Shown: positions 1 to 64,000 of the stretch, one piece after another
Layout: every line of letters begins with the position of its first letter
Numbering within the stretch: position 1 is the stretch's first letter
The notes under the pieces: generated by a model
The model's database searches: none
Seen by the model: the letters and a program-made list of their open reading frames with translations, nothing else
Told to the model about the DNA's origin: nothing
Made by a program: the position numbers and the translations under genes
NCBI RefSeq assembly: GCF_001713395.1
Contig: NZ_CP016452.1
Coordinates: 1,426,001 to 1,490,000, forward strand
Direction of reading: 5' to 3'
Origin: Sinorhizobium sp. RAC02
GTDB lineage: Bacteria > Pseudomonadota > Alphaproteobacteria > Rhizobiales > Rhizobiaceae
Length of the DNA: 64,000 nt

Positions 1-51
1 GACTTTCGCAAACTTGACGCAGAAGCCTTTCTTGCCCGTCACGACGGTTGA
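1..51 (+). CDS. C-terminal 16 codons of an upstream gene, possibly the hexapeptide-repeat acyltransferase of the phn operon (partial)
   Basis: Frame 1 is open from the window edge and stops at TGA 49-51. The tail reads DFRKLDAEAFLARHDG. In rhizobial phosphonate operons the gene before phnC is usually a left-handed beta-helix (hexapeptide repeat) transferase whose C terminus I remember as similar (an F-R-x-L-x-x-E-x-F-L pattern). That memory and the position are the only support, so the product name is tentative. It lies on the same strand as phnC with about 155 bases between them. Confidence 0.4.
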   Translation, partial: DFRKLDAEAFLARHDG

Positions 52-88
52 GCGGGCATGTGCAATGCCGGAAATTCAGGCCTGTGGA

Positions 89-117
89 CTGTAATTTTTC
101 CGACATGAAACTGACAT
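89..117 (+). promoter_or_regulatory. PHO box of three 7-bp repeats upstream of phnC
   Basis: Three heptamers lie on the same face with an exact 11-base period: CTGTAAT (89-95), CCGACAT (100-106) and CTGACAT (111-117), separated by 4-base spacers. This is the layout of PhoB-binding PHO boxes (CTGTCAT-N4-CTGTCAT). It sits 90 bases before phnC, so the transporter and downstream phn genes should be induced by phosphate starvation through PhoB. Function is inferred; the repeat is directly visible. Confidence 0.8.
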
Positions 118-206
118 CGCCGCTTCATCAACAGCGTTTACAGCCAATCCCGAAAACGACATCGCCCCACCATGGGCTCGTTACTGGAAATTAAGAGGGA
201 TCCGCC

Positions 207-1055
207 ATGTTCCGACTGAAGAATGTCACCCGCCGTTTTGGCGAGCGCGTTGCGGTCGACGCTGTGACCTTCGACATCCCGCAGGGCCAGATGGTCGGCG
301 TCATCGGCCGCTCGGGTGCCGGCAAGTCCACCATGCTGCGCATGATCAACCGTCTTGCCGATCCGAGTGAAGGCTCGATCCATTTCAACGACGTCTTGGT
401 TTCGTCGTTGCGCGGTTCGGCACTGCGCAACTGGCAGCGCGACTGTGCGATGATCTTCCAGCAGTTCAACCTTGTGCCGCGCCTCGACGTCTTGACCAAC
501 GTGCTGCTCGGCCGCCTCAACCACCGTTCGACGACGCTCAGCATCCTCAATCTCTTCACCCGCGAAGAGCGCATCATGGCGATTGCCGCCCTCGAGCGCC
601 TCGGCATCGAGCAGACGGCGCTCCAGCCGGCCGGCACGCTGTCCGGCGGCCAGCAGCAGCGCGTGGCGATTGCCCGTGCCTTGATGCAGAACCCGAAGAT
701 GCTGCTCGCCGACGAGCCGATCGCCTCGCTCGACCCGCTGAACGCCAAGATCGTGATGGACGCGCTGCGCGACATCAACGAGCGCGAAGGCATCACTGTG
801 ATCACCAACCTTCACACGCTCGACACGGCACGCGCCTATTGCGAACGCATCATCGGCATGGCGCACGGTCGCGTCGTGTTCGACGGGTCGGCACGCGAGC
901 TCGACAGCGAAGCGGTGCGCACGATCTACGGCACAGGCGCCGATGGCGCGGAGATCGACGAGAGCCTCACCTCCACGGCGATCCGCAACCCGGCCCGTCA
1001 GGACAATATCAAGGAATCCGCCAGCCCGACACCGCTGGCACTGGCCGGGCTCTGA
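207..1055 (+). CDS. phnC: Phosphonate ABC transporter, ATP-binding protein PhnC
   Basis: Cytoplasmic ATPase that powers phosphonate import with PhnD and two PhnE permeases. The 282-residue protein has Walker A (GRSGAGKS, about 34-41), a Q-loop QQFN, the ABC signature LSGGQQQ (about 145) and Walker B LLADEP (about 165), followed by the SLDP D-loop. Length fits PhnC (250-290 residues). The ATG at 207 has a GAGGGATCC ribosome site just before it. It is the first gene after the PHO box and is followed after 80 bases by phnD. The last 40 residues are low in complexity and not part of the nucleotide-binding fold. Confidence 0.95.
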
Positions 1056-1135
1056 GCCCCGCCGGGATCGAACGACCCGCGTAAAGGGTCAGACAACTTC
1101 CAGTCCGGCAAAGCCGGTCAAACAGGAGAGAGACC

Positions 1136-2041
1136 ATGCTGAAGAAAGTACTTCTCGGCGCCGTCGCGCTCATCGCGCTCGCCGGCCACGTCCAGGCTGA
1201 AGACCTCAAGGAATTCCGCGTCGGAATCATCGGCGGCGAAAACGAAGCCGACCGCCTGCGCAACTACCAGTGCCTCGGCGATCACCTGAAGGCCGAACTC
1301 GGCTTCGAGAAGGTCTCGTTCTTCCCGGCTGCCGACTATGACGGCGTTATCCAGGGCCTGCTCGGCGGCACGCTCGACTATGCAGAACTCGGCGCGTCCG
1401 GCTTTGCCAAGATCTACCTCGCCAAGGCCGACGCCGTCGAGCCGATCCTGACGACCGTCCAGACCGACGGCTCGACCGGCTACCACTCGATCATGGTCGC
1501 CCGCAAGGACAGCGGCATCACCAAGCTCGAAGACCTCAAGGGCAAGAAGCTCGGCTTCGCCGACCCGGACTCGACCTCGGGCTACCTCGTACCGCTCGTC
1601 ACCCTGCCGGAAGCCATCGGCGGCCCGGTCAAGGAATATTTCGCTGAAACCGGCTTCGGCGGCGGTCACGAAAACCTCGTCCTCGAAGTGCTGAAGGGCA
1701 CCTTCGACGCCGGCACGACCTTCGGTTCGGGCGTTGGCGAGTGGAAGGACGGTTACACGTCCGGCAACCTGCACAAGATGGTCGAGAAGGGCATTCTCGA
1801 CATGAACGACATCGTCGAACTCTGGAAGTCGCCGCTGATCCCGAACGGCCCGATCGTCGTTCGCACCTCGATGGCTGACGAGACCAAGGCGAAGTTCAAG
1901 CAGTTCATGCTCGACCTGCCGAAGAAGGACGCAGCCTGCTTCTCCGCCGTCATGGGCGGCGACTTCACCGCGTTCACGGAAGTCAATGTCGACTTCTACA
2001 AGCCGATCATCGACGCCCGCAAGGCAACGATCGGCGGCTGA
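1136..2041 (+). CDS. phnD: Phosphonate ABC transporter, periplasmic phosphonate-binding protein PhnD
   Basis: Periplasmic receptor that captures phosphonates for PhnC/PhnE. The 301-residue protein opens with a signal peptide (basic MLKK, hydrophobic core, AxA-like cleavage near residue 21) and continues as a type-II binding fold with RVGIIGGENEADR and the family stretch GFADPDSTSGYLVP. A strong AGGAGAGAG ribosome site precedes the ATG. A stable hairpin with a T-run follows the stop, which fits the usual excess of binding protein over permease. Second gene of the transporter block phnC-phnD-phnE1-phnE2. Confidence 0.95.
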   Translation: MLKKVLLGAVALIALAGHVQAEDLKEFRVGIIGGENEADRLRNYQCLGDHLKAELGFEKVSFFPAADYDGVIQGLLGGTLDYAELGASGFAKIYLAKADAVEPILTTVQTDGSTGYHSIMVARKDSGITKLEDLKGKKLGFADPDSTSGYLVPLVTLPEAIGGPVKEYFAETGFGGGHENLVLEVLKGTFDAGTTFGSGVGEWKDGYTSGNLHKMVEKGILDMNDIVELWKSPLIPNGPIVVRTSMADETKAKFKQFMLDLPKKDAACFSAVMGGDFTAFTEVNVDFYKPIIDARKATIGG

Positions 2042-2057
2042 TAGCCACGCAGACACT

Positions 2058-2095
2058 GGCGCCGGCCGCAACCCGGCCGGCGCCTCGTCTTTTTT
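2058..2095 (+). terminator. Intercistronic hairpin with T-run between phnD and phnE1
   Basis: Perfect 11-bp stem, GGCGCCGGCCG (2058-2068) with CGGCCGGCGCC (2074-2084), a 5-base loop, then TCGTC and six T (2090-2095). It has the form of a rho-independent terminator but lies inside an operon, so it more likely causes partial termination or protects the phnCD message 3' end. Confidence 0.8.
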
Positions 2096-2114
2096 GAGCC
2101 CAGGCGGAACAGAC

Positions 2115-3077
2115 ATGGCCTTGAACACGCTTCACGACGGCTTCAGCGAGAAGGGCGCTCTCATCGAGCGGCACTGGCAGGAGCTGAACGCACGGCGCCG
2201 CCTCTACACCTGGCTCGGCCTTGCCATCCTGGCCGTCGCGCTTTCCGGTTCGCTGTGGTTCGCCAACGAGACGAATGCCGGCAAGTTCTTCGACCGGCTG
2301 CCCTATCTCTTCGACTTCGTCGGCGACATGGTGCCGCGCGATGGTCTCGAAGTGTTCCGCGCGCTGTTCGATCTGCCGTCGCCCTATGACGACGGCAGCT
2401 TCAAGTACAATTATCCCGAAGGCCGGCTCTACCTCACCGAGAGCTTCTACATCCCGGAATATTTCCATAAGATGCTGGAGACGCTGAACATCGCGCTGTT
2501 CTCCACGCTGATCGGCATGGTCTTCGGTTTCCTGCTCTGTTTCCTCGCGGCCAAGAACCTCGTCGCGAACCGCCTGCTGCGCGGCTTCGTTCGCCGCTTC
2601 ATGGAAATCCTGCGCGCGTTCCCGGAAGTGGTGCTCGCAGGATTCTTCCTCGCCATTCTTTCCCTTGGGCCTCTCCCAGCCGTCATCGCCGTGTCGATCC
2701 ATACGGTCGGCGCACTCGGAAAACTGTTCTTCGAGGTGGTCGAGAATGCCGACATGAAGGCGGAGGAGGGGCTTCGTGCCGTTGGCGCCAGCTGGATCGA
2801 GCGCGTCTGGTTCGGTATCGTGCCGCAGGTCCTGCCGAACTTCATGAGCTACTTCCTGCTGCGCCTTGAAATCAACGTGCGCGCCTCGACGATCATCGGT
2901 GCCGTCGGCGGTGGCGGGATCGGCGAATTGCTGCGCCTGTCAATCGGCCAGAACCATCAGGCCAAGACGCTCGCAATCGTATTGCTGCTGCTCATCACCA
3001 TCATCGCCGTCGACCAGTTTTCCGCCTGGCTGCGCCGTAAGCTCGTCGGCGATCATGCCTTCCGGCTGGCCCAATAG
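2115..3077 (+). CDS. phnE: Phosphonate ABC transporter permease PhnE (first of two)
   Basis: Inner-membrane permease of the phosphonate importer, 320 residues. An N-terminal membrane segment (about 35-52) is followed by a periplasmic stretch and a five-helix BPD_transp core from about 120. The ATP-binding-protein contact loop (EAA motif) is visible as EEGLRAVGASWIERVWFG. The reading frame is open further upstream to 1986, but that part overlaps phnD and crosses the terminator hairpin; the ATG at 2115 follows GGCGGAAC and gives the usual MALNTL-type N terminus. It is followed after 9 bases by the second permease; rhizobial systems typically carry this phnE1/phnE2 pair. Confidence 0.92.
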   Translation: MALNTLHDGFSEKGALIERHWQELNARRRLYTWLGLAILAVALSGSLWFANETNAGKFFDRLPYLFDFVGDMVPRDGLEVFRALFDLPSPYDDGSFKYNYPEGRLYLTESFYIPEYFHKMLETLNIALFSTLIGMVFGFLLCFLAAKNLVANRLLRGFVRRFMEILRAFPEVVLAGFFLAILSLGPLPAVIAVSIHTVGALGKLFFEVVENADMKAEEGLRAVGASWIERVWFGIVPQVLPNFMSYFLLRLEINVRASTIIGAVGGGGIGELLRLSIGQNHQAKTLAIVLLLLITIIAVDQFSAWLRRKLVGDHAFRLAQ

Positions 3078-3086
3078 GAGTGTGCC

Positions 3087-4589
3087 ATGACGACCCTCAA
3101 TCCCGCACAGATGGATGAGATCGCGGCACGCCATCCGGCCGTCTTCCACCGCTCGTTCTGGCAGCGTTTTCGCGTGGCGTTCATCACCGGCGGCTTTGTG
3201 CTCTACGCGCTCTATTGCTGGTGGTTCTTCGCTATCGGCCATGTGCTGACCACGGCCAACTGGAACATAGCCGGCACCTACCTCGCCGACTGGGTTTCCT
3301 ACGAGGTGCGACCGGAAGTGGCGATCGCACCCGATGGCGCCATGAAGCTCACCTATCCGCGCTTCTCGCCGCTCGGGCCCAATGCCGCGCCGGACTGGGT
3401 AGAGATCGAGCTTGGCACGATGACCCGCACCACGCCGGCCGCAGATGCCGCAAGCACGGCGGCCAAGAAACCGGCATCCATGGGCTTCATGGGAACCGGC
3501 GCCACCCTCGGCGGCTCGGCCGCTGCCGTGGAGGGCCTGGCAACGGCGACGACGCGCGAGGAAGAGGTGGTCAAGCGCGCGAAGATCACGCTCAATTCCT
3601 CGACGAGCGTCGAGGTCGTGCCGGAGCGCGTGACCGTCCAGCATGCCGGCGAGACGCTGGTCGTCGATATGGACGGGGCCGAGATGGCGGTCGAGGGCGC
3701 ACTTCCGGCCTGGGCGACGCAGAAGACGCCAGGTCAGAAGATCACGCTTGCATTTGGCTTTGCCGGCTGGGGCGAGATCGAGCCGGGCGATATCAGCATC
3801 CGCAGGCGCTTCCTCGGTTGGGCGAACTTCATCTTCGACACGAACTCGCCCTTCCATGGAAAGTCGACTTCGGAAGTCGTCTCGCTGATCACCTCGGGTG
3901 ACCGGATCGACGCGAAGCAATCGAACCTCTCGCTTGCCTGGAATAACATCCTCTACAATGCGGAATGGCAGCATCTCGACGTGTGGACGAAGCTGCTCCA
4001 GACCATCGTCATGGCCTTTGTCGGCACGCTGTTCGCCATGCTGCTGGCCTTCCCGCTCGCTTTCCTTGCGGCGCGCAACATCACGCGCAACTGGATCTCC
4101 AACCAGGTCACCAAGCGCCTGTTCGACTTCCTGCGCTCTGTCGACATGCTGATCTGGGCGCTGTTCTTCACCCGCGCCTTCGGTCCGGGGCCGCTGGCCG
4201 GCATGTCGGCGATCTTCTTCACCGATACCGGCACGCTCGGAAAACTCTATTCCGAAGCGCTGGAGAACATTGACGACAAGCAGCGCGAGGGTGTGAAATC
4301 GGTAGGGGCAGCCCCCATTGCCGTACAACGCTACGGTGTGTTGCCGCAGGTCATGCCGCTCTTTGCCTCGCAGGCGCTCTACTTCTGGGAATCGAACACC
4401 CGCTCCGCGACCATCATCGGCGCGGTCGGCGCGGGTGGTATCGGTCTCAAGCTCTGGGAAGCGATGCGCACGAATTCCGACTGGGAGAACGTCGCCTACA
4501 TGGTGCTGCTCATCCTCATCGTGGTCTTCGTCTTCGACGGTATCTCGAATGCGTTGCGTTCGCGCCTGATGGGAAAACCGGCGCACTGA
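3087..4589 (+). CDS. phnE: Phosphonate ABC transporter permease PhnE2 with a large extracytoplasmic insertion
   Basis: Second permease subunit, 500 residues, against about 260-320 for ordinary PhnE. A membrane segment at about 30-50 is followed by some 230 residues predicted to be outside the membrane, including an Ala/Thr-rich low-complexity part (about 113-165), before the conserved five-helix core (about 305-495) with EAA motif QREGVKSVGAAPIAVQRYG. The sequence keeps the typical GAVGAGGIG near the end. The AGGAGTGTGCC site precedes its ATG. The long form is normal for the PhnE2 of rhizobial operons as I know them; what the insertion binds is unknown. Confidence 0.9.
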   Translation: MTTLNPAQMDEIAARHPAVFHRSFWQRFRVAFITGGFVLYALYCWWFFAIGHVLTTANWNIAGTYLADWVSYEVRPEVAIAPDGAMKLTYPRFSPLGPNAAPDWVEIELGTMTRTTPAADAASTAAKKPASMGFMGTGATLGGSAAAVEGLATATTREEEVVKRAKITLNSSTSVEVVPERVTVQHAGETLVVDMDGAEMAVEGALPAWATQKTPGQKITLAFGFAGWGEIEPGDISIRRRFLGWANFIFDTNSPFHGKSTSEVVSLITSGDRIDAKQSNLSLAWNNILYNAEWQHLDVWTKLLQTIVMAFVGTLFAMLLAFPLAFLAARNITRNWISNQVTKRLFDFLRSVDMLIWALFFTRAFGPGPLAGMSAIFFTDTGTLGKLYSEALENIDDKQREGVKSVGAAPIAVQRYGVLPQVMPLFASQALYFWESNTRSATIIGAVGAGGIGLKLWEAMRTNSDWENVAYMVLLILIVVFVFDGISNALRSRLMGKPAH

Positions 4590-4598
4590 GCAAGTCCA

Positions 4599-4621
4599 GC
4601 AAAAGTGTAGAGCGGTTTTGC
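4599..4621. repeat. Rhizobiales-type intergenic palindrome (GCAAAA..TTTTGC)
   Basis: GCAAAA (4599-4604) and TTTTGC (4616-4621) flank GTGTAGAGCGG. The AAAAGTGT-n-AGCGGTTTT pattern recurs in intergenic regions of many Rhizobiales genomes. Here it separates the transporter genes from the phnM block. Its role is not established. Confidence 0.55.
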
Positions 4622-4739
4622 GTACGGACGTGCGAAAAACGAAAGACCCGTGAGGCGGCATGATGCTGCCACACGAATCCCTACAAGGTTCGATGTCGCC
4701 GGTCCGGCGGCTTCTTCTGAATTGCATAGGAATGAGCCA

Positions 4740-5447
4740 TTGCGTTACGCCCTCTACTTCACCCCGTCCGCAAGCGATCCGCTGACCCTTTCCGCCCAGC
4801 GTTGGTTGGGGCGCAACGCGTTTACGGGTGCCACGCTTGCGCAGCCATCCGTGCAGGGTTTTGATGCGGCCACACTCGCAGGACTGACGGCAGACCCGCG
4901 CCGCTATGGCTTTCATGCGACGCTGAAGGCGCCGTTCGCGCTTGCCGAAGGCCGCACGGAGGCCGAACTGGTGGCCGAGGTCGGGCGCTTCGTCTCCGAG
5001 GTCGAGCCGTTTGAAATCCCCGAGCTTGTCGTCGGGCGCCTCGGTTCCTTCTTTGCGCTGGTGCCCGGCGATCACTGCGAGCCGCTGCACAGCTTTGCCG
5101 GTGAGGTCGTGCGCCGTTTCGAGCGCTTCCGTGCGCCGCTCACCTCCGCCGATATCGCGCGCCGCAAGCCCGACGAACTGACCGGCGCCGAGCGACAGAA
5201 CCTCGTGCAATGGGGCTATCCCTACGTGTTCGACGAGTTCCGCTTCCACATGACGCTGACGGGACGCGTGCCGGCCGAGCGCCGCGATGCCGTCGAAGGC
5301 GTGCTTCTCGATCAATTCGCCGATTTCCACGACCGCCCGCTGGCAGTTCACGGCCTCGCGCTGTTCCGGGAACAGTCGCGCGGCGCCGATTTCACCGTCC
5401 ATTCGCTCTTCCCGCTGGGTGGAGCAGCCAACAGAAAGACCGCCTGA
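4740..5447 (+). CDS. DUF1045 family protein of the phosphonate operon, 2H phosphoesterase fold
   Basis: Protein of 235 residues in the family annotated as 'putative phosphonate metabolism protein'. Two H-x-T motifs, FHATL (His59) and FHMTL (His170), are the signature of 2H phosphoesterases, which open cyclic phosphates. In the C-P lyase route a 1,2-cyclic ribose phosphate must be opened; E. coli uses PhnP, which is not seen here, so this protein may do that step (inference). The start is taken as TTG 4740, because LRYALYF is the family N terminus and AGGAA lies 8 bases before; the open frame reaches 4650 but without homologous sequence. One base separates its stop from phnM. Confidence 0.8.
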   Translation: MRYALYFTPSASDPLTLSAQRWLGRNAFTGATLAQPSVQGFDAATLAGLTADPRRYGFHATLKAPFALAEGRTEAELVAEVGRFVSEVEPFEIPELVVGRLGSFFALVPGDHCEPLHSFAGEVVRRFERFRAPLTSADIARRKPDELTGAERQNLVQWGYPYVFDEFRFHMTLTGRVPAERRDAVEGVLLDQFADFHDRPLAVHGLALFREQSRGADFTVHSLFPLGGAANRKTA

Positions 5448-5448
5448 C

Positions 5449-6582
5449 ATGACCCGCGAAATCGTTCTCTCCAATGCCCGTATCGTGCTTGAGGACAAGA
5501 TCCTCGACGGCACGCTGGTGTTGCGCGATGGTCTCATCGCCGACATCTCGGAAGGTGCTTCCGCCGCCGGCGAGGACATGGAAGGCGACTTCCTGCTCCC
5601 CGGCCTCGTGGAACTGCACACCGATCACCTCGAAGCCCACTATTCGCCGCGTCCCGGTGTACGTTGGGGCCTGACGGCCGCCATCCAGTCGCATGACGCC
5701 CAGGTCGTCACCTCGGGCATCACCACCGTCTTCGATTGCCTGCGCATGGGATCGGACGAGGACGGCGGTTTCGAGAAGGGCGAGATGCGCGCTATGGCCA
5801 GCGCCATCGCCGAAGCGCAGGCCGAAGATCGCCTGCGCGCCGAACACCTCATTCACCTGCGCTGCGAAGTCTCGACCGACAACGTGTTGGAGCATTACGA
5901 GGAATTCGAGAACGACCCGATGGTCCGCCTCGTCTCGCTGATGGACCACGCGCCCGGCCAGCGCCAGTTCCAGACGCTGGAGCAATATATCCTCTACTAC
6001 AAGAAGAAGCGCGGCCTCACCGACGATGAGTTCGACGCCTTCTGCAAGCGCCAGCAGGACCTTTCCGCCCGCTACGCCAAGCCGCACCGCGATGCGATCG
6101 CCGCTTCCTGTGCCGCGCGCAACATCTCGGTTGCAAGCCATGATGATGCGACGCTGGAGCATGTCGAGGAAGCAATCGGCTACGGCATCCGCCTTGCCGA
6201 ATTCCCGACGAGCTTCGAGGCTGCGAAAGCGTCGCATGGTGCCGGCATGAGCGTGCTGATGGGCGCCCCGAATATCGTGCGCGGCAAGTCGCATTCCGGC
6301 AACATCGCCGCCCGCGATCTGGCGAACATGGGCGTGCTCGACGTGCTCTCGTCGGATTACGTGCCGTTCAGCCTGATGCATGCACCGTTCATCCTCGCCG
6401 ACGAGGGCATGAGCCTGCCGAAGGCGATCGCCATGGTGTCGACGATGCCCGCCCGCACGGTCGGGCTTGACGATCGCGGCGCCATTGCCACGGGTCTTCG
6501 TGCCGATCTCGCCCGTGTCCGCCGTCCGTCGGGCGTGCCGGTCGTGCGTTCGGTCTGGCGCCAGGGCAAGCGGGTGGCATGA
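5449..6582 (+). CDS. phnM: Alpha-D-ribose 1-methylphosphonate 5-triphosphate diphosphatase PhnM
   Basis: Amidohydrolase-superfamily enzyme that removes pyrophosphate from the ribose methylphosphonate triphosphate before C-P bond cleavage. The 377-residue protein carries the metal-binding motif HTDHLEAH (57-64), a second ligand region with SHDDATLEHVEE (about 230-241), and MGAPNIVRGKSHSGN typical of PhnM. ATG 5449 lies one base after the DUF1045 stop; the same frame extends upstream to 5287 but only as a shadow of that gene. Its stop overlaps the phnN start (ATGA). Cytoplasmic. Confidence 0.95.
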   Translation: MTREIVLSNARIVLEDKILDGTLVLRDGLIADISEGASAAGEDMEGDFLLPGLVELHTDHLEAHYSPRPGVRWGLTAAIQSHDAQVVTSGITTVFDCLRMGSDEDGGFEKGEMRAMASAIAEAQAEDRLRAEHLIHLRCEVSTDNVLEHYEEFENDPMVRLVSLMDHAPGQRQFQTLEQYILYYKKKRGLTDDEFDAFCKRQQDLSARYAKPHRDAIAASCAARNISVASHDDATLEHVEEAIGYGIRLAEFPTSFEAAKASHGAGMSVLMGAPNIVRGKSHSGNIAARDLANMGVLDVLSSDYVPFSLMHAPFILADEGMSLPKAIAMVSTMPARTVGLDDRGAIATGLRADLARVRRPSGVPVVRSVWRQGKRVA

Positions 6583-7184
6583 CCATGGCCGCCGAAGAGG
6601 TCGTCGTGCGGCCGTCGCCTGTCGCGGCGGGCACGATGGTTGTCGTCGTCGGCCCGAGCGGCGCCGGCAAGGACAGCGTGATGTCCTATGCGGCACGGCA
6701 TTTCGCCGAGGAGGCGCGGGTGCGCTTCGTGCGCCGTGTCATCACCCGCCCGGCGGATGCCGGCGGGGAGGCGCATGAGGCGATCGATGCGGATGGTTTT
6801 CGCCAACACGCGGCCGAAGGCGCCTTTGCCGTTTCCTGGGACGCGCACGGATTGTCTTACGGCATTCCGCGCGAAACTCTCGACCAGTTGGGACAAGGCG
6901 TAACGCTGATCGCCAATGGCAGTCGCTCGGCACTGCCGGCTTTTGCCGAGGCCTATCCGCGGCTCAAGGTCGTTTTCGTCACTGCCCGCCCAGACATTCT
7001 CGCTGCCCGCCTTGCCGCGAGAGGCCGGGAAAGCACCGAGGCGATCGCCAGGCGGCTTGAGCGTGCCGTGCCGGAAATCGTCGTCACGGCCGATACCGTC
7101 GTCATCGACAACAGCGGTGCACTCGAAGAGGCGGGCGATGCCTTCGTATCGCTGCTCGCCTCGGCGCTTGCGCGCAACGACTAG
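6579..7184 (+). CDS. phnN: Ribose 1,5-bisphosphokinase PhnN
   Basis: Kinase that turns ribose 1,5-bisphosphate into PRPP, salvaging the sugar left by phosphonate breakdown. The 201-residue guanylate-kinase-like protein has Walker A GPSGAGKDS (25-33), then RVITRP and SWDAHGLSYGIP, which are family hallmarks. ATG 6579 overlaps the phnM stop; ATG 6585 is an alternative two codons later. Last gene of the phn operon; only one base separates its stop from the convergent photolyase gene. Confidence 0.93.
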   Translation: MTMAAEEVVVRPSPVAAGTMVVVVGPSGAGKDSVMSYAARHFAEEARVRFVRRVITRPADAGGEAHEAIDADGFRQHAAEGAFAVSWDAHGLSYGIPRETLDQLGQGVTLIANGSRSALPAFAEAYPRLKVVFVTARPDILAARLAARGRESTEAIARRLERAVPEIVVTADTVVIDNSGALEEAGDAFVSLLASALARND

Positions 7185-7185
7185 T

Positions 7186-8628
7186 TCAACCGTTCTTCAG
7201 CGATTTGTAGGCTGCGAGTGCGCGTTCGCGCGCCTTGCGATGGTCGACGATCGGCTTGGGATAGGTTTTTCCAAGTTCTACGCCGCCTTCGCTGAGGGCA
7301 TTTTCCGGCGCATCGAAAGGCTTGTGGATCCAGGCGGAATCCAGGTTTTCCAGCTCCGGCACGAAGCTGCGTACGTAAGTCCCATCGGGATCGAACTTTT
7401 CCCCCTGCAGGATCGGGTTAAAGATGCGGAAAAACGGCGAGGCATCCGCGCCGGAGCCTGTCACCCATTGCCAGTTTGCCGCATTCGACGCGGCATCGGC
7501 ATCCACAAGCGTGTCGCGAAACCATTTTTCGCCGTGTCGCCAGTCGATCATCAGGTGCTTGATCAGGAAGGAAGCCGTGATCATGCGCACGCGATTGTGC
7601 ATCCAGCCATGTTTCCAGAGCTGCCGCATCCCCGCATCGACGATGGGGTATCCGGTCATACCGCGTGTCCAGAGCCTGAAATTCTTGCCCGCCGCCTCCC
7701 ATGGAAAGGCGTCGAACCGGTCGTTCCAGTTCTTTTCTGCCAGTTCCGGGAAATGAAAATGCAGATGGTAGCAGAACTCACGCCATGCCAGTTCCTTGCG
7801 GAAATGCACGACATCGTCCTTCGCTGACGTCAGGCCACGGGTCGCGTGCCAGACGCGGGCGGGGGAAATTTCGCCGAACGCCAGGTGGGGCGAGAGCATG
7901 GATGTGGCATCGATTGCCGGAAAGTCGCGATCCGTCTTGTAGCCGTCGATTGCACCGTCAGCGAAGTCGTCAAGGCGCTCGCGTGCCGCGCCTTCTCCCG
8001 GCGTCCAGATGTCCCTGAATGAGGCTGCCCAATCAGGTTTCGTCGGCAGCAGCTGCCAATCGTCCAGTACCTCCGATTTCGGAACTTTTTCGGGAGGCCT
8101 CAGCTTTTCCGGCGCATCGACCGGCTCGTGTGGCTCACCGTCCCGCTCCAGTGCTTTCCAGAAGGGTGTATAGACGCGGTACGGCTTCTTTTCTCCAGTC
8201 AGCAGGCGCATCGGGTCGTGCAGCAATTCCGCCGCGAAGCTGCTGGCGTCGACACCACGTGCCTTGAGTGCCGCCTTGATATCCATGTCGATTTTCACGC
8301 CGGCTGGATTGTGCCTGCGGTTCCAGTAGACGCTGTCGGCGCCGGTATCGCTGATCAGGTCATCAAGAACTTTGCTCGCCGCTCCACTGCGAAGGGTGAG
8401 GGGCGAACCAAGCCTCTCGAGCGTCCCACCAAGGGAGGTCAACGAGTGGTGCAGCCACCAGTCCTGCGCCGCCCCAAGCGGACCGGTACCAGCTTCCTCC
8501 GGCTCGCGTATGTAGAGCGTGATGACGGGACGGCCGGCCTCGGCCGCAGCGATCAGAGCAGGGTTGTCGTCTGTACGCAAATCCTTGCGGAACCAGACGA
8601 TGATCGGAGGCCCACTTTTCATCGTCAT
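7186..8628 (-). CDS. phrB: Deoxyribodipyrimidine photo-lyase (class I CPD photolyase)
   Basis: Light-driven repair of cyclobutane pyrimidine dimers, 480 residues. The N-terminal Rossmann-like antenna domain begins with VWFRKDLRTDDNPAL; the FAD domain holds WREFCYHLHFHFPEL, GYPIVDAGMRQLW, HNRVRMITASFLIKHLMIDW and the WQWVTGSGADASPFFRIFNP block (20 residues), with the tryptophans and Asp expected for the FAD and DNA sites. The ATG at 8628 is preceded by AAGGA. It lies 34 bases after a DUF454 gene on the same strand and is probably cotranscribed with it. Confidence 0.95.
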   Translation of the reverse strand: MTMKSGPPIIVWFRKDLRTDDNPALIAAAEAGRPVITLYIREPEEAGTGPLGAAQDWWLHHSLTSLGGTLERLGSPLTLRSGAASKVLDDLISDTGADSVYWNRRHNPAGVKIDMDIKAALKARGVDASSFAAELLHDPMRLLTGEKKPYRVYTPFWKALERDGEPHEPVDAPEKLRPPEKVPKSEVLDDWQLLPTKPDWAASFRDIWTPGEGAARERLDDFADGAIDGYKTDRDFPAIDATSMLSPHLAFGEISPARVWHATRGLTSAKDDVVHFRKELAWREFCYHLHFHFPELAEKNWNDRFDAFPWEAAGKNFRLWTRGMTGYPIVDAGMRQLWKHGWMHNRVRMITASFLIKHLMIDWRHGEKWFRDTLVDADAASNAANWQWVTGSGADASPFFRIFNPILQGEKFDPDGTYVRSFVPELENLDSAWIHKPFDAPENALSEGGVELGKTYPKPIVDHRKARERALAAYKSLKNG

Positions 8629-8662
8629 GTCTCGTTTCCTTTTTGTGTCGCGACATAGGCGA

Positions 8663-9034
8663 TCATTTCGGCAGTGGCCGGGTCAGAATGAAGAGCACGC
8701 TCCCCGACAGGATAAGCCCGACGATGGCAGCAAGAAGCGGCGAGGGCTGCGTGCGGTACCAGAAGAAGCCGTAGCTCGCGGCAATGAGAGAAACGGCGAC
8801 GATTTTCGCACGCGCGGCGATCGCTCCCTCGCGTTGCCAATTTCTCAACGGCGGGCCGAGCGTGCGATGGTTGAGCAGCCACTTCTCCAGGCGGGGCGAG
8901 GAACGGGAAAAGCACCAGACGGCGACCAGCAGGAACGGCGTTGTGGGCAGCAGAGGCAGGAAGGCCCCGACGATGCCGAGCGCTGTCATCAGCAGGCCAG
9001 CCAGCATGTAGATCGAGCGCACGAGGTTCCTCAT
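8663..9034 (-). CDS. DUF454 (YbaN) family inner-membrane protein
   Basis: Small membrane protein of 123 residues with the family signature LGIVGAFLPLLPTTPFLLVAVWCF in its first half (two close hydrophobic segments), a central NHRTLGPPLRNW motif and two further hydrophobic segments near the C terminus. Function of the family is unknown. The frame is open up to 9247, but only the part from ATG 9034 (MRNLVRSIYM) resembles the family, and the longer version would run into the divergent gene at 9135. Confidence 0.8.
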   Translation of the reverse strand: MRNLVRSIYMLAGLLMTALGIVGAFLPLLPTTPFLLVAVWCFSRSSPRLEKWLLNHRTLGPPLRNWQREGAIAARAKIVAVSLIAASYGFFWYRTQPSPLLAAIVGLILSGSVLFILTRPLPK

Positions 9035-9134
9035 CACAAACGGTGTTGACCGTTCAGATAGAGTGCTTTGTCCTTGTGTCCAAGAGGCCACGACGTCGCG
9101 ACGATTGGAACGAACATCTTCGTCAGGCATTCCT

Positions 9135-9977
9135 ATGCCGACTGAAGCAGGGCGGGCTAAGCGAATGTTGGATGATGCCGCGGGCGAAAACACGAATGCC
9201 TGGTGGACGACGCACCGGGGCGCGTCGCCCGTGGTTGCGACAGCCATTCACGATGGCCATGCGGTCCGCGAAAATCTGCTGTTGAAAATGGCGCTCAAGG
9301 AGGATGAACGCCTGCGTGAAGAGGACCCTTTCACCGCGCAAACCATCCGCGATCTGCAAAACCGTATCGTCTTTCATCGTTCCCGTTTCGAGGTCGACCT
9401 CAATCGTGCCCGGGATGGGGCTTTCTATCTCCGACCCGAGCAGGCCTGGGGACTGAAGGTCTGGCGCGAAACGCCCTCCGATGCGGAGATCGCAGAGACG
9501 CTCGCCGTTCATGACGCCTATTATGACATGCTGGAAAACTACCTGCGGGGTGTCGCGGCGCAGTACGGCCGTTTCATCGTGCTCGACATCCACAGCTACA
9601 ACCATCGCCGGGCGGGAGCGGCGGCCGCCTCGACCGAGGCGAGCGACGCGCCGGAGATCAATATCGGCACCATCTCGATGGACCGCGACCGCTGGGCGCC
9701 GATCGTCGATGCGTTCATGGGCTTTGCTGCCGATTTCGATTTTCTTGGCCGCAGATTGGATGTGCGCGAGAACATCGCCTTCCAGGGGCGCGGTGAGCAG
9801 ACGCGGTTCATCCATGAGCGGTTTCCCGAAACCGGCTGTGCCATCGCGATCGAATTCAAGAAGATTTTCATGGATGAGTGGACGGGCGCGCCGGACTGGC
9901 AGGCCATCGCGGCGTTTCGCACGCTGATAGCCGGATCCGTACCAGTGCTCGAAAGGGCGCTGCGGGAGGTCGCATGA
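9135..9977 (+). CDS. N-formylglutamate amidohydrolase family protein
   Basis: Zinc hydrolase of the FGase family, 280 residues. Visible blocks are the metal-site candidates AIHDGHAVREN and VLDIHSYNHRR, and ERFPETGCAIAIEFKKIFMDE near the C terminus. The classical family member removes formate from N-formylglutamate in histidine degradation, but no hut genes are nearby, and this subgroup travels with a DUF1704 protein and a GshB-like ligase, so the substrate may be another N-acyl or gamma-glutamyl compound (inference). ATG 9135 is chosen because upstream in-frame sequence (to 9063) has no family character. Its stop overlaps the next start by four bases. Confidence 0.8.
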   Translation: MPTEAGRAKRMLDDAAGENTNAWWTTHRGASPVVATAIHDGHAVRENLLLKMALKEDERLREEDPFTAQTIRDLQNRIVFHRSRFEVDLNRARDGAFYLRPEQAWGLKVWRETPSDAEIAETLAVHDAYYDMLENYLRGVAAQYGRFIVLDIHSYNHRRAGAAAASTEASDAPEINIGTISMDRDRWAPIVDAFMGFAADFDFLGRRLDVRENIAFQGRGEQTRFIHERFPETGCAIAIEFKKIFMDEWTGAPDWQAIAAFRTLIAGSVPVLERALREVA

Positions 9978-11869
9978 GTCCCACCACGACGGCCCGCAAG
10001 CCACGACGAAAAAAAGAGAAGTCTCTTGTCGAAGAGGTGGTCGAGGCGCTCGACGCCGGGAAATCCATGCGCCGGGATCTCGACGGGGGACGCCTGCATA
10101 TCGACCGGCCGTTGCCGTTCCTGTGCCTGCATATCGGGGATCCAGGCGGGCATATCGTGGCCCGCGAGGTTGCGGCCGCAAACGCGTCCTATCTGCTTGT
10201 TAGCCGCATCGAGGATGCCATCGAACTCATCGTGCCGATTGCGAAGGCTCTCCGCCGGAAATTCGGTACCTTCGTGCTGCTCGACGTGGACGAATTCGAC
10301 CGTGACCGATTGCTTTCCGACGACGCACCGTTTCTGCAACCGTTCGAAGTCATGCTGTCGGCAACCTCAGGCACTGCGGCGAAGCGGGCGCTCGGGGCCT
10401 TCGAGGCGGCGGTGAAGGGGTTCGAGGCCCGTTTTCGCACACCGCATGTCGAGCTTTGCGCCGCAGAGGACGATCCGTGCGTGCGCCCTGAGCTTCTGGC
10501 GCTGCGGCTGCCGCTTCTGACGCTGCGTTTCGCGCCGATCTACCGCGTCACCGGATCGGAAGCCACCTATCCGGATTTGCGCGAACGTCTCATCGACAAT
10601 TTTCTCGATGCGGGCCTGCGGGCCTTCGCAGCGTTTCTCGATGCGGATGGTTTCCCGAAGCCGGCCACTTACCGAGCCTTTGGCCGGAAGGCGTTCATCG
10701 ATGCCGTCGAACGGGCGGATCGCGGCATGGATGACGTCGCCTCGAGCTTCGATTTTCTGCTCGCCGTCACCCCGATCAATGCGGATGCGGCCTGGAAGGA
10801 GTTCAAGGCGAACAAATTCGAAAAACCACCACGCTTTCTCTATCGGCCGTTGAGCCTGCTTGTGGAGCAGGAAAAACGCCGGCTCTATTCGATCGCGCTT
10901 GATCGGCTCGAAGATCCCGTGCTGCACCAGATCTACCGGGAAAAACAGCAGGAACTCGATCTTCAGCTGACGCTGATCGCCGAACGGGAAAAAGCGCGAT
11001 TCGTCGAGTTCGGGCGCGCGCTCTACGGTCCGGTCGAGCCGTCGCTGTTGAAGGCGGCCCACGAGGTTCTGGATGGAACCTCCGATGCCGGGCGCACGTC
11101 TTCCCTTTCGGGCGGTGACGACGAGGTCGTGGACTGCTTTTATGTCGAGCACCGCGCACGCACGATGATGCTGGACTATCATCTCCGCTACGATGGTTTC
11201 GACGCCGCCATCGAACTGCGCGACGACGTGCCTGCCGGTTTGCTGGTGTCGGGGCGGCGCCTGCTCATTTCCCGCCGCACGCGCATGATGCGCCACCGCG
11301 TGGAGGCGCTGCTCAGCCACGAGGTGGGCGTCCATCTTCTTACCTATTTCAACGGGTCGGCACAGGGGTTGCGTGTGTTCCGGATCGGCCTTTCCGGTTA
11401 CGAGGGCATGCAGGAGGGGCTTGCGGTTTTCGCCGAATTCCTGGCTGGTGGTTTTACGCCGGAGCGCCTGCGCCTGCTGGCCGCCCGCGTCATCGGCTGC
11501 GATCTCATGCTGGCCGGAGCGTCCTTCGCCGAAAGCTTTCGTACTTTGGTACAAGAGCATGATTTCGATGCAGAAACAGCCTTCGGCCTTCTGCTGCGGG
11601 TCTTCCGGGGAGGAGGACTCGCCAAGGATGCGATCTATCTGCGGGGACTGTTATCGCTGCTCAGCCACCTAAAGGCCGGCGGCGCGCTCGACCCGTTCTG
11701 GATGGGCAAGATTTCCGCGTCCCATTTCAGCGTGATGGAGGAGCTTGGTGCTCGCGGCCTGCTGAAGGCGCCGATCTTGCGACCACTCTGTCTCGAAACC
11801 GACCGGGGCCGCGCAAGGCTGGAACGCGCCCGCACCGGTCTCACACCCCTTTCCATGCTCGAAGCTTGA
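9974..11869 (+). CDS. DUF1704 / 'flavohemoglobin expression-modulating QEGLA motif' protein, metallopeptidase-like
   Basis: Protein of 631 residues starting at ATG 9974, which overlaps the previous stop (ATGA). The C-terminal half has HEVGVH (His449-His454), the HExxxH zinc motif, and QEGLAVFAE (Gln480, Glu481), the family signature and probable third ligand. DUF1704 also occurs in eukaryotic tubulin detyrosinases (MATCAP), which are carboxypeptidases using this motif, so a peptidase role is likely here. The name used in databases comes from an old expression screen and says little about activity. No signal peptide or membrane segment. Between FGase and ATP-grasp genes, it looks like part of one pathway. 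Confidence 0.85.
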   Translation: MSPTTTARKPRRKKEKSLVEEVVEALDAGKSMRRDLDGGRLHIDRPLPFLCLHIGDPGGHIVAREVAAANASYLLVSRIEDAIELIVPIAKALRRKFGTFVLLDVDEFDRDRLLSDDAPFLQPFEVMLSATSGTAAKRALGAFEAAVKGFEARFRTPHVELCAAEDDPCVRPELLALRLPLLTLRFAPIYRVTGSEATYPDLRERLIDNFLDAGLRAFAAFLDADGFPKPATYRAFGRKAFIDAVERADRGMDDVASSFDFLLAVTPINADAAWKEFKANKFEKPPRFLYRPLSLLVEQEKRRLYSIALDRLEDPVLHQIYREKQQELDLQLTLIAEREKARFVEFGRALYGPVEPSLLKAAHEVLDGTSDAGRTSSLSGGDDEVVDCFYVEHRARTMMLDYHLRYDGFDAAIELRDDVPAGLLVSGRRLLISRRTRMMRHRVEALLSHEVGVHLLTYFNGSAQGLRVFRIGLSGYEGMQEGLAVFAEFLAGGFTPERLRLLAARVIGCDLMLAGASFAESFRTLVQEHDFDAETAFGLLLRVFRGGGLAKDAIYLRGLLSLLSHLKAGGALDPFWMGKISASHFSVMEELGARGLLKAPILRPLCLETDRGRARLERARTGLTPLSMLEA

Positions 11870-11880
11870 GGAGAGCAACC

Positions 11881-12927
11881 ATGCGTATCGCCTTTTTCGT
11901 CAACTCGATCGAGGGGGAGACCCCGACCTATACGACCACAGCGCTCGCCATGGCGGCGGTCGCGCGCGGACACGACATTTGCTACATAACGCCCGGTGAT
12001 TTCGTGCTGCGGGCCGACGATAGTCTCGCCATCCGCGGCCATGTTCTGCCCGGCAAACGCTACAAGAAGCCGGAGAGTTTTCACGCCGCCCTCCAGGGCG
12101 ATGACGCAACCGTTGAAACGATGGACGTGGGCGACGTCGACGTGGTTTTCCTTCGCAACGACCCGTCGCTCGACGCCGACGACCGGCCCTGGGCCGCTCA
12201 TGTTGGTGCAATGTTCGGCCGGCTGGCCGCCGCACGCGGTAGCATTGTCGTCAACGATCCCGACGGCCTGACGCTGGCGCAGAACAAGCTCTACTTTCAG
12301 GGCTTTCCGCGGGCTGTTCGGCCGGAGACGCTGATTTCCAAGAGCATCGACGAGATTCGCGCCTTCATCGACAGTCACAAGGACGGCGTCATCATGAAGC
12401 CGCTGCAGGGATCCGGCGGCAAGAACGTCTTCAAGATCGGTTCTGCCGACGAAGCGAACCTCAACCAGATTTTCGAGGCAGTCAGCGGCGAGGGATACCT
12501 GATCGTCCAGAACTACCTGCCGGCGGCAACCGAAGGGGACATCCGCCTTTTCCTGATGAACGGGCGCCCGCTGGAGCAGGATGGCAAATATGCTGCCATC
12601 CGCCGCGTGCCGGCCAAGGGCGAGGTCCGCTCGAACATTCATGCCGCGGGCACCGCAGTCGCGGTCGAGATCACGCCGGAAATCCTGGCAATTGCCGAAA
12701 TGGTCCGACCCAAGCTTATCGAGGACGGCATGTTCCTCGTCGGCCTCGACATCGTCGGCGACAAGATTCTGGAGATCAACGTCTTCACGCCGGGTGGCCT
12801 CAGCGCGATGCTCGACCTCTACGATGTCGATTTCGGCCAGAACATCATATCCGCTCTGGAGGACAAGGTCGCCCAGCGCGATGCTTATGCCGGCGCGATT
12901 GCCAACAGAACGCTCGCCACCTTGTGA
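11881..12927 (+). CDS. Glutathione-synthetase-like ATP-grasp ligase
   Basis: ATP-dependent carboxylate-amine ligase of the GshB type, 348 residues. It begins MRIAFFVNSI, then shows DVVFLRNDPSLDADDRPW and a linker DPDGLTLAQNKLY, the ATP-binding lysine and glycine loop IMKPLQGSGGKNVFK, RLFLMNGRP, and the metal site GLDIVGDKILEINVFTPGG. ATG 11881 follows GAGGAGAGCAACC; the frame upstream (from 11866) overlaps the DUF1704 stop. A housekeeping gshB would normally stand alone or with other genes, so this is probably a paralogue making a peptide-like product together with its two partners. Specificity cannot be read from sequence. Confidence 0.82.
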   Translation: MRIAFFVNSIEGETPTYTTTALAMAAVARGHDICYITPGDFVLRADDSLAIRGHVLPGKRYKKPESFHAALQGDDATVETMDVGDVDVVFLRNDPSLDADDRPWAAHVGAMFGRLAAARGSIVVNDPDGLTLAQNKLYFQGFPRAVRPETLISKSIDEIRAFIDSHKDGVIMKPLQGSGGKNVFKIGSADEANLNQIFEAVSGEGYLIVQNYLPAATEGDIRLFLMNGRPLEQDGKYAAIRRVPAKGEVRSNIHAAGTAVAVEITPEILAIAEMVRPKLIEDGMFLVGLDIVGDKILEINVFTPGGLSAMLDLYDVDFGQNIISALEDKVAQRDAYAGAIANRTLATL

Positions 12928-12933
12928 AAGCGA

Positions 12934-13260
12934 TCAGATCAATTTGCTGTTTGCCGAAGCCTTGGTCGATTTCGCCTTGGCGACGGCCTTGGCTGCGGCA
13001 GGCTTCTCAGCAGCGGCTTCCGCCTTCTTCTTCGGCTTGGCCGCCTCTGCCTTTTTCTCCCCAGCCTTTGTGGAGATTTCGATCAGCGGCTTCTTCGCGC
13101 TCGACGGCTTTGCCTCTGCGACAAGGGCTACACGTTCGAGTTCCTCGCGCTCACGCACGGCCTGTTCCCAATGGTCGCCGTCATTACCGTGTGGCCGGCC
13201 GGCCTCTTCCCAGATCAAGTAGGCGCGCTTGCTGATCCATTCACTTTTCGCATCCGTCAT
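12934..13260 (-). CDS. DUF2934 domain protein with Ala/Lys-rich tail
   Basis: Small protein of 108 residues. The N-terminal 45 residues (SEWISKRAYLIWEEAGRP, then HWEQAVRERE) are a typical DUF2934 domain, of unknown function and common in rhizobia. The remainder is a basic Ala/Lys/Glu-rich tail resembling histone H1-like or nucleic-acid-associated tails. ATG 13260 is used because the upstream in-frame part (to 13389) has no family similarity. It converges on the GshB-like gene with six bases between the stops. Confidence 0.75.
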   Translation of the reverse strand: MTDAKSEWISKRAYLIWEEAGRPHGNDGDHWEQAVREREELERVALVAEAKPSSAKKPLIEISTKAGEKKAEAAKPKKKAEAAAEKPAAAKAVAKAKSTKASANSKLI

Positions 13261-14147
13261 CGTGTATCCCCGTTCCAGAGTGGACTGACGCCGTGCCGGA
13301 TATGCCGCAGGCTTGCGAGCAGTCACCGGGACACGGAACTCACTGGACGACCGGGAACATCGACCGGCAGGTCCAGATATTCGACGCACCTTTCGCTCCG
13401 GCCGAAGCCTCCGGGAGCAGGTCTGCTAAATGCGATTCGCCGAACTAGAATGCGCCCAAAGCGAAATGGCATCAAGCCGAGCGGATTGCGTCGGGATCAC
13501 CGTTTTGAGGGATGGTAAGGAAATCTTATCGCGTTCCTCGCGGTGAAACGGCGTAATTTTGGAAAAGTTTCGTGCTTGCGGGTGGACAGCGCCAACTCGG
13601 CCAACGTATTGTCCGGATGAAAGAATCTTCAAGATAATCGACGAACTAGAGAGGCAGGGCGTTTGGCAGCATTCGGGCAACAGCATCGACCGGCTTGTCG
13701 GACTTTTCGCCTTCTCTGCACCTCGCTGACCTGTCTTTTGTTGTTGATATCGACGCTGACGGTTCCCGCCGCCGCCAGTTCTCCGTCAAAAGTGCTTCGC
13801 TATGGCACGCTGAAGACGGCGAATACCTCATCTGCTCTTGCCGATATGGAATGCCGCAAGCGCGTCGTGGCTGGCACGGCAATGACATTCGATGGCAGCG
13901 GAATAGACCACGCCTGTCTGTCGACAGAGACGAACGTTCACCAGAACGGCATTGCCGTCAACGCTGCCATTGTACCGCCTTCCGGTATCGGCAATGGTTG
14001 TATCCAGACGCATCGGGCGCGTGCGCCCCCGCTCGATTTCGCCTGACGGCCGCCTCGATCGTTCCCGTCGATCGCCGCGGTCTTCCCGATGTCGCCGGCG
14101 TGCCGGCATGTGAGAAGTTCTGACGTTCGAAAGCGATCGATCATCCG
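13261..14147. other. 887-base region with no confidently coding gene
   Basis: Between the DUF2934 start and mrpA. Three competing frames are open in 13663-14123, of which only the plus-strand frame 13663-14046 looks possibly real. The part 13261-13662 is richer in A/T than its surroundings and holds the promoter side of the DUF2934 gene; I saw no repeat, tRNA or clear operator. The mrp promoter should lie in 14047-14147. Confidence 0.5.
13663..14046 (+). CDS. Possible small secreted protein (hypothetical)
   Basis: Open frame of 127 residues starting at TTG 13663 with GAGGCAGGG upstream. Residues 17-40 resemble a signal peptide: LLCTSLTCLLLLISTLTV, then AAASS as a cleavage site. The predicted mature part is about 85 residues with four cysteines and no family I know. 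Overlapping frames of similar length exist on both strands (13695-14123 plus, 13828-14109 minus), so coding status is uncertain. Confidence 0.3.
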   Translation: MAAFGQQHRPACRTFRLLCTSLTCLLLLISTLTVPAAASSPSKVLRYGTLKTANTSSALADMECRKRVVAGTAMTFDGSGIDHACLSTETNVHQNGIAVNAAIVPPSGIGNGCIQTHRARAPPLDFA

Positions 14148-17066
14148 ATGACAGGTGAAATGATTCTGGTCCTGCTGGTCTGCCTTCCCTTTGCGGGAAG
14201 CCTCGCCGCGACCATTCTCTTGCGGACGGATTCCCGCATTCTTGCAGCGCGCATGTCGGGCGCCGTGTCGTTTGCGGCCCTCCTGCTGACGGCAGCGCTC
14301 TACCCGGCGGTGCGCGCTGGCGGCAAGGTGCGGTTCGATCTCGAATGGCTGCCGCAGCTCGGATTGAACGTCACGCTGCGCATGGATGGGTTTGCCTGGC
14401 TATTTGCCATGCTCATCACCGGCATCGGCTGCCTCGTGGTGCTCTATGCGCGCTACTACATGTCGGAGGAGGATCCGGTCCCGCGGTTCTTCTCCTTCCT
14501 GCTCGCCTTCATGGGCTCGATGCTCGGCATCGTGCTGTCGGGCAACATCATCCTGCTCTCGGTGTTCTGGGAGCTGACCAGCATCTTCTCCTTCCTGCTG
14601 ATCAGCTACTGGCACCACAATGCCGCGGCGCGCGACGGTGCGCGCATGGCGCTGACGATCACCGGCATCGGCGGCTTCTGCCTGCTCGCGGGCCTGCTGG
14701 TGCTCGGCCATATCGTCGGCAGCTACGATCTCGACGTGGTGCTCGCCTCCGGAGACCAGATCAAGGCGCATCCGCTCTATCTTACCGCGCTCGTCCTGAT
14801 CCTCATGGGCGCGCTGACCAAAAGCGCGCAGGTGCCGTTCCATTTCTGGCTGCCGAATGCCATGGCGGCGCCGACGCCGGTTTCGGCCTATCTGCATTCC
14901 GCTACCATGGTGAAGGCGGGCGTCTTCCTCCTCGTGCGCTTCTGGCCGGCGCTGTCCGGTACCTATGAATGGTTCATGCTGGTCGGCATCGCCGGCATCA
15001 GCACACTGTTGCTCGGCGCCTATTTCGCCATGTTCCAGCAGGACCTTAAGGGCCTGCTCGCCTATTCGACGATCAGCCATCTCGGCCTCATCACCACGCT
15101 GCTCAGCCTCGGCAGCCCGCTGGCGGCGGTGGCTGCGATCTTCCACATGATGAACCATGCCACCTTCAAGGCATCGCTCTTCATGGCTGCCGGCATCATC
15201 GACCATGAAACCGGCACGCGCGACATGCGACGATTAAGCGGGCTCTTAAAATACCTGCCGATTACCGGCACGCTCGCCATGGTGGCGAGCGCGGCGATGG
15301 CGGGCGTGCCGCTGCTCAACGGCTTCATCTCGAAGGAGATGTTCTTTGCCGAAGCGGTTGAAACGCATGCAGATTCGGTTCTTGATCGCATCCTGCCCTA
15401 TGTCGCGGTGCTCGCCGGCGCCTTCTCCGTCGCCTATTCGCTCCGCTTCATCCACATGGTGTTCTTCGGCCCCGAGCCAACCGATCTGCCGAAACCGAAA
15501 CCCCACGAGCCGCCGCACTGGATGCGCTTCCCGATCGAGTTCCTGGTGCTCGCCTGCCTGGTGGTCGGCATCATTCCGAGCCTGTCGATCGGCCCGTTCC
15601 TGCATTCGGCCGTCGTCTCCGTGCTTGGCGACCGCACGCCGGAATACAGCCTCGCCGTCTGGCATGGCGTCAACACGCCGCTGATCATGAGCATAATTGC
15701 GCTCGTCGGCGGCGTGGCACTCTACGCCGTGATGAAGGATTACCTCGCCAAGTGCGACGATGGTCCGCCGCTCTTCCGCCATCTCGGCGGCCAGCGCATC
15801 TTCGAGCGTGTGCTCGTGACCGTATCGTGGAAATGGGCGCGCTGGATGGAAAGCCGTCTGGGTACCCGCAATCTGCAACCGCAGTTGCGCCTCATCGCCA
15901 CGGCCGGTCTGCTGGCGGGTGTCGTGCCGCTCTACATCGCTGGCTTTGCGCCGACGCCGCTGGTTTTTGACGGCGTTGATCCGATCTTCGCAGCCGTCTG
16001 GTGCATCGGTGCCTTCTGCGCGCTGGGTGCCGCCTACCAGGCGAAGTATCACCGTCTTGCGGCACTCGTCCTGCTCGGCGGTGCGGGCATCACCACCTGC
16101 ATCACCTTTGTCTGGCTATCTGCACCGGATCTCGCCATCACGCAGCTCGTCGTCGAGATCGTCACGACGGTGCTGTTGCTGCTCGGCCTGCGCTGGCTGC
16201 CCAAGCGCTCGGAAAAAGTCGACAATTCGGTGTCGTTCTCTGCCCGCAGCCGCCGCTTCCGCGACTTCCTGCTCGCGATTTCCTGCGGCTTCGGCATGTT
16301 CGTCTTTTCCTACGCAATCATGAAGCAGCCGGTGCCGGATGCAATCGCCAGCTATTTCCTGGAAAAGGCCTATACGGAAGGCGGCGGGCGCAACGTGGTC
16401 AACGTCATCCTCGTCGACTTCCGCGGCTTCGACACGCTGGGCGAGATCGCGGTTCTCGCCATCGTAGCGCTGACCGTCTTCGCGCTGTTGCGCCGCTTCC
16501 GTCCGGCCGCTGACAGCGTCGACAAGCCGGAGCAGCAACGCATACAGAATGCCTATGATGCGGAGCGTCCAGAGCGTTCGGCCGGCGACACCGTGCGCGA
16601 CTATCTGCTCGTGCCGTCCGTGATCATGCAGTGGATGTTCCCGGTCATCATCACCTTCTCGATCTACCTGCTCCTGCGCGGACATGACCTGCCAGGCGGT
16701 GGCTTTGCCGCTGGCATCACCATGGCGATCGCCTTCCTGCTGCAATATCTTGCGGGCGGTGTGCGCTGGGCGGAGGATCGCCTGCGCATCCTGCCGCTGC
16801 GCTGGATGGGTATCGGCCTTCTGCTGGCAGCCCTTACCGGCATGGGCGCCTGGCTGTTCGGCTATCCGTTCCTAACGACCTATTCACAATACATAGAGGT
16901 ACCGTTCATCGGCAAAATTCCGGCTGCGACCGCCCTCCTGTTCGACCTCGGGGTCTTCTCGCTAGTCGTCGGCGCCACGGTGCTGATCCTGATTGCGCTT
17001 GCACACCAATCCATACGTACGCATCGGGTCCGCGGCCTCGAAGCCACCAAGGCGGAGGAAACCTGA
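14148..17066 (+). CDS. mrpA: Mrp-type Na+(K+)/H+ antiporter, fused subunits A and B (MrpA/PhaAB)
   Basis: Largest subunit of the multi-protein Mrp antiporter, 972 residues. The N-terminal two thirds are a NuoL/MrpA-like proton-translocating core with SVFWELTSIFSFLLISYW (conserved Glu) and LTKSAQVPFHFWLPNAM (conserved Lys). The last 170 residues (from about 800: DYLLVPSVIMQWMFP, RGHDLPGGGFAAGI) are the MnhB domain, so A and B are one protein, as in Sinorhizobium PhaAB. ATG 14160 is an alternative start with AGGTG just before it. First gene of a six-gene operon with overlapping junctions; exports Na+ or K+ and sustains pH homeostasis at the inner membrane. Confidence 0.95.
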   Translation: MTGEMILVLLVCLPFAGSLAATILLRTDSRILAARMSGAVSFAALLLTAALYPAVRAGGKVRFDLEWLPQLGLNVTLRMDGFAWLFAMLITGIGCLVVLYARYYMSEEDPVPRFFSFLLAFMGSMLGIVLSGNIILLSVFWELTSIFSFLLISYWHHNAAARDGARMALTITGIGGFCLLAGLLVLGHIVGSYDLDVVLASGDQIKAHPLYLTALVLILMGALTKSAQVPFHFWLPNAMAAPTPVSAYLHSATMVKAGVFLLVRFWPALSGTYEWFMLVGIAGISTLLLGAYFAMFQQDLKGLLAYSTISHLGLITTLLSLGSPLAAVAAIFHMMNHATFKASLFMAAGIIDHETGTRDMRRLSGLLKYLPITGTLAMVASAAMAGVPLLNGFISKEMFFAEAVETHADSVLDRILPYVAVLAGAFSVAYSLRFIHMVFFGPEPTDLPKPKPHEPPHWMRFPIEFLVLACLVVGIIPSLSIGPFLHSAVVSVLGDRTPEYSLAVWHGVNTPLIMSIIALVGGVALYAVMKDYLAKCDDGPPLFRHLGGQRIFERVLVTVSWKWARWMESRLGTRNLQPQLRLIATAGLLAGVVPLYIAGFAPTPLVFDGVDPIFAAVWCIGAFCALGAAYQAKYHRLAALVLLGGAGITTCITFVWLSAPDLAITQLVVEIVTTVLLLLGLRWLPKRSEKVDNSVSFSARSRRFRDFLLAISCGFGMFVFSYAIMKQPVPDAIASYFLEKAYTEGGGRNVVNVILVDFRGFDTLGEIAVLAIVALTVFALLRRFRPAADSVDKPEQQRIQNAYDAERPERSAGDTVRDYLLVPSVIMQWMFPVIITFSIYLLLRGHDLPGGGFAAGITMAIAFLLQYLAGGVRWAEDRLRILPLRWMGIGLLLAALTGMGAWLFGYPFLTTYSQYIEVPFIGKIPAATALLFDLGVFSLVVGATVLILIALAHQSIRTHRVRGLEATKAEET

Positions 17067-17404
17067 TGGAACTCGTTCTTTCGATCGGCATCGGCATCAT
17101 GACGGGCTCCGGCGTCTGGCTCATCCTGCGCCCGCGCACCTATCAGGTCATCATCGGCCTTTCCCTGCTGTCCTACGCGGTCAACCTCTTTATCTTCGGC
17201 GTCGGCGGTGTGAAATCCAATGCCGCGCCGTTACTCGGCGAGGGTGTCGACATCTCGGCGGTGACCGATCCGGTGCCGCATGCGCTGGTGCTGACCGCCA
17301 TCGTCATCGGTTTTGCGACGACGGCGCTGTTCCTCGTCGTGCTGCTCGCTGCACGCGGCCTCACCGGCACGGACCATGTCGACGGCAGGGAGCAGCCGAA
17401 ATGA
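17066..17404 (+). CDS. mrpC: Mrp antiporter subunit C (MrpC/PhaC)
   Basis: NuoK-like subunit of 112 residues with three membrane helices and the family blocks GIGIMTGSGVWLILRPRTYQ, LLSYAVNLFIF and DPVPHALVLTAIVIGFATTA. Start overlaps the previous stop by one base (TGATG) and its stop overlaps the mrpD start by four bases, which indicates translational coupling in the Mrp complex. Confidence 0.95.
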   Translation: MELVLSIGIGIMTGSGVWLILRPRTYQVIIGLSLLSYAVNLFIFGVGGVKSNAAPLLGEGVDISAVTDPVPHALVLTAIVIGFATTALFLVVLLAARGLTGTDHVDGREQPK

Positions 17405-19038
17405 GCGGCTGGCAGCAACACCTCATCATCGCACCGATCCTGATCCCGCTTGTCGCCGGCGCGACGCTCCTCTTCTTCGATGAGCGCGAGCGCGTCATCA
17501 AGGCCATGATCAGCGTCGTCTCAGGCCTGGCGCTAGCCGCCGTCGCCATCAGCCTGTTCCGGCTTGCCAATAACGGCGACGGCAGCTTCGAGGGCGTCTA
17601 CATGCTCGGCAACTGGCCGGCGCCCTTCGGCATCGTGCTGGTCGTCGATCGGCTCTCGGCCTTGATGCTCGTCCTCGCCTCGATCCTCGCTATCCCGACA
17701 CTCGTCTACGCGCTCGCCCGCTGGCACACCGCGGGTGCGCATTTCCACTCGCTGTTCCAGTTCCTGCTGATGGGGCTCAACGGCGCGTTCCTGACGGGGG
17801 ATCTCTTCAACCTCTTCGTCTTCTTCGAGGTGATGCTGGCCGCCTCCTACGGCTTGCTGATGCACGGCTCCGGCCCCATGCGCGTCAAGGCGGGCCTGCA
17901 TTACATCGCCGTCAACCTTGCGGCAGCACTCTGCTTCCTGATCGGCGTCAGTGCCATCTATGGCTCGGCGGGCACGCTCAACATGGCGGATCTCGCTGTG
18001 CGCATCGGCGAAATCGAAGGCGAGCGGCGTATGCTGCTGGAGGCCGGCGCCGGCATTCTCGGCATCGTCTTCCTCATCAAGGCCGGTATGTGGCCACTGA
18101 ATTTCTGGCTGCCGGGCGCCTATAGCGCCGCGACCGCTCCAGTCGCCGGCATATTCGCGATCATGAGCAAGGTCGGCATCTACGTCATCCTGCGTCTGTC
18201 GCTGCTGGTCTTCGGGCAGGGCGCTTCCGCCGGTCTCGGGCTCAATGTACTGCTCTACGGCGGTATGGCGACCATCGCCTTCGGTACGATCGGCGTGCTT
18301 GCCTCCCAGGCACTCGGGCGATTGGCGAGTTACTCCGTGCTCGTTTCCTCGGGTACGCTGCTCGCAGTCCTCGGCCTCAACAACGGCATGGTGACGGCCG
18401 GCGCGCTCTTCTACATGGTGAGCTCCACGCTCACGATCGCCGCCTTCTTTCTGCTCATCGAACTTGTCGAGCGCGGGCAGGATGCTGGTGCATCGGTTCT
18501 CGCCGTCACGATGGAAGCCTATGGCGACGCGGACGAGGAGGACGAAGAGGTCGAGGTGGGCGTAACCATGCCGGGAACGATTGCGGTGCTCGGCATCTGC
18601 TTTGCCGCCTGCGGCATCCTGCTGTCGGGCCTGCCGCCGCTCTCCGGCTTCGTCGCGAAGTTTGCCATGCTGTCGGGCATGATCGGCGCGACTGCGCAGG
18701 GCGACGCGCCCATCGCAGCCCCCGCCTGGTGGATCGTCGGACTGCTCATCCTGTCCGGGCTTGCCGCGCTCATCTCCATGACCCGCGCCGGCATCCGCAC
18801 CTTCTGGGCCTCGATGGAGGGCACCGTCCCCCGCGTGCTCGTCATGGAAATGGCGCCTGTGATGCTGCTGATCGCCCTGACGCTCGCCTTGACCATCAAG
18901 GCGGGGCCGGCGATGAGCTACATGGAGGAGACTGTTCGCAACCTCCAGCAGCCGACGGCCTATATCGATGCCGTAATCAATGCACGCCGCGCCGGCGTGA
19001 GTGAGCCGAGCGGCCCGGATGGCGGGGGAGGGATCTGA
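17401..19038 (+). CDS. mrpD: Mrp antiporter subunit D (MrpD/PhaD)
   Basis: NuoN/NuoM-like proton-translocating subunit of 545 residues with about 14 membrane helices. Conserved features are FNLFVFFEVMLAASYGLL (Glu in helix 5), FLIKAGMWPLNFWLPGAYS (Lys in helix 7) and LSGLPPLSGFVAKF. A short acidic stretch, DADEEDEEVEV (about 380-390), interrupts two helices and is longer than I expect in Gram-positive MrpD. ATG 17401 overlaps the mrpC stop (ATGA); the frame upstream to 16993 is a shadow of the A and C genes. Confidence 0.95.
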   Translation: MSGWQQHLIIAPILIPLVAGATLLFFDERERVIKAMISVVSGLALAAVAISLFRLANNGDGSFEGVYMLGNWPAPFGIVLVVDRLSALMLVLASILAIPTLVYALARWHTAGAHFHSLFQFLLMGLNGAFLTGDLFNLFVFFEVMLAASYGLLMHGSGPMRVKAGLHYIAVNLAAALCFLIGVSAIYGSAGTLNMADLAVRIGEIEGERRMLLEAGAGILGIVFLIKAGMWPLNFWLPGAYSAATAPVAGIFAIMSKVGIYVILRLSLLVFGQGASAGLGLNVLLYGGMATIAFGTIGVLASQALGRLASYSVLVSSGTLLAVLGLNNGMVTAGALFYMVSSTLTIAAFFLLIELVERGQDAGASVLAVTMEAYGDADEEDEEVEVGVTMPGTIAVLGICFAACGILLSGLPPLSGFVAKFAMLSGMIGATAQGDAPIAAPAWWIVGLLILSGLAALISMTRAGIRTFWASMEGTVPRVLVMEMAPVMLLIALTLALTIKAGPAMSYMEETVRNLQQPTAYIDAVINARRAGVSEPSGPDGGGGI

Positions 19039-19039
19039 C

Positions 19040-19516
19040 ATGCTGCCCTATCCGCTTCTCAGCGCCTCGCTCGTCCTCATGTGGCTTGCCCTCAACGGGT
19101 TCACGCTCGGCCATCTCATTCTTGGCTGCATCGTTTCGGTCTTCGCTTCCTGGGGCATGGCCGCCTTGCGGCCCGCCAAGCCGCGCTTGCGAAAATGGTA
19201 TCTGCTGCCCAAGCTGGTCGGCATCGTGCTCTATGACATCGTGCGCTCGAACATCGCCGTCGCCTCCATCCTGCTGACCGGGCGCAGCAAGCGCATCAAA
19301 TCAGGCTTCATAACCGTGCCGCTGGAGCTGGAGAACCCGACGGCGCTTGCCGTGCTTGCCGTGGTGGTAACGAGCACGCCGGGAACCGCCTGGCTGGAAT
19401 ACAACTCGCTGACAAAATCGGTGCTGATCCATGTGCTCGACCTCGTCGACCAGGAGGCGTGGCGCGTGCTGATCAAGACCCGCTACGAGGCGCTGCTGAT
19501 GGAGATCTTCGAATGA
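19040..19516 (+). CDS. mrpE: Mrp antiporter subunit E (MrpE/PhaE)
   Basis: Subunit E of 158 residues, with N-terminal membrane helices (SASLVLMWLALNGFT, HLILGCIVSVFASWG) and the conserved soluble part ELENPTALAVLAVVVTSTPGT. ATG 19040 with GGGGGAGGGATCTG ahead of it is preferred over the upstream in-frame start 19001, which lies inside mrpD. The stop overlaps the mrpF start by four bases. Confidence 0.93.
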   Translation: MLPYPLLSASLVLMWLALNGFTLGHLILGCIVSVFASWGMAALRPAKPRLRKWYLLPKLVGIVLYDIVRSNIAVASILLTGRSKRIKSGFITVPLELENPTALAVLAVVVTSTPGTAWLEYNSLTKSVLIHVLDLVDQEAWRVLIKTRYEALLMEIFE

Positions 19517-19794
19517 GCCAAACGATCCTCCTTTGGTCCGTAACCTTTGCGCAGATCTGCCTGGCGGTTGCGATGGCGCTTGCCGCACTGCGCATGTCGC
19601 GCGGCCCGCGCGCGCAGGATCGGGTGCTGGCGCTCGATACGCTGTACGTGAACTCCATGCTTCTCCTGATGGTGTTCGGCATCCGCACCGGCAAGGTCAT
19701 CTATTTCGAGGCATCTCTCGTCATAGGCATGCTCGGCTTCGTCGCGACGGTTGCCCTCGCCAAATTTCTGATGCGGGGGGAGGTGGTCGAATGA
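19513..19794 (+). CDS. mrpF: Mrp antiporter subunit F (MrpF/PhaF)
   Basis: Small subunit of 93 residues with three membrane helices; family blocks ALAALRMSRGPRAQDRVLALD and SLVIGMLGFVATVALAKFL are clear. ATG 19513 overlaps the mrpE stop (ATGA); the stop overlaps the mrpG start in the same way. Confidence 0.93.
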   Translation: MSQTILLWSVTFAQICLAVAMALAALRMSRGPRAQDRVLALDTLYVNSMLLLMVFGIRTGKVIYFEASLVIGMLGFVATVALAKFLMRGEVVE

Positions 19795-20180
19795 GCACGA
19801 TCGAACACGCAAGCGACCTGCCGGCCTGGGCTGCAATCCTCATTTCCTTCTTCCTGGTGATCGGCGCCGGGCTCACGCTGATCGGCACGATCGGTTTCGT
19901 CCGCCTGCCGACCTTCTACGAGCGCATCCATGCGCCGACGCTCGGCACGAGCTGGGGTACGGGCGGCATCGTCATGGCCTCGATGATTTTCTTCACCATG
20001 CTTGCCACGCGGCCCGTCGTTCACGAAATTTTGATCGGCATCTTCGTGACCGTCACCACGCCCGTCACGCTCATGCTGCTCGCCCGTGCGGCGCTGCATC
20101 GCGACCGAACCGAGGGAAATCCGGGCGTTCCAGCCGAAGGGCCCGCCCAGCCGCCGGTCGAGATTGTGGACGCCAAATGA
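19791..20180 (+). CDS. mrpG: Mrp antiporter subunit G (MrpG/PhaG)
   Basis: Last subunit of the complex, 129 residues, with three membrane helices and the family blocks GTIGFVRLPTFYERIHAPTL, GTGGIVMASMIFF and LIGIFVTVTTPVTLMLLARAA. ATG 19791 overlaps the mrpF stop. The C-terminal 25 residues are Pro-rich and cytoplasmic. An operon of A(B)CDEFG without a separate B is the group seen in alphaproteobacteria. Confidence 0.93.
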   Translation: MSTIEHASDLPAWAAILISFFLVIGAGLTLIGTIGFVRLPTFYERIHAPTLGTSWGTGGIVMASMIFFTMLATRPVVHEILIGIFVTVTTPVTLMLLARAALHRDRTEGNPGVPAEGPAQPPVEIVDAK

Positions 20181-20311
20181 TCTTTTGGTTGTAAGAACTT
20201 GCGGAGCATGTTCCAGCAATATTAAGGCTGCCCCCTCTAATTTGCCCGACCATGGGGCAAAGCCATTCACAACACGCCACCCGTGATGCGTCGATCATGG
20301 AAGAGCCGATC

Positions 20312-21430
20312 ATGCATGCCAGAAAAATCGTCGTCTTGACGTCGCACGTCTTCCTCGACGGTTTCAGGAAGGCGAGCATCCATTTTGTTGCGCGCAACTG
20401 GGCAGCCGCCGGCCATGACGTGTTTTTCACGACAGTCGGCCACAGCGGCTTGAGCCGCTTCAAGCAGAAGGCGCGATTGGAGGCGCTGCGCCGCACACAA
20501 GGCAACCGATACGCCGAAATCAAGCCGCACCTTCATGCCGGCGCCTATCTGCCGCCGATCCACGCCTTCAGCACATCCAATCCGCTCGTCAATGCGGCGG
20601 TGAAACCGCTTTTCGCGCTCTACGGACGTTTTCTTCCCGGATTCGTGGCGCAGAAGATCAAGGATGCGGATCTCGTGGTCGTCGAGAGCGGCACGCCGAT
20701 CGCCTTCGTACCACTTCTAAGGCGCCTGAATCCGAAGGCGAAATTGCTCTATTTCTGCCGCGACCTCCTGCTTAGCGTCGGTGCGGCGCCCTATCTTTGC
20801 GAAACCGAGCGTCGGGTCATAGGTCTGTTCGACAGCATCTGCGTTCCGTCGCGCCGCCTTGGCGAAATGCTTCCATCGGGTGGCAAGGTGAATTTTGTTC
20901 CGCAGGGTATCGAGGGGGCTGCCTTCGATAAAGCCGAGGCCTCGCCCTATGCGCCGGGCAGCCGCAACGCGGTTGCCGTCGGCGACATGTTGTTCGACCA
21001 GGCTGCCGTGGAGCAGATGGCCAGCGTTGCGCCCGAAGTGACGTTCCATCTCTTCGGCATCAAGTGGCGCGGCGAGGCGCCGGCCAATATCGAGGTTCAT
21101 GGCGAGCAGTCCTTCGAGACGCTTGCCGCCTATATCCGGCATGCCGATATCGGGCTTGCGCCATACAAGGTGAACACCAGCGAAGTCTATCTGGCCGAAT
21201 CGAGCCTCAAGCTGCTGCAATACGGCTATTGCCTGCTCCCCGTCGTGCTTCCGGATATCATTCCCGTGTCTCGCGGCAATGAGATCACCTATTCGCTCGA
21301 TGCCGCCAACGATTGGCGGGCAATCATCGATACGGCGCTCGGCTGGCCGCACGATCGGTCCTACCGTCTCGGCATTCTCAGTTGGGAGGATGTGGCGGCA
21401 CAGACGCTCGCCACGGTGTTTCCGCAGTAA
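20312..21430 (+). CDS. Glycosyltransferase, GT-B fold, possibly GumK-like (GT70)
   Basis: Protein of 372 residues with an N-terminal Rossmann start KIVVLTSHVFLDGFRKASIHF, a middle region VVVESGTPIAFVPLLRRLNP and a C-terminal donor-binding region HADIGLAPYKVNTSEVYLAESSLKLLQYG. The pattern suggests a GumK-like glucuronosyltransferase or a related polysaccharide enzyme, but this rests on memory. ATG 20312 has GGAAGAG six bases before; starts at 20252 and 20297 are possible, though 20252 falls inside a small hairpin (TTGCCC/GGGCAA). It converges on the flippase gene with two bases between stops, which places it in surface polysaccharide synthesis. Confidence 0.7.
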   Translation: MHARKIVVLTSHVFLDGFRKASIHFVARNWAAAGHDVFFTTVGHSGLSRFKQKARLEALRRTQGNRYAEIKPHLHAGAYLPPIHAFSTSNPLVNAAVKPLFALYGRFLPGFVAQKIKDADLVVVESGTPIAFVPLLRRLNPKAKLLYFCRDLLLSVGAAPYLCETERRVIGLFDSICVPSRRLGEMLPSGGKVNFVPQGIEGAAFDKAEASPYAPGSRNAVAVGDMLFDQAAVEQMASVAPEVTFHLFGIKWRGEAPANIEVHGEQSFETLAAYIRHADIGLAPYKVNTSEVYLAESSLKLLQYGYCLLPVVLPDIIPVSRGNEITYSLDAANDWRAIIDTALGWPHDRSYRLGILSWEDVAAQTLATVFPQ

Positions 21431-21432
21431 CC

Positions 21433-22947
21433 TCAGCCGCTCCCCGCCGGGGACGCGGCGATCAAGCCGACAAGACGCTGAGCGAGGGGGCGGACCTTGC
21501 CCGGCAGGCGTGCCTCGACCAGCTGGAACAGGCGCGTTGCCTCGTCTGCGGCGATGAGGCCGAGCACGCGGATCGCCACCAGGTAGACAAGCGCACCCGT
21601 CCCAATAGCCAAAACAATCCCAATGGCGCCCGGCACCACGGTCGTGACGGCAAAGGCTACCAGCCCGCATACGCTTGCGGCCACCAGCGTACGCAAAAGC
21701 GCGCTCCAGGGAGCAGTAGGACCGCCATGGCTGCTTGCAGCCCTCAGCAAAAACGCCAGCGTCAGCGTTTCCGACAGGACCCGAACCACTGCCGCACCCA
21801 GAATGCCCGCGACCGGCACGACGACGACAAGCAGGGCGAAAATCAGCGCGGCGGAAAAAAGCGTCACATGCATCAAGGTCCGCCCCCGTGCTCCGGCCGC
21901 GAGGTAGGCCCAAGGCACCACGGCGATCCCGGCCGGCACGGAAGCCAGCATGAACAGGACGGCGGCATTTGCAGCCGGCGCAAAGTCGGCGCCGAAGACG
22001 AGGGGAACGAGCGGACCGACGACGGCAGCCCCGCCAAGGCCGAGCGGCATCATGAAGAGGGCGGTCAGCCGCAGGCTGTTCCTGTAGAGTTCCGTGGGTG
22101 GACCGGACGTGCCGTCACTGGACGCACGCGCCGTAAGACCGACGAGGAAGGCCGGCGACAGTTGCAGGGTCATCTGGCCCACCAGGCCGGCAAACACCAC
22201 CGCGGCGGCGAAGTAGCCGATATCCGCGTCCGCCAGGAAATAGCCGATGACGAGGTATTCGATCCGGGTGAGCAGGACGATGTCGATCGCGTCGCTTGCC
22301 CACATGCTGCGGCGATAGCTCTGCATTTCGGGCGACACGGTGGTTGCGTCCGACGCGGAGCGGCGGCCGAGGTGTTTTGGCAGGCTGAGAGCCTGCGGCA
22401 GGTAGCGGGTCAGCATGCCGAGAAAGGCGCCGCCCGGCCCCACGAGAAACGCGCCGATGAAGACAAGCGGTATCTGAAAAAGGCTGCCGACGGCGGTGAT
22501 GGCCGCAACCTCGCCGAAGCGCCCGCGCCCACGCGCCGTAGCGGCCGAGAAAGCGGAAAAGACATAGGCTAGGAAAAGCACACTCGCGGCGATCCAGATC
22601 CAGGGCGCAGGGCGGTCCAGGGTTCGGTGGTAGAGGCCATAGCCAAGCAGCAGCAGGAAAACCGCCAGCACAACGGGCAGGAACGACCGGAAAGCCTGCC
22701 GTACAACCGGCTGCCATGCAGCCTCGCCCTGATCACGCAGCGCTGCGACGTAGCGCAGCACCATCTGCGGAAAACCCCGGTCCGCAAGCGCCGCGGCGCA
22801 GACGACCACCCACATCGCATAGGCGACCGTGCCCGAGCCGGCGGGGCCGAGCACACGCGCGTTTATGACGCTGACGAGGAAGCCTGCCATCAGCGACACG
22901 AGTGTTGCCGCCAAATTGAGCAAGGAAGAGCCGAGGATGCTGGTCAT
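21433..22947 (-). CDS. Polysaccharide flippase (Wzx/oligosaccharide exporter family)
   Basis: Integral membrane protein of 504 residues with about 12-14 hydrophobic segments. The N terminus SSLLNLAATLVSLMAGFLVS followed by NARVLGPAGSGTVAYAM is typical of Wzx/MurJ-type lipid-linked oligosaccharide translocases. ATG 22947 is chosen because AAAGGG lies just upstream on the minus strand; the frame extends to 23055 but would overlap the divergent ATP-grasp gene. Expected to flip an undecaprenyl-linked glycan for an exopolysaccharide or capsule, together with the neighbouring transferases. Confidence 0.85.
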   Translation of the reverse strand: MTSILGSSLLNLAATLVSLMAGFLVSVINARVLGPAGSGTVAYAMWVVVCAAALADRGFPQMVLRYVAALRDQGEAAWQPVVRQAFRSFLPVVLAVFLLLLGYGLYHRTLDRPAPWIWIAASVLFLAYVFSAFSAATARGRGRFGEVAAITAVGSLFQIPLVFIGAFLVGPGGAFLGMLTRYLPQALSLPKHLGRRSASDATTVSPEMQSYRRSMWASDAIDIVLLTRIEYLVIGYFLADADIGYFAAAVVFAGLVGQMTLQLSPAFLVGLTARASSDGTSGPPTELYRNSLRLTALFMMPLGLGGAAVVGPLVPLVFGADFAPAANAAVLFMLASVPAGIAVVPWAYLAAGARGRTLMHVTLFSAALIFALLVVVVPVAGILGAAVVRVLSETLTLAFLLRAASSHGGPTAPWSALLRTLVAASVCGLVAFAVTTVVPGAIGIVLAIGTGALVYLVAIRVLGLIAADEATRLFQLVEARLPGKVRPLAQRLVGLIAASPAGSG

Positions 22948-23035
22948 TCGCCCTTTTCTCACGAAAAGATAACTTTGCATTAAATAAAGCCGGGCATTGG
23001 TGGAGCGTGGCAAAATAAAGGCGGTGGGGGCGATC

Positions 23036-23974
23036 ATGGAGAAACCGGAGCGCAAGGAGACGTTCCTTGTCCCCGGCTATCAGCAGCGGACGCTCAAGGA
23101 GATGTTCCATCACCTGATCTGGCGCGTGATCAAGCCGCTGCCGGACAAGCCGTACCTCAAGCTGAAATACTGGGTCATCAAGGGTCAATGGCCGAATATC
23201 GACCAGCCAAGGACGTTTTGCGAGAAGGTGCAGGCGCGCAAGCTCTACGATCGCAAGCCGGTCTATGCGACGCTGGTCGACAAGGCCGCTGTAAAGCCCT
23301 TCGTTGCCGAAAAGCTCGGGCCGGCCTATGTGACGCCGACCTATTGGGTCGGTACGGATCTTTCGACGGTGGATTGGACGGCGGTTCCGTTGCCGGCCGT
23401 GGTAAAACCCACCCATGCCAGCGCGCAGGGACGGTTCCTTTATGCGCAGGACGACATCCAGCGGCTGCTTGCGGAAAACCCCGCGCCGGCGTGGCTGCAG
23501 CTTGACCATGCCCAGTATAATCGCGAATGGGCCTATAGCGGCGTGAAACCGCAGGTCCTCATAGAGGCGATGCTCGTCGTCGATGGCGGCGTGCCGTGGG
23601 ACTACCGCTTCTTCACCTTTAACGGTGTCGTTTCCCATATCGAGATCAACTTGCGGATCGATGGCGAAGGCTATGCCTGCCACTACACGCCGGACTGGGA
23701 AAAGCTGCCGTTCCACGATCCCGACTACCTGACATTCTATCCGGGTGATGTGCCGAAGCCGGCCCGTTTCGACGAGATGATGCGCGTTGCCCAGACCATC
23801 GGCCGCGGCTTCGACTTCCTGCGCATCGACCTCTATGCCAGCGACGACTGGATCAAGCTCGGTGAGCTGACGCTTTATCCCGGCGGTGGCTTCGAGCGCT
23901 TCGATCCCCCACAGTACGACCGCTTGATCGGCGACAAATGGACACTCGATTTCGACCTGCCGAACGCCGCCTAG
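23036..23974 (+). CDS. TupA-like ATP-grasp protein of polysaccharide clusters
   Basis: Protein of 312 residues with the start of the TupA-like ATP-grasp family: PRTFCEKVQARKLYDRKPVY, LVDKAAVKPFVAEKLG, VVKPTHASAQGRFL, then EAMLVVDGGVPWDYRFFTFNG and FDFLRIDLYASDDWIKLGELTLYPGGGFERF (read in two parts) as the metal-binding region. Such proteins occur in capsule and teichuronopeptide gene sets and are thought to attach amino acids to glycans. ATG 23036 follows GGTGGGGGCG. It is divergent from the flippase across an A/T-rich 88-base gap holding both promoters. Confidence 0.75.
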   Translation: MEKPERKETFLVPGYQQRTLKEMFHHLIWRVIKPLPDKPYLKLKYWVIKGQWPNIDQPRTFCEKVQARKLYDRKPVYATLVDKAAVKPFVAEKLGPAYVTPTYWVGTDLSTVDWTAVPLPAVVKPTHASAQGRFLYAQDDIQRLLAENPAPAWLQLDHAQYNREWAYSGVKPQVLIEAMLVVDGGVPWDYRFFTFNGVVSHIEINLRIDGEGYACHYTPDWEKLPFHDPDYLTFYPGDVPKPARFDEMMRVAQTIGRGFDFLRIDLYASDDWIKLGELTLYPGGGFERFDPPQYDRLIGDKWTLDFDLPNAA

Positions 23975-24042
23975 CGGGCAGCCGTTGACCACGGCGGTTC
24001 GTCATTCGATAAGGGCGGACCACGCGAACCGGGGGCGATGCG

Positions 24043-24729
24043 TTGAAGACACCGAAAGCCGCTCCGGCGCCGAACGACGATGCGGACGCTTCCACGCCGA
24101 TGACCAAGACCGGCAGACAGGATCGTCGCCATCTGCGCGGGCAGGCGAGCGCACAGCGTATCATCGACACCACCATCCGCCTCATCGCAGAGGAAGGGAT
24201 TGCCGGTGTCACCATGCAGCGCATCGCCCGCGAAATCGGCTCCTCCAATGCGCTGGTGGTGTTTCACTTCGGCTCGAAGGAAAAGCTGTTTCGTGCGGTT
24301 CTCGAATATCTGGACGAACAGTTCGCCCGGCTTTGGGAAGAGACGGTGAACAAGCCCGGTCTTTTGGCCGCCGAACGCGTCGTCGCCTCCATTGACTGCG
24401 CCCGGCATTTCCGCAATCAGCATCCCGACTGGGTCTCGGTCTGGGTCGTGTTCGGCAGCGATCGGCAAACCATGCAGCTCGACCGCCTGATCAGCCTGCC
24501 GAGCGACCAGGCCTATCTCGCCCAGTCACGCACGCTGCTGGCCGAGGTGGCACGGGATGGCGGGTATGAGGGCGTGGATACGGATACGCTCGCCGAGGGT
24601 CTGAACTACCTCGTTCAGGGCGCCTGGTACTGGGATACGTTCAATCCAGACATGGTCCGTTCGGACGCCCTGCACAAGACGGCCATGGCCCTGCTGCGCC
24701 AGGCTTTTCCGAGAAGTTTTCCGGGGTGA
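24043..24729 (+). CDS. TetR family transcriptional regulator, BetI-like
   Basis: Repressor of 228 residues. A flexible N terminus is followed by the TetR helix-turn-helix (about 40-85: RIIDTTIRLIAEEGIAGVTM, IAREIGSSNALVVFHFGSKE). The C-terminal ligand domain with HFRNQHPDWVSVWVVFGS resembles BetI, but no betaine genes are nearby, so its ligand and targets are unknown. The TTG at 24043 has GGGGGCG eight bases before; ATG 24100 is an alternative. It stands alone between the polysaccharide genes and a minus-strand terminator. Confidence 0.82.
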   Translation: MKTPKAAPAPNDDADASTPMTKTGRQDRRHLRGQASAQRIIDTTIRLIAEEGIAGVTMQRIAREIGSSNALVVFHFGSKEKLFRAVLEYLDEQFARLWEETVNKPGLLAAERVVASIDCARHFRNQHPDWVSVWVVFGSDRQTMQLDRLISLPSDQAYLAQSRTLLAEVARDGGYEGVDTDTLAEGLNYLVQGAWYWDTFNPDMVRSDALHKTAMALLRQAFPRSFPG

Positions 24730-24733
24730 GCGC

Positions 24734-24761
24734 AAAAAAAGAGCCCCGCACGAAGCGGGGC
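24734..24761 (-). terminator. Rho-independent terminator for minus-strand transcription
   Basis: GCCCCGC (24743-24749) and GCGGGGC (24755-24761) form a perfect 7-bp stem with a 5-base loop; seven A on the plus strand (24734-24740) give a U-run for RNA made from the minus strand. It ends the ROK gene transcript or a separate small RNA, and starts five bases after the TetR stop. Confidence 0.85.
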
Positions 24762-24982
24762 AGCAAGCGCCACGGTTTGGCTCCCAATGACGCGGGGAAG
24801 CTCGCGGGTTGCGCGAGTGATATCCCAGTAGGATGTTGCCGAAATGCAGGGAAGGTCTGATTCGGCGATTCCGGTACGCTCGTGCAAATAAACTGCAGAA
24901 GCCGCTGGTTTGGCCTCTCTCAGGCGGCAAATGCCTGAGAAATGAGCAACGGCCCTGTCCATGTCAACCATGCGCGCATCGC
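24762..24982 (-). ncRNA. Candidate small RNA or structured 3' UTR downstream of the ROK gene
   Basis: A 221-base stretch with no convincing gene. On the minus strand it carries an 8-bp hairpin TCTCAGGC/GCCTGAGA (24918-24925 with 24933-24940), a 6-bp hairpin CTCGCG/CGCGAG (24801-24806 with 24812-24817), and then the terminator. Three perfect hairpins in a row before a U-run fit a stable RNA. No known family was recognised. Confidence 0.4.
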
Positions 24983-26188
24983 CTATGGGGCGTCCTTCAA
25001 GATCGCGGAAAAGCGCGGGTCGAAGGCGCGGCGGATTGGTTCGGCTGCCGCGCCAAGCGCTACCGCCCAGAGGCCGATCATGCCGATCTGCAGGCGGGGC
25101 AGACTGCGGTCGGGCCGGTCGGCGTTCGACGGGAGGAGGGGGAACATCGCCTCAAACAGCCGATTTGCAAGCGGGCCTGGCGCGCTACCGGAAAGGATCA
25201 CCGTCTGCGGGTCGAAAATCGTTTCGACCATATGCACCGCCTGCCGCATGTCGGCAGCAGCGCCGGCTATCCAATCAAGGATGCGCGGGTCCCCCGCAAG
25301 TGTGAGCCGCTCGACGTCGGCATAGGCTTCGGTGGTCGCCGAATCGAGGCCGAGATGCTGGAACAGCGAGGCGAGCGAGGCGCGATGCTCGAGCGGCGAC
25401 TGGGTGCCGCCGCGCGAAAACAGCACCATGCCGATCTCGCCAGCATTGCTGTTGCTGCCGGTGTAGAGTTCTCCGCCGAGGATGAGGCCAGCGCCGATAC
25501 CATAGCCGAAATAGATGCAGACGGCGTGATCGAGGCCATCGGCGGCCCCATTCATTCTTTCTGCCGTCGCGCAGGCCGTCGCATCGTTCTGCAGGCTGGT
25601 GACAAGCCCCGTGCCGGCCGCCAACGTTTCCACCAGCGGAAAGGATTGCCACTGCGCCATCATCCAGGTGTCGTCATCTGAGGGCGGTAACCCGAACGGG
25701 CCCGGCATGGCGACCCCCAGGCCGGCAAGCCTGTGCACGGATTCCGGAAAGCGGGCGACTAGATCGCGGCGAACGGTATCGATCAGGTGGAGAATAAGCT
25801 TGCTGCCTTCCGCAGGGCCGCCGGGCGGTAGGTTTGCCACGACACGCGCCACTTCGTGGCCCATCAGGTCGACGGCGACGACGCGCGTCAGGTGACGGTC
25901 AATCTGCACGCCGAGCGCAAAGGCGCCTTCCGGAACCAGCCGGTAGGGCGTCGAAGGCTGCCCCCGCGCGCCGCGAACCACCTCTTGCGAGGCGACGAGC
26001 CCGTCCACTTCAAGGCTTTCGATAAGGTTTGAAATTGTCTGCTTGGTCAGCCGGGTGGCGCGGGCGAGATCGGCGCGCGACAGCGACCCGTTCAGGCGGA
26101 TGGCCTCGATGATGACGCGCCGGTTATGCGCGCTCGTACCTTCCTGATTGGTCCCGCTCTTGGCACGGATCGTCCGCAAATCATGCAT
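24983..26188 (-). CDS. ROK family transcriptional repressor
   Basis: Regulator of 401 residues. An N-terminal winged helix (about 20-75: HNRRVIIEAIRLNGSLSRAD, then LTKQTISNLIESLEVDGLV) is joined to a ROK sugar-kinase-like domain (GLGVAMPGPFGL, IYFGYGIGAGLILGG, NAGEIGMVLF). The usual ROK zinc motif CxCGxxGCxE is missing: the matching stretch is SRGGTQSPLEHRASL. ATG 26188 has AGGG eight bases before, while TTG 26194 is too close to it. Divergent from a sugar importer with a palindrome between them, so it most likely represses that operon and senses its sugar or sugar phosphate. Confidence 0.88.
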   Translation of the reverse strand: MHDLRTIRAKSGTNQEGTSAHNRRVIIEAIRLNGSLSRADLARATRLTKQTISNLIESLEVDGLVASQEVVRGARGQPSTPYRLVPEGAFALGVQIDRHLTRVVAVDLMGHEVARVVANLPPGGPAEGSKLILHLIDTVRRDLVARFPESVHRLAGLGVAMPGPFGLPPSDDDTWMMAQWQSFPLVETLAAGTGLVTSLQNDATACATAERMNGAADGLDHAVCIYFGYGIGAGLILGGELYTGSNSNAGEIGMVLFSRGGTQSPLEHRASLASLFQHLGLDSATTEAYADVERLTLAGDPRILDWIAGAAADMRQAVHMVETIFDPQTVILSGSAPGPLANRLFEAMFPLLPSNADRPDRSLPRLQIGMIGLWAVALGAAAEPIRRAFDPRFSAILKDAP

Positions 26189-26229
26189 CGGCAATTCCCT
26201 CTTGACACCATTTGAATAATACAGAACAT

Positions 26230-26252
26230 TTAAGTCAAGCCATTTGACTTAA
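26230..26252. promoter_or_regulatory. Perfect palindrome between ROK gene and sugar operon, likely operator
   Basis: Arms TTAAGTCAA (26230-26238) and TTGACTTAA (26244-26252) around GCCAT. It lies in the 167-base divergent promoter region, 42 bases from the ROK start and 104 from the binding-protein start. Size and A/T-rich arms fit operators of ROK repressors such as Mlc/NagC. Confidence 0.7.
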
Positions 26253-26355
26253 TAGGGACCAAAGAGTTCCAGGGAACACGAACCACGGACGGGCCTACAC
26301 AACGACAGGCGCCTTTTCGTTACTTTCGCAATCAAGAAGCAAACCGGAGGAAGAC

Positions 26356-27594
26356 ATGTTGAAATCAATCAAGAAATCCCTGCTTGGCGCGACGCTGATC
26401 GCGGCCGTTTCGGCCCCGCACGCCTTTGCTGAAACCACGCTTAACGCCCTCTTCATGGCGCAGGCCGCCTATAGCGAAGCCGATGTGCGCGCTATGACCG
26501 ACGCCTTCAGCAAGGCGAACCCGGACGTCAAGGTGAACCTCGAATTCGTTCCCTACGAGGGCCTGCACGACAAGGCGGTGCTCGCGCAAGGGTCCGGCAG
26601 CGGCTATGACGTCGTGCTGTTCGACGTGATCTGGCCGGCTGAGTACGCGACGAACAACGTGCTTGTCGACGTTTCCTCGCGCATTACCGACGAGATGAAG
26701 AAGGGCGTGCTGCCGGGCGCCTGGACGACCGTCAATTATGACGGCAAGTCCTACGGCATGCCGTGGATCCTCGACACGAAATACCTGTTCTATAACAAGG
26801 AAATTCTCGAAAAGGCCGGCATCAAGGCGCCGCCGAAGACCTGGGCCGAACTCAACGATCAGGCCAAGATCATCAAGGACAAGGGCCTGCTGGCGACGCC
26901 GATCGCCTGGAGCTGGTCGCAGGCCGAAGCCGCGATCTGCGACTACACCACGCTGGTCAGTGCCTATGGCGGCGAGTTCCTGAAGGACGGCAAGCCGGCC
27001 TTTACCGAAGGCGGCGGTCTCGACGCGCTGAAATACATGGTCGACAGCTACAAGTCGGGCCTCACCAACCCGAACTCCAAGGAGTTCCTGGAAGAGGACG
27101 TACGCAACGTCTTCCAGAACGGCGAGGCGGCCTTCGCACTGAACTGGACCTACATGTACAACATGGCCAATGGCGGCAAGGACAGCAAGGTTGCCGGCAA
27201 GGTCGGCGTCGTGCCGGCACCGGGCGTCGAAGGCAAGAGCACGGTTTCGGCCGTCAACGGCTCGATGGGTCTCGGCGTCACCACGACGAGCAAACATCCC
27301 GATGAGGCCTGGAAATATATCGTGCACATGACCTCGCAGGAGACGCAGAACGCCTATGCGAAGCTCAGCCTGCCGATCTGGGCGTCCTCCTACGAAGATG
27401 CAGCTGTCACTGCCGGCCAGGAAGAGCTGATCGCCGCCGCCAAGCTCGGGTTGGCGGCGATGTATCCGCGTCCGACGACGGCGAAGTATCAGGAACTGTC
27501 CACGGCGCTCCAGCAGGCCATTCAGGAGGCTCTGCTCGATCAGGCGTCGCCCGAAGACGCGCTGAAGTCCGCCGCGGAAAACAGCGGCCTCTGA
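26356..27594 (+). CDS. Sugar ABC transporter (CUT1), substrate-binding protein
   Basis: Periplasmic sugar receptor, 412 residues. Signal peptide at 1-25 (MLKSIKKS, hydrophobic core, HAFA cleavage). The mature part is a family 1 binding fold with PYEGLHDKAVLAQGSGSGYD, VLFDVIWPAEY, GMPWILDTKYLFYNKEILEK and NGSMGLGVTTTSKHPDEAWKY. GGAGGAAG lies before the ATG. First gene of an operon binding protein - permease - permease - SIS - PfkB - ATPase. The ligand cannot be read, but the enzymes downstream point to a sugar or amino-sugar derivative that is phosphorylated in the cell. Confidence 0.88.
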   Translation: MLKSIKKSLLGATLIAAVSAPHAFAETTLNALFMAQAAYSEADVRAMTDAFSKANPDVKVNLEFVPYEGLHDKAVLAQGSGSGYDVVLFDVIWPAEYATNNVLVDVSSRITDEMKKGVLPGAWTTVNYDGKSYGMPWILDTKYLFYNKEILEKAGIKAPPKTWAELNDQAKIIKDKGLLATPIAWSWSQAEAAICDYTTLVSAYGGEFLKDGKPAFTEGGGLDALKYMVDSYKSGLTNPNSKEFLEEDVRNVFQNGEAAFALNWTYMYNMANGGKDSKVAGKVGVVPAPGVEGKSTVSAVNGSMGLGVTTTSKHPDEAWKYIVHMTSQETQNAYAKLSLPIWASSYEDAAVTAGQEELIAAAKLGLAAMYPRPTTAKYQELSTALQQAIQEALLDQASPEDALKSAAENSGL

Positions 27595-27664
27595 TAATCA
27601 TACCTTGCGGGCGGCCCCGGTCGCCCGCACACTTTCCTTCCCGACAATCGATGACGAGGACGCT

Positions 27665-28549
27665 ATGTCCGGCACCTGGATGACCACCCGGGCATGGCTT
27701 CTCATGCTGCCGCTTCTGATAATCATGCTCGCCGTGATCGGCTGGCCGATGATCGACACGGTCCGGCTGTCCTTCACCGACGCCAAGCTGGTCGGCGCTT
27801 CCGGCAATTTCGTCGGCGTCGACAATTACCTGAAAATGCTGGGCAGCAGCAACTTCCAACGCGCCCTCTGGGCGACCACCTGGTTTGCCGTGGTGTCCGT
27901 GACGGCGGAAATGGTGATCGGCGTTCTCGCGGCCCTGCTGTTGAACCAGCAGTTCTATGGCCGCACGGTGCTGCGCGCCCTCTTGATCCTGCCCTGGGCT
28001 CTGCCGACCGTCGTCAACGCGACCCTGTGGCGGCTCATCTACAATCCGGAATACGGCGCGCTCAATGCGGCGCTGACCCAGATTGGCCTTCTTGACAGCT
28101 ACCGTTCATGGCTGGGCGAGCCGGGCACGGCAATGACGGCGCTGATCGTTGCCGATTGCTGGAAGAATTTTCCGCTCGTCGCCCTCATCGCGCTGGCTGC
28201 CCTTCAGGCCGTACCGCGCGACATCACTTCTGCCTCGCTGGTCGATGGTGCCGGCTCTTTCGCCCGCTTCCGTTTCGTCATTCTGCCCTATCTCGCCGGC
28301 CCGCTGATGGTGGCGCTCGTGCTGCGCACGATCGAGGCCTTCAAGGTGTTCGACATCATCTGGGTGATGACGCGCGGCGGCCCGGCCAATTCGACGCGCA
28401 CTCTGTCGATCCTCGTCTACCAGGAAGCGTTCTCCTTCCAGCGCGCAGGCTCCGGGGCTTCGCTCGCCCTCGTCGTCACGCTCATCGTGACGGTGCTGGC
28501 GATCGGCTACGGCATGCTGGTGCGCCGCGCCGCCGGGAGTGCCACCTGA
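27665..28549 (+). CDS. Sugar ABC transporter permease (MalF/UgpA type)
   Basis: Inner-membrane permease of 294 residues with six hydrophobic segments. VNATLWRLIYNPEYGALN and the EAA loop DITSASLVDGAGSFARFRFV, then GGPANSTRTLSILVYQEAF, are typical of CUT1 permeases. ATG 27665 follows GAGGACGCT; the frame upstream to 27605 is unlikely. Its stop overlaps the next start (TGATG). Confidence 0.9.
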   Translation: MSGTWMTTRAWLLMLPLLIIMLAVIGWPMIDTVRLSFTDAKLVGASGNFVGVDNYLKMLGSSNFQRALWATTWFAVVSVTAEMVIGVLAALLLNQQFYGRTVLRALLILPWALPTVVNATLWRLIYNPEYGALNAALTQIGLLDSYRSWLGEPGTAMTALIVADCWKNFPLVALIALAALQAVPRDITSASLVDGAGSFARFRFVILPYLAGPLMVALVLRTIEAFKVFDIIWVMTRGGPANSTRTLSILVYQEAFSFQRAGSGASLALVVTLIVTVLAIGYGMLVRRAAGSAT

Positions 28550-29394
28550 TGGAACACCGCAGCCGACTGGCCTCCATTCTGATCCATACCGCAGCCCTCC
28601 TGTTCGCCGCCGTCATTCTCGCACCGATCTTCTGGCTTTTCGTCATGAGCATCTCGCCGGCCGCGGATCTTGTCGCAAAACCGTTGCGCTGGTGGCCGAG
28701 CACGGTCGATTTCTCGCGCTATGCCACACTGCTGTCGACCATCCCCAACAGCGCCGGCGCGGCCTTCACCGCCTCGCTCGTCAACAGCATCCTCGTCGCC
28801 GGCATGGCGACGATCGCGGCTATTGCGCTCGCCGTTCCGGCCGGTTGGGCCGTCTCGCGCACGCCCTCGATCGGCTGGTCGCTGTCGCTGGTGATCGCCA
28901 CCTACATGTTGCCACCTGTTGCGCTCGCCGTGCCGCTCTACATGGCGCTCGCAGCCCTGGGGCTCCTCAACTCGGTCTTCGGTCTGGCGCTCGTCTATCT
29001 CAGCATCCTTGCTCCTTTCACGACCTGGCTCATGAAATCCGGCTTCGACGGCATTCCTCGCGAGATCGAGCAGGCCGCGATGATGGACGGTGCGAGCCTC
29101 TTTGCCACGCTGCGTATCGTTACCCTGCCGCTTGCCATGCCGATCGTCGCCACATCGGCGCTGTTCGCCTTCCTGCTCGCCTGGGACGAGTTTTTCTATG
29201 CGCTGCTCTTCACCTCGGACCAGCGCGCACGAACCTTGACGGTGACCATCGCCGACCTCGCCGGCGGGCGCGTTTCCGACTACGGGCTGATCGCCACGGC
29301 CGGCGTGCTTGCCGCACTGCCGCCGGTCCTGGTCGGCCTTCTCATGCAACGGGCCTTGATTTCGGGCCTCACCAGCGGCGGTGTGAAAGGATGA
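28549..29394 (+). CDS. Sugar ABC transporter permease (MalG/UgpE type)
   Basis: Partner permease of 281 residues with six membrane segments; family blocks are FWLFVMSISPAADL, PAGWAVSRTPSIGW and the EAA loop EIEQAAMMDGASLFATLRIV, with LLAWDEFFYALLFTSD near the end. ATG 28549 overlaps the previous stop; the longer open frame from 28108 is a shadow of the first permease. Confidence 0.9.
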   Translation: MEHRSRLASILIHTAALLFAAVILAPIFWLFVMSISPAADLVAKPLRWWPSTVDFSRYATLLSTIPNSAGAAFTASLVNSILVAGMATIAAIALAVPAGWAVSRTPSIGWSLSLVIATYMLPPVALAVPLYMALAALGLLNSVFGLALVYLSILAPFTTWLMKSGFDGIPREIEQAAMMDGASLFATLRIVTLPLAMPIVATSALFAFLLAWDEFFYALLFTSDQRARTLTVTIADLAGGRVSDYGLIATAGVLAALPPVLVGLLMQRALISGLTSGGVKG

Positions 29395-29396
29395 CA

Positions 29397-30407
29397 ATGA
29401 CGACGACACGACCGGAGGGCCTTCTGGCCATCGAGCGGGAAATGGCCCGGCAGCATGCCGATGCGCTTGCCTCCTTCCGCACCAATGGCGAAGTGGCCGC
29501 GAAGGCGGCCGAAAGCCTGAAATGCACCGGCAGGCTGCTGCTGCTCGGCATGGGCGGTTCGCACGCCGTCGGCCGGGCCGTCGAGCCGCTCTACCGCCTG
29601 CTCGGCATCGACGCGATCGCGCTGCCGTTGTCCGAACAGCTCGGCGCACCGCTGTCGCTTGAGGGCCGCACGGTCTTCATCACCTCGCAATCGGGCGAAA
29701 GCGCAGAAGTGCTACGCTGGTACGACGAGACCGGCGGCCACGCCGAAACCTTCGGCTTCACGCTCGAAAATGGCTCCTTCCTCGCCCGCACCGCCCCCTG
29801 CCTGATCGGCCAAGGCGGCACCGAACAAGCCTTTGCCGCGACGCGAAGCCTGACTGTGAGCTTTGCCCTGCACCTCGCCATCCTCGAAGCGCTTGGTGAG
29901 AATGCCGCGCAGGCCGTCGATGCATTGGAGAATCCGCTTGAGCCTGCCATCGACGAGGCGCTTGCCGCCCTTTCCGGCGTCCGCTCGGTCGTGACATCCG
30001 GGCGCCGGCTGCAGGGCCTTGCAGAGGCTATTGCACTCGGCTTTACCGAGCTGTCCCGTGTGCCGTGCTTCTCGCTGGAAGGCGGCCAGTTGCGCCACGG
30101 ACCGATGGAAATGCTGTCGCCGAAGGTGGGTGTGGTGTTGTTCCGCAGCAATGATGAGACAGCCGATCTCGTAACGGCCATGGCGACCTCAGTGGTCGCG
30201 GCCGGCGCCAGGCTCGTGATCTTCGATGCCTCCGGCCACCCGCCGGTCGCCGACGCGGCAACGATCGCCTTTCCGCCCTCGACCGGGCTTGGCGCTGTCT
30301 TCGCCATGCTGCCGACGGCACAACGCCTGATGATCGCATTCGCCGCCGCACGCGTTGCCGATGCCGGAACGCCGGTGCGCTCCAGCAAGATTACCCGGAG
30401 TGAATGA
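29397..30407 (+). CDS. SIS domain sugar-phosphate isomerase/deglycase (GlmS isomerase / FrlB-like)
   Basis: Cytoplasmic enzyme of 336 residues with two SIS domains: LLLLGMGGSHAVGRAVEPLY and FITSQSGESAEVLRWYDETG in the first, SVVTSGRRLQGLAEAIALGF and LEGGQLRHGPMEML in the second. Glu218 and His234 are 16 residues apart, as for the catalytic Glu/His pair of GlmS and FraB. It may convert a 6-phosphorylated amino sugar or Amadori product. ATG 29397 has AAAGGA five bases before; ATG 29391 is six bases earlier but sits on that site. It is followed directly by a PfkB kinase, a kinase/SIS pair like FrlD/FrlB or MocE/MocD. Confidence 0.78.
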   Translation: MTTTRPEGLLAIEREMARQHADALASFRTNGEVAAKAAESLKCTGRLLLLGMGGSHAVGRAVEPLYRLLGIDAIALPLSEQLGAPLSLEGRTVFITSQSGESAEVLRWYDETGGHAETFGFTLENGSFLARTAPCLIGQGGTEQAFAATRSLTVSFALHLAILEALGENAAQAVDALENPLEPAIDEALAALSGVRSVVTSGRRLQGLAEAIALGFTELSRVPCFSLEGGQLRHGPMEMLSPKVGVVLFRSNDETADLVTAMATSVVAAGARLVIFDASGHPPVADAATIAFPPSTGLGAVFAMLPTAQRLMIAFAAARVADAGTPVRSSKITRSE

Positions 30408-31331
30408 GTGAAACCGCTTGCCGTCATTGGAAACGTCAATGTCGACCTGATCATGGGTCCGGCCGCGCCCTGGCCGCAGCCCGGCACGGAAATCATCGTC
30501 GACCATGACGAACTGCGCGTCGGCGGCTCGGCCGGCAATGCCGCGCTTGCGTGGCTCGCCCTCGGCACGCCCTTCGAAATTGCCGCAAGCATCGGCAGTG
30601 ACCGCTTCGGTGCCTGGCTCGCGGAAAGTTTTGGCGATCATGCCAAACACTGGCCGGTGCATGGCGAAAGCACCACGCTCTCGGTGGGCATCACCCATCC
30701 GGACGGCGAGCGCACCTTCTTCACGACGCGAGGCCATCTGCCGCTCTTCAGCCTGGAGGATGTTTTCGCCGTGCTCGACGGCCCGCGTCTTGCCGGCGGC
30801 ATTGCGCTGCTCTGCGGCGCCTTCCTCACCGACAAGTTGGCGGAGGACTACGACCGTTTCTTCGACTGGGCGGGTCGCCACGACATCGCCGTTGCCCTCG
30901 ATACCGGCTGGCCGCTGGCGGGCTGGACCGAGCAAAACAAGGCGGCAGCTAGGCGTTGGCTGTCGCGCAGCCGCATCGCGCTGTTCAACGAGGTGGAAAC
31001 GACAAACCTTGCCGGCGCGTCCGACCCGGTCGAGGCGGCGCACATCCTTCGCCGGAACATGCCGACGGATGCCATCGTCGTGGTGAAAAGCGGGCCGAAG
31101 GGTGCGGTTGCCGTCAATGCCGACGGCAAGGTTTTTCGCGCCGAGGCTCCACCAGTGACCGTTATCGACACGATCGGCGCCGGAGACGTTTTCAATGCAG
31201 CCTTCCTGGCAGCCTATGCTGCAGGAAACGGGCTCGAACAAAGCCTTGCGGCAGGAACCAGCGTTGCCTCGCGCGCCGTGTCCACCAATCCCAGACGCTA
31301 CGCACCGACCTTGCAGGAAGGCCTCGCATGA
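30408..31331 (+). CDS. PfkB family carbohydrate kinase
   Basis: Sugar kinase of 307 residues starting at GTG 30408, directly after the SIS stop. The N-terminal signature AVIGNVNVDLIMG, the substrate motif VGGSAGNAALAWLALG and the catalytic DTIGAGDVFNAAFLAAY (Asp as base) are clear. Expected to phosphorylate the imported sugar or glycoside before the SIS enzyme acts on it. The stop overlaps the ATPase start. Confidence 0.88.
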   Translation: MKPLAVIGNVNVDLIMGPAAPWPQPGTEIIVDHDELRVGGSAGNAALAWLALGTPFEIAASIGSDRFGAWLAESFGDHAKHWPVHGESTTLSVGITHPDGERTFFTTRGHLPLFSLEDVFAVLDGPRLAGGIALLCGAFLTDKLAEDYDRFFDWAGRHDIAVALDTGWPLAGWTEQNKAAARRWLSRSRIALFNEVETTNLAGASDPVEAAHILRRNMPTDAIVVVKSGPKGAVAVNADGKVFRAEAPPVTVIDTIGAGDVFNAAFLAAYAAGNGLEQSLAAGTSVASRAVSTNPRRYAPTLQEGLA

Positions 31332-32392
31332 GCACGCTGACCATCAACGCCATCCGCAAGAGCTACGGCGCCGTCGAGACGCTGAAGGGCATCGACATCG
31401 CACTCGAAAGCGGCGAATTCCTGGTACTGCTCGGGGCATCCGGCTGCGGCAAGTCCACGTTGCTCAACATCATTGCCGGCCTTGCCGAGCCGACAAGCGG
31501 CGATATCCGCATCGACGAACGCTCGATTGTCGGCGTGCATCCGAAGGATCGCGACATCGCCATGGTGTTCCAGTCCTATGCGCTCTATCCCAATCTCACG
31601 GTGCACCGGAACATTGGTTTCGGGCTTGAAATGCGCAAGGTCGACAAGGCGGAGCGTGACCGCGCGGTGCAAGAGACCGCAAAGCTCCTGCAGATCGAAA
31701 ATCTTCTGGAGCGCAAACCCGGCCAGCTTTCCGGCGGCCAGCGCCAGCGTGTGGCGATCGGCCGTGCGCTGGTGCGCAATCCAAAAATCTTTCTCTTCGA
31801 CGAACCGCTTTCGAACCTTGATGCAAAGCTGCGCATGGAGATGCGCACCGAACTGAAGCGCCTGCACCAGATGACCCGGACGACGGTCGTCTACGTCACG
31901 CACGACCAGATCGAGGCGATGACGCTTGCAACGCGCATTGCGGTAATGCGCAACGGCCGCATCGAGCAACTCGACACGCCGGAAAACATCTACAACCGGC
32001 CGGCGACCCTCTATGTCGCGACCTTCGTCGGTGCGCCGCCGATGAACCTGCTGGCAGCGACCGCGGGTGAGGGCGGTCTCCAGGTGGACGGTACGGATAT
32101 CGTTGTGCCCGTGCCGGGACTGGAATCCATCGCTCCGGGCCGCCGGCTGGTTCTCGGCATCCGACCGGAGGCCATCCGGAAAGCCGACGGCGGCCTGTCT
32201 CTATCGGCGCGCTGCGAGGTAGCAGAACTGACCGGCCCGGAACTGGTCGTGACCGCGATGGTCGGCAGCCAGCGCATCGTTGCAGCCCTTCCGGCCTCTG
32301 CGAAACTTCAGGCTGGCGACGAGATCGTCCTCAGCGCCGATCCCGCCGCCTTTCACGTCTTCGACGCGGAAACGGAACAGCGGCTGAACTGA
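31328..32392 (+). CDS. Sugar ABC transporter ATP-binding protein (UgpC/MsmK/MalK type)
   Basis: ATPase of 354 residues with Walker A GASGCGKST (about 38-46), Q-loop FQSYALYP, signature LSGGQRQRVAIGRALVR, Walker B FLFDEPLSNLDAKLR and a C-terminal regulatory TOBE/OB domain (from about 240, LGIRPEAIRKADGG). Last gene of the sugar operon; ATG 31328 overlaps the kinase stop (ATGA). Having its own ATPase makes this importer complete. Confidence 0.93.
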   Translation: MSTLTINAIRKSYGAVETLKGIDIALESGEFLVLLGASGCGKSTLLNIIAGLAEPTSGDIRIDERSIVGVHPKDRDIAMVFQSYALYPNLTVHRNIGFGLEMRKVDKAERDRAVQETAKLLQIENLLERKPGQLSGGQRQRVAIGRALVRNPKIFLFDEPLSNLDAKLRMEMRTELKRLHQMTRTTVVYVTHDQIEAMTLATRIAVMRNGRIEQLDTPENIYNRPATLYVATFVGAPPMNLLAATAGEGGLQVDGTDIVVPVPGLESIAPGRRLVLGIRPEAIRKADGGLSLSARCEVAELTGPELVVTAMVGSQRIVAALPASAKLQAGDEIVLSADPAAFHVFDAETEQRLN

Positions 32393-32411
32393 CGGCAATG
32401 CGATGTTTCCT

Positions 32412-32464
32412 GCCGGGTCGCTATCTGGCCGGCATCTGAGATTTGGCTTTGCCGCCCGGCTTTT
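32412..32464 (+). terminator. Possible terminator after the sugar operon
   Basis: GCCGGG (32412-32417) can pair with CCCGGC (32455-32460), followed by TTTTCTT. The loop is long (37 bases) and may hold an inner stem, so this is weak, but the position 20 bases after the operon is right. Confidence 0.35.
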
Positions 32465-32547
32465 CTTGTCGAAAAAACATGAGTATGGAGGTTGTGTTTT
32501 AACTGCGCAGCGTGTCTCGTCGCAGTCCAGGGATGAGAGGAAAAGGT

Positions 32548-32847
32548 ATGATCGAATCCGCCGCCTATTTGAAGACCGAGCACGGCTCGAAATATCTGGT
32601 GCAATTGTGCAAGCACTTCGCCCACAAGGTTGACGTCACCTACTCGGACAATCACGGCAAATGCCGCTTCGACCGTGGCGTCGCCACGCTGGACGCGGAT
32701 GCGGCCGGTCTGCGCGTGACGGTGAAGGCGGACGATGAGGAGAGCCTCGGCTGGGGCCAGTCGGTCATCGAATCCCATCTTGTCCGGTTTGCTTTCCGCG
32801 AAGAGCTCGGCGCCTTCGACTGGCAGCGTCAGGGCGAGGCCGCCTGA
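32548..32847 (+). CDS. DUF2218 domain-containing protein
   Basis: Small cytoplasmic protein of 99 residues, all of it the DUF2218 domain: TEHGSKYLVQLCKHFAHKV, GVATLDADAAGLRV and SHLVRFAFREELGAFDW. Family function is unknown; it is often found next to iron or metal-related genes, but no such neighbours occur here. ATG 32548 has GAGAGGAAAAGG before it and is preferred over 32512. It appears to be a single-gene unit. Confidence 0.8.
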   Translation: MIESAAYLKTEHGSKYLVQLCKHFAHKVDVTYSDNHGKCRFDRGVATLDADAAGLRVTVKADDEESLGWGQSVIESHLVRFAFREELGAFDWQRQGEAA

Positions 32848-33149
32848 CGAATTTCCTCTCACCGGCATGACCGGTGAAGCAGGCAATATCGCAGCCCGAT
32901 CATGGGCCGTGCCGCCCGAGCCTTTCCGCAGGATCGGGTAAAGATGTACGACAACTACACGGGATCGCACAGCGAGCCGTGTCGTTGTCGATTGGCCAAG
33001 TCATCACAGAATTCTATGGCCTCATCTCATCGTTTCATGATTTCCGCCATCCAGCACCCTTGACTCTGAAACCTCCGACCTGACACATTTCGTTGTCAGA
33101 CATCTTACATAAATGGGGATTCCGGTTTCCGGATCAAAAGGAGGACCAC
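32848..33149. other. 302-base intergenic region with promoter and operator of the importer operon
   Basis: No gene seen. It carries a TTGACT hexamer (33060-33065), then the GntR-type palindrome at 33093-33103, and a strong ribosome site GGAGGA before the gene at 33150. The first half shows no recognisable structure. Confidence 0.5.
33093..33103. promoter_or_regulatory. Operator copy 1 (TTGTC-A-GACAT)
   Basis: Same 11-base palindrome as at 39192 and 39318, with one mismatch in the last base. It lies 28 bases after TTGACT and 46 bases before the start codon, a position suited to repression of the amino-acid-type importer operon. Confidence 0.6.
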
Positions 33150-33977
33150 ATGAAAACGCTCTTCATGCGACTGGCCGTAGGTGCCGCTTTCGTCGCAGCC
33201 GCCGTCTCGGCCCAGGCCGGCGAGACGCTTGACCGCGTCATGGAAAAGAAGGCGATGGTCGTTGCCACCAACAGCGGCTGGCCGCCCCAGAGCTATCTGG
33301 ACGACAGCAACGAGATGGTCGGCTTCGACATCGACGTGTCGCGCGAGATCGCCAAGCGCCTCGGCGTCGAGGTCACCTTCGATACCCCGGACTGGGCGAC
33401 GCTGACGGGTGGCCGCTGGCAGGGTCGTTACGATCTCGGCGTCGGCTCCGTGACGCCCACCAAGGCGCGCGCCCAGGTCATCGACTTCGTCGGCATCTAT
33501 TACTACAGCCCCTATGTCTACGTTGTGCACAAGGACAGCGGCGCGAAGACCGTCACCGATCTCAACGGCAAGGTCATCGGCGTCGAGACGGCAACGACAT
33601 CGGAAGACTTCATCAACCGCAAGCTGGAAATCGATGCGCCGGGCCTGCCGCCGATCGAATACAAGCTGGAGCCGGGCGAGGTTCGCACCTTCGCCGATTC
33701 CATGCTGCCCTTCGATGACCTGCGCCTCGGCGCCGGTGTGCGTCTCGATGCCGTGATCGCGCCGGAACAGACCGCGCTCAACGCCATCAAGAATGGCTAT
33801 CCGCTGCGCGTTCTGGATGGCGACTATGCCTTCCGCGAGCCGCTCGTCGTCATCGCCGAAAAGGTCGATCCGGAATGGACCGCCAAGGTCGGCGGCATCA
33901 TCGAAGAGATGAAGAAGGACGGCACGCTCGGCACGCTCACCACCAAGTGGTACGGCAAGGACTACAGCGCCGACTGA
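33150..33977 (+). CDS. ABC transporter substrate-binding protein, family 3 (amino-acid type)
   Basis: Periplasmic receptor of 275 residues. Signal peptide to about residue 24 (cleavage after AQA). The mature part has the SBP_bac_3 pattern: VVATNSGWPPQSYLDD, MVGFDIDVSREIAKRLGVEV, DWATLTGGRWQGRYDLGVGS and KMDGTLGTLT-like MKKDGTLGTLTTKWYG. Ligands of the family are amino acids, opines and related compounds. First gene of an operon with an FAD oxidase, a permease and an exporter, under a GntR-type operator. No ATP-binding subunit is encoded nearby. Confidence 0.88.
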   Translation: MKTLFMRLAVGAAFVAAAVSAQAGETLDRVMEKKAMVVATNSGWPPQSYLDDSNEMVGFDIDVSREIAKRLGVEVTFDTPDWATLTGGRWQGRYDLGVGSVTPTKARAQVIDFVGIYYYSPYVYVVHKDSGAKTVTDLNGKVIGVETATTSEDFINRKLEIDAPGLPPIEYKLEPGEVRTFADSMLPFDDLRLGAGVRLDAVIAPEQTALNAIKNGYPLRVLDGDYAFREPLVVIAEKVDPEWTAKVGGIIEEMKKDGTLGTLTTKWYGKDYSAD

Positions 33978-34038
33978 TGAACTACCGGCGCGGGCGGTTT
34001 CCTGCCCGCGCCCTTCATATTCGAGGGGGAGCATGCGC

Positions 34039-35319
34039 ATGGCCTATCCGGACACCTATTACAAACGCACCATGGCGGACCAGACGGCGCGCGCCGCCCT
34101 TTCGGGCACGGTCGAATGCGACGCGGTCATCGTCGGCGGCGGCCTTGCCGGCCTTTCGGCCGCCTTGCAGCTTGCCCGCGCCGGCAAGCGCGTCACGGTT
34201 CTGGAAGCCGAAAGCATCGGTTTCGGCGCCTCCGGGCGCAATGGCGGTTTCGTTGGGCCAGGCTACGCAACGGGCGGCGACGATATCGCGCGCGTTGTCG
34301 GCAAAAGCGCGGCACGCCAACTCCACCAGCTTTCCGTCGAGGGCATGGAGTTCATTCGCGAGAATATCCAGTCGCTCGGCATCGTGGATGCCAAGCCTGA
34401 GCCGGGCATCATGAGCGTGCTGCGCTACGATGATGGCGCGGGCCTCAAGGCCTATGCGGAAGCGACACGCAGGGACTATGGCTGCGAACTTGAATATATG
34501 GATCGCGATGCCGTGCGTTCGGTGCTGAAATCCGAACGCTATTTCCAGGCCCTGCGCAATCCGAACGCCTTCCACATGCATCCGCTCAACTATCTGCGGG
34601 CCATAGCACAGGAAATCGAACGCCTTGGCGGGCGAATCTGCGAACAGTCGCCAGCGACGTCCGTGGATCTTTCCGGTGCGGAAAAGCAGGTAACGACGGC
34701 TGGCGGTGTGGTGAAGGCCCGCGACGTGGTTTTCACGACGGGCGGCTATACTGGCGCGCTGAACGGCAGGCTGAAGCGCTCGTTCCTACCGATCGCCACC
34801 TATGTCATGGTGAGCGAAGAAGCGCCGGAGCTGATCGCCTCGGCGATCACCACCAGAAATGCGATCGGCGACAACCGTAGGGCAGGCGACTACTACCGCG
34901 TCGTCGACGGCGGCCGCCGCCTGCTCTGGGGCGGGCGCATTACCACCCATGCCGCTTCGACGGCGGGTCTCGTCAAGGAACTGCGCGACGAAATGGTCGG
35001 CACCTATCCGCAGCTTGCCGGCCTGAAGACGGAACTCGCCTGGTCGGGCCTGATGTCCTACGCCCGGCACCTGATGCCCCAGATCGGGCGCATGAGCCCC
35101 GGCGTCTGGTACTGCACCGCGTTCGGCGGGCACGGCCTCAACACGACGGCGATCGGCGGCAAGGTGATTGCCGAAGGCATTCTGGGCGAAAGCGAGCGCT
35201 ACAAGCTGTATGAACCCTTCGGCCTCGTCTGGGCCGGCGGTCTTGCGGGGCTCGCCGTGGCGCAGCTCACCTATTGGAAGCTCCAGGCACAGGACTGGTG
35301 GCGCGAGCGCGCCGCCTGA
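34039..35319 (+). CDS. FAD-dependent amine oxidoreductase (DAO family, PuuB/OrdL-like)
   Basis: Flavoenzyme of 426 residues. The N-terminal dinucleotide-binding motif is VIVGGGLAGLSAALQLARAG (from about 31) with GFGASGRNGGFVGPG soon after, as in gamma-glutamylputrescine oxidase and other deaminating oxidases; FTTGGYTGALNGRLK and WYCTAFGGHGLNTTAIGGKV complete the fold. It may oxidise the secondary amine of the imported compound; amadoriase activity is possible given the FrlB/FrlD-like neighbours (inference). ATG 34039 suits the spacing from AGGGGGA; ATG 34033 is an alternative two codons earlier. Confidence 0.82.
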   Translation: MAYPDTYYKRTMADQTARAALSGTVECDAVIVGGGLAGLSAALQLARAGKRVTVLEAESIGFGASGRNGGFVGPGYATGGDDIARVVGKSAARQLHQLSVEGMEFIRENIQSLGIVDAKPEPGIMSVLRYDDGAGLKAYAEATRRDYGCELEYMDRDAVRSVLKSERYFQALRNPNAFHMHPLNYLRAIAQEIERLGGRICEQSPATSVDLSGAEKQVTTAGGVVKARDVVFTTGGYTGALNGRLKRSFLPIATYVMVSEEAPELIASAITTRNAIGDNRRAGDYYRVVDGGRRLLWGGRITTHAASTAGLVKELRDEMVGTYPQLAGLKTELAWSGLMSYARHLMPQIGRMSPGVWYCTAFGGHGLNTTAIGGKVIAEGILGESERYKLYEPFGLVWAGGLAGLAVAQLTYWKLQAQDWWRERAA

Positions 35320-35370
35320 AGCGTTTGCGGCGACGGCTTGCGGACATAAACAACAAGGCAAGGGCGGAAC

Positions 35371-36342
35371 ATGATCGGTCGACTGATACTCACCTACCCT
35401 GAAACATCACGCAGGGCCGGCGGCCTGCTGATCCTCGCCATGGTGACGGCGGCGCTTTACTCCATCGGCGTCAGTTCCGCCTGGCTTGGGCATCTCCTGC
35501 CGTCCTCGGCAACCTGGCTTGGCGAGAACCCGGCAGCCGGGCGACTTGTCTCGGCGGTGTTGATCGCCCTTATCGTAGCCGCGAACTGGAAGGCGCTGCG
35601 CCAGCTGTCGCGCCGCCAGCAGACCATCGCCGTCTGGGTCGAGCTGTTCTCGCTCCTGATGCTGTTCTTCTATTCCTTCGACCTCTCCTTCGCCTTCATC
35701 GCCAAGAAGGTGGGCTTTCTCATCACGCAGGGCGTGACGACGACGCTCTACATTTCCGCGATCTCCATCATCATCGCCACGATCATCGCGCTTGCCGGCG
35801 CCATTGCAAAACTCTCGAACAATGGCGTCATCTACGGCCTTGCGACCTTCTACACCTCGCTGTTCCGCGGCCTGCCGCTGCTCATGCAGATCTACATCAT
35901 CTATCTCGGCCTGCCGCAGGTGGGCTATGTGATCGGCGCCGTCCCGGCCGGCATCCTCGCGCTGTCGCTCTGCTACGGCGCCTACATGACCGAAATCTTC
36001 CGCGCCGGCATCCAGAGCATCGACCGCGGGCAGACGGAGGGCGCCACCGCGCTCGGCCTCAGCCCGGCACAGACGATGACGCTCGTCATCCTTCCGCAGG
36101 CCATGCGCGTCATCATCCCGCCGACCGGCAACCAGTTCATCGCCATGTTGAAGGATTCGTCGCTCGTATCGGTCGTCGGCGTCTGGGAAATCATGTATCT
36201 CGCCCGCACCATGGGTCAGACCGAGTTCCGCCATATCGAGATGCTGATCACGGCCTCGATGATCTACTGGATTCTTTCGATCGGGCTGGAATATGCCCAG
36301 TCCCGCATCGAGGAACGGTTCGGTCGCTTCAATGCCCGCTGA
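35371..36342 (+). CDS. Amino-acid-type ABC transporter permease (HisM/GlnP family)
   Basis: Inner-membrane permease of 323 residues, longer than the usual 220-240 because of three extra N-terminal hydrophobic segments (about 15-110). The core from about 118 has GVTTTLYISAISIIIAT, FYTSLFRGLPLLMQIYIIY and the EAA loop SIDRGQTEGATALGLSPAQT, followed by MRVIIPPTGNQFIAMLKDSS. Only one permease is present, so it probably works as a homodimer. The cognate ATPase must be encoded elsewhere. Confidence 0.9.
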   Translation: MIGRLILTYPETSRRAGGLLILAMVTAALYSIGVSSAWLGHLLPSSATWLGENPAAGRLVSAVLIALIVAANWKALRQLSRRQQTIAVWVELFSLLMLFFYSFDLSFAFIAKKVGFLITQGVTTTLYISAISIIIATIIALAGAIAKLSNNGVIYGLATFYTSLFRGLPLLMQIYIIYLGLPQVGYVIGAVPAGILALSLCYGAYMTEIFRAGIQSIDRGQTEGATALGLSPAQTMTLVILPQAMRVIIPPTGNQFIAMLKDSSLVSVVGVWEIMYLARTMGQTEFRHIEMLITASMIYWILSIGLEYAQSRIEERFGRFNAR

Positions 36343-37219
36343 GGCGCAGGCTATGAATGGCGGCGGCGCACCCATCGCGCCGTCGAACGGCCGCGGTGCG
36401 CTGATCGTGCTCGTGGCCTTTTCGATCTTTTCCGGAACCGACGCCATCGTGAAGATCATGGCGGCCGATATGCCGGCACCACAGGTGACATTCCTCGTCA
36501 CCGTCACGGCGCTCGCTTTGCTGCTCGTCCATGCCCTCGTGACGGGGCGTGTGCGCCGGCTGGTGCCGCGCCAGCCGAGCCTTGCCTTCTGGCGTGCTCT
36601 GCTGCTTGCCGTGGATACCCTCTTGATCCACTACGCATTCGCAAAACTGCCCTTGGCGGAAGCCTATCTCATTGCCTTCCTGACGCCGATCCTCGTTGCC
36701 ATGCTCGGTTTCTTCCTGCTCGGAGAGCGGCTCTCCACAGTGGGTTGGGCGGGTGTGCTGATCGGCTTTGCCGGCGTGGCCGTCGCGCTGAAGCCGGGCG
36801 TCGCACCGCTCAATCTCGGCCATGCCGCAGCCCTCGGCTCGGCGGTGTTCTTTGCGTTTTCGCTCATCCTGCTGCGCCGGGCGAAGCTTGCGGAGACGGA
36901 CGAGGCGCTCGTCGCAAGCCTGCTGGTCGTCATGACGCCGGTCGCCCTGGGGGTCGCCGCCAGCTCCGGTGGTCTGATCGCGATCGGCCTTGCCGATCTG
37001 GGGTTCGCGCTGGCCGGCGGCGCCATGATGCTCGGCGGTCATGCGCTGCTGGTGCGGGCCTTCCGGGTCGGCGAAGCGTCGGTGGTGGCGCCGTTCCAGT
37101 ACAGCCAGATCATCTGGGGCTGCCTCTATGGTGTGCTTCTCTTTGCAACACCGGTCGAGATGCACACGCTTGCCGGGGCGGCGATCATCATCTTTTCAGG
37201 CTGGCTGGTCCTGAAGTAG
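36332..37219 (+). CDS. EamA/DMT family transporter
   Basis: Membrane protein of 295 residues with ten hydrophobic segments arranged as two EamA repeats; VAFSIFSGTDAIVKIMA, PLAEAYLIAFLTPILVAMLG and FQYSQIIWGCLYGVLLF are typical of RhaT/DMT metabolite exporters. The ATG at 36332 overlaps the permease stop by 11 bases; ATG 36353 is an alternative. It could export a toxic by-product of the oxidase or deglycase step. Confidence 0.82.
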   Translation: MPAEAQAMNGGGAPIAPSNGRGALIVLVAFSIFSGTDAIVKIMAADMPAPQVTFLVTVTALALLLVHALVTGRVRRLVPRQPSLAFWRALLLAVDTLLIHYAFAKLPLAEAYLIAFLTPILVAMLGFFLLGERLSTVGWAGVLIGFAGVAVALKPGVAPLNLGHAAALGSAVFFAFSLILLRRAKLAETDEALVASLLVVMTPVALGVAASSGGLIAIGLADLGFALAGGAMMLGGHALLVRAFRVGEASVVAPFQYSQIIWGCLYGVLLFATPVEMHTLAGAAIIIFSGWLVLK

Positions 37220-37250
37220 AAGCCCTTGCTGTAGCGATCCCATACGCTGC

Positions 37251-38063
37251 CTATAGCGGCTGCGGCTCCTGCGGAAACCCGCCGACATGCATGCAGGTTA
37301 CTGCTGCCTGATCGCGACCGGCCTCAAGGCATTGCAATAGCGGCTGGCCGGCGATGCGGGCCGAGAGAAAGCCGGCTATGAAACTGTCGCCGGCACCGGT
37401 CGTATCGACCACATCGACCGGCCGGATGCCAATCTCGACGCGGTCCACGCCATCGCTGGCGAGCGAGCCCTTGCTGCCACGCGTGACGACGGCGAGCGGC
37501 ACCCCATTTGCGAGAAGGCGCTGCAACAGGATCTCGGCCACGTCGTCGTCGCCGCCCGCCGAGGCGAAGGCGATGGAGAGGCCATCGGTGCCGAGATTGG
37601 ACGGATCCGCATTGACCGAAATGTCCTGCGAGACGCTGACGCCGGCAGCAGCAAGCGCCCGGCGCAGGGCGCCGCCATCGTCCATCCAGCCGATATGGAC
37701 GTGATCCATGCTCTTGAGGAGGGCGACTTCCGCATCGTTCGGCCTGTAGCCGGCGCAGGCGCCAAAATCCTCGTAGACAAAGACGCGGTCGCCGGAGGGC
37801 AAAACGTCGATCTCGGTGTAGGCGGTGATGCCGGGGCGTTCGCCAAGATAGGTGACATCGACGCCATTTGCCGAGAGCAATGTGCGTGTCCGCCTGCCGG
37901 CCGCATCGGGACCGACAGCGCCGAAATAGAGCGATGTCCAGCCGAGATGGGCGAGCTGCACGGCGACATTAACCGCATTGCCGCCGACAAGGGACTGCGA
38001 GACGGGCGGGCGGAAACGGTCGATGCAATTGTCGCCGACGGCGGCGAAGCGGAGGGGTCTCAT
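37251..38063 (-). CDS. PfkB family kinase resembling fructoselysine 6-kinase (FrlD)
   Basis: Kinase of 270 residues. AVGDNCIDRF at the start, LVGGNAVNVAVQLAHLG for the substrate site and DTTGAGDSFIAGFLSARI for catalysis match E. coli FrlD unusually well (FrlD has GDNCVD, GGNAVNVAV and GAGDSFIAGFL, from memory). It would phosphorylate position 6 of a fructosyl-amino acid. It is downstream of the FrlB-like SIS gene on the same strand, 83 bases apart, so they form one unit. Length (270) is slightly more than FrlD. Confidence 0.8.
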   Translation of the reverse strand: MRPLRFAAVGDNCIDRFRPPVSQSLVGGNAVNVAVQLAHLGWTSLYFGAVGPDAAGRRTRTLLSANGVDVTYLGERPGITAYTEIDVLPSGDRVFVYEDFGACAGYRPNDAEVALLKSMDHVHIGWMDDGGALRRALAAAGVSVSQDISVNADPSNLGTDGLSIAFASAGGDDDVAEILLQRLLANGVPLAVVTRGSKGSLASDGVDRVEIGIRPVDVVDTTGAGDSFIAGFLSARIAGQPLLQCLEAGRDQAAVTCMHVGGFPQEPQPL

Positions 38064-38146
38064 ACGGGTCTCGTGATGGGCTTCAAAGCCGCGAATACAG
38101 CACCACCTGCATTCGCGACTTTGGAAGGGTCGTCAAGTCACCGAGG

Positions 38147-39160
38147 TCAGTAGGTGACACGCTTGTAGTAGCGCCGCGTCGTCAGAGGGTGGTTGCGCAT
38201 GACCTCGAGATGCGCGCTGATGCGCTCCAGCACGGTCGCCAGCAGCACCGGCGAGACCAGTGCCCGCACCTCCGGCGAAATGCCCGGCAGGTCGAATTCG
38301 GCGGTGTCCAACACCGCCAGCTTGTCCGTATAGCTAGGAACGAAAGCCTGGACGCGGTCGGCGAGCGGGCGCAACGCATCTTCACCCTTGAAGAGGATGA
38401 CGCTCACGCCCTTCTCTACCAGTTCCAGCGTGCCGTGGAAGAAGTCGGAGGCATGCACCGGGCGGGTGCGGATCCACTGCATTTCTTCCAGGATGCACAT
38501 GCCGTAGTAGAAGGCTTCCGGCCAGACGTTTCCGGCGCCGGTGACGATATGGTAGTCGGAGCCCGCCAGCACCGCGGCGAAAGCCTCCGCCTTTGGCTCA
38601 TAGGCGCGCTTCACCCCCAGCAGCAGTTCCGGCATGCGGGCGAGTTCGGCGATGAGCGCGTCATGGTTTTCGATTTCACCGCGATGTTTCAGGATCGCGA
38701 GCGCGACGAAGAGCGACTGGAGATAGAACGACTCGCAGGACGTGTCATCCTCGGCGAAGTTGATGAAGACATGGTCGCCGCCCTTGCCGAGCGGCGTTTC
38801 CGCATGCCCCACCAGCGTGATGACCGTCGCACCGATCGCCTTCAGCTTGTCGAGCAGCGCCACACTCTCCTTTGTCGTACCGGAGAGGGAGGGCATGACG
38901 ATGATCGACTTGTCGGTCAGATTGGCCGAGCCGGTGAGCACGAGTTCCGCCGGCATGTCGATGAAGGCGGGGAAACGCGAGCGGCGTTGCAACAATTGCG
39001 CCGCCGGTTGCATCAGGATTGCCGCGCCGCCTGTGCCAAGGAAGAAGATGTTTTCTGCGCCCGCCGACAGGCAGGAGCCGACCACGCTTTCCAGCCGCGC
39101 CTGCAAGCCGACTGCGCCAGACTGGATGCGGAGGAATCTCTGCTCGTCAAAATTCAACAT
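38147..39160 (-). CDS. SIS domain protein resembling fructoselysine-6-phosphate deglycase (FrlB/FraB)
   Basis: Cytoplasmic protein of 337 residues with two SIS domains: FFLGTGGAAILMQPAAQ and VMPSLSGTTKESVALLDKL, then SDYHIVTGAGNVWPEAFYYG. Glu226 and His242 (in DFFHGTLELVEKGV) have the 16-residue spacing of the FraB catalytic pair, and the C terminus HPLTTRRYYKRVTY follows the FrlB ending pattern RRYY-x-x-x-V-x-Y. It would split a 6-phospho-Amadori compound into glucose 6-phosphate and an amine. ATG 39160 has GGGGGC before it; the frame to 39277 would cover the operator. Confidence 0.8.
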   Translation of the reverse strand: MLNFDEQRFLRIQSGAVGLQARLESVVGSCLSAGAENIFFLGTGGAAILMQPAAQLLQRRSRFPAFIDMPAELVLTGSANLTDKSIIVMPSLSGTTKESVALLDKLKAIGATVITLVGHAETPLGKGGDHVFINFAEDDTSCESFYLQSLFVALAILKHRGEIENHDALIAELARMPELLLGVKRAYEPKAEAFAAVLAGSDYHIVTGAGNVWPEAFYYGMCILEEMQWIRTRPVHASDFFHGTLELVEKGVSVILFKGEDALRPLADRVQAFVPSYTDKLAVLDTAEFDLPGISPEVRALVSPVLLATVLERISAHLEVMRNHPLTTRRYYKRVTY

Positions 39161-39191
39161 GGTTCTGCCCCCGATGAAGATCATTTCAATG

Positions 39192-39202
39192 TTGTCTGAC
39201 AA
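39192..39202. promoter_or_regulatory. Operator copy 2 (TTGTC-T-GACAA) upstream of the SIS gene
   Basis: Perfect 11-base palindrome 32 bases upstream of the SIS start codon. A related degenerate copy, TTGTC-T-GTCAA, follows at 39218-39228. Confidence 0.7.
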
Positions 39203-39302
39203 CTGACATCGCGACATTTGTCTGTCAAGATGGTGGAGCCGAAAATTCAGGGGACACGAAAGCGTAACATATTGCACACGGTTATGCCGAATCTGCTCGC
39301 AC

Positions 39303-39328
39303 TTGACCGGTCAAAATTTGTCAGACAA
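39303..39328. promoter_or_regulatory. Operator copy 3 with an adjacent palindrome, upstream of gntR
   Basis: TTGACCGGTCAA (39303-39314) is a perfect 12-base palindrome; TTGTC-A-GACAA (39318-39328) is the same operator as at 39192 and 33093. Both lie just before the gntR ribosome site, which suggests autorepression. Confidence 0.7.
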
Positions 39329-39338
39329 GAAAGGAAGC

Positions 39339-40097
39339 GTGATCAATGAACACAGAGGCATTTCGGTGGACGAGCCCCTTCGCGATTCGCGCACCCTCGC
39401 CGTCCAGCTACGCGACCGGATTGCCGACCTGATCCGTGACGAGGGACTGCGGCCGGGCGACAAGCTGCCGACCGAGGCGCAACTCACCCAGCGTTTCAAG
39501 ATTTCCCGGCCCGCTCTGCGCGAGGCGCTGAAACTGCTCGAACAGGACGACGTGATCTATGTGGAGCATGGCCGCGGGCGTTTCGTCTCGGCGCTCTCCG
39601 CAGTCCAGGTCGACCGGCCGATCACCGTCTTCGAGAGCGTCACCGACATGACGCGCCAATACGGCTACCGCCCAGTCAACAAGGTTCTGTCGATCTCGGA
39701 AGAGACACCGGACACGCGCGTCGCCGAGGGTCTGCGATTGGGCCCAACCGACCGCGTCATCCGTATCGAGCGCATTCGCCTGCATGAAGACGAGCCGATT
39801 CTCTACTGCGTTGACTACCTGCCGCGCGGCATCATCCCGGGCCGGCTCTACGATATCGACTGGAGCGGGTCGCTCCTGAATCTTCTCGAGGAGTACGGCA
39901 ACCGCCCCCGCATGTCGGCGGCGAGCGTTTCCGCCGTGCTGTTGCCGGACGAGGTGATCGAGCGCCATGGCCTGCGGGATTTCGGCCCGGCACTGCTGAT
40001 CACCGAAGTCTGTTTCAACGCGGCCGGCGAGCCGGTCAATTATGCGATCGATTACCATCGCGGCAGTCATTTTTCCTTCAGCCTGACGCGCAAATAG
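39339..40097 (+). CDS. GntR family transcriptional regulator (HutC subfamily, UTRA domain)
   Basis: Regulator of 252 residues. The winged helix spans about 18-90: QLRDRIADLIRDEGLRPGDK, LPTEAQLTQRFKISRPALRE, LEQDDVIYVEHGRGRFVS. A UTRA effector domain follows (about 105-250: EDEPILYCVDYLPRGIIPGR to SHFSFSL). GTG 39339 is chosen because it follows AAAGGAAGC and lies downstream of the two palindromes; TTG 39303 would place the operator inside the gene. Probably controls the importer, SIS/kinase and its own operon through TTGTC-N-GACAA. Confidence 0.85.
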   Translation: MINEHRGISVDEPLRDSRTLAVQLRDRIADLIRDEGLRPGDKLPTEAQLTQRFKISRPALREALKLLEQDDVIYVEHGRGRFVSALSAVQVDRPITVFESVTDMTRQYGYRPVNKVLSISEETPDTRVAEGLRLGPTDRVIRIERIRLHEDEPILYCVDYLPRGIIPGRLYDIDWSGSLLNLLEEYGNRPRMSAASVSAVLLPDEVIERHGLRDFGPALLITEVCFNAAGEPVNYAIDYHRGSHFSFSLTRK

Positions 40098-40127
40098 CTG
40101 CCGGCACCCAATCCAGCAGAGGCAGAC

Positions 40128-40907
40128 ATGACCGATCAGGCCACCCGAAGAGTAGCGCTCATTGCCGGCGGGGCCGGCGGCATGGGGGCGGCGATCGCTG
40201 CACGGCTATCCGCCGGCGGTTATGCCGTTGCCATCGCGGATCTCGAATCGGAACGACTGACCGCAACGGTGGAAAGGCTCGCGGGCGAGGGCGGCGATGC
40301 GCTCGCCGTTCCGCTCGACATGCGCAAGGTCGCCTCCTGCGCTTCTGCGGTTGAGGCTGTGATCGGCTGGCGCGGCCGCCTCGACGTGGTCGTCAATTCC
40401 GCCGGCGTCTGGCGCGAAGGCGATTCCGTGACAATGACCGAGGCGGACTGGGACATCGTCATGGACGTCAATCTCAAGGGGGCGTTCTTCCTCATCCAAG
40501 CCGCCATTCCGCATCTCGGCGCCGGCACCTCGATCGTCAACATCGCCTCGGACGCGGGCCTCGTCGGCAACAATGGCGCGGCCATCTACTGTGCCTCGAA
40601 GGGTGGGCTCGTGCTCCTCACCAAGGCTTTGGCGCTGGAACTCGCCCCGCGCCAGATCCGCGTCAATGCCGTCTGCCCGGGCGATGTCGCGACGCCGATG
40701 ATCGAGTTCCAAGCCGACCGTTATGGCGACGGCGATCCGGATGGCTACAAGGCGAAGCTGCTCGCCAATTATCCACAGAAGGCGGCGGCGCGCTTCATCA
40801 AGCCCGAGGAAATCGCCCGCATGGTGGCCTTCCTCTGCGAACCGGACGCGGCACCGATCACGGGTGCCGCGCTGTCGGTCGATTTCGGCGTGACGGCAGG
40901 CTACTGA
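40128..40907 (+). CDS. Short-chain dehydrogenase/reductase (SDR)
   Basis: NAD(P)-dependent oxidoreductase of 259 residues. Cofactor motif AGGAGGMGAAIAARL near the N terminus, VVNSAGVWREG, catalytic Ser (NIASDAGL) and YxxxK (YCASKG), then VCPGDVATPM. Acidic residue after beta 2 (AIADLESERL) suggests NAD(H). Thirty bases after gntR and 10 bases before a second SDR, so the three probably form one transcript. Substrate unknown; a sugar alcohol or keto acid from the same pathway is possible. Confidence 0.85.
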   Translation: MTDQATRRVALIAGGAGGMGAAIAARLSAGGYAVAIADLESERLTATVERLAGEGGDALAVPLDMRKVASCASAVEAVIGWRGRLDVVVNSAGVWREGDSVTMTEADWDIVMDVNLKGAFFLIQAAIPHLGAGTSIVNIASDAGLVGNNGAAIYCASKGGLVLLTKALALELAPRQIRVNAVCPGDVATPMIEFQADRYGDGDPDGYKAKLLANYPQKAAARFIKPEEIARMVAFLCEPDAAPITGAALSVDFGVTAGY

Positions 40908-40917
40908 GGAGACGGGT

Positions 40918-41667
40918 ATGCAGCGCAAGACAGCGATTATCACAGGGGCGGGGGCGAAGGACGGCATCGGCTTTGCCTGCGCAAAAAGCCTTGCCGAAGA
41001 AGGGTATGCGGTTCATCTCGTCGCAACCAGCGACCGCATCCTCGCCCGCGCCGAAGAGCTTCGCGCGGCGGATTTCTCGGCCACGGGCCATCTCTGTGAT
41101 CTCACCTCCAAGGCCGCCGTCGAAAAGCTCCGGCAGGTGACCGGGCCGGCGGCCGTGCTCGTCAACAATGCCGGCATGGGCAGCCTCGCCCAGCCGGCGC
41201 TCCAGCGGCATTTCGTGGACCTGGAGGAAGAGGACTGGGACCACGGCATTTCAGTCACCCTCAAGACGGCCTTCCTCGCCACCCGCATCTACCTGCCGGA
41301 CATGCTGGCGGACGGCTATGGCCGGGTCGTCAATGTCGCATCGGTGACCGGCCCCTATGTCGCCAATCCCGGCGAGACCGCCTATTCCGCCGCCAAGGCC
41401 GGCATGGTGGGCATGACGCATGCGCTGGCGCTCGAAGCCGGCCCGCGCGGCGTCACCATCAATGCAGTGGCGCCCGGCTGGATCGAAACCGGCGCCTCCA
41501 CGGAAGAGGAACGCCGTGCCGCGCAGGCCACGCCCTGCGGCCGCGCCGGCCGGCCGGACGAAGTGGCCGCCGCGGTCGCCTTCCTCGCCTCGCCGAAAGC
41601 CAGCTACATAAATGGTGCGGTTCTCGTCGTGGATGGCGGCAACATCCTGCAAGAGGCAAAGCACTGA
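40918..41667 (+). CDS. Short-chain dehydrogenase/reductase (SDR)
   Basis: Second SDR of 249 residues. ITGAGAKDGIGFACAKSLAE for the cofactor, VLVNNAGMGSLAQ, catalytic VASVTGPY with YSAAKAGM (Tyr/Lys), then VAPGWIETG. Shares the fold but little detail with the gene before it, so the two are not a recent duplication. GGAGACGGGT precedes the ATG. Confidence 0.85.
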   Translation: MQRKTAIITGAGAKDGIGFACAKSLAEEGYAVHLVATSDRILARAEELRAADFSATGHLCDLTSKAAVEKLRQVTGPAAVLVNNAGMGSLAQPALQRHFVDLEEEDWDHGISVTLKTAFLATRIYLPDMLADGYGRVVNVASVTGPYVANPGETAYSAAKAGMVGMTHALALEAGPRGVTINAVAPGWIETGASTEEERRAAQATPCGRAGRPDEVAAAVAFLASPKASYINGAVLVVDGGNILQEAKH

Positions 41668-41691
41668 TGCCGGATCGGGAGAATTGGAGCG

Positions 41692-42039
41692 GTGCTTTGC
41701 CGAATTCTGTTAGTCCCCGAGCACCTGCCGGTCGTCGCCGTCGTGCTTGGCCTGCATGGCGCGATGGTCGCTCAGGGTTATGACGACCCGGAGGGGGATT
41801 TTCTCGAGCACGTTCGCGACCGTGTCGGCCCGAACGTGCTGATCGCCGTCGAGTTCGATATCACCATCTACCCGACGAGCCGCGAGCCGATGCGCTCCTT
41901 TGTCGACCGGCTGAAGGCGATGGAAGGCAAGGGCGGCATCCTGTCGACTTCCGTCATTCACGGTTTCATGGCCGGCGACGTGCCGGAAATGGGCACGCGC
42001 ATCGTCGTCATCACGGATGATGACCAAGCGAAGGGGGGG
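41692..42039 (+). pseudogene. Remnant of an M81 family (MlrC) metallopeptidase gene with internal deletion
   Basis: The frame reads VLGLHGAMVAQGYDDPEGDF, then VGPNVLIAVEFD, and jumps to YPTSREPMRSFVDRLKAMEG and GFMAGDVPEMGTRIVVITDD. In intact MlrC these blocks are separated by roughly 60 residues holding metal ligands. The N-terminal hundred or so residues and the whole C-terminal domain are absent. The frame stays open into the next gene, so automatic callers may fuse the two, but the RidA gene has its own start. Confidence 0.75.
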
Positions 42040-42141
42040 CCGTGTCGCCGACCCGCTGGGGCTCGATCCTGTCATTTCCGGTTGACGGCGGCCGCCAAAG
42101 CCGGTGGTTCTTGGACGAAACATTCCAGAGGAGAATCGGCC

Positions 42142-42534
42142 ATGGCTGACTACGACGCACCCTTCTTCATCGAGGATACCGACGAGAGCGAGATTTCCTC
42201 CGACGTCGCCGGCCTCGGCAACCTGCTTGTCACCACGCATATTCCACTCGCCGCGGACGGCTCGCTGGAAACCGGGGACATCAAGACCCAGAGCATCGCG
42301 ACGCTGGAAAGCCTGAAGACCTCGCTGGAAAAAGCCGGCAGCAGCCTTGCCGACGTGATGCACCTGACGATCTATCTCACCGACATGGCCGAGCGTCCGG
42401 CCTTCAACGAGGTCTACTGCGCCTATTTTAAGAAGCCCTATCCGGTCCGCTGTGCCGTCGGCGCCGCGGCCCTTGCCGACCCCGGCATGAAGGTCGAGGT
42501 GACGGCGATGGCGGCGCGGCGCAGGCGCGTCTGA
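42142..42534 (+). CDS. RidA family protein (enamine/imine deaminase)
   Basis: Protein of 130 residues, normal RidA length. GLGNLLVTTHIPLAADG, SLADVMHLTIYLTDMAERPA, NEVYCAYF and KPYPVRCAVGAAALADPGMKVEV are typical; the Arg that binds the carboxylate is in YPVRCAVG. GAGGAGAATCGGCC precedes ATG 42142. RidA removes reactive enamines and imines, which the amine oxidase and deglycase nearby could generate. It survives although the MlrC gene before it has decayed. Confidence 0.85.
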   Translation: MADYDAPFFIEDTDESEISSDVAGLGNLLVTTHIPLAADGSLETGDIKTQSIATLESLKTSLEKAGSSLADVMHLTIYLTDMAERPAFNEVYCAYFKKPYPVRCAVGAAALADPGMKVEVTAMAARRRRV

Positions 42535-42709
42535 GATTTCGTCGCATTCTCCGTGCGAACAGGCCCGCCGGCAGGGGAAGTCGGCAGGCCTTCTGACTGA
42601 TATGCATATTTTCTATAAAAATAGTCAATTTCAGAAATCCGTGCCTGCTACCTCTCGTTTTCGTTTGTTATCCCTATGAACATCCGAAGTCTCAAGCGGA
42701 GCGGGAACG

Positions 42710-43252
42710 ATGAATGCGCATGTCGAAAACACTCTCTTCAACGTCCGTGACACGGCGGCACTCGATCACCCGGCGGATGCCGATCACCTGAAAGCGGCCC
42801 TGCGCACACTGGGCGGCGGCGTCAGCATCATCACGGCAGGCGAGGGCGAAAGCCGCACGGGCGCGACCGTCACCTCCGCGACGGCTCTGTCCATGGAGCC
42901 GGCGCGTATGCTCGTCTCCCTCAATCGCACCTCGTCCACCTGGCCCGTCGTCGAGCGCTACGGCCATCTCGGCATCAACATCGTCGGTGCCAGCCATGAA
43001 GCGCTCGCCGACCAGTTCGCCGGGCGCGGCGGCCTTCGTGGGCCGGACCGCTATCGGGGTGCCGAATGGACCACGGCCGTCAGCGGCGCGCCGCTGCTCG
43101 TCGATGCCGTCGCGGCGATCGATTGTACCGTCGAGGAAGCCATCGAGCGGCACAGCCACGTCATCGTTATCGGCAGGGTTCTGGCGATCCGCATCGGCAC
43201 CGGTCATTCGCTGCTCTATCAGGACGGTCGCTATCACGCCGTGCCCCGGTAA
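42710..43252 (+). CDS. Flavin reductase family protein (FMN reductase of a two-component monooxygenase)
   Basis: Protein of 180 residues with the flavin reductase-like fold: ALRTLGGGVSIITAGEGESR, GATVTSATALSMEPARMLVS, NRTSSTWPVV and LGINIVGASHEALADQFAG. Such reductases feed FMNH2 to LLM monooxygenases; one follows 110 bases later. ATG 42710 has GGAGCGGGAACG before it. An A/T-rich promoter region (about 42600-42640) precedes, so this is likely the first gene of the organosulfur operon. Confidence 0.88.
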   Translation: MNAHVENTLFNVRDTAALDHPADADHLKAALRTLGGGVSIITAGEGESRTGATVTSATALSMEPARMLVSLNRTSSTWPVVERYGHLGINIVGASHEALADQFAGRGGLRGPDRYRGAEWTTAVSGAPLLVDAVAAIDCTVEEAIERHSHVIVIGRVLAIRIGTGHSLLYQDGRYHAVPR

Positions 43253-43361
43253 CGGCTAAGCGGTCACCCGCCGCAGGCATCACCCACTCTGCAATGCCCC
43301 AACCCGCAGCTGGCGGGATCGAGAACCTGCGGCCGCGCGGCCGTCTTCGAAAGGCAACAAG

Positions 43362-44714
43362 ATGACACGCAAGATCAGACTTGGCGCCTTCCTTCCCGGC
43401 GGGGGACAGCACGTCGCCTCGTGGCGGCATCCGGACCAGCCGGTCGACGGCGCAACGAGCTTCGCATTCCACAGGCAGCTCGCCGAGACGGCCGAACGCG
43501 GGCTCTTCGACGCCTACTTTCTCGCCGACAACCTCGCCATCGGCTTTGGCGGTGCGCGTGAAGGCGGCAATGCGCGTATCGCGGGCTTCGAGCCGGTGAC
43601 GCTGTTCTCCGCGCTCGCCCCCTTGACCACGAATATTGGCTTCATCGCCACGGCGTCCACGACCTATGAGGAGCCTTACAACACAGCGCGCAAATTCGCT
43701 TCGCTGGACCTCCTCTCCGGCGGCAGGGCCGGCTGGAACGTCGTCACCACGACCGGCGACCCGACCGCGCAGAACTTCAACCGCGACACCCAGCTTCCCC
43801 ATGCCGCGCGGTATCGGCGCGCCGCCGAGCATGTCGACGTGGTCAAGAAACTCTGGGACAGCTTCGAGGATGACGCCTTCATTCGCGACAAGGAGAGCGG
43901 CGTCTTCTACGATCAGGAAAAGCTGCATGAGAGCGAACATCGCGGTGAACATTTCCAGGTGCGCGGGCCGCTCAACGTTCCCCGCTCGCCGCAAGGCCAT
44001 CCGGTAATCGTGCAGGCCGGCCAGTCGGAAGACGGACGCGGACTTGCCGCCGCCACCGCCGAGGTAATCTTCACCGCACATCAGCACATCGAGACGGCGC
44101 AGGAATTCTACCGCGATATCAAGGCGCGCGCGCGTGGCCTCGGCCGCAGCCCGGACCATATTCTCGTCATGCCCGGTGTGGCGCCTTTCGTCGGACGTAC
44201 TGAAGCCGAGGCGCGAGAGAAATACAACCGTCTGACGGCACTCATCGTCGAAGAAGACGGCATCGGCCTGTTGAACGGCCTCACCGGCGGCACGCTCGAT
44301 TTGCGCGGCTATGACGTCGACGGCCCGCTGCCGCCCGCCCCACCGACCGAGGGCATGAAGAGCCGGCAGGCGCTGATCCGCCAGATCGCCGACGAAAACA
44401 ATTTCTCCATTCGCCAGCTCTATCAGTGGATCGCCACCGCGCGGGGCCATTTCACCATCGTCGGCACGCCGGAAACGATCGTCGATACCCTGCAGGAATG
44501 GTTCGAGAACGAGGCCGCCGACGGCTTCAACATCCTGCCGCCATGGTTGCCGACCGGGCTTGAGGATTTCGTCGAGCTGATCGTGCCGGAACTCCAGCGC
44601 CGCGGCCTGTTCCGCACGGCCTACGAGGGCCGGACACTGCGCGAAAATCTCGGCCTGCCGTACCCCGTCAACCTCTGGGCCGGCGCGCGCGCCACGGCCC
44701 AGGCTGCCGAGTAA
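43362..44714 (+). CDS. LLM class flavin-dependent monooxygenase (NtaA/SnaA/DszA/SoxA family)
   Basis: FMNH2-dependent oxygenase of 450 residues, the usual length. IRLGAFLPGGGQHVASWRHP, ERGLFDAYFLADNLAI, ASLDLLSGGRAGWNVVTT, NFNRD and HGEHFQVRGPL-like RGEHFQVRGPLNVPRSPQGH identify the NtaA group, which cleaves C-S or C-N bonds in sulfones, sulfonates or chelators. With a flavin reductase before it and a SsuABC-like importer behind it, sulfur scavenging is the best guess. GCAACAAG lies before the ATG. Confidence 0.88.
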   Translation: MTRKIRLGAFLPGGGQHVASWRHPDQPVDGATSFAFHRQLAETAERGLFDAYFLADNLAIGFGGAREGGNARIAGFEPVTLFSALAPLTTNIGFIATASTTYEEPYNTARKFASLDLLSGGRAGWNVVTTTGDPTAQNFNRDTQLPHAARYRRAAEHVDVVKKLWDSFEDDAFIRDKESGVFYDQEKLHESEHRGEHFQVRGPLNVPRSPQGHPVIVQAGQSEDGRGLAAATAEVIFTAHQHIETAQEFYRDIKARARGLGRSPDHILVMPGVAPFVGRTEAEAREKYNRLTALIVEEDGIGLLNGLTGGTLDLRGYDVDGPLPPAPPTEGMKSRQALIRQIADENNFSIRQLYQWIATARGHFTIVGTPETIVDTLQEWFENEAADGFNILPPWLPTGLEDFVELIVPELQRRGLFRTAYEGRTLRENLGLPYPVNLWAGARATAQAAE

Positions 44715-44724
44715 GGAGAGCGCC

Positions 44725-45576
44725 ATGTCCTACGAAAACGTCAATTCCACCCTTGGTGCGGACTTCCGCCTGACCAACGGCCCCCGCGCAACACCGGCTC
44801 TCATCACCCGGTTGAATGCCCTGTTGCCGGCATTCTTCGCCCGTTACGGGCTGGTGCTGGCCTTCCTGGCGCTCTGGCAGGTTTCGAGCACGCAAGGGTG
44901 GGTCAATCCGTCCGTCTTCCCGCCGCTCGACCTTATCCTGTCCGCCCTTTGGGGCAGTCTTTCGAGCGGGGCGCTGCTGGATGACATCGCCATCAGCCTC
45001 CAGCGCGCCGGCATCGCCTTTGCCGCCGCCGTGGTTATCGGCATCCCGCTCGGCCTCGTTATGGGGCAGGCGCGGGTCATCGAGCAGGCGCTCGACCCGC
45101 TACTGCAATTCTTCCGCCAGACCTCCGCGCTTGCGCTCTATCCGGTCTTCATCCTGCTGCTCGGCCTTGGCGAAACCTCGAAGGTCTTCGTCATCTTCTG
45201 GGCGACGCTCTTTCCGATCCTGCTTTCGACGATCGGCGGCGTGAAGGAAGTCGACACCAAGCTCATCGAGATGGCGCGAACCTACGGTGCGGGGCGCCTC
45301 GCAATCTTCCGTCGCGTCGTACTTCCGGCCTCGGTTCCGGCGATTTTCGTGGGCCTCAGGCTTTCGGCAACCACGGCGCTGCTGCTGCTCATCGCCGCCG
45401 AGATGATCGGCGCAAACAAGGGCATCGGCTTCCAGGTGATGAACGCCCAGTACAATTTCCAGATTCCGCTGATGTTCGCTGCCATCCTGCTGCTGGCACT
45501 GCTCGGTCTGCTTGCCAATGCGGTGCTCGTCCTTCTCCAGCGCAAGCTCTGCCGCTGGGCGCAGCCCAACGCCTGA
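44725..45576 (+). CDS. ABC transporter permease (SsuC/TauC family)
   Basis: Inner-membrane permease of 283 residues with six hydrophobic segments. VNPSVFPPLDLILSAL near the N terminus and EAA loop EMARTYGAGRLAIFRRVVLP, followed by ATTALLLLIAAEMIGANKGI, are those of sulfonate/nitrate/taurine permeases. Ten bases after the monooxygenase; AAGGAGAGCGCC precedes the ATG. Confidence 0.9.
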   Translation: MSYENVNSTLGADFRLTNGPRATPALITRLNALLPAFFARYGLVLAFLALWQVSSTQGWVNPSVFPPLDLILSALWGSLSSGALLDDIAISLQRAGIAFAAAVVIGIPLGLVMGQARVIEQALDPLLQFFRQTSALALYPVFILLLGLGETSKVFVIFWATLFPILLSTIGGVKEVDTKLIEMARTYGAGRLAIFRRVVLPASVPAIFVGLRLSATTALLLLIAAEMIGANKGIGFQVMNAQYNFQIPLMFAAILLLALLGLLANAVLVLLQRKLCRWAQPNA

Positions 45577-45607
45577 TCCCAATTTTTCTTTCCGAAAGGA
45601 CACGTCC

Positions 45608-46582
45608 ATGACCTTCCATTCCCGCAAACTGCTCCTCTCCGCAGCCCTCTTTATCGGCCTCGCCGGCACCGCCTCGGCGGAAGACGTCAAGCTGCGCTAT
45701 CTCGCCAGCCAGGGCGGCCTTTCCGCCCATGAGCTGGCGGCCGAACTCGGCTATTTCGACGGAACCGGCATCACGATCGAAAATGTCGGTTATGCCACGG
45801 GTGGCCCGGCCTCGCTGATCGCGCTTGCCTCGGGCGATGTGGAACTCGGCAGCGCCGCGACATCGGCTGTCTTGAATTCCATTATCAGCGGCAACGACTT
45901 CGTCGCGGCCTATCCCTCGAACGGCATCAACAAGGAAGTCGAATCGATTTTCTATGTGCTGGAAGACAGCCCGATCAAGGACATCAAGGATATTGCCGGC
46001 AAGAGCATCGCCGTGAACACGCTCGGCGCCCATCTCGATTACACGATCCGCGAGGCGCTGCATTCGGTCGGACTGCCCACGGATGCCGCCAACCAGATCG
46101 TCGTGCCCGGGCCGCAACTTGAGCAGGTTCTGCGGTCCGGCCAGGTGGATATTTCCGCCTTCGGCTATTGGCAGACAACATTCGAGGGCGCAGCAAGAAA
46201 GACCGGTGGCCTGCGTGCGGTCTTCGGCGATACGGATGTGCTCGGCGAAATCGCCGGCGGTTTCGTCGTGCTGCGACGCGACTTCATCAAGGCGCATCCG
46301 GAGGCTGCCAAGACCTTCGTGGAACAGTCCGCGCGCGCCCTCGACTATGCCCGCGAGCATCCGGAAGAAACCCGTAAGATCTTCGCGAAAGCCTTGGGAG
46401 AACGCGGCGAAAACCCTGAAATCGCGCAGTATTTTCGTGGTTACGGCGTGCGCGCCGGTGGTCTTCCGGTCGAGCGGGACGTGCAGTTCTGGATCGACGT
46501 GCTGGTCCGCGAGGGTAAGCTGAAGGAAGGCCAGCTTGCGGCCAAGGACGTGCTTTACTCTCCCGATGCTGCAACAAACTGA
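45608..46582 (+). CDS. ABC transporter substrate-binding protein (SsuA/NMT1-like)
   Basis: Periplasmic receptor of 324 residues with signal peptide to about residue 24 (cleavage ASA). Mature part: LRYLASQGGLSAHELAAELG, YATGGPASLIALASGDVELG, LKDIKDIAGKSIAVNTLGA-like IKDIAGKSIAVNTLGAHLDY and PGPQLEQVLRSGQVD, as in aliphatic sulfonate binding proteins. ATG 45608 with GAAAGGACACG before it is preferred; the frame upstream to 45512 lies in the permease gene. Confidence 0.88.
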   Translation: MTFHSRKLLLSAALFIGLAGTASAEDVKLRYLASQGGLSAHELAAELGYFDGTGITIENVGYATGGPASLIALASGDVELGSAATSAVLNSIISGNDFVAAYPSNGINKEVESIFYVLEDSPIKDIKDIAGKSIAVNTLGAHLDYTIREALHSVGLPTDAANQIVVPGPQLEQVLRSGQVDISAFGYWQTTFEGAARKTGGLRAVFGDTDVLGEIAGGFVVLRRDFIKAHPEAAKTFVEQSARALDYAREHPEETRKIFAKALGERGENPEIAQYFRGYGVRAGGLPVERDVQFWIDVLVREGKLKEGQLAAKDVLYSPDAATN

Positions 46583-46591
46583 GGCACGATC

Positions 46592-47365
46592 ATGAGCCTT
46601 GCTCCACAGACTGTGCGCGGGGAGGTGACGATCCGTCACCTCTCCAAATCCTTCACCCTGAACGGCCGACCGCTGCCGGTTCTCAGCGATGTCAACCTGC
46701 AGATCCGCTCCGGCGAAAGCCTCGCCATCGTCGGCGCCAGCGGCTCCGGCAAGACGACGCTGCTGCGCATTCTGGCCGGCCTCGACGAGGCCGACAACGG
46801 CGAGGTGCTGATCGACGGCAAGGCGGTTAAAGGCATGGGGGCCGAGCGCGCCGTCATCTTCCAGGAACCGCGCCTGCTGCCTTGGCTGACCGTACTCGAC
46901 AACGTCGCCTTCGGTCTCGATACCCGTGGTGGCGTCAGCCGGGAGGAGGCGCGCAACCGGGCCCGACGCTACGTGCATCTTGTCGGGCTCCAGGCCTTCG
47001 AGACCGCATACCCGCGCCAACTCTCCGGCGGCATGGCGCAGCGCGTCGGCATTGCACGCGCCCTTGCCGTCCAGCCGGAAATCCTGCTGCTCGATGAGCC
47101 GCTGGGCGCGCTCGACGCCATGACCAAGATCAGCATGCAGCAGGAACTGACGCGCATCTGGCGCGACGAGGACGTGACGACCATCCTCGTTACGCACGAT
47201 CTGGAGGAAGCGATCTATCTCGCCGACCGCATTCTCATCCTGCCGCGCGAGAAAAATGCCGCGCCGCGACTGATTGAAATCGATCTGCCGCGCCCGCGCG
47301 ACCGGAGTTCGCCGCAATTCGTTCGCCACCGCGAAGAGCTGCTGAACCTCTTCGGGCTGCACTGA
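46592..47365 (+). CDS. ABC transporter ATP-binding protein (SsuB/TauB family)
   Basis: ATPase of 257 residues with Walker A GASGSGKTT (about 50-58), Q-loop FQEPRLLPWLTVLDNV (typical of SsuB/TauB), signature LSGGMAQRVGIARALAV, Walker B LLLDEPLGALDAMT and the switch VTHDLEEAIYLADRI. Last gene of the organosulfur operon; a terminator follows after 30 bases. Confidence 0.92.
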   Translation: MSLAPQTVRGEVTIRHLSKSFTLNGRPLPVLSDVNLQIRSGESLAIVGASGSGKTTLLRILAGLDEADNGEVLIDGKAVKGMGAERAVIFQEPRLLPWLTVLDNVAFGLDTRGGVSREEARNRARRYVHLVGLQAFETAYPRQLSGGMAQRVGIARALAVQPEILLLDEPLGALDAMTKISMQQELTRIWRDEDVTTILVTHDLEEAIYLADRILILPREKNAAPRLIEIDLPRPRDRSSPQFVRHREELLNLFGLH

Positions 47366-47395
47366 CCGCAATCCCCTGACGATTGCCTTTGACCC

Positions 47396-47446
47396 CGCCT
47401 GCTTCGGCCGGTAGACGAACGTCATTCGACCGGGGCAGGCGTTTTT
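47396..47446 (+). terminator. Rho-independent terminator of the organosulfur operon
   Basis: CGCCTGC (47396-47402) pairs with GCAGGCG (47435-47441); an inner CCGGT/ACCGG stem extends it; TTTTT (47442-47446) follows. It lies between the ATPase and rarA genes on the plus strand. Confidence 0.7.
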
Positions 47447-47495
47447 GTTGACGCCTGGCCTCATCGGACGGACAGAATCTTTCGACGAGGATCCC

Positions 47496-48812
47496 ATGAC
47501 CGATCTTTTCGATGCCGCACCGCGCACAGGCTCCATGCCGCTTGCCGCCGAACTGCGGCCGGCCACGCTGGACGATGTGATCGGCCAGGAGAAGATCATC
47601 GGCGAGGGTACGATGCTGCGCCGGCGTATCGCAGCCGGCCGGCTCGGCAGCATCATCCTCTACGGCCCGCCGGGTCTGGGGAAGACGTCGATCGCGCGCG
47701 CCATCGGCAACATGCTCGGAAAAAGCTTTCGGCCGCTGCATGCCGCACACAACAATGTTGCCGATATCCGCAAGATCGCCGATGAGGCGCGCATGCGGCC
47801 GACGCTGCTTTTTGCAGACGAGGTGCATCGCTTCAGCGCCACCCAGCAGGATCACCTTCTGGCGCTCTGCGAGGAGGGCGTCGCCGATTTCATCGGCGCG
47901 ACGACCGGCAATCCCTATCACACGCTGACGCCCGCTCTCATATCCCGCTCGACCATTCTGAAGCTCGAGCCGCTTACCCTCGAGGAGATGGAGGAAGTGG
48001 TGCAGCGCGGCCTTGCCCATCTGGCGGCGCGCGGCCTGGACGTCCGGCTTGAGCCTGCTCAATTGCGCCGTATCGCAGGCCGTTCCGGCGGCGATGCGCG
48101 GCGCGCGCTGACCGTGCTGGAGGGCCTCGCTGTCGGCCATGCGCCGGACAAGCCGGTCGTCATAACCGAGGCCATGGTCGAGGAGGCCTATGCGGCCGCT
48201 CCCGTCAATCACGACCGGTCCGGCGATGCGCATTATGATGTGGTCTCGGCCTTCGTGAAGTCGATGCGCGGCTCCGATCCTGATGCGACGCTCTACTGGC
48301 TCGCCCGGCTGATCCATGGCGGCGAGGATCCGCGCTACATCGCGCGGCGCATCATGATTCACGCCTCGGAAGATGTCGGCCTTGCCGACAACACGGCTTT
48401 GCAGACCGCCGTCGCCGCACTGCACTCCGTGGAAAAGATCGGTTATCCCGAGGCGCAAATCATTCTGGCGCACGCTGCACTGCACGTCGCCCGTGCGCCG
48501 AAATCCAATTCCGCTTGCCGTGGCATTTCGCTGGCGCTGGCGCATGTGGCAAACGAGGCGCCGTCGGCCGTGCCGATGCACCTGCGCGATGCGCATTACA
48601 AGGGCGCGACCGCACTCGGCCATGTCGGCTATGCCTTTCCGCATGACGACGGACGTGGCTGGAGCGAACAGGTCTATGCACCGGATGTGCCACCCGGCAG
48701 CTTCTACCAGAGCGACGCCCGTGATGCGGCGACCTTCGAGCGGCGTGCCGACGAGCATTGGGATCAGGTGACGGGCCGTCCGACGCCGCGCCGGTTCGGC
48801 GGCGGGCGCTGA
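47496..48812 (+). CDS. rarA: Replication-associated recombination protein RarA/MgsA (AAA ATPase)
   Basis: Clamp-loader-like ATPase of 438 residues that acts at stalled replication forks. N terminus LAAELRPATLDDVIGQEKII, Walker A GPPGLGKTS (58-66), Walker B LLFADEVHRFSATQQDHLL, sensor 1 IGATTGNPYHTL and the C-terminal tetramerisation region SDPDATLYWLARLIHGGEDP. Typical RarA has FIDEIHRFNK-like and TTENPSF-like motifs; here they are FADEVHRFSA and TTGNPYH, so this may be a divergent paralogue. ATG 47496 follows GACGAGGATCC; the frame upstream to 47445 overlaps the terminator. Confidence 0.87.
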   Translation: MTDLFDAAPRTGSMPLAAELRPATLDDVIGQEKIIGEGTMLRRRIAAGRLGSIILYGPPGLGKTSIARAIGNMLGKSFRPLHAAHNNVADIRKIADEARMRPTLLFADEVHRFSATQQDHLLALCEEGVADFIGATTGNPYHTLTPALISRSTILKLEPLTLEEMEEVVQRGLAHLAARGLDVRLEPAQLRRIAGRSGGDARRALTVLEGLAVGHAPDKPVVITEAMVEEAYAAAPVNHDRSGDAHYDVVSAFVKSMRGSDPDATLYWLARLIHGGEDPRYIARRIMIHASEDVGLADNTALQTAVAALHSVEKIGYPEAQIILAHAALHVARAPKSNSACRGISLALAHVANEAPSAVPMHLRDAHYKGATALGHVGYAFPHDDGRGWSEQVYAPDVPPGSFYQSDARDAATFERRADEHWDQVTGRPTPRRFGGGR

Positions 48813-48815
48813 GGC

Positions 48816-49412
48816 TCAAGCCTCGACGAGGCCAGCCCTGATGCGGTTGACGACCGTCCAGACCAGCAGCACGCAGGTCATCGGCTGGATATGCCATGTC
48901 CATGCCGGCAGGACGCCGAAAACGGCGACCAGTGCACCGAGCGCGCCGAACAGCAGTGCCCGGTCGCTCTTGCCCATCGGCCCCTCGTAGTTGCGCCCCT
49001 TGCCATGCGCGACGCCGAGCACGCCGGCAAATTCCGTCAGTGTGGCGAGGAAGATGATCGCGAAGAGCCATGGCAGCGAGAAGGGGGCGATCAGCGCGAA
49101 GGGCACATAGAGCGCGGCATCGGAGATGACATCGGTGATCTCGTTGAGATAGCCGCCAAGCGCGCTCTTCTGCCCATGTTCGCGGGCCAGCATGCCATCG
49201 ACGGCATTGAACGCCATGCGCAGGACCATCCAGATCGGCACTAGCGCGAACAGGGCGGGCTCGGGACGTAGAACGAGAAGCGCGCCGATCGCGACCGAGA
49301 CTGTTGCCGCGATGAGTGTCACCTGGTTGGCGGTGACGCCCAGGCCTGCGAGCCGGCCGACAAGCGGGCGAAGAAGGGTCTGGAAGGACGATTTCAGTTT
49401 ATAGATCGACAT
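48816..49412 (-). CDS. CDP-alcohol phosphatidyltransferase family protein (YnbA-like)
   Basis: Membrane enzyme of 198 residues with five or six hydrophobic segments. The CDP-alcohol motif is NAVDGMLAREHGQKSALG followed by GYLNEITDVISD. Compared with D-x2-D-G-x2-A-R-x8-G-x3-D-x3-D, the first and third Asp appear as Asn, while an extra Asp occurs four residues on. The size matches E. coli YnbA (201). It is divergent, across 120 bases, from genes matching ynbC, ynbD and ynbB. It would join CDP-diacylglycerol to an unknown alcohol. Confidence 0.82.
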   Translation of the reverse strand: MSIYKLKSSFQTLLRPLVGRLAGLGVTANQVTLIAATVSVAIGALLVLRPEPALFALVPIWMVLRMAFNAVDGMLAREHGQKSALGGYLNEITDVISDAALYVPFALIAPFSLPWLFAIIFLATLTEFAGVLGVAHGKGRNYEGPMGKSDRALLFGALGALVAVFGVLPAWTWHIQPMTCVLLVWTVVNRIRAGLVEA

Positions 49413-49532
49413 GAAAGTTTAAATCCGCTCGATTGCCTTCAACAAATGCAGACGCAACGCTATGAAATCAACTGCAAACCGCAGGGCTCATCCGTATAGG
49501 GTGGACAAGGTTTGAAAGGGAGTGAGGATCGT

Positions 49533-51269
49533 ATGATCGAATCGGCGTTTGCGAGCCACGATGGCGTGGAGCTTTTCTATCGCACCTGGCCCGCACGCTC
49601 CGGCACGGCGAAGGGTGCGATCGTGCTCCTGCACCGCGGCCATGAGCACAGCGGCCGGGTGGCCCATATCGCCGAAGAGCTCGGCCTCGACAACTTTGCC
49701 ATCTACGCCTGGGATGCCCGCGGGCATGGCCGATCCCCCGGCGAGCGCGGTCACTCGCCGTCCTTTGCCCATTCGGTGCGCGACCTCGACTGCTTCGTGC
49801 GCCACATCCGCGAGACGGGCGGCTTCGCAATGGATCAGATCGCCGTCATCGCCCAGAGCGTCGGCGCGGTGCTGGCCGCAACCTGGGTGCATGACTATGC
49901 GCCGGATATCCGCGCACTGGTGCTTGCCTCACCCGCTTTCGACGTCAAGCTCTACGTGCCCTTCGCCAAGGAGGGGATTGCGCTGTGGCAGAAGCTGAAG
50001 GGCACGTTCTTCGTCAATTCCTACGTGAAGGCGCGCTTCCTGACGCATGATCCGGCGCGAATCGCCTCCTTCGAGGCCGATCCGCTGATCACCCGCCCAA
50101 TCGCCTCCAACATCCTGCTCGAACTCTACGAGGCGGCGGACCGGGTGGTCGCCGATGCGCGCGCCATCACCGTGCCGACACAACTCCTCATCTCGGGCGC
50201 CGATTTCGTCGTGCGCCACGGGCCGCAGCACCGTTTCTTCGAAAACCTCGGCAGCACGATCAAGGAACGGCATGTGCTGCCCGGTTTCTACCACGACACG
50301 CTGGGCGAGCGGGATCGGGCGAAAGCCCTGGAGAAGGTGCGCGCCTTCGTCACGGCGCGTTTCGCCGAGCCGCCGGTGGTGGCGGATGTCCGCCGTGCGC
50401 ATCTTTCCGGCTACACCCGCGACGAGGCCGACCGGCTGGCGACGCCGCTGCCGCTTCTGTCGCCGCGCGGGCTCTACTGGGCGATGACGCGCGCCTCGAT
50501 CCGCTTTGGCGGGCTGTTTTCCAAAGGCATCGCCACTGGCGTGCGCACCGGCTTCGATTCCGGCTCGACGCTGGATTACGTCTATGAGAACGAACCGCGC
50601 GGCCTGGGGCCGGGGGGCCGCCTGATCGACCGGCAGTTTATCGACGCCATCGGCTGGCGCGGCATCCGCCAGCGCAAGGTCCATCTGGAGGAACTGATCG
50701 GCAAGGCACTCTCGCGTCTCAAGACCGAAGGCAAGCCGCTTCGCGTGCTGGATATCGCAGCCGGTCACGGGCGCTACGTGCTCGACGCGGTGGCGGCATC
50801 GGAGGCGAAACCCGAAAGGATCCGCCTGCAGGACTGTTCGCCGATCAACGTGGAGAAGGGGACGGCCCTGATCGCCGAGCGGGGTCTTCAAGGCGTCGCC
50901 GCCTTCCACCGCGCCGATGCCTTCGATACGGAAGGACTGGCGACGATAGAACCGCGACCGACGCTTGCCATCGTCTCCGGCCTCTACGAACTCTTCCCGG
51001 ACAATGCCATGATCGAGGCCTCGCTTGCCGGCCTTGCGCGTGCCGTGGAGCCCGGGTCGCTTTTGATCTACACCGGCCAACCCTGGCATCCGCAGCTGGA
51101 AATGATCGCCCGCGCACTGACCTCGCACCGTGGCGGCGAGGCCTGGATCATGCGCCGGCGTACCCAGCAGGAAATGGACCAGCTCGTTGCCGCCGCCGGC
51201 TTCCGCAAGATCGAGCAGCGCATCGACAAGTGGGGCATTTTCACTGTCTCGCTGGCCGAACGTCTCTGA
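49533..51269 (+). CDS. Bifunctional alpha/beta hydrolase and class I SAM methyltransferase (YnbC-like)
   Basis: Fusion protein of 578 residues, close to YnbC (585). Residues 1-290 are a monoacylglycerol-lipase-like hydrolase: LLHRGHEHSGRVAHIAEELG, WDARGHGRSPGERG and nucleophile elbow IAQSVGA (Ser with Ala in place of the first Gly). Residues about 380-578 are a methyltransferase, with motif I VLDIAAGHGRY near 405 and a later GLYELFPDN. ATG 49533 has GTGAGGATCG before it; TTG 49512 is unlikely. Probably acts on a lysophospholipid or headgroup. First gene of a five-gene operon. Confidence 0.87.
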   Translation: MIESAFASHDGVELFYRTWPARSGTAKGAIVLLHRGHEHSGRVAHIAEELGLDNFAIYAWDARGHGRSPGERGHSPSFAHSVRDLDCFVRHIRETGGFAMDQIAVIAQSVGAVLAATWVHDYAPDIRALVLASPAFDVKLYVPFAKEGIALWQKLKGTFFVNSYVKARFLTHDPARIASFEADPLITRPIASNILLELYEAADRVVADARAITVPTQLLISGADFVVRHGPQHRFFENLGSTIKERHVLPGFYHDTLGERDRAKALEKVRAFVTARFAEPPVVADVRRAHLSGYTRDEADRLATPLPLLSPRGLYWAMTRASIRFGGLFSKGIATGVRTGFDSGSTLDYVYENEPRGLGPGGRLIDRQFIDAIGWRGIRQRKVHLEELIGKALSRLKTEGKPLRVLDIAAGHGRYVLDAVAASEAKPERIRLQDCSPINVEKGTALIAERGLQGVAAFHRADAFDTEGLATIEPRPTLAIVSGLYELFPDNAMIEASLAGLARAVEPGSLLIYTGQPWHPQLEMIARALTSHRGGEAWIMRRRTQQEMDQLVAAAGFRKIEQRIDKWGIFTVSLAERL

Positions 51270-51276
51270 GGCCGGC

Positions 51277-52611
51277 ATGGGAGAGGGCATCGTACCGGTT
51301 CTTGTCACCGATCGCCGCGCGGTCTTTCGCGCGGCGGCACTCTGGCTCGCCGTCCTGGCGCCGTTCTTCTACCTGACCTACGGCACCGCAAACTGGCTGG
51401 CTTCTTTACGGACAGGGGTGCCGAACCTCGCCTTCGGCTGGGAAACACACATTCCCTTCATCGCCTGGACGATCATCCCCTACTGGTCGATCAACGCCTT
51501 CTATGCGCTCTCGCTCTTCGTCAACGACACGCCGGATGAGGTGGGCCGGCTGGCACGGCGCTATCTTACGGCGCAGGTCGTCGCCGTCGTCTGCTTCATT
51601 GTCCTGCCCTTGCAGGCCATTTTCGTGCGGCCGGAGACGGACGGCCTGCCCGGCTTCATGTTCGACGTGCTTGGCGGTTTCGACAAGCCATTCAACCAGG
51701 CGCCGTCACTGCATATCGCGCTACTCGTCATCATCTGGGATCATTGGCGTGGGCGGCTACACGGGATCGGGCTCGCCGTCTGGCATGTCTGGTGCCTGCT
51801 GATCGGCCTTTCCGTGCTGACAACCTGGCAGCATCACGTCATCGACATCCCGACCGGCGCCTTGCTCGGCCTCTTCGCGCTCTGGCTTTTTCCGGCGGGC
51901 AAACCCTCACCGCTCGCCGGTTTCCGCCGGACAAATGATGCGAAGGCGTGGCGGCTCGCGACCTACTACGCCGCCGGCGCAGTGGTGTTCCTCATCCTGA
52001 CAATCCTCGCGACGTTGGATTCCGGGGCGGGGCTGCTTCTGCTCTGGCCGAGCCTAGCGCTTGCCATCGTGGCACTCGGCTATGCCGGGGCAGGGACGGC
52101 CGTTTTCCAGAAACAGGCGGATGGACGCATCAGCCTTGCCAGCCGATGGCTGCTTGCACCCTACCGCCTTGGCGCGCGGCTGAACATCCTGTGGTGGACC
52201 CGGAAGCTTCCACCGGCAGTGGAGGTGGCGGACGGCGTCTTCCTCGGTCGCTATCCATCCCGTGGGGGCCTTTCGACCTATGTCGCGGTGATCGACCTGT
52301 CGGCGGAATTTCCGGGACATAACGTGCCTGGCCTCGCCTGGCACGCCTTTCCCGTCCTTGATCTGCTTTCTGCCTCCGCGCCGCGCATTCGTGAAGCGGC
52401 GATGGCGGTCGAGGAGGCGCGGCGGCACGGCCCCGTTCTCGTCAGTTGCGCGCTCGGCTTCCAACGGAGCGCCGCCGTTGCAAGCTGCTGGCTGATGCGG
52501 TCGGGCCACGCCACCAATGCGGCCGCGGCCGTGGCGCAGGTCAAGGCGAAGGGCCGGCCGGTCCATCTTCCATTTGACGCCTATGCCCTTATCGAGGAGG
52601 CCGCGCGGTGA
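51277..52611 (+). CDS. PAP2 and dual-specificity phosphatase fusion protein (YnbD-like)
   Basis: Membrane protein of 444 residues, close to YnbD (about 430). The N-terminal 290 residues have eight or so hydrophobic segments and PAP2-like lipid phosphatase motifs QAPSLHIALL and WQHHVIDIPTGALLG (PSxH and HxxxD). The C-terminal 150 residues are a dual-specificity/tyrosine phosphatase with the CX5R loop VSCALGFQRS (Cys near 388) and an upstream Asp in VLDLL. It could dephosphorylate a phosphatidyl-headgroup phosphate. ATG 51277 is used; the frame upstream lies in the preceding gene. The stop overlaps the next start. Confidence 0.87.
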   Translation: MGEGIVPVLVTDRRAVFRAAALWLAVLAPFFYLTYGTANWLASLRTGVPNLAFGWETHIPFIAWTIIPYWSINAFYALSLFVNDTPDEVGRLARRYLTAQVVAVVCFIVLPLQAIFVRPETDGLPGFMFDVLGGFDKPFNQAPSLHIALLVIIWDHWRGRLHGIGLAVWHVWCLLIGLSVLTTWQHHVIDIPTGALLGLFALWLFPAGKPSPLAGFRRTNDAKAWRLATYYAAGAVVFLILTILATLDSGAGLLLLWPSLALAIVALGYAGAGTAVFQKQADGRISLASRWLLAPYRLGARLNILWWTRKLPPAVEVADGVFLGRYPSRGGLSTYVAVIDLSAEFPGHNVPGLAWHAFPVLDLLSASAPRIREAAMAVEEARRHGPVLVSCALGFQRSAAVASCWLMRSGHATNAAAAVAQVKAKGRPVHLPFDAYALIEEAAR

Positions 52612-53045
52612 CGGACTGGAAGGGGGTTGCAGGCGACGCCGGTCGCCGCCTGCGGCGGAACGGCCTGATCGGCGGCGCGCTGGCTCTGCTGATCCTCGCG
52701 ATCGCCCCGCCAACGGCGGGCGTGCATGGCTTTACCGCACCGCTCGGCTGGTGGCTGCTGCTGGCCTTCTGCCTGTTGCCGCTTGCCGTCTCGGTCCATC
52801 TGCTGTTTGACGCAGCACTCTTCCAGCTTGCCGCGTCCCATGACACGGAAGAGGCAGGTCTCTCTGCCATCGATGATGTCTTGTCTCGCACGGGGCTCCG
52901 GGCGAGGGACCACACGCCGCGATCGCTGGCGGAGCGTCTTCAGGGATGCCGCCGGCTTGTCTGGTTCCAGCGCGCATCGCTCGCCATCGGTGTGGTGCTC
53001 TATGCCATCCTTCTCCTCGACGCGATGGATGGAGGCGGCGCATGA
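52608..53045 (+). CDS. Hypothetical membrane protein in the ynb-like operon
   Basis: Protein of 145 residues starting at GTG 52608, which overlaps the previous stop by four bases. Three hydrophobic segments: about 20-37 (IGGALALLILAIAPP), 45-70 (LGWWLLLAFCLLPLAVSVHL) and 122-140. A cytoplasmic stretch between the second and third contains ASHDTEEAGLSAIDDVLSRT. I recognise no family. Overlaps at both ends indicate tight coupling with the phosphatase and acyltransferase, so it may be a small subunit or scaffold. Confidence 0.75.
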   Translation: MTDWKGVAGDAGRRLRRNGLIGGALALLILAIAPPTAGVHGFTAPLGWWLLLAFCLLPLAVSVHLLFDAALFQLAASHDTEEAGLSAIDDVLSRTGLRARDHTPRSLAERLQGCRRLVWFQRASLAIGVVLYAILLLDAMDGGGA

Positions 53046-53695
53046 CGGGTGGTGGAGCGTCCCTCCTGCAAAAAGTGTCCGGCGCAGCACTTGCGGGCCT
53101 TTCCCGCGCCGTCACCGGCGTCAGGCCGATCTGGGCGGGCGCAGCACCGAACGGCCGGCAGCGCATCTATTTTGCCAATCATGCAAGCCATGGTGATTTC
53201 ATCCTGATCTCGACCTGCCTGTATCCGGCCGAGCGCAGCCGCACCGCCGCCGTCGCGGGCGCCGACTATTGGAACGCGGATTCCGTCCGCCGTTTCATTT
53301 CCGGAAAGCTGCTGCGCACGGTGCTCGTCGAGCGCAACTGGGTCGAGCGCACGGCCGATCCTTTGCAGGTCATGCTCTCGGCGCTCGAAGCGGGCGAATC
53401 CTTGATCTTCTTTCCGGAGGGCACGCGCAACATGACCGAAGAGCCGCTGCTGCGCTTCCGCTCAGGCCTCTACAATCTCGCGGCCGCCCGGCCGGATGTC
53501 GAACTTGTGCCCTGCTGGATCGAGAACATGTCGCGCGTGCTGCCCAAGGGAGCGGTACTGCCCGTGCCGTTGCTCTGCCGCGTGGTTTTTGGCGCGCCGA
53601 TCGTGCTGGAGGCCGAGGAGGAGCGCAAGGCTTTTCTCGACAGGGCCCGACAGGCACTTTTGGCGCTGGCGCCGCAAAATGATGGAAACCGCTGA
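53042..53695 (+). CDS. 1-acyl-sn-glycerol-3-phosphate acyltransferase (PlsC-like)
   Basis: Acyltransferase of 217 residues. Catalytic motif I NHASHGD (His and Asp), motif III FPEGTR, and motif IV region VPCWIENM. Typical PlsC length. It would make phosphatidic acid or another acylated lipid for the CDP-DAG synthase next to it. ATG 53042 overlaps the previous stop; the upstream frame to 52946 is a shadow. E. coli ynbABCD has no such gene as far as I recall. Confidence 0.87.
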   Translation: MTGGGASLLQKVSGAALAGLSRAVTGVRPIWAGAAPNGRQRIYFANHASHGDFILISTCLYPAERSRTAAVAGADYWNADSVRRFISGKLLRTVLVERNWVERTADPLQVMLSALEAGESLIFFPEGTRNMTEEPLLRFRSGLYNLAAARPDVELVPCWIENMSRVLPKGAVLPVPLLCRVVFGAPIVLEAEEERKAFLDRARQALLALAPQNDGNR

Positions 53696-54627
53696 TGAGC
53701 GACGATACCACACGCCTCTTTTTCGGCCTCGTTGCCGTGCTCGTCACGGCAAGCGTCGTGGCTGGTGCGCTTTCCTATCGCAGTCCGAAACCGCTGCCGT
53801 CGACGCTCGAAAATCTCAACGCGCGCATCAAGGCCTGGTGGATCATGGTGACGGGCATCAGCGTCGCCTTCCTGTTCGGCACGGGCGGGGTGATCCTGCT
53901 GTTCGCCTTCGTCTCCTTCGCGGCGCTTCGCGAATATGTCACGCTGACCAACACGCGCCATGCCGACCGCTGGACGCTGCTCGGCATGTTCCTGATCATC
54001 ATACCGGTGCAGTACTACCTGATCTGGATCGACTGGTACGGGCTCTATTCGATCTTCATCCCCGTCTACTGCTTCCTCGCCATGCCGGCGCTGACGGCAA
54101 TCCGGGGCGATACATCGCGTTTCCTCGAACGGGTCACCGAACAGCAATGGGGCATCATGCTCTCGGTCTATTGCATCAGCCACGTGCCGGCGCTTGTGAC
54201 CTTGCCCATTCCGGGCAACGAGGGACGCGGCCTGCTTCTGATCGCCTTCCTCATCGCCACCGTGCAGGGCAGCGACGTGCTGCAATATATCTTCGGAAAA
54301 CTCTTCGGCCGGCACAAGGTCGCGCCGAGCATTTCGCCGTCGAAGACCTGGGAAGGCCTGATCGGCGGCATTGCCAGCGCCTCGCTGCTTGGGGCCGGGC
54401 TCTACTGGCTGACACCCTTCTCACCCTTCGAGGCGGGCGTGCTGGCAGGACTTGCCTGCATCATGGGCTTCTTCGGCGGCCTGGTCGCTTCGGCAATCAA
54501 GCGCGACCGCGGCGTCAAGGACTGGGGCCACATGATCGAGGGCCATGGCGGCATGCTCGACCGTGCAGATAGCCTCGTCTTCGCAGCCCCGGTCTTCTTT
54601 CACATCGTGCGCTACGCCTGGACCTGA
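53695..54627 (+). CDS. Phosphatidate cytidylyltransferase family (CdsA/YnbB-like)
   Basis: Membrane enzyme of 310 residues (YnbB 298) with about eight hydrophobic segments. The C-terminal CDP-DAG synthase signature is readable: SPSKTWEGLIGG, ASAIKRDRGVKDWGHMIEGH and GGMLDRADSLVFAAPVFF (Asp ligands). It makes CDP-diacylglycerol from phosphatidic acid. ATG 53695 shares a base with the acyltransferase stop. The essential housekeeping cdsA is expected elsewhere, next to other lipid or frr/uppS genes, so this is likely a dedicated paralogue. Confidence 0.9.
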   Translation: MSDDTTRLFFGLVAVLVTASVVAGALSYRSPKPLPSTLENLNARIKAWWIMVTGISVAFLFGTGGVILLFAFVSFAALREYVTLTNTRHADRWTLLGMFLIIIPVQYYLIWIDWYGLYSIFIPVYCFLAMPALTAIRGDTSRFLERVTEQQWGIMLSVYCISHVPALVTLPIPGNEGRGLLLIAFLIATVQGSDVLQYIFGKLFGRHKVAPSISPSKTWEGLIGGIASASLLGAGLYWLTPFSPFEAGVLAGLACIMGFFGGLVASAIKRDRGVKDWGHMIEGHGGMLDRADSLVFAAPVFFHIVRYAWT

Positions 54628-55539
54628 TCAGCGGCGCTTCGGCATGGGCACCAGCGGCCCGAGGCTGTCGAGATAGGTCGATGCCCCGCCGTTTTCGTAA
54701 GTCGAGAACGCGACGTTGCGATCGCGGTAGGATTTCAGTACCTGGCCGAGGCCGTTGGCGCCTTCGGCGCGCACCTGGCGCACGAGGCCAAGATCGATGT
54801 TGATCGGGAAGATTTCCGTGACCTGGCCACACTGGTGCACGACATTGCCGGTCGGATCGGCGACCAGCGAACGGCCGACGCCGCCGGCATCGAGCCCGTT
54901 CACGTCGATGACGTAGCAGGAGAACATCACCGCCGTCGCCTGCACGATGGCGAGTTCCGCCTTGCGGTCCGTCGTGCCTGTCAGCACGGGGTGAATGAGC
55001 ACCTCGACGCCCGCCGAGGTCAGCGTGCGCGTCGTCTCCGGGACCCAGATGTCGTAGCAGATGGAAAGGCCGAAGCGGCCGACATCCGGCACGTCGAAGA
55101 TCAGGAAATCAGTGCCGCCGGTCACGCCCGCCTCGAAAGGCATGAAGGGGAACATCTTGTCGTAGCGCCCCACGATCTCACCGTCCGGATTGATGACAAC
55201 CGAATGATTGTAGGTCCTGCCCTCCCGGTGCACGAAATAGGTGCCGGGAATGATCCAGACGCGGTGTTTTGCGGCGAGCGCCTGGAAAACGGCCTCGTCG
55301 GCGAGCGGATCTTCCGCCGCGCAGGCATGCAGCGGACCGTGCATGGCGAGTTCGGAAAAGACGATCATATCGGTGCCTGGATAGAGCGCCATGGTCTTTT
55401 CCACCTGGATCGTCATGGCCGCGATGTTGCGGCCGGTGATCGGCACCGACATCTGGATGCCGGCAATCATGAAGCGGGAATTGTCCCGCCGGCCGGCGGA
55501 GGCGGGCATAGCGTTTGCGTCGGAAAAGGTGCCTGACAT
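54628..55539 (-). CDS. Carbon-nitrogen hydrolase (nitrilase superfamily amidase)
   Basis: Cytoplasmic amidase of 303 residues with the catalytic triad Glu63 (FSELAMHG), Lys128 (RYDKMFPF) and Cys161 (LSICYDIW). The length and motifs suit aliphatic amidases and N-carbamoylputrescine-type enzymes. It is in one unit with an Lrp regulator (17-base gap) and divergent from guanidino-compound genes, so 4-guanidinobutyramide, an intermediate of the arginine oxygenase route, is an attractive substrate (inference). It converges with the CdsA-like gene with no base between the stops. Confidence 0.82.
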   Translation of the reverse strand: MSGTFSDANAMPASAGRRDNSRFMIAGIQMSVPITGRNIAAMTIQVEKTMALYPGTDMIVFSELAMHGPLHACAAEDPLADEAVFQALAAKHRVWIIPGTYFVHREGRTYNHSVVINPDGEIVGRYDKMFPFMPFEAGVTGGTDFLIFDVPDVGRFGLSICYDIWVPETTRTLTSAGVEVLIHPVLTGTTDRKAELAIVQATAVMFSCYVIDVNGLDAGGVGRSLVADPTGNVVHQCGQVTEIFPINIDLGLVRQVRAEGANGLGQVLKSYRDRNVAFSTYENGGASTYLDSLGPLVPMPKRR

Positions 55540-55557
55540 GATGTATCTCTATGGAAG

Positions 55558-56100
55558 CTATTTGCCGGTGCGGACAGCGGGCCGGGTCGGCACGCCGCGC
55601 GGCGTCGGGGAGACGAGATCGTCGAAGGCCACGCCCCGGTAGGGCTTGCTCGACTTGAGCACGATGTAGCTCGAAAGATTGCCGATCTTGGGGCCGAGCC
55701 GCAAAAGCTCGTCCGACAGCATCTGGTAGGAGGCGATATCAGGGCAGACGAAGCGTACGAGATAATCGATCGGCCCGCTGACCTTGGTGCATTCCACCAC
55801 GTAGCGCATCTCTTCGACCATCGTTTCGAAGATCTCGAAATCCTCCAACCCATGGCTGTTGAGCGTCACCGCGGCGATGACGTCGACATGGCGGCAGACC
55901 TTCGCGAGGTCGATAATGGCATGGTAATTGGTAATGACGCCGGCTTTTTCGAGCCGCTTCACCCGCTGCAGGCAGGGGCTGGGCGAAAGGCCCACGGCAT
56001 CGGCCAGTTCCTGGTTCGTCATGCGCGCATTGGCCTGAAGACATGCCAGAATACGCAGATCGATCTGATCGAGCCGGATCGACCCGTCTTCATCCTTCAT
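55558..56100 (-). CDS. Lrp/AsnC family transcriptional regulator
   Basis: Regulator of 180 residues. Helix-turn-helix at about 10-55 (IDLRILACLQANARMTNQEL, ADAVGLSPSPCLQRVKRLEK) and a RAM ligand domain (VIAAVTLNSHG to IVLKSSKPYRG). A C-terminal tail of about 25 residues is Pro/Arg-rich. It probably senses an amino acid and controls the divergent permease and catabolic genes from the 275-base gap between them. Closest in pattern to regulators of single amino acid pathways rather than global Lrp. Confidence 0.9.
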   Translation of the reverse strand: MKDEDGSIRLDQIDLRILACLQANARMTNQELADAVGLSPSPCLQRVKRLEKAGVITNYHAIIDLAKVCRHVDVIAAVTLNSHGLEDFEIFETMVEEMRYVVECTKVSGPIDYLVRFVCPDIASYQMLSDELLRLGPKIGNLSSYIVLKSSKPYRGVAFDDLVSPTPRGVPTRPAVRTGK

Positions 56101-56375
56101 TCACTCGCCCCCTGCTGCATGGACGGGCCATGCGTCTCCCGATGAGCGTGGCCCGACAGCCTCGACCCATAAGGATACGTTTGTCCCGACCCTGTCAAGC
56201 TGGCCTCCGGGTCACCGTTTCGCCCCTCCCGGTCCCCCCTTGGCGCTTGCGACAAGAACTTTCGAGAAGGGTGCTGTGCTCAGCAGCAAGTGTCGGAAAA
56301 TGACAGAAATACGGCAGCACCTTTGTTGGACCCGACGCTACAGTGATTGCATATGGGGAGACATCGGGGGGAACG

Positions 56376-57869
56376 ATGGCGTCAACTATCCTGGAACAAA
56401 TCACACGCAAGAAGCCGGTTGACCGGCTGATTGCGGACACCTCGGGCGCCGGCGACGGGCATGGCCATCTCGGACGCTCGATCACGCTGTTCCAGCTGAT
56501 CATGTTCGGCGTGGGGGCAACGATCGGCACGGGTATCTTCTTCGTGCTGAGCGAACAGGTGCCGGTGGCCGGCCCTGCGGTCGTGCTCTCCTTCATCATC
56601 GCAGCGGTCGCTGCGGGCTTGTCGGCGCTCTGCTATGCCGAGATGAGTTCGATGATCCCGGTCTCGGGCTCCTCCTATTCCTATGCCTATGCGACGCTCG
56701 GCGAGGGTATCGCCTTCTTCGTCGCCGCCTGCCTCGTGCTGGAATACGGAATTTCCGCCGCCGCGGTGGCGGTCGGCTGGGCCGAATATGTCGAAAAACT
56801 GCTCTTCAACATCACCGGCATCGTGCTGCCCGGCTGGATGATCAAGGGGCCGATCACCGTCGTCGACGGCGACCATCCCTTTGCCATGGCCTTCTTCGCG
56901 GAAGGCTCCGGCCTCATCAACCTGCCGGCCGTCATCCTTGTCATGCTCTGCTGCATCCTGCTTTTGCGCGGCGCCAAGGAATCGGCGCGGGCCAATGCCA
57001 TCATGGTGATGGTCAAGCTCGCCGTGCTGACCCTCTTCATCGTGATCGCCGGCAGTGCCTTCAACAGCGCGAATTTCATGCCCTTCTTCAACGAGAGCGG
57101 TTTTGGCGGCGTGCAGGCGGCGGCGGCCTCAATCTTCTTCACCTTCGTCGGCCTCGATGCCGTCTCGACGGCGGGCGAGGAAGTGATCAATCCGCGGCGC
57201 AACCTGCCGATCGCCATCATATCGGCACTCGTCATCGTCACCGGCTTCTACGTGCTGGTGGCGCTGGCCGCCCTCGGCGTGCAGCCGGCGGATGCCTTCG
57301 ATGGGCAGGAGGCGGGCCTCGCCACGATTCTGCAAAACCTGACGGGTGCCGCCTGGCCGGCGAACCTGCTGGCCGCCGGCGCGGTGATCTCGATCTTCTC
57401 GGTCACGCTCATCGTGCTCTACGGCCAGTCGCGCATCCTCTTTGCGGTGTCGCGGGACGGCCTGCTGCCATCGATCTTCCACAAGGTCGATCCGCGCAGC
57501 ATGACGCCGGTCGCCTGCACGATCATCGTCGCGGTCTTCGTGTCGCTGATCGCCGCCTTCGTGCCCTCGGGGCTGCTCTGGGACCTGACGAGCATGGGCA
57601 CGCTGACTGCCTTCTCCGTGGTCTCGGCCGGCGTGCTCATCCTGCGCTACACGCAGCCCGACATGCCGCGCGGCTATCGCGTGCCCTTCGGCCCGGTGTT
57701 GCCGGTGCTCAGCATCGTCGCCTGCCTCTACCTGATCTTCAAGCTGAGCTGGATGGTCTACGCCATTACCGGCGTCTGGGTGGCGATCGCCGCACTTGTC
57801 TATTTCGGTTACTCCGCCCGCAACTCGCGGCTCGAAAAGCCGGAAGGTCTCGGCGAGGCGGCAGAATGA
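56376..57869 (+). CDS. APC family amino acid permease
   Basis: Inner-membrane transporter of 497 residues with 12 or more hydrophobic segments. GVGATIGTGIFFVLSEQVPV near the start is the APC hallmark for substrate binding, followed by SALCYAEMSSMIPVSGSSYS and SIFFTFVGLDAVSTAGEEV; the pattern is that of cationic amino acid transporters (CAT/YfnA type). ATG 56376 has GGGGGGAACG before it. With the guanidino genes downstream it may import arginine or guanidinobutyrate. The stop overlaps the Usp start. Confidence 0.88.
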   Translation: MASTILEQITRKKPVDRLIADTSGAGDGHGHLGRSITLFQLIMFGVGATIGTGIFFVLSEQVPVAGPAVVLSFIIAAVAAGLSALCYAEMSSMIPVSGSSYSYAYATLGEGIAFFVAACLVLEYGISAAAVAVGWAEYVEKLLFNITGIVLPGWMIKGPITVVDGDHPFAMAFFAEGSGLINLPAVILVMLCCILLLRGAKESARANAIMVMVKLAVLTLFIVIAGSAFNSANFMPFFNESGFGGVQAAAASIFFTFVGLDAVSTAGEEVINPRRNLPIAIISALVIVTGFYVLVALAALGVQPADAFDGQEAGLATILQNLTGAAWPANLLAAGAVISIFSVTLIVLYGQSRILFAVSRDGLLPSIFHKVDPRSMTPVACTIIVAVFVSLIAAFVPSGLLWDLTSMGTLTAFSVVSAGVLILRYTQPDMPRGYRVPFGPVLPVLSIVACLYLIFKLSWMVYAITGVWVAIAALVYFGYSARNSRLEKPEGLGEAAE

Positions 57870-58738
57870 AGATCCTCGTCGGTCTATCCGCCGACCAGGG
57901 CGGGCAGGAGGCACTGGCGCTCGGCGCGGTGCTCGCCCGGTCCTGCAAGGCATCGCTTGTTGCCTGTACGGTGACGCCCGACACCTGGGGCCATCCTTCG
58001 CCGGCGCGTGTCGACGGCGAATATGGCAGCTTCCTCGCCCGACACACCGCCGCGGTGCAGGCCGAGGCGAAGGCATCGCTTCCCGACGACGTGGTCGCGG
58101 AGTTCCTCGCCGTTTCCGCCTCCTCAGCCCGCGAAGGCCTCACCAGGACCGCCTCCGAGATCGGCGCCGATTGCCTCGTGCTCGGTTCGGCGCGCGAGGC
58201 CCCGTTCGGCCGCTTCGGCGAGGGCGGTGTGACGACGGAACTTTTGCGCTCCGCGCATCTGCCGATCGCGGTGGCGCCGCATGGCTATTCGGCCGGCCCC
58301 GAGAGCCGTATTCGCCGGCTCAGCGCCGCCTATTCCGGTTCATCTTCCGCGCCTGGCATCGTCGCCCGCAGTGCGGCACTCGCACAGGAATACTCGGTGC
58401 CGCTTCGTCTCGTGACCTTCGTGGTGCGCGACAAGCAGATGTATCCAACGGGTGCCGGCTACGACGCGGAGCATTTCGTCTCCAACGTGCTGCGCGAGCA
58501 GGCACGGGATGCGCAGACCACCCTGCTTGCCGGACAGGCGGGGCTTTCCGCCGAGATCGCCGACGGCCCGACCTGGAAGGCGGCTTTCGAGTCGCTCGCC
58601 TGGGAGGAAGGCGAACTGCTCGTTCTCGGTTCCAGCAAGCTGGGGCCGCTGATGCGGGTCTTTCTCGGCTCGAACGCCCGCAAGATCGTGCACAACGCGC
58701 CGGTGCCCTGCCTCATCCTCCCGCGCGCCGAAGAATAA
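57866..58738 (+). CDS. Universal stress protein, tandem UspA domains
   Basis: Protein of 290 residues with two Usp domains (about 1-140 and 150-288). The second has the nucleotide-site pattern LVLGSSKLGPLMRVFLGSNA, with VPCLILP at the end; the first has CLVLGSARE with PIAVAPHG. Translationally coupled to the permease (ATGA), as often seen for APC permeases with Usp partners that may sense ATP and gate transport. Confidence 0.88.
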   Translation: MKILVGLSADQGGQEALALGAVLARSCKASLVACTVTPDTWGHPSPARVDGEYGSFLARHTAAVQAEAKASLPDDVVAEFLAVSASSAREGLTRTASEIGADCLVLGSAREAPFGRFGEGGVTTELLRSAHLPIAVAPHGYSAGPESRIRRLSAAYSGSSSAPGIVARSAALAQEYSVPLRLVTFVVRDKQMYPTGAGYDAEHFVSNVLREQARDAQTTLLAGQAGLSAEIADGPTWKAAFESLAWEEGELLVLGSSKLGPLMRVFLGSNARKIVHNAPVPCLILPRAEE

Positions 58739-58834
58739 TCAAAAAGGGTATTCCAGCCGCTCGGACAAGTCTCGTAGAGTACCATTCAGGATGGGGCAAA
58801 AGACATGAAACACCGCCCCGCCGGAGGAAAATAG

Positions 58835-59788
58835 ATGACGACCAAGACTTACAACCAGCCGCTTGGCGGCAACGAAATGCCACGCTTTGGCGGGCCTGCG
58901 ACGATGATGCGGCTGCCGACGCAGCCGACCAGCGAGGGGCTCGATGCCTGCTTCGTCGGCATTCCGATGGATATCGGCACCTCGAACCGGCCGGGCACGC
59001 GCTTCGGGCCGCGCCAGATCCGCACCGAGAGTTGCATGATCCGCCCCTACAACATGGCGACCCGTGCGGCCCCCTTCGACAGCCTGCAGGTCGCCGATAT
59101 CGGCGACGTGGCGATCGACACGTTCAACCTGCCGAAATGCGTCGACATCATCACCGACGCCTACCGCGACATCATCAAGGACGGCTGCAAGCCCTTGACG
59201 CTCGGCGGCGACCACACGCTGAGCTATCCGATCCTGCGCGCCATCGCCGAAAAATACGGCCCCGTCGGCCTCATCCATGTCGATGCCCATGCCGATATCA
59301 ACGAACACATGTTCGGTGAGCCGATCGCCCATGGCACGCCGTTCCGCCGGGCGGTCGAGGCCGGCGTGCTCGACACGAAACGCTGCATCCAGATCGGCGT
59401 GCGCGGCACGGGGTACGCCGCCGACGATTTCGACTGGCCGCGCGAACAGGGTTTCCGCGTCGTGCAGGTGGAAGAGTGCTGGCACAAGTCGCTGACGCCG
59501 CTGATGGAGGAAGTCCGCGCGCAGATGGGCGACCGCCCGGTCTACCTCACCTTCGACATCGACAGCCTCGACCCGTCGATTGCGCCGGGCACCGGCACGC
59601 CGGAGATCGCCGGCCTCAACACCATCCAGGCCCTGGAAATCATCCGCGGCTGCTGGGGCCTGAACCTTGTCGGCTGCGACCTCGTCGAAGTCTCGCCGCC
59701 CTATGATCCGTCCGGCAACACGGCGATCACGGCGGCGAACCTTCTCTTCGAAATGCTTTGCGTCCTTCCGGGCGTCAAGAGGCGATAA
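58835..59788 (+). CDS. gbuA: Guanidinobutyrase (ureohydrolase family)
   Basis: Mn-dependent hydrolase of 317 residues that splits 4-guanidinobutanoate into 4-aminobutanoate and urea. Ligands: His127 in LGGDHT, Asp150/His152/Asp154 in DAHADINEH, and Asp241/Asp243 in DIDSLDP. N terminus QPLGGNEMPRFGG, then GTRFGPRQIRTESCMIRPYN and CDLVEVSPPYD match Pseudomonas GbuA as I remember it, better than agmatinase SpeB. GGAGGAAAATAG precedes the ATG. Three bases before the decarboxylase gene, in an arginine transaminase type pathway. Confidence 0.87.
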   Translation: MTTKTYNQPLGGNEMPRFGGPATMMRLPTQPTSEGLDACFVGIPMDIGTSNRPGTRFGPRQIRTESCMIRPYNMATRAAPFDSLQVADIGDVAIDTFNLPKCVDIITDAYRDIIKDGCKPLTLGGDHTLSYPILRAIAEKYGPVGLIHVDAHADINEHMFGEPIAHGTPFRRAVEAGVLDTKRCIQIGVRGTGYAADDFDWPREQGFRVVQVEECWHKSLTPLMEEVRAQMGDRPVYLTFDIDSLDPSIAPGTGTPEIAGLNTIQALEIIRGCWGLNLVGCDLVEVSPPYDPSGNTAITAANLLFEMLCVLPGVKRR

Positions 59789-59791
59789 ACA

Positions 59792-61414
59792 ATGGCAGAC
59801 ACCCGGCTTACAACAGGCGAATATCTCGTCCGTCTCCTGGAATCCTACGGCGTCGAGCTGATCTTCGGCATTCCGGGGGTGCATACGGTCGAACTCTATC
59901 GCGGCCTGCCGGCCACGAGGATCCGCCACGTCACGCCGCGCCACGAACAGGGCGCGGGCTTCATGGCCGACGGCTATGCGCGCGTGACCGGCAAGCCGGG
60001 TGTCTGCTTCATCGTTACCGGCCCCGGCATGACCAATATCGCCACCGCCATGGGCCAGGCCTATGCGGATTCCGTGCCGATGCTGGTCATCTCCGCGGTC
60101 AATGCCCGAAGCGAACTCGCCATGGGCCAGGGCCGGTTGCACGAGTTGCCCTCGCAGCGCAACCTGGTGGCGGGCGTCAGTGCCTTCAGCCACACGCTGC
60201 TCGATCCCGCGCAGCTTCCAGAGGTGATGGCGCGCGCCTTCACCGTGTTCCATTCGGCCCGCCCGCGCCCCGTCCATATCGAAATCCCGCTCGACGTCAT
60301 CGTGGCGCAGGCCGGGCATCTTTCGACGGACGCCTGGCCGCTGCCCGGCCGTGCCGCGGCCGATCCCGCCAGCATCGCCAAGGCGGCGACGATCCTCAAG
60401 GCGGCCAAACGCCCGCTGATCATCGCCGGCGGCGGCGCTGCCGATGCGGCGGCCGAGATCGCCGCCATCGCCGAAAAGCTCGACGCACCGGTCTTCATGA
60501 CGATCAACGGCCGCGGCATCCTGAAGCCCGGCGACCCGCGCATCATGACCGGCAATCTCAGCATGCCGCCGCTGCTCGACGAACTTGCGACAAGTGATGC
60601 GATCCTCGCCATCGGCACGGAGTTCGGCGAGACGGAAATGTATCCCGAGCCAAAACCGCTTTCCTTCGGCGGCCCGCTGATCCGCATCGACATCGACCCG
60701 GCGCAGATCGTCACCGGGCTGCGCGCAGACGTGCCGATCGCCGCCGACGCGAAGCTTGCCGCCACAAGTCTCAACGCCGCGCTCGGCGAGGGCAGGACTG
60801 CCGGGGACGGTGCCGCGCGGGCAAAAACCGTGCGGGAAAAAGTGGAGGCCGGGCTATGGCCCGCCTGCCGCACCCATGGCAAGCTGATGGAGGTCATCAT
60901 CAGGGCGCTGCCCGAAGCCACGGTGGCGGGCGACCAGACCGAGCCGGTCTATGCCGTCAACCAGTTCTATGAGGCGCCGCAGGTGCGCTCCTTCTTCAAC
61001 TCGTCGACCGGCTATGGCACGCTCGGCTACGGCCTGCCGGCCGCCTTCGGCGCAAAGCTCGGCGCCCCCGACCGTCCCTCCGTTTGCCTGATCGGCGACG
61101 GCGGCCTGCAATTCTCCGTGCAGGAGCTGGCGAGCGCCGTGGAAGCCGGCATCGCCACCGCCGTCGTCATCTGGAACAACACCAGCTACGGCGAGATCAA
61201 GGCCTTCATGGCCGAACGCGACATCCCGCAGATCGGCGTCGACATCTTCACCCCCGACTTCGTCGGCCTCGCCAAGGCACTCGGCTGCGAAGCCTCGCGT
61301 CCGACCTCGCTCGCCGAGCTGGAAAGCGAACTGAAAGCCTCCGCCACCCGCAAGGTGCCCACCATCATCGAAATCCAGGCCGGCTCACAGCTCGCTCAAA
61401 CCCTCGCCGCGTGA
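59792..61414 (+). CDS. aruI: Thiamine diphosphate enzyme, likely 5-guanidino-2-oxopentanoate decarboxylase (AruI)
   Basis: Enzyme of 540 residues with the three-domain acetolactate-synthase-like fold. TPRHEQGAGFMADGYARVTG has the catalytic Glu, PVFMTINGRGILKPGDPRIM is the middle domain, and GDGGLQFSVQELASAVEAGI with WNNTSYGEI is the ThDP/Mg site. Position between guanidinobutyrase and an aldehyde dehydrogenase points to 2-ketoarginine decarboxylation to 4-guanidinobutyraldehyde. Sequence alone would also fit acetolactate synthase, but no small subunit gene is present. Confidence 0.8.
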   Translation: MADTRLTTGEYLVRLLESYGVELIFGIPGVHTVELYRGLPATRIRHVTPRHEQGAGFMADGYARVTGKPGVCFIVTGPGMTNIATAMGQAYADSVPMLVISAVNARSELAMGQGRLHELPSQRNLVAGVSAFSHTLLDPAQLPEVMARAFTVFHSARPRPVHIEIPLDVIVAQAGHLSTDAWPLPGRAAADPASIAKAATILKAAKRPLIIAGGGAADAAAEIAAIAEKLDAPVFMTINGRGILKPGDPRIMTGNLSMPPLLDELATSDAILAIGTEFGETEMYPEPKPLSFGGPLIRIDIDPAQIVTGLRADVPIAADAKLAATSLNAALGEGRTAGDGAARAKTVREKVEAGLWPACRTHGKLMEVIIRALPEATVAGDQTEPVYAVNQFYEAPQVRSFFNSSTGYGTLGYGLPAAFGAKLGAPDRPSVCLIGDGGLQFSVQELASAVEAGIATAVVIWNNTSYGEIKAFMAERDIPQIGVDIFTPDFVGLAKALGCEASRPTSLAELESELKASATRKVPTIIEIQAGSQLAQTLAA

Positions 61415-61421
61415 GGCAAAG

Positions 61422-62864
61422 ATGCGGAACCTGCTCTTCATCAATGGAAAATGGTTGGAGCCTGTAGAGCCCGGCCGCATCCCGGTCTTCGATCCCTATC
61501 GCGGCACCGCCTACCATGAGGTCTCGGCCGGTGGGCCGGCGGACGTAGACAAGGCTGTGGCGGCGGCGAAGGCTGCCTTTCCGGCCTGGCGCGACGCCGG
61601 TGGCCGTGAGCGTGCCCGCTACCTCGCCGCCATCGCTGAAAAGCTTCAAGATCGCGCTGAAGAACTGGCCCGCCTCTCTTCGCGCAACAACGGCAAGCCG
61701 CTCGGTGAGGCACGCATCGACATGGCCGATGCTGCGGCCTCGTTTGCCTACTATGCCGAACAAGCCATCGCCTTGCAGGATCGGCAGGATGCGGATGTCA
61801 CCTTGCCTGACGATGGGTTTCACGCCCGGCTGCGGCAGGAGCCGGCAGGCGTCGCGAGCCTCATCGTGCCATGGAATTTTCCGCTGGTGACGACGTCCTG
61901 GAAGGTCGCTCCCGCACTTGCCGCTGGCTGCACGGTGGTGCTGAAACCGTCGGAAATCACGCCCGTCGTGGAACTGGAACTGGGTGCTATCGTCGAAGAA
62001 ATCGGCCTGCCGCCCGGTGTGCTGAACATCATTACCGGCACCGGCGAGCGTGTCGGCGCGCCGATGACGACGCATCCGGATGTCGCAAAAATTTCTTTCA
62101 CCGGCTCGAACGCTGTCGGCGCACGCGTCATGGCGGCAGGCGCCCCGGGCGTGAAATCGGTGAGCCTTGAACTTGGTGGCAAGTCGCCCATCGTCGTTTT
62201 CGCCAGTGCGGATTTCGACGAGGCGGTGGAATGCGTGCTCGGCGGTATCTTCTTCAATGCCGGCCAGATGTGCTCCGCGACCTCTCGCCTTCTGGTGGAA
62301 AAATCAATTGCGCCAAAGCTAATGGACGCCATAATCGCTGGAAGCCAGGCGTTGAAGCCCGGAGATCCCTTGGATGAGGGCACTGAAATCGGCCCGGTCA
62401 CCATGAAGGCGCAGCATGACAAGGTGCTGGCCTGTATCGAGCGTGGCAAAGCCGAGGGCTTGAACCTACTCGCCGGCGGCGGCAAGCCTGCCGGTCTGGA
62501 CGGCTGGTTCATCGAACCGACAATCTTCGGCGATGTGCCCACAACGAGCGCTCTGTGGCGCGAGGAGATTTTCGGGCCGGTGCTCTGCATTCGCACCTTC
62601 GAAACGGAGGAAGAGGCTGTCGCGCTCGCCAACGACTGCGATTTCGGCCTCGTCGCTACCGTGGTGAGTGGTGACGACGCGCAGGCGAACCGTGTGGCCA
62701 ATGCCATCGAGGCCGGCCATGTCTGGATCAACAGCCCGCAGGCGATTTTCGTTCAGACGTCCTGGGGCGGCTTCAAGGCGAGCGGCATTGGGCGCGAACT
62801 CGGGCCGTGGGGCCTGTCGTCCTACCTTGAGGTGAAGCACGTCACGTCACGCTTGAAACGATAA
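61422..62864 (+). CDS. Aldehyde dehydrogenase, likely 4-guanidinobutyraldehyde dehydrogenase (KauB-like)
   Basis: NAD(P)-dependent enzyme of 480 residues. PWNFPLVTTSWKVAPALAAG, the Rossmann FTGSNAVGARV, catalytic Glu in SLELGGKSPIVV and Cys in FFNAGQMCSATSRL, and the ending SWGGFKASGIGRELG are of the betaine/aminobutyraldehyde type. It oxidises the aldehyde made by the decarboxylase to 4-guanidinobutanoate for GbuA. Seven bases separate it from the gene before. No arginine aminotransferase (AruH) gene is in the window. Confidence 0.85.
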   Translation: MRNLLFINGKWLEPVEPGRIPVFDPYRGTAYHEVSAGGPADVDKAVAAAKAAFPAWRDAGGRERARYLAAIAEKLQDRAEELARLSSRNNGKPLGEARIDMADAAASFAYYAEQAIALQDRQDADVTLPDDGFHARLRQEPAGVASLIVPWNFPLVTTSWKVAPALAAGCTVVLKPSEITPVVELELGAIVEEIGLPPGVLNIITGTGERVGAPMTTHPDVAKISFTGSNAVGARVMAAGAPGVKSVSLELGGKSPIVVFASADFDEAVECVLGGIFFNAGQMCSATSRLLVEKSIAPKLMDAIIAGSQALKPGDPLDEGTEIGPVTMKAQHDKVLACIERGKAEGLNLLAGGGKPAGLDGWFIEPTIFGDVPTTSALWREEIFGPVLCIRTFETEEEAVALANDCDFGLVATVVSGDDAQANRVANAIEAGHVWINSPQAIFVQTSWGGFKASGIGRELGPWGLSSYLEVKHVTSRLKR

Positions 62865-62886
62865 CCCAAACGACGGACCGGGGGGC

Positions 62887-64000
62887 ATGTCGAAAAAGAA
62901 GAAAGAGCGGAAGAACGAAAAGAAGCGCGACAAGCGCAAGAAGCACTCGAAGAAAAATGAGGGGTACATCATGGAAACCATTCGCAACGTGGCCGACCTG
63001 CGCGTCGTCATGCACCGCAACGAGCGCCCGATCTATTTCATCTCCGCGACGAATTTCAACCTGATCGGCATCGACGAATGGGTACGGAATTTCAAGTTCG
63101 TCAGCTATATCGACTGCTTCGACGGCCGGCACCCGAACGTCTTCGTCCCCTCCGAAATCCCCCATGCCGAATTCGAGAGCATCGAGGACATCAACAATTA
63201 CCTGCTGCAGCACAAGGAAGTGATCGACTACATCACCAAGCGCGGCGGTCGTGCGGTCGCAACCTTCCTGATGTTCGACGAGCAGACCGAGGAAATCTGC
63301 GAGGAGCTCGGCATCGAGATCTGGTTCCCCAAGGCAAAGCTGCGCCAGCGCTGCGACAACAAGATGGAGACCGTGCGCATCGGCAACAAGGCCGATGTGC
63401 CCTCCGTGCCAAACACATTGGCGCCGGCCCGCACCTATGAGGAACTGCTGTCCTCGGCGAAAAAGGCCGGCATCGGCAAGGACCTCGTGGTGCAGACCGC
63501 CTTCGGCGACAGCGGCCACACGACGTTCTTCATCGCCAGCGAAGAGGACTACAATCGTCACGCCGCGGAGATTTCCGCGGAGTGCGAAGTCAAGATCATG
63601 AAGCGCATCAAGTGCCGCGGCGCGACGATGGAGGCCTGCACGACCGGCTCCGGCACGCTCGTCGGCCCGCTTCTGACGGAAGTCGTCGGCCAGCCGGCGC
63701 TGACGCCCTACAAGGGCGGCTGGTGCGGCAACGAGATCTTTCCGGGCGCGTTTTCAGAAAAGATCCGTGCCAAGGCGCGCGACATGGCGTACCGCTTCGG
63801 CAACCAGCTGCGCGAAGAGGGCTATCGCGGCTATTTCGACCTCGACTTCCTGATCGACGTCGAGGACAACGAGGTCTATCTCGGCGAATTGAACCCGCGC
63901 ATCTGCGGCGCCAGTTCGATGACCAACCACGCCGCCTTCGCCTATGCCGATGCGCCGCTCTTCCTGTTCCACCTGATGGAATTCTCCGGCATCGAATACA
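62887..64000 (+). CDS. ATP-grasp domain protein, biotin-carboxylase-like (3' end outside the window)
   Basis: Open to the window edge, 371 codons seen. From ATG 62887 the first 28 residues are extremely basic (13 Lys in the first 23 residues after Met); a second ATG at 62971 with GAGGGG before it would remove them. The body has RVVMHRNERPIYFISATNFN, WFPKAKLRQRCDNKMETVRI, an ATP loop DLVVQTAFGDSGHTTFFI, and the metal site YFDLDFLIDVED followed by LGELNPRICGASSMTNH. It is a carboxylate ligase or carboxylase of unknown substrate, 22 bases after the aldehyde dehydrogenase and probably in the same operon. Confidence 0.8.
   Translation, partial: MSKKKKERKNEKKRDKRKKHSKKNEGYIMETIRNVADLRVVMHRNERPIYFISATNFNLIGIDEWVRNFKFVSYIDCFDGRHPNVFVPSEIPHAEFESIEDINNYLLQHKEVIDYITKRGGRAVATFLMFDEQTEEICEELGIEIWFPKAKLRQRCDNKMETVRIGNKADVPSVPNTLAPARTYEELLSSAKKAGIGKDLVVQTAFGDSGHTTFFIASEEDYNRHAAEISAECEVKIMKRIKCRGATMEACTTGSGTLVGPLLTEVVGQPALTPYKGGWCGNEIFPGAFSEKIRAKARDMAYRFGNQLREEGYRGYFDLDFLIDVEDNEVYLGELNPRICGASSMTNHAAFAYADAPLFLFHLMEFSGIEY

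Follow-up and report, generated by a model that had tools for sequence, protein, structure and literature searches.

The six genes at positions 48816 to 54627 of the window, i.e. the complete stretch of 64,000 nucleotides that was analysed, form a locus which, judged by gene order and protein identity, is the orthologue of the antagonism resistance cluster 1 (Arc1) of Pseudomonas aeruginosa, with nearly the same layout. It also holds orthologues of all four Escherichia coli proteins YnbA to YnbD. The predicted proteins fit a dedicated phospholipid pathway, as had been claimed in the original prediction. With somewhat better than even confidence, we regard this Arc1 orthologue as an inducible, self-contained inner-membrane pathway for a specialised phosphatidyl lipid, which would help the cell to survive lipase attack.

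Organization of the locus

The gene of the YnbA/Arc1A orthologue (48816..49412, minus strand, 198 aa, CDP-alcohol phosphotransferase fold) is divergent, i.e. it lies on the strand opposite to the other five genes, and a spacer of 120 bp (49413..49532), presumably the control region, separates it from ynbC. On the plus strand follow the genes of YnbC/Arc1B (49533..51269, 578 aa, a fusion of a monoacylglycerol-lipase-like hydrolase and a class I methyltransferase of the Methyltransf_20 type), YnbD/Arc1C (51277..52611, 444 aa, a PAP2_3-type membrane phosphatase/transferase part and a dual-specificity phosphatase (DSP) domain), protein T/Arc1D (52608..53045, 145 aa, GTG start), a PlsC-type acyltransferase/Arc1E (53042..53695, 217 aa) and YnbB/Arc1F (53695..54627, 310 aa, a CdsA-type CDP-DAG synthase paralogue). 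A gene for a RarA/MgsA-type ATPase flanks the six genes on one side and a carbon-nitrogen hydrolase gene on the other. A stoichiometric membrane complex had been deduced from overlapping genes. The junctions ynbD/T, T/plsC and plsC/ynbB indeed overlap by 4, 4 and 1 bases, and ynbC and ynbD are separated by a gap of 7 bases; however, such overlaps show at most translational coupling, so that the complex does not follow from them.

Conservation was followed over 108 mapped loci, comprising the window, E. coli, the best 80 of at least 555 named contigs (nearly all titled as Hyphomicrobiales) and 26 loci from a sample of Pseudomonadota genomes. These loci are not independent, several being the same genome twice (e.g. 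L137 and L066), and 16 YnbC representatives remain below 74% identity. Missing genes at some loci may reflect a contig end, which is the reason why one locus (L098) is without YnbA. The conservation of catalytic residues over up to 108 loci argues that the locus is not a product of chance.

The window lies on a contig of 2.22 Mb in a genome of 6.63 Mb and three contigs, and its YnbC is 98% identical to that from a Shinella kummerowiae contig, so that Shinella is the most likely source. Among 57 divergent ynbA-ynbC spacers gathered, 21 of which were aligned, a short stretch is conserved in Shinella, and an RpoE2-like pattern had no match in the 57. In a BLAST comparison of open reading frames of at least 110 aa from 21 loci, no protein recurred in more than three loci apart from the five larger ones of the operon. 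The PADLOC anti-phage models gave no clear match to the six proteins, the one weak hit being to the methyltransferase part of YnbC (17.3 bits).

Relation to Arc1 and to E. coli ynbABCD

Four primers published for the deletion of PA2541 map with their annealing parts around the YnbA gene of one locus (L183), at 1, 0, 0 and 0 mismatches, and the start-codon primer is carried by 1 of the 25 genomes of that genus; L183 is taken as P. aeruginosa from these primer matches only. It shows the order A, C, D, T, P (PlsC) and B, and its YnbA, YnbC, YnbD, PlsC and YnbB share 55, 63, 47, 51 and 59% identity with the window proteins, T being connected by profile only (E 9.5e-30). Primer mapping, gene order and identities together point to orthology with Arc1 (PA2541-PA2536), which has all six genes in common with the window and the same order C, D, T, P, B after ynbA/arc1A. 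The two differ in that ynbA is divergent in the window, and in that the Gac/Rsm system is said to be restricted to gamma-proteobacteria (PMC8926400), a group to which the window organism does not belong.

According to Ting et al. (2022; PMC8926400), PA2541-36 (arc1A-F) is Gac/Rsm-controlled with low basal expression, and five of its six genes are phospholipid-related. P. aeruginosa needs the cluster to survive T6SS attack by B. thailandensis, and no single tested B. thailandensis toxin accounted for the defect. The loss of arc1 also modestly raised B. thailandensis survival, hence the cluster may serve other ends besides defence. PA2541 is listed among the genes with a known RsmA site in PMC4066749. 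A 2025 study (PMC12663445) reports that P. aeruginosa without arc1A is no longer fully resistant to the lipase effectors of V. cholerae and A. baylyi, that arc1A acts as auxiliary to arc3A against V. cholerae, and that the arc1A/arc3A/aas loss had no effect with two non-lipase effectors. The main text of PMC8926400 (eLife) does not contain the term ynb, and among the listed matches from open-licence PMC papers we found none which joins ynbA or ynbC with Arc1A; such literature may exist elsewhere. The window genome also encodes a DUF2339 (Arc3A-type) protein in a 984-aa frame (G000:C1:1836826-1839225). The genome gave no match to IcmF_C, which says nothing on whether the cell is attacked.

BLASTP aligned the window proteins with YnbA of E. 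coli K-12 MG1655 at 45% identity (196 columns) and with E. coli YnbB, YnbC and YnbD at 41% (301 columns), 57% (576 columns) and 36% (418 columns), which bears out the prediction of a ynbABCD-like locus; the E. coli sizes given with it, 201, 298, 585 and 430 aa, are right as well. The four genes stand in the order A, B, C, D in E. coli K-12, and in contrast to the window neither an acyltransferase nor T is present at that locus. Hence, neither of the two is indispensable everywhere, and the E. coli ynb locus is a reduced form of the six-gene cluster. Of the 5426 E. coli genomes that are complete, 4242 have a place which covers at least 80% of ynbABCD. In strain ET12567 (NZ_CP045457.1) an IS4-like element (ISVsa5) lies inside the ynb match and the CDP-alcohol transferase is annotated twice, so that ynbA is probably interrupted there. 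E. coli ynbA is also among the loci tabulated for a genome-wide screen in which cells were sorted by c-di-GMP (PMC13031359), an entry which is not explained by a role in lipase defence. That the ynb proteins are uncharacterised largely applies to E. coli ynbABCD, but not wholly to YnbB, for which MPIase and CdsA data exist (PMC6362211), and the Arc1 orthologue has a known biological role.

Distribution and modules

A search of 398 Pseudomonadota genomes found the YnbC family PF12147 in 27, spread over 13 genera and 9 families, and YnbC was found in 19 of the 21 genomes of the window's genus. The linkage of the genes in other lineages, whose absence had been named as a refuting result, was found: YnbA is near YnbC in 107 of the 108 loci, YnbD in 104, YnbB in 87 and PlsC in 86. 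All six genes stand at the locus in 23 of the 27 YnbC genomes (7 families; T from genome search), the exceptions being G043, G253, G204 and G296. In G324, PlsC and YnbB are inverted. PlsC and the three-helix protein T are thus present as predicted, but their interpretation as local additions had to be rejected, because both belong to the usual cluster.

YnbA reaches at least 200 bits in 36 of the 398 genomes, namely in all 27 with YnbC and in nine more. One and the same set of 26 genomes, each with YnbC, contains T and YnbD over both of its parts; G296 is without both, and 19 further genomes have partial YnbD matches (PAP2 part or DSP part alone). T was counted from the reading frame after ynbD, for which a short motif was required in the 91 loci, hence with a bias towards this motif, and from the genome search. 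The Fisher tests of YnbD to YnbC and of YnbC to YnbA over the 398 genomes ignore relatedness.

Eleven YnbA loci without YnbC were fetched. Eight of them (L171-L178) carry YnbA, YnbB and PlsC side by side, L181 has a divergent YnbA with PlsC and YnbB, L180 holds pieces of YnbA and YnbB, and L179 a degenerate YnbA alone. Moreover, G253 and G043 have PlsC and YnbB together at another place of the genome instead of at the locus, and in G204 YnbD and T are found together approximately 40 kb away. These arrangements suggest two modules, and it looks like YnbA, PlsC and YnbB form a core and YnbC, YnbD and T an add-on, a scheme which E. coli fits only partly. The occurrence of the core alone in nine loci and the almost perfect co-occurrence of YnbC, YnbD and T are new observations.

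A VTT-domain (DedA-like) protein of approximately 180 aa directly follows PlsC in three of the eight core-only loci (L173:861-1397; L174, end of the ORF 7442-8632; L175:12027-12716). The three proteins are about 40% alike; in Pfam, the L173 protein scored 29 bits, under the cut-off of 33.9, and the L175 protein gave no VTT match. DedA proteins move lipids, and such a neighbour would fit a transport of the product. Two further sequences stand under unexpected names: a Pseudochrobactrum-like cluster in a contig titled Bacillus subtilis (JAHREI010000008.1), probably a mislabelled or contaminated assembly, and a Shinella-like YnbC (91.5%) on plasmid NZ_CP084753.1, titled Roseateles sp. XES5, which points to a misnamed strain or a recent transfer.

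YnbA has an altered metal site

YnbA belongs to the CDP-alcohol phosphotransferase superfamily by its fold and by a match over the cut-off to PF01066 (CDP-OH_P_transf). Its sequence departs from the signature D1xxD2G1xxAR...G2xxxD3xxxD4 and reads NxxDGxxAR...GxxxNxxxD in 107 of 107 proteins. The replacement of the aspartates D1 and D3 by asparagine (N69 and N90 in the window) in all 107 YnbA proteins is described here for the first time. D2, D4 and R77 are invariant in the same set, and the three other CDP-alcohol transferases of the window genome all have aspartate at the four signature places. Structural work on the phosphatidylinositol phosphate (PIP) synthases of Renibacterium and Mycobacterium assigns the binding of the catalytic metals to D1 and D3, and that of inositol phosphate to R155 and R195, and PMC6506517 describes a role with inositol phosphate for the basic R94. 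R151 and R190 of YnbA align with R155 and R195 and are invariant in 107 of 107 proteins, i.e. the phosphate-binding type of arginine is common to both enzymes. At position 94, in contrast, YnbA has no basic residue (V 87, I 12, L 5, M 2, A 1; n=107). The match of the two arginines argues for an acceptor of the phosphate type, which is probably an anionic, phosphorylated alcohol.

YnbA scored 50.4 bits with the PIP synthase model NF045883 (cut-off 170) and 17.8 bits with the PgsA (phosphatidylglycerophosphate (PGP) synthase) model TIGR00560 (cut-off 109.1). These scores, both under the cut-off, and the altered metal site make it less likely that YnbA simply duplicates a known synthase. Plain phosphatidylinositol or phosphatidylglycerol synthesis as the task of YnbA, considered as a candidate, is not supported by the scores and the residue pattern. 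Two asparagines at the metal site could mean a dead or a differently working enzyme. The divergent YnbA of L181:9115-11698 (NxxDGxxAV ... GxxxN; 75.6 bits with the YnbA profile), beside PlsC and YnbB homologues, possibly represents a sister subfamily which shares the two asparagines.

The other proteins of the cluster

The PlsC-type protein matches PF01553 (Acyltransferase) with 66.3 bits (cut-off 23) and contains the HX4D and FPEGTR motifs, of which H47 and D52 are conserved in 85 of 86 and E126, G127 and R129 in 86 of 86 proteins. YnbB matches PF01148 (CTP_transf_1) with 230.4 bits (cut-off 24) and the phosphatidate cytidylyltransferase 4q2g in PDB (E 3.9e-27), and ten residues in its C-terminal part are each conserved in 86 or 87 of 87 proteins. 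Its score with the CdsA equivalog PRK11624 is 107.7 bits, under the cut-off of 385. E. coli YnbB synthesises CDP-DAG in vitro and has an N-terminal half unlike CdsA (PMC7018664). A second, weaker CdsA-type match (99.7 bits) in the window genome, at G000:C1:1261785, is likely the housekeeping CdsA. Together with the three other CDP-alcohol transferases it argues that the locus is not a housekeeping one. The window proteins share families and catalytic residues with CdsA, PlsC, PAP2_3/DSP phosphatases and monoacylglycerol lipase, but differ from these single enzymes in being dedicated paralogues gathered in one cluster.

YnbD of the window scored 30.9 bits with DSPc, under the cut-off of 33.5, and this domain was matched in 22 of 22 orthologues. 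PAP2_3 and PAP2 were each matched in 15 of the 22, and the window copy remained unmatched at E 0.1. Nevertheless, C391 and R397 of the DSP motif CX5R are found in 103 and H146 and D190 (PAP2 His/Asp) in all of 104 proteins, a residue set expected of a putative bifunctional PAP2/DSP phosphatase. Residues 227-424, i.e. a membrane segment and the DSP domain, match PRK12361-type proteins, which we take to be lipid-kinase fusions, so that this module recurs with other lipid enzymes. The 4-base overlap of T with ynbD in the window has counterparts in many loci, since the two genes overlap in 82 of 91, in 71 of these 91 by exactly 4 bases. The model of T shows three long helices and a short one (mean pLDDT 86.9), and D68, L71, D89, L92 and R110 are invariant in 91 of 91 frames, which were pre-selected by a short motif. 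Pfam gave no match for the window copy (best among 16 members: E 0.066), and PDB gave no sequence match and, at E 0.001, no match of the fold either; this is no proof that the fold is new. That T is conserved and yet belongs to no Pfam family is a new observation.

YnbC matches PF12146 (Hydrolase_4) with 237.8 bits and PF12147 (Methyltransf_20) with 493.6 bits; the lipase triad S109/D224/H254 and the SAM motif D407/G411/G413/D434 are invariant in 108 of 108 proteins. The hydrolase part resembles the monoacylglycerol lipase 6qe2 in PDB (E 2.4e-21). In one genome a gene for a 720-aa WG-repeat protein lies between ynbC and ynbD (L133:10199-12358). The sequences themselves thus show the orthology, the enzyme families, the conservation of catalytic residues, the two modules and the altered YnbA motif, and the conserved residues lend support to the predicted route from acyltransferase via CDP-DAG synthase and CDP-alcohol transferase to phosphatase.

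Proposed pathway and alternative explanations

From these data we infer an order of reactions, an acceptor, a product and a role of T. PlsC would acylate lysophosphatidic acid to phosphatidic acid, which YnbB would convert to CDP-DAG. YnbA would then join CDP-DAG to an anionic, probably phosphorylated alcohol by means of its modified metal site, and YnbD, with T as a putative membrane partner, would remove the phosphate from this product. Finally, YnbC may trim an acyl ester and methylate. The resulting lipid would replace or rebuild membrane lipid under attack, so that the cell survives lipase toxins. In P. aeruginosa, others have shown that the cluster is needed against T6SS attack and arc1A against lipase effectors; by analogy, the defence role and the inducibility may also apply to the window organism.

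A different and rather unlikely explanation is a repair line for an ordinary phospholipid, in which lysolipids or fatty acids would be removed by the hydrolase, while phosphatidylglycerol or a comparable known lipid would be made anew by PlsC, YnbB, YnbA and YnbD during attack. The likeness of the YnbC hydrolase to monoacylglycerol lipase and, far below the cut-off, to lysophospholipase L2 (42 bits against 362) would be consistent with such a line, as would the match of the YnbD phosphatase domain, among many others, to PTPMT1. PTPMT1 is a PGP phosphatase. Ting et al. (PMC8926400) also describe four arc1 genes as homologous to enzymes of phosphatidylglycerol synthesis. However, neither the PGP-phosphatase nor the C55-PP-phosphatase strains were rescued by E. 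coli YnbD (PMC7413402), YnbB cannot replace CdsA, and a ynbB knockout grew normally (PMC6362211), all of which makes a mere second line for phosphatidylglycerol less likely.

It is improbable that YnbC leads a detoxification by hydrolysis and methylation of freed fatty acids or lysolipids, with no other task for the synthetic genes than to recycle glycerophosphate. Among the four ynb proteins YnbC is indeed the one with the highest conservation, with an intact triad and SAM motif throughout, but the core exists without it in nine loci (one with the divergent YnbA), YnbA accompanies it in all 27 YnbC genomes, and the deletion of arc1A alone weakens the lipase resistance of P. aeruginosa (PMC12663445).

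A backup for the glycolipid MPIase (GlcNAc-PP-DAG), a role proposed for YnbB, is very doubtful: YnbB overproduction raises MPIase (PMC6362211; review PMC7018664), and in a strain whose only ECA is phosphoglyceride-linked, transposon insertions are reduced in five genes, ynbB among them (PMC8609368), but MPIase is unchanged in the ynbB knockout (PMC6362211), the gene is not needed for phosphoglyceride-linked ECA (PMC8609368), and no glycosyltransferase family appeared in 18 Pfam-scanned ORFs of other loci or among the conserved neighbours. Equally hard to believe is a YnbA that is dead as a transferase and serves as a lipid-binding scaffold or sensor, for which its two asparagines would speak, since D2, D4, R77 and the acceptor-site arginines, all needless for a dead enzyme, are invariant and YnbB adjoins YnbA in most loci.

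Hence, we return to the specialised lipid pathway, which can be formulated more boldly, though only tentatively: YnbA/Arc1A may represent a new class of CDP-alcohol phosphotransferases with an asparagine-modified metal site, making a phospholipid not yet described. PlsC, YnbB and YnbA would be its synthetic core in many Pseudomonadota, and YnbC, YnbD and T a finishing module which dephosphorylates, trims and methylates the product to an inducible, phospholipase-resistant lipid shield, with a reduced version in E. coli ynb. The modules and the asparagine-modified transferase point to YnbA, PlsC and YnbB as the first genes to express and to the residues to test. Moreover, the tie between ynb and Arc1 gives the largely uncharacterised E. 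coli ynbABCD a probable role in the survival of lipase attack, and it opens a laboratory E. coli system to the search for the Arc1 lipid.
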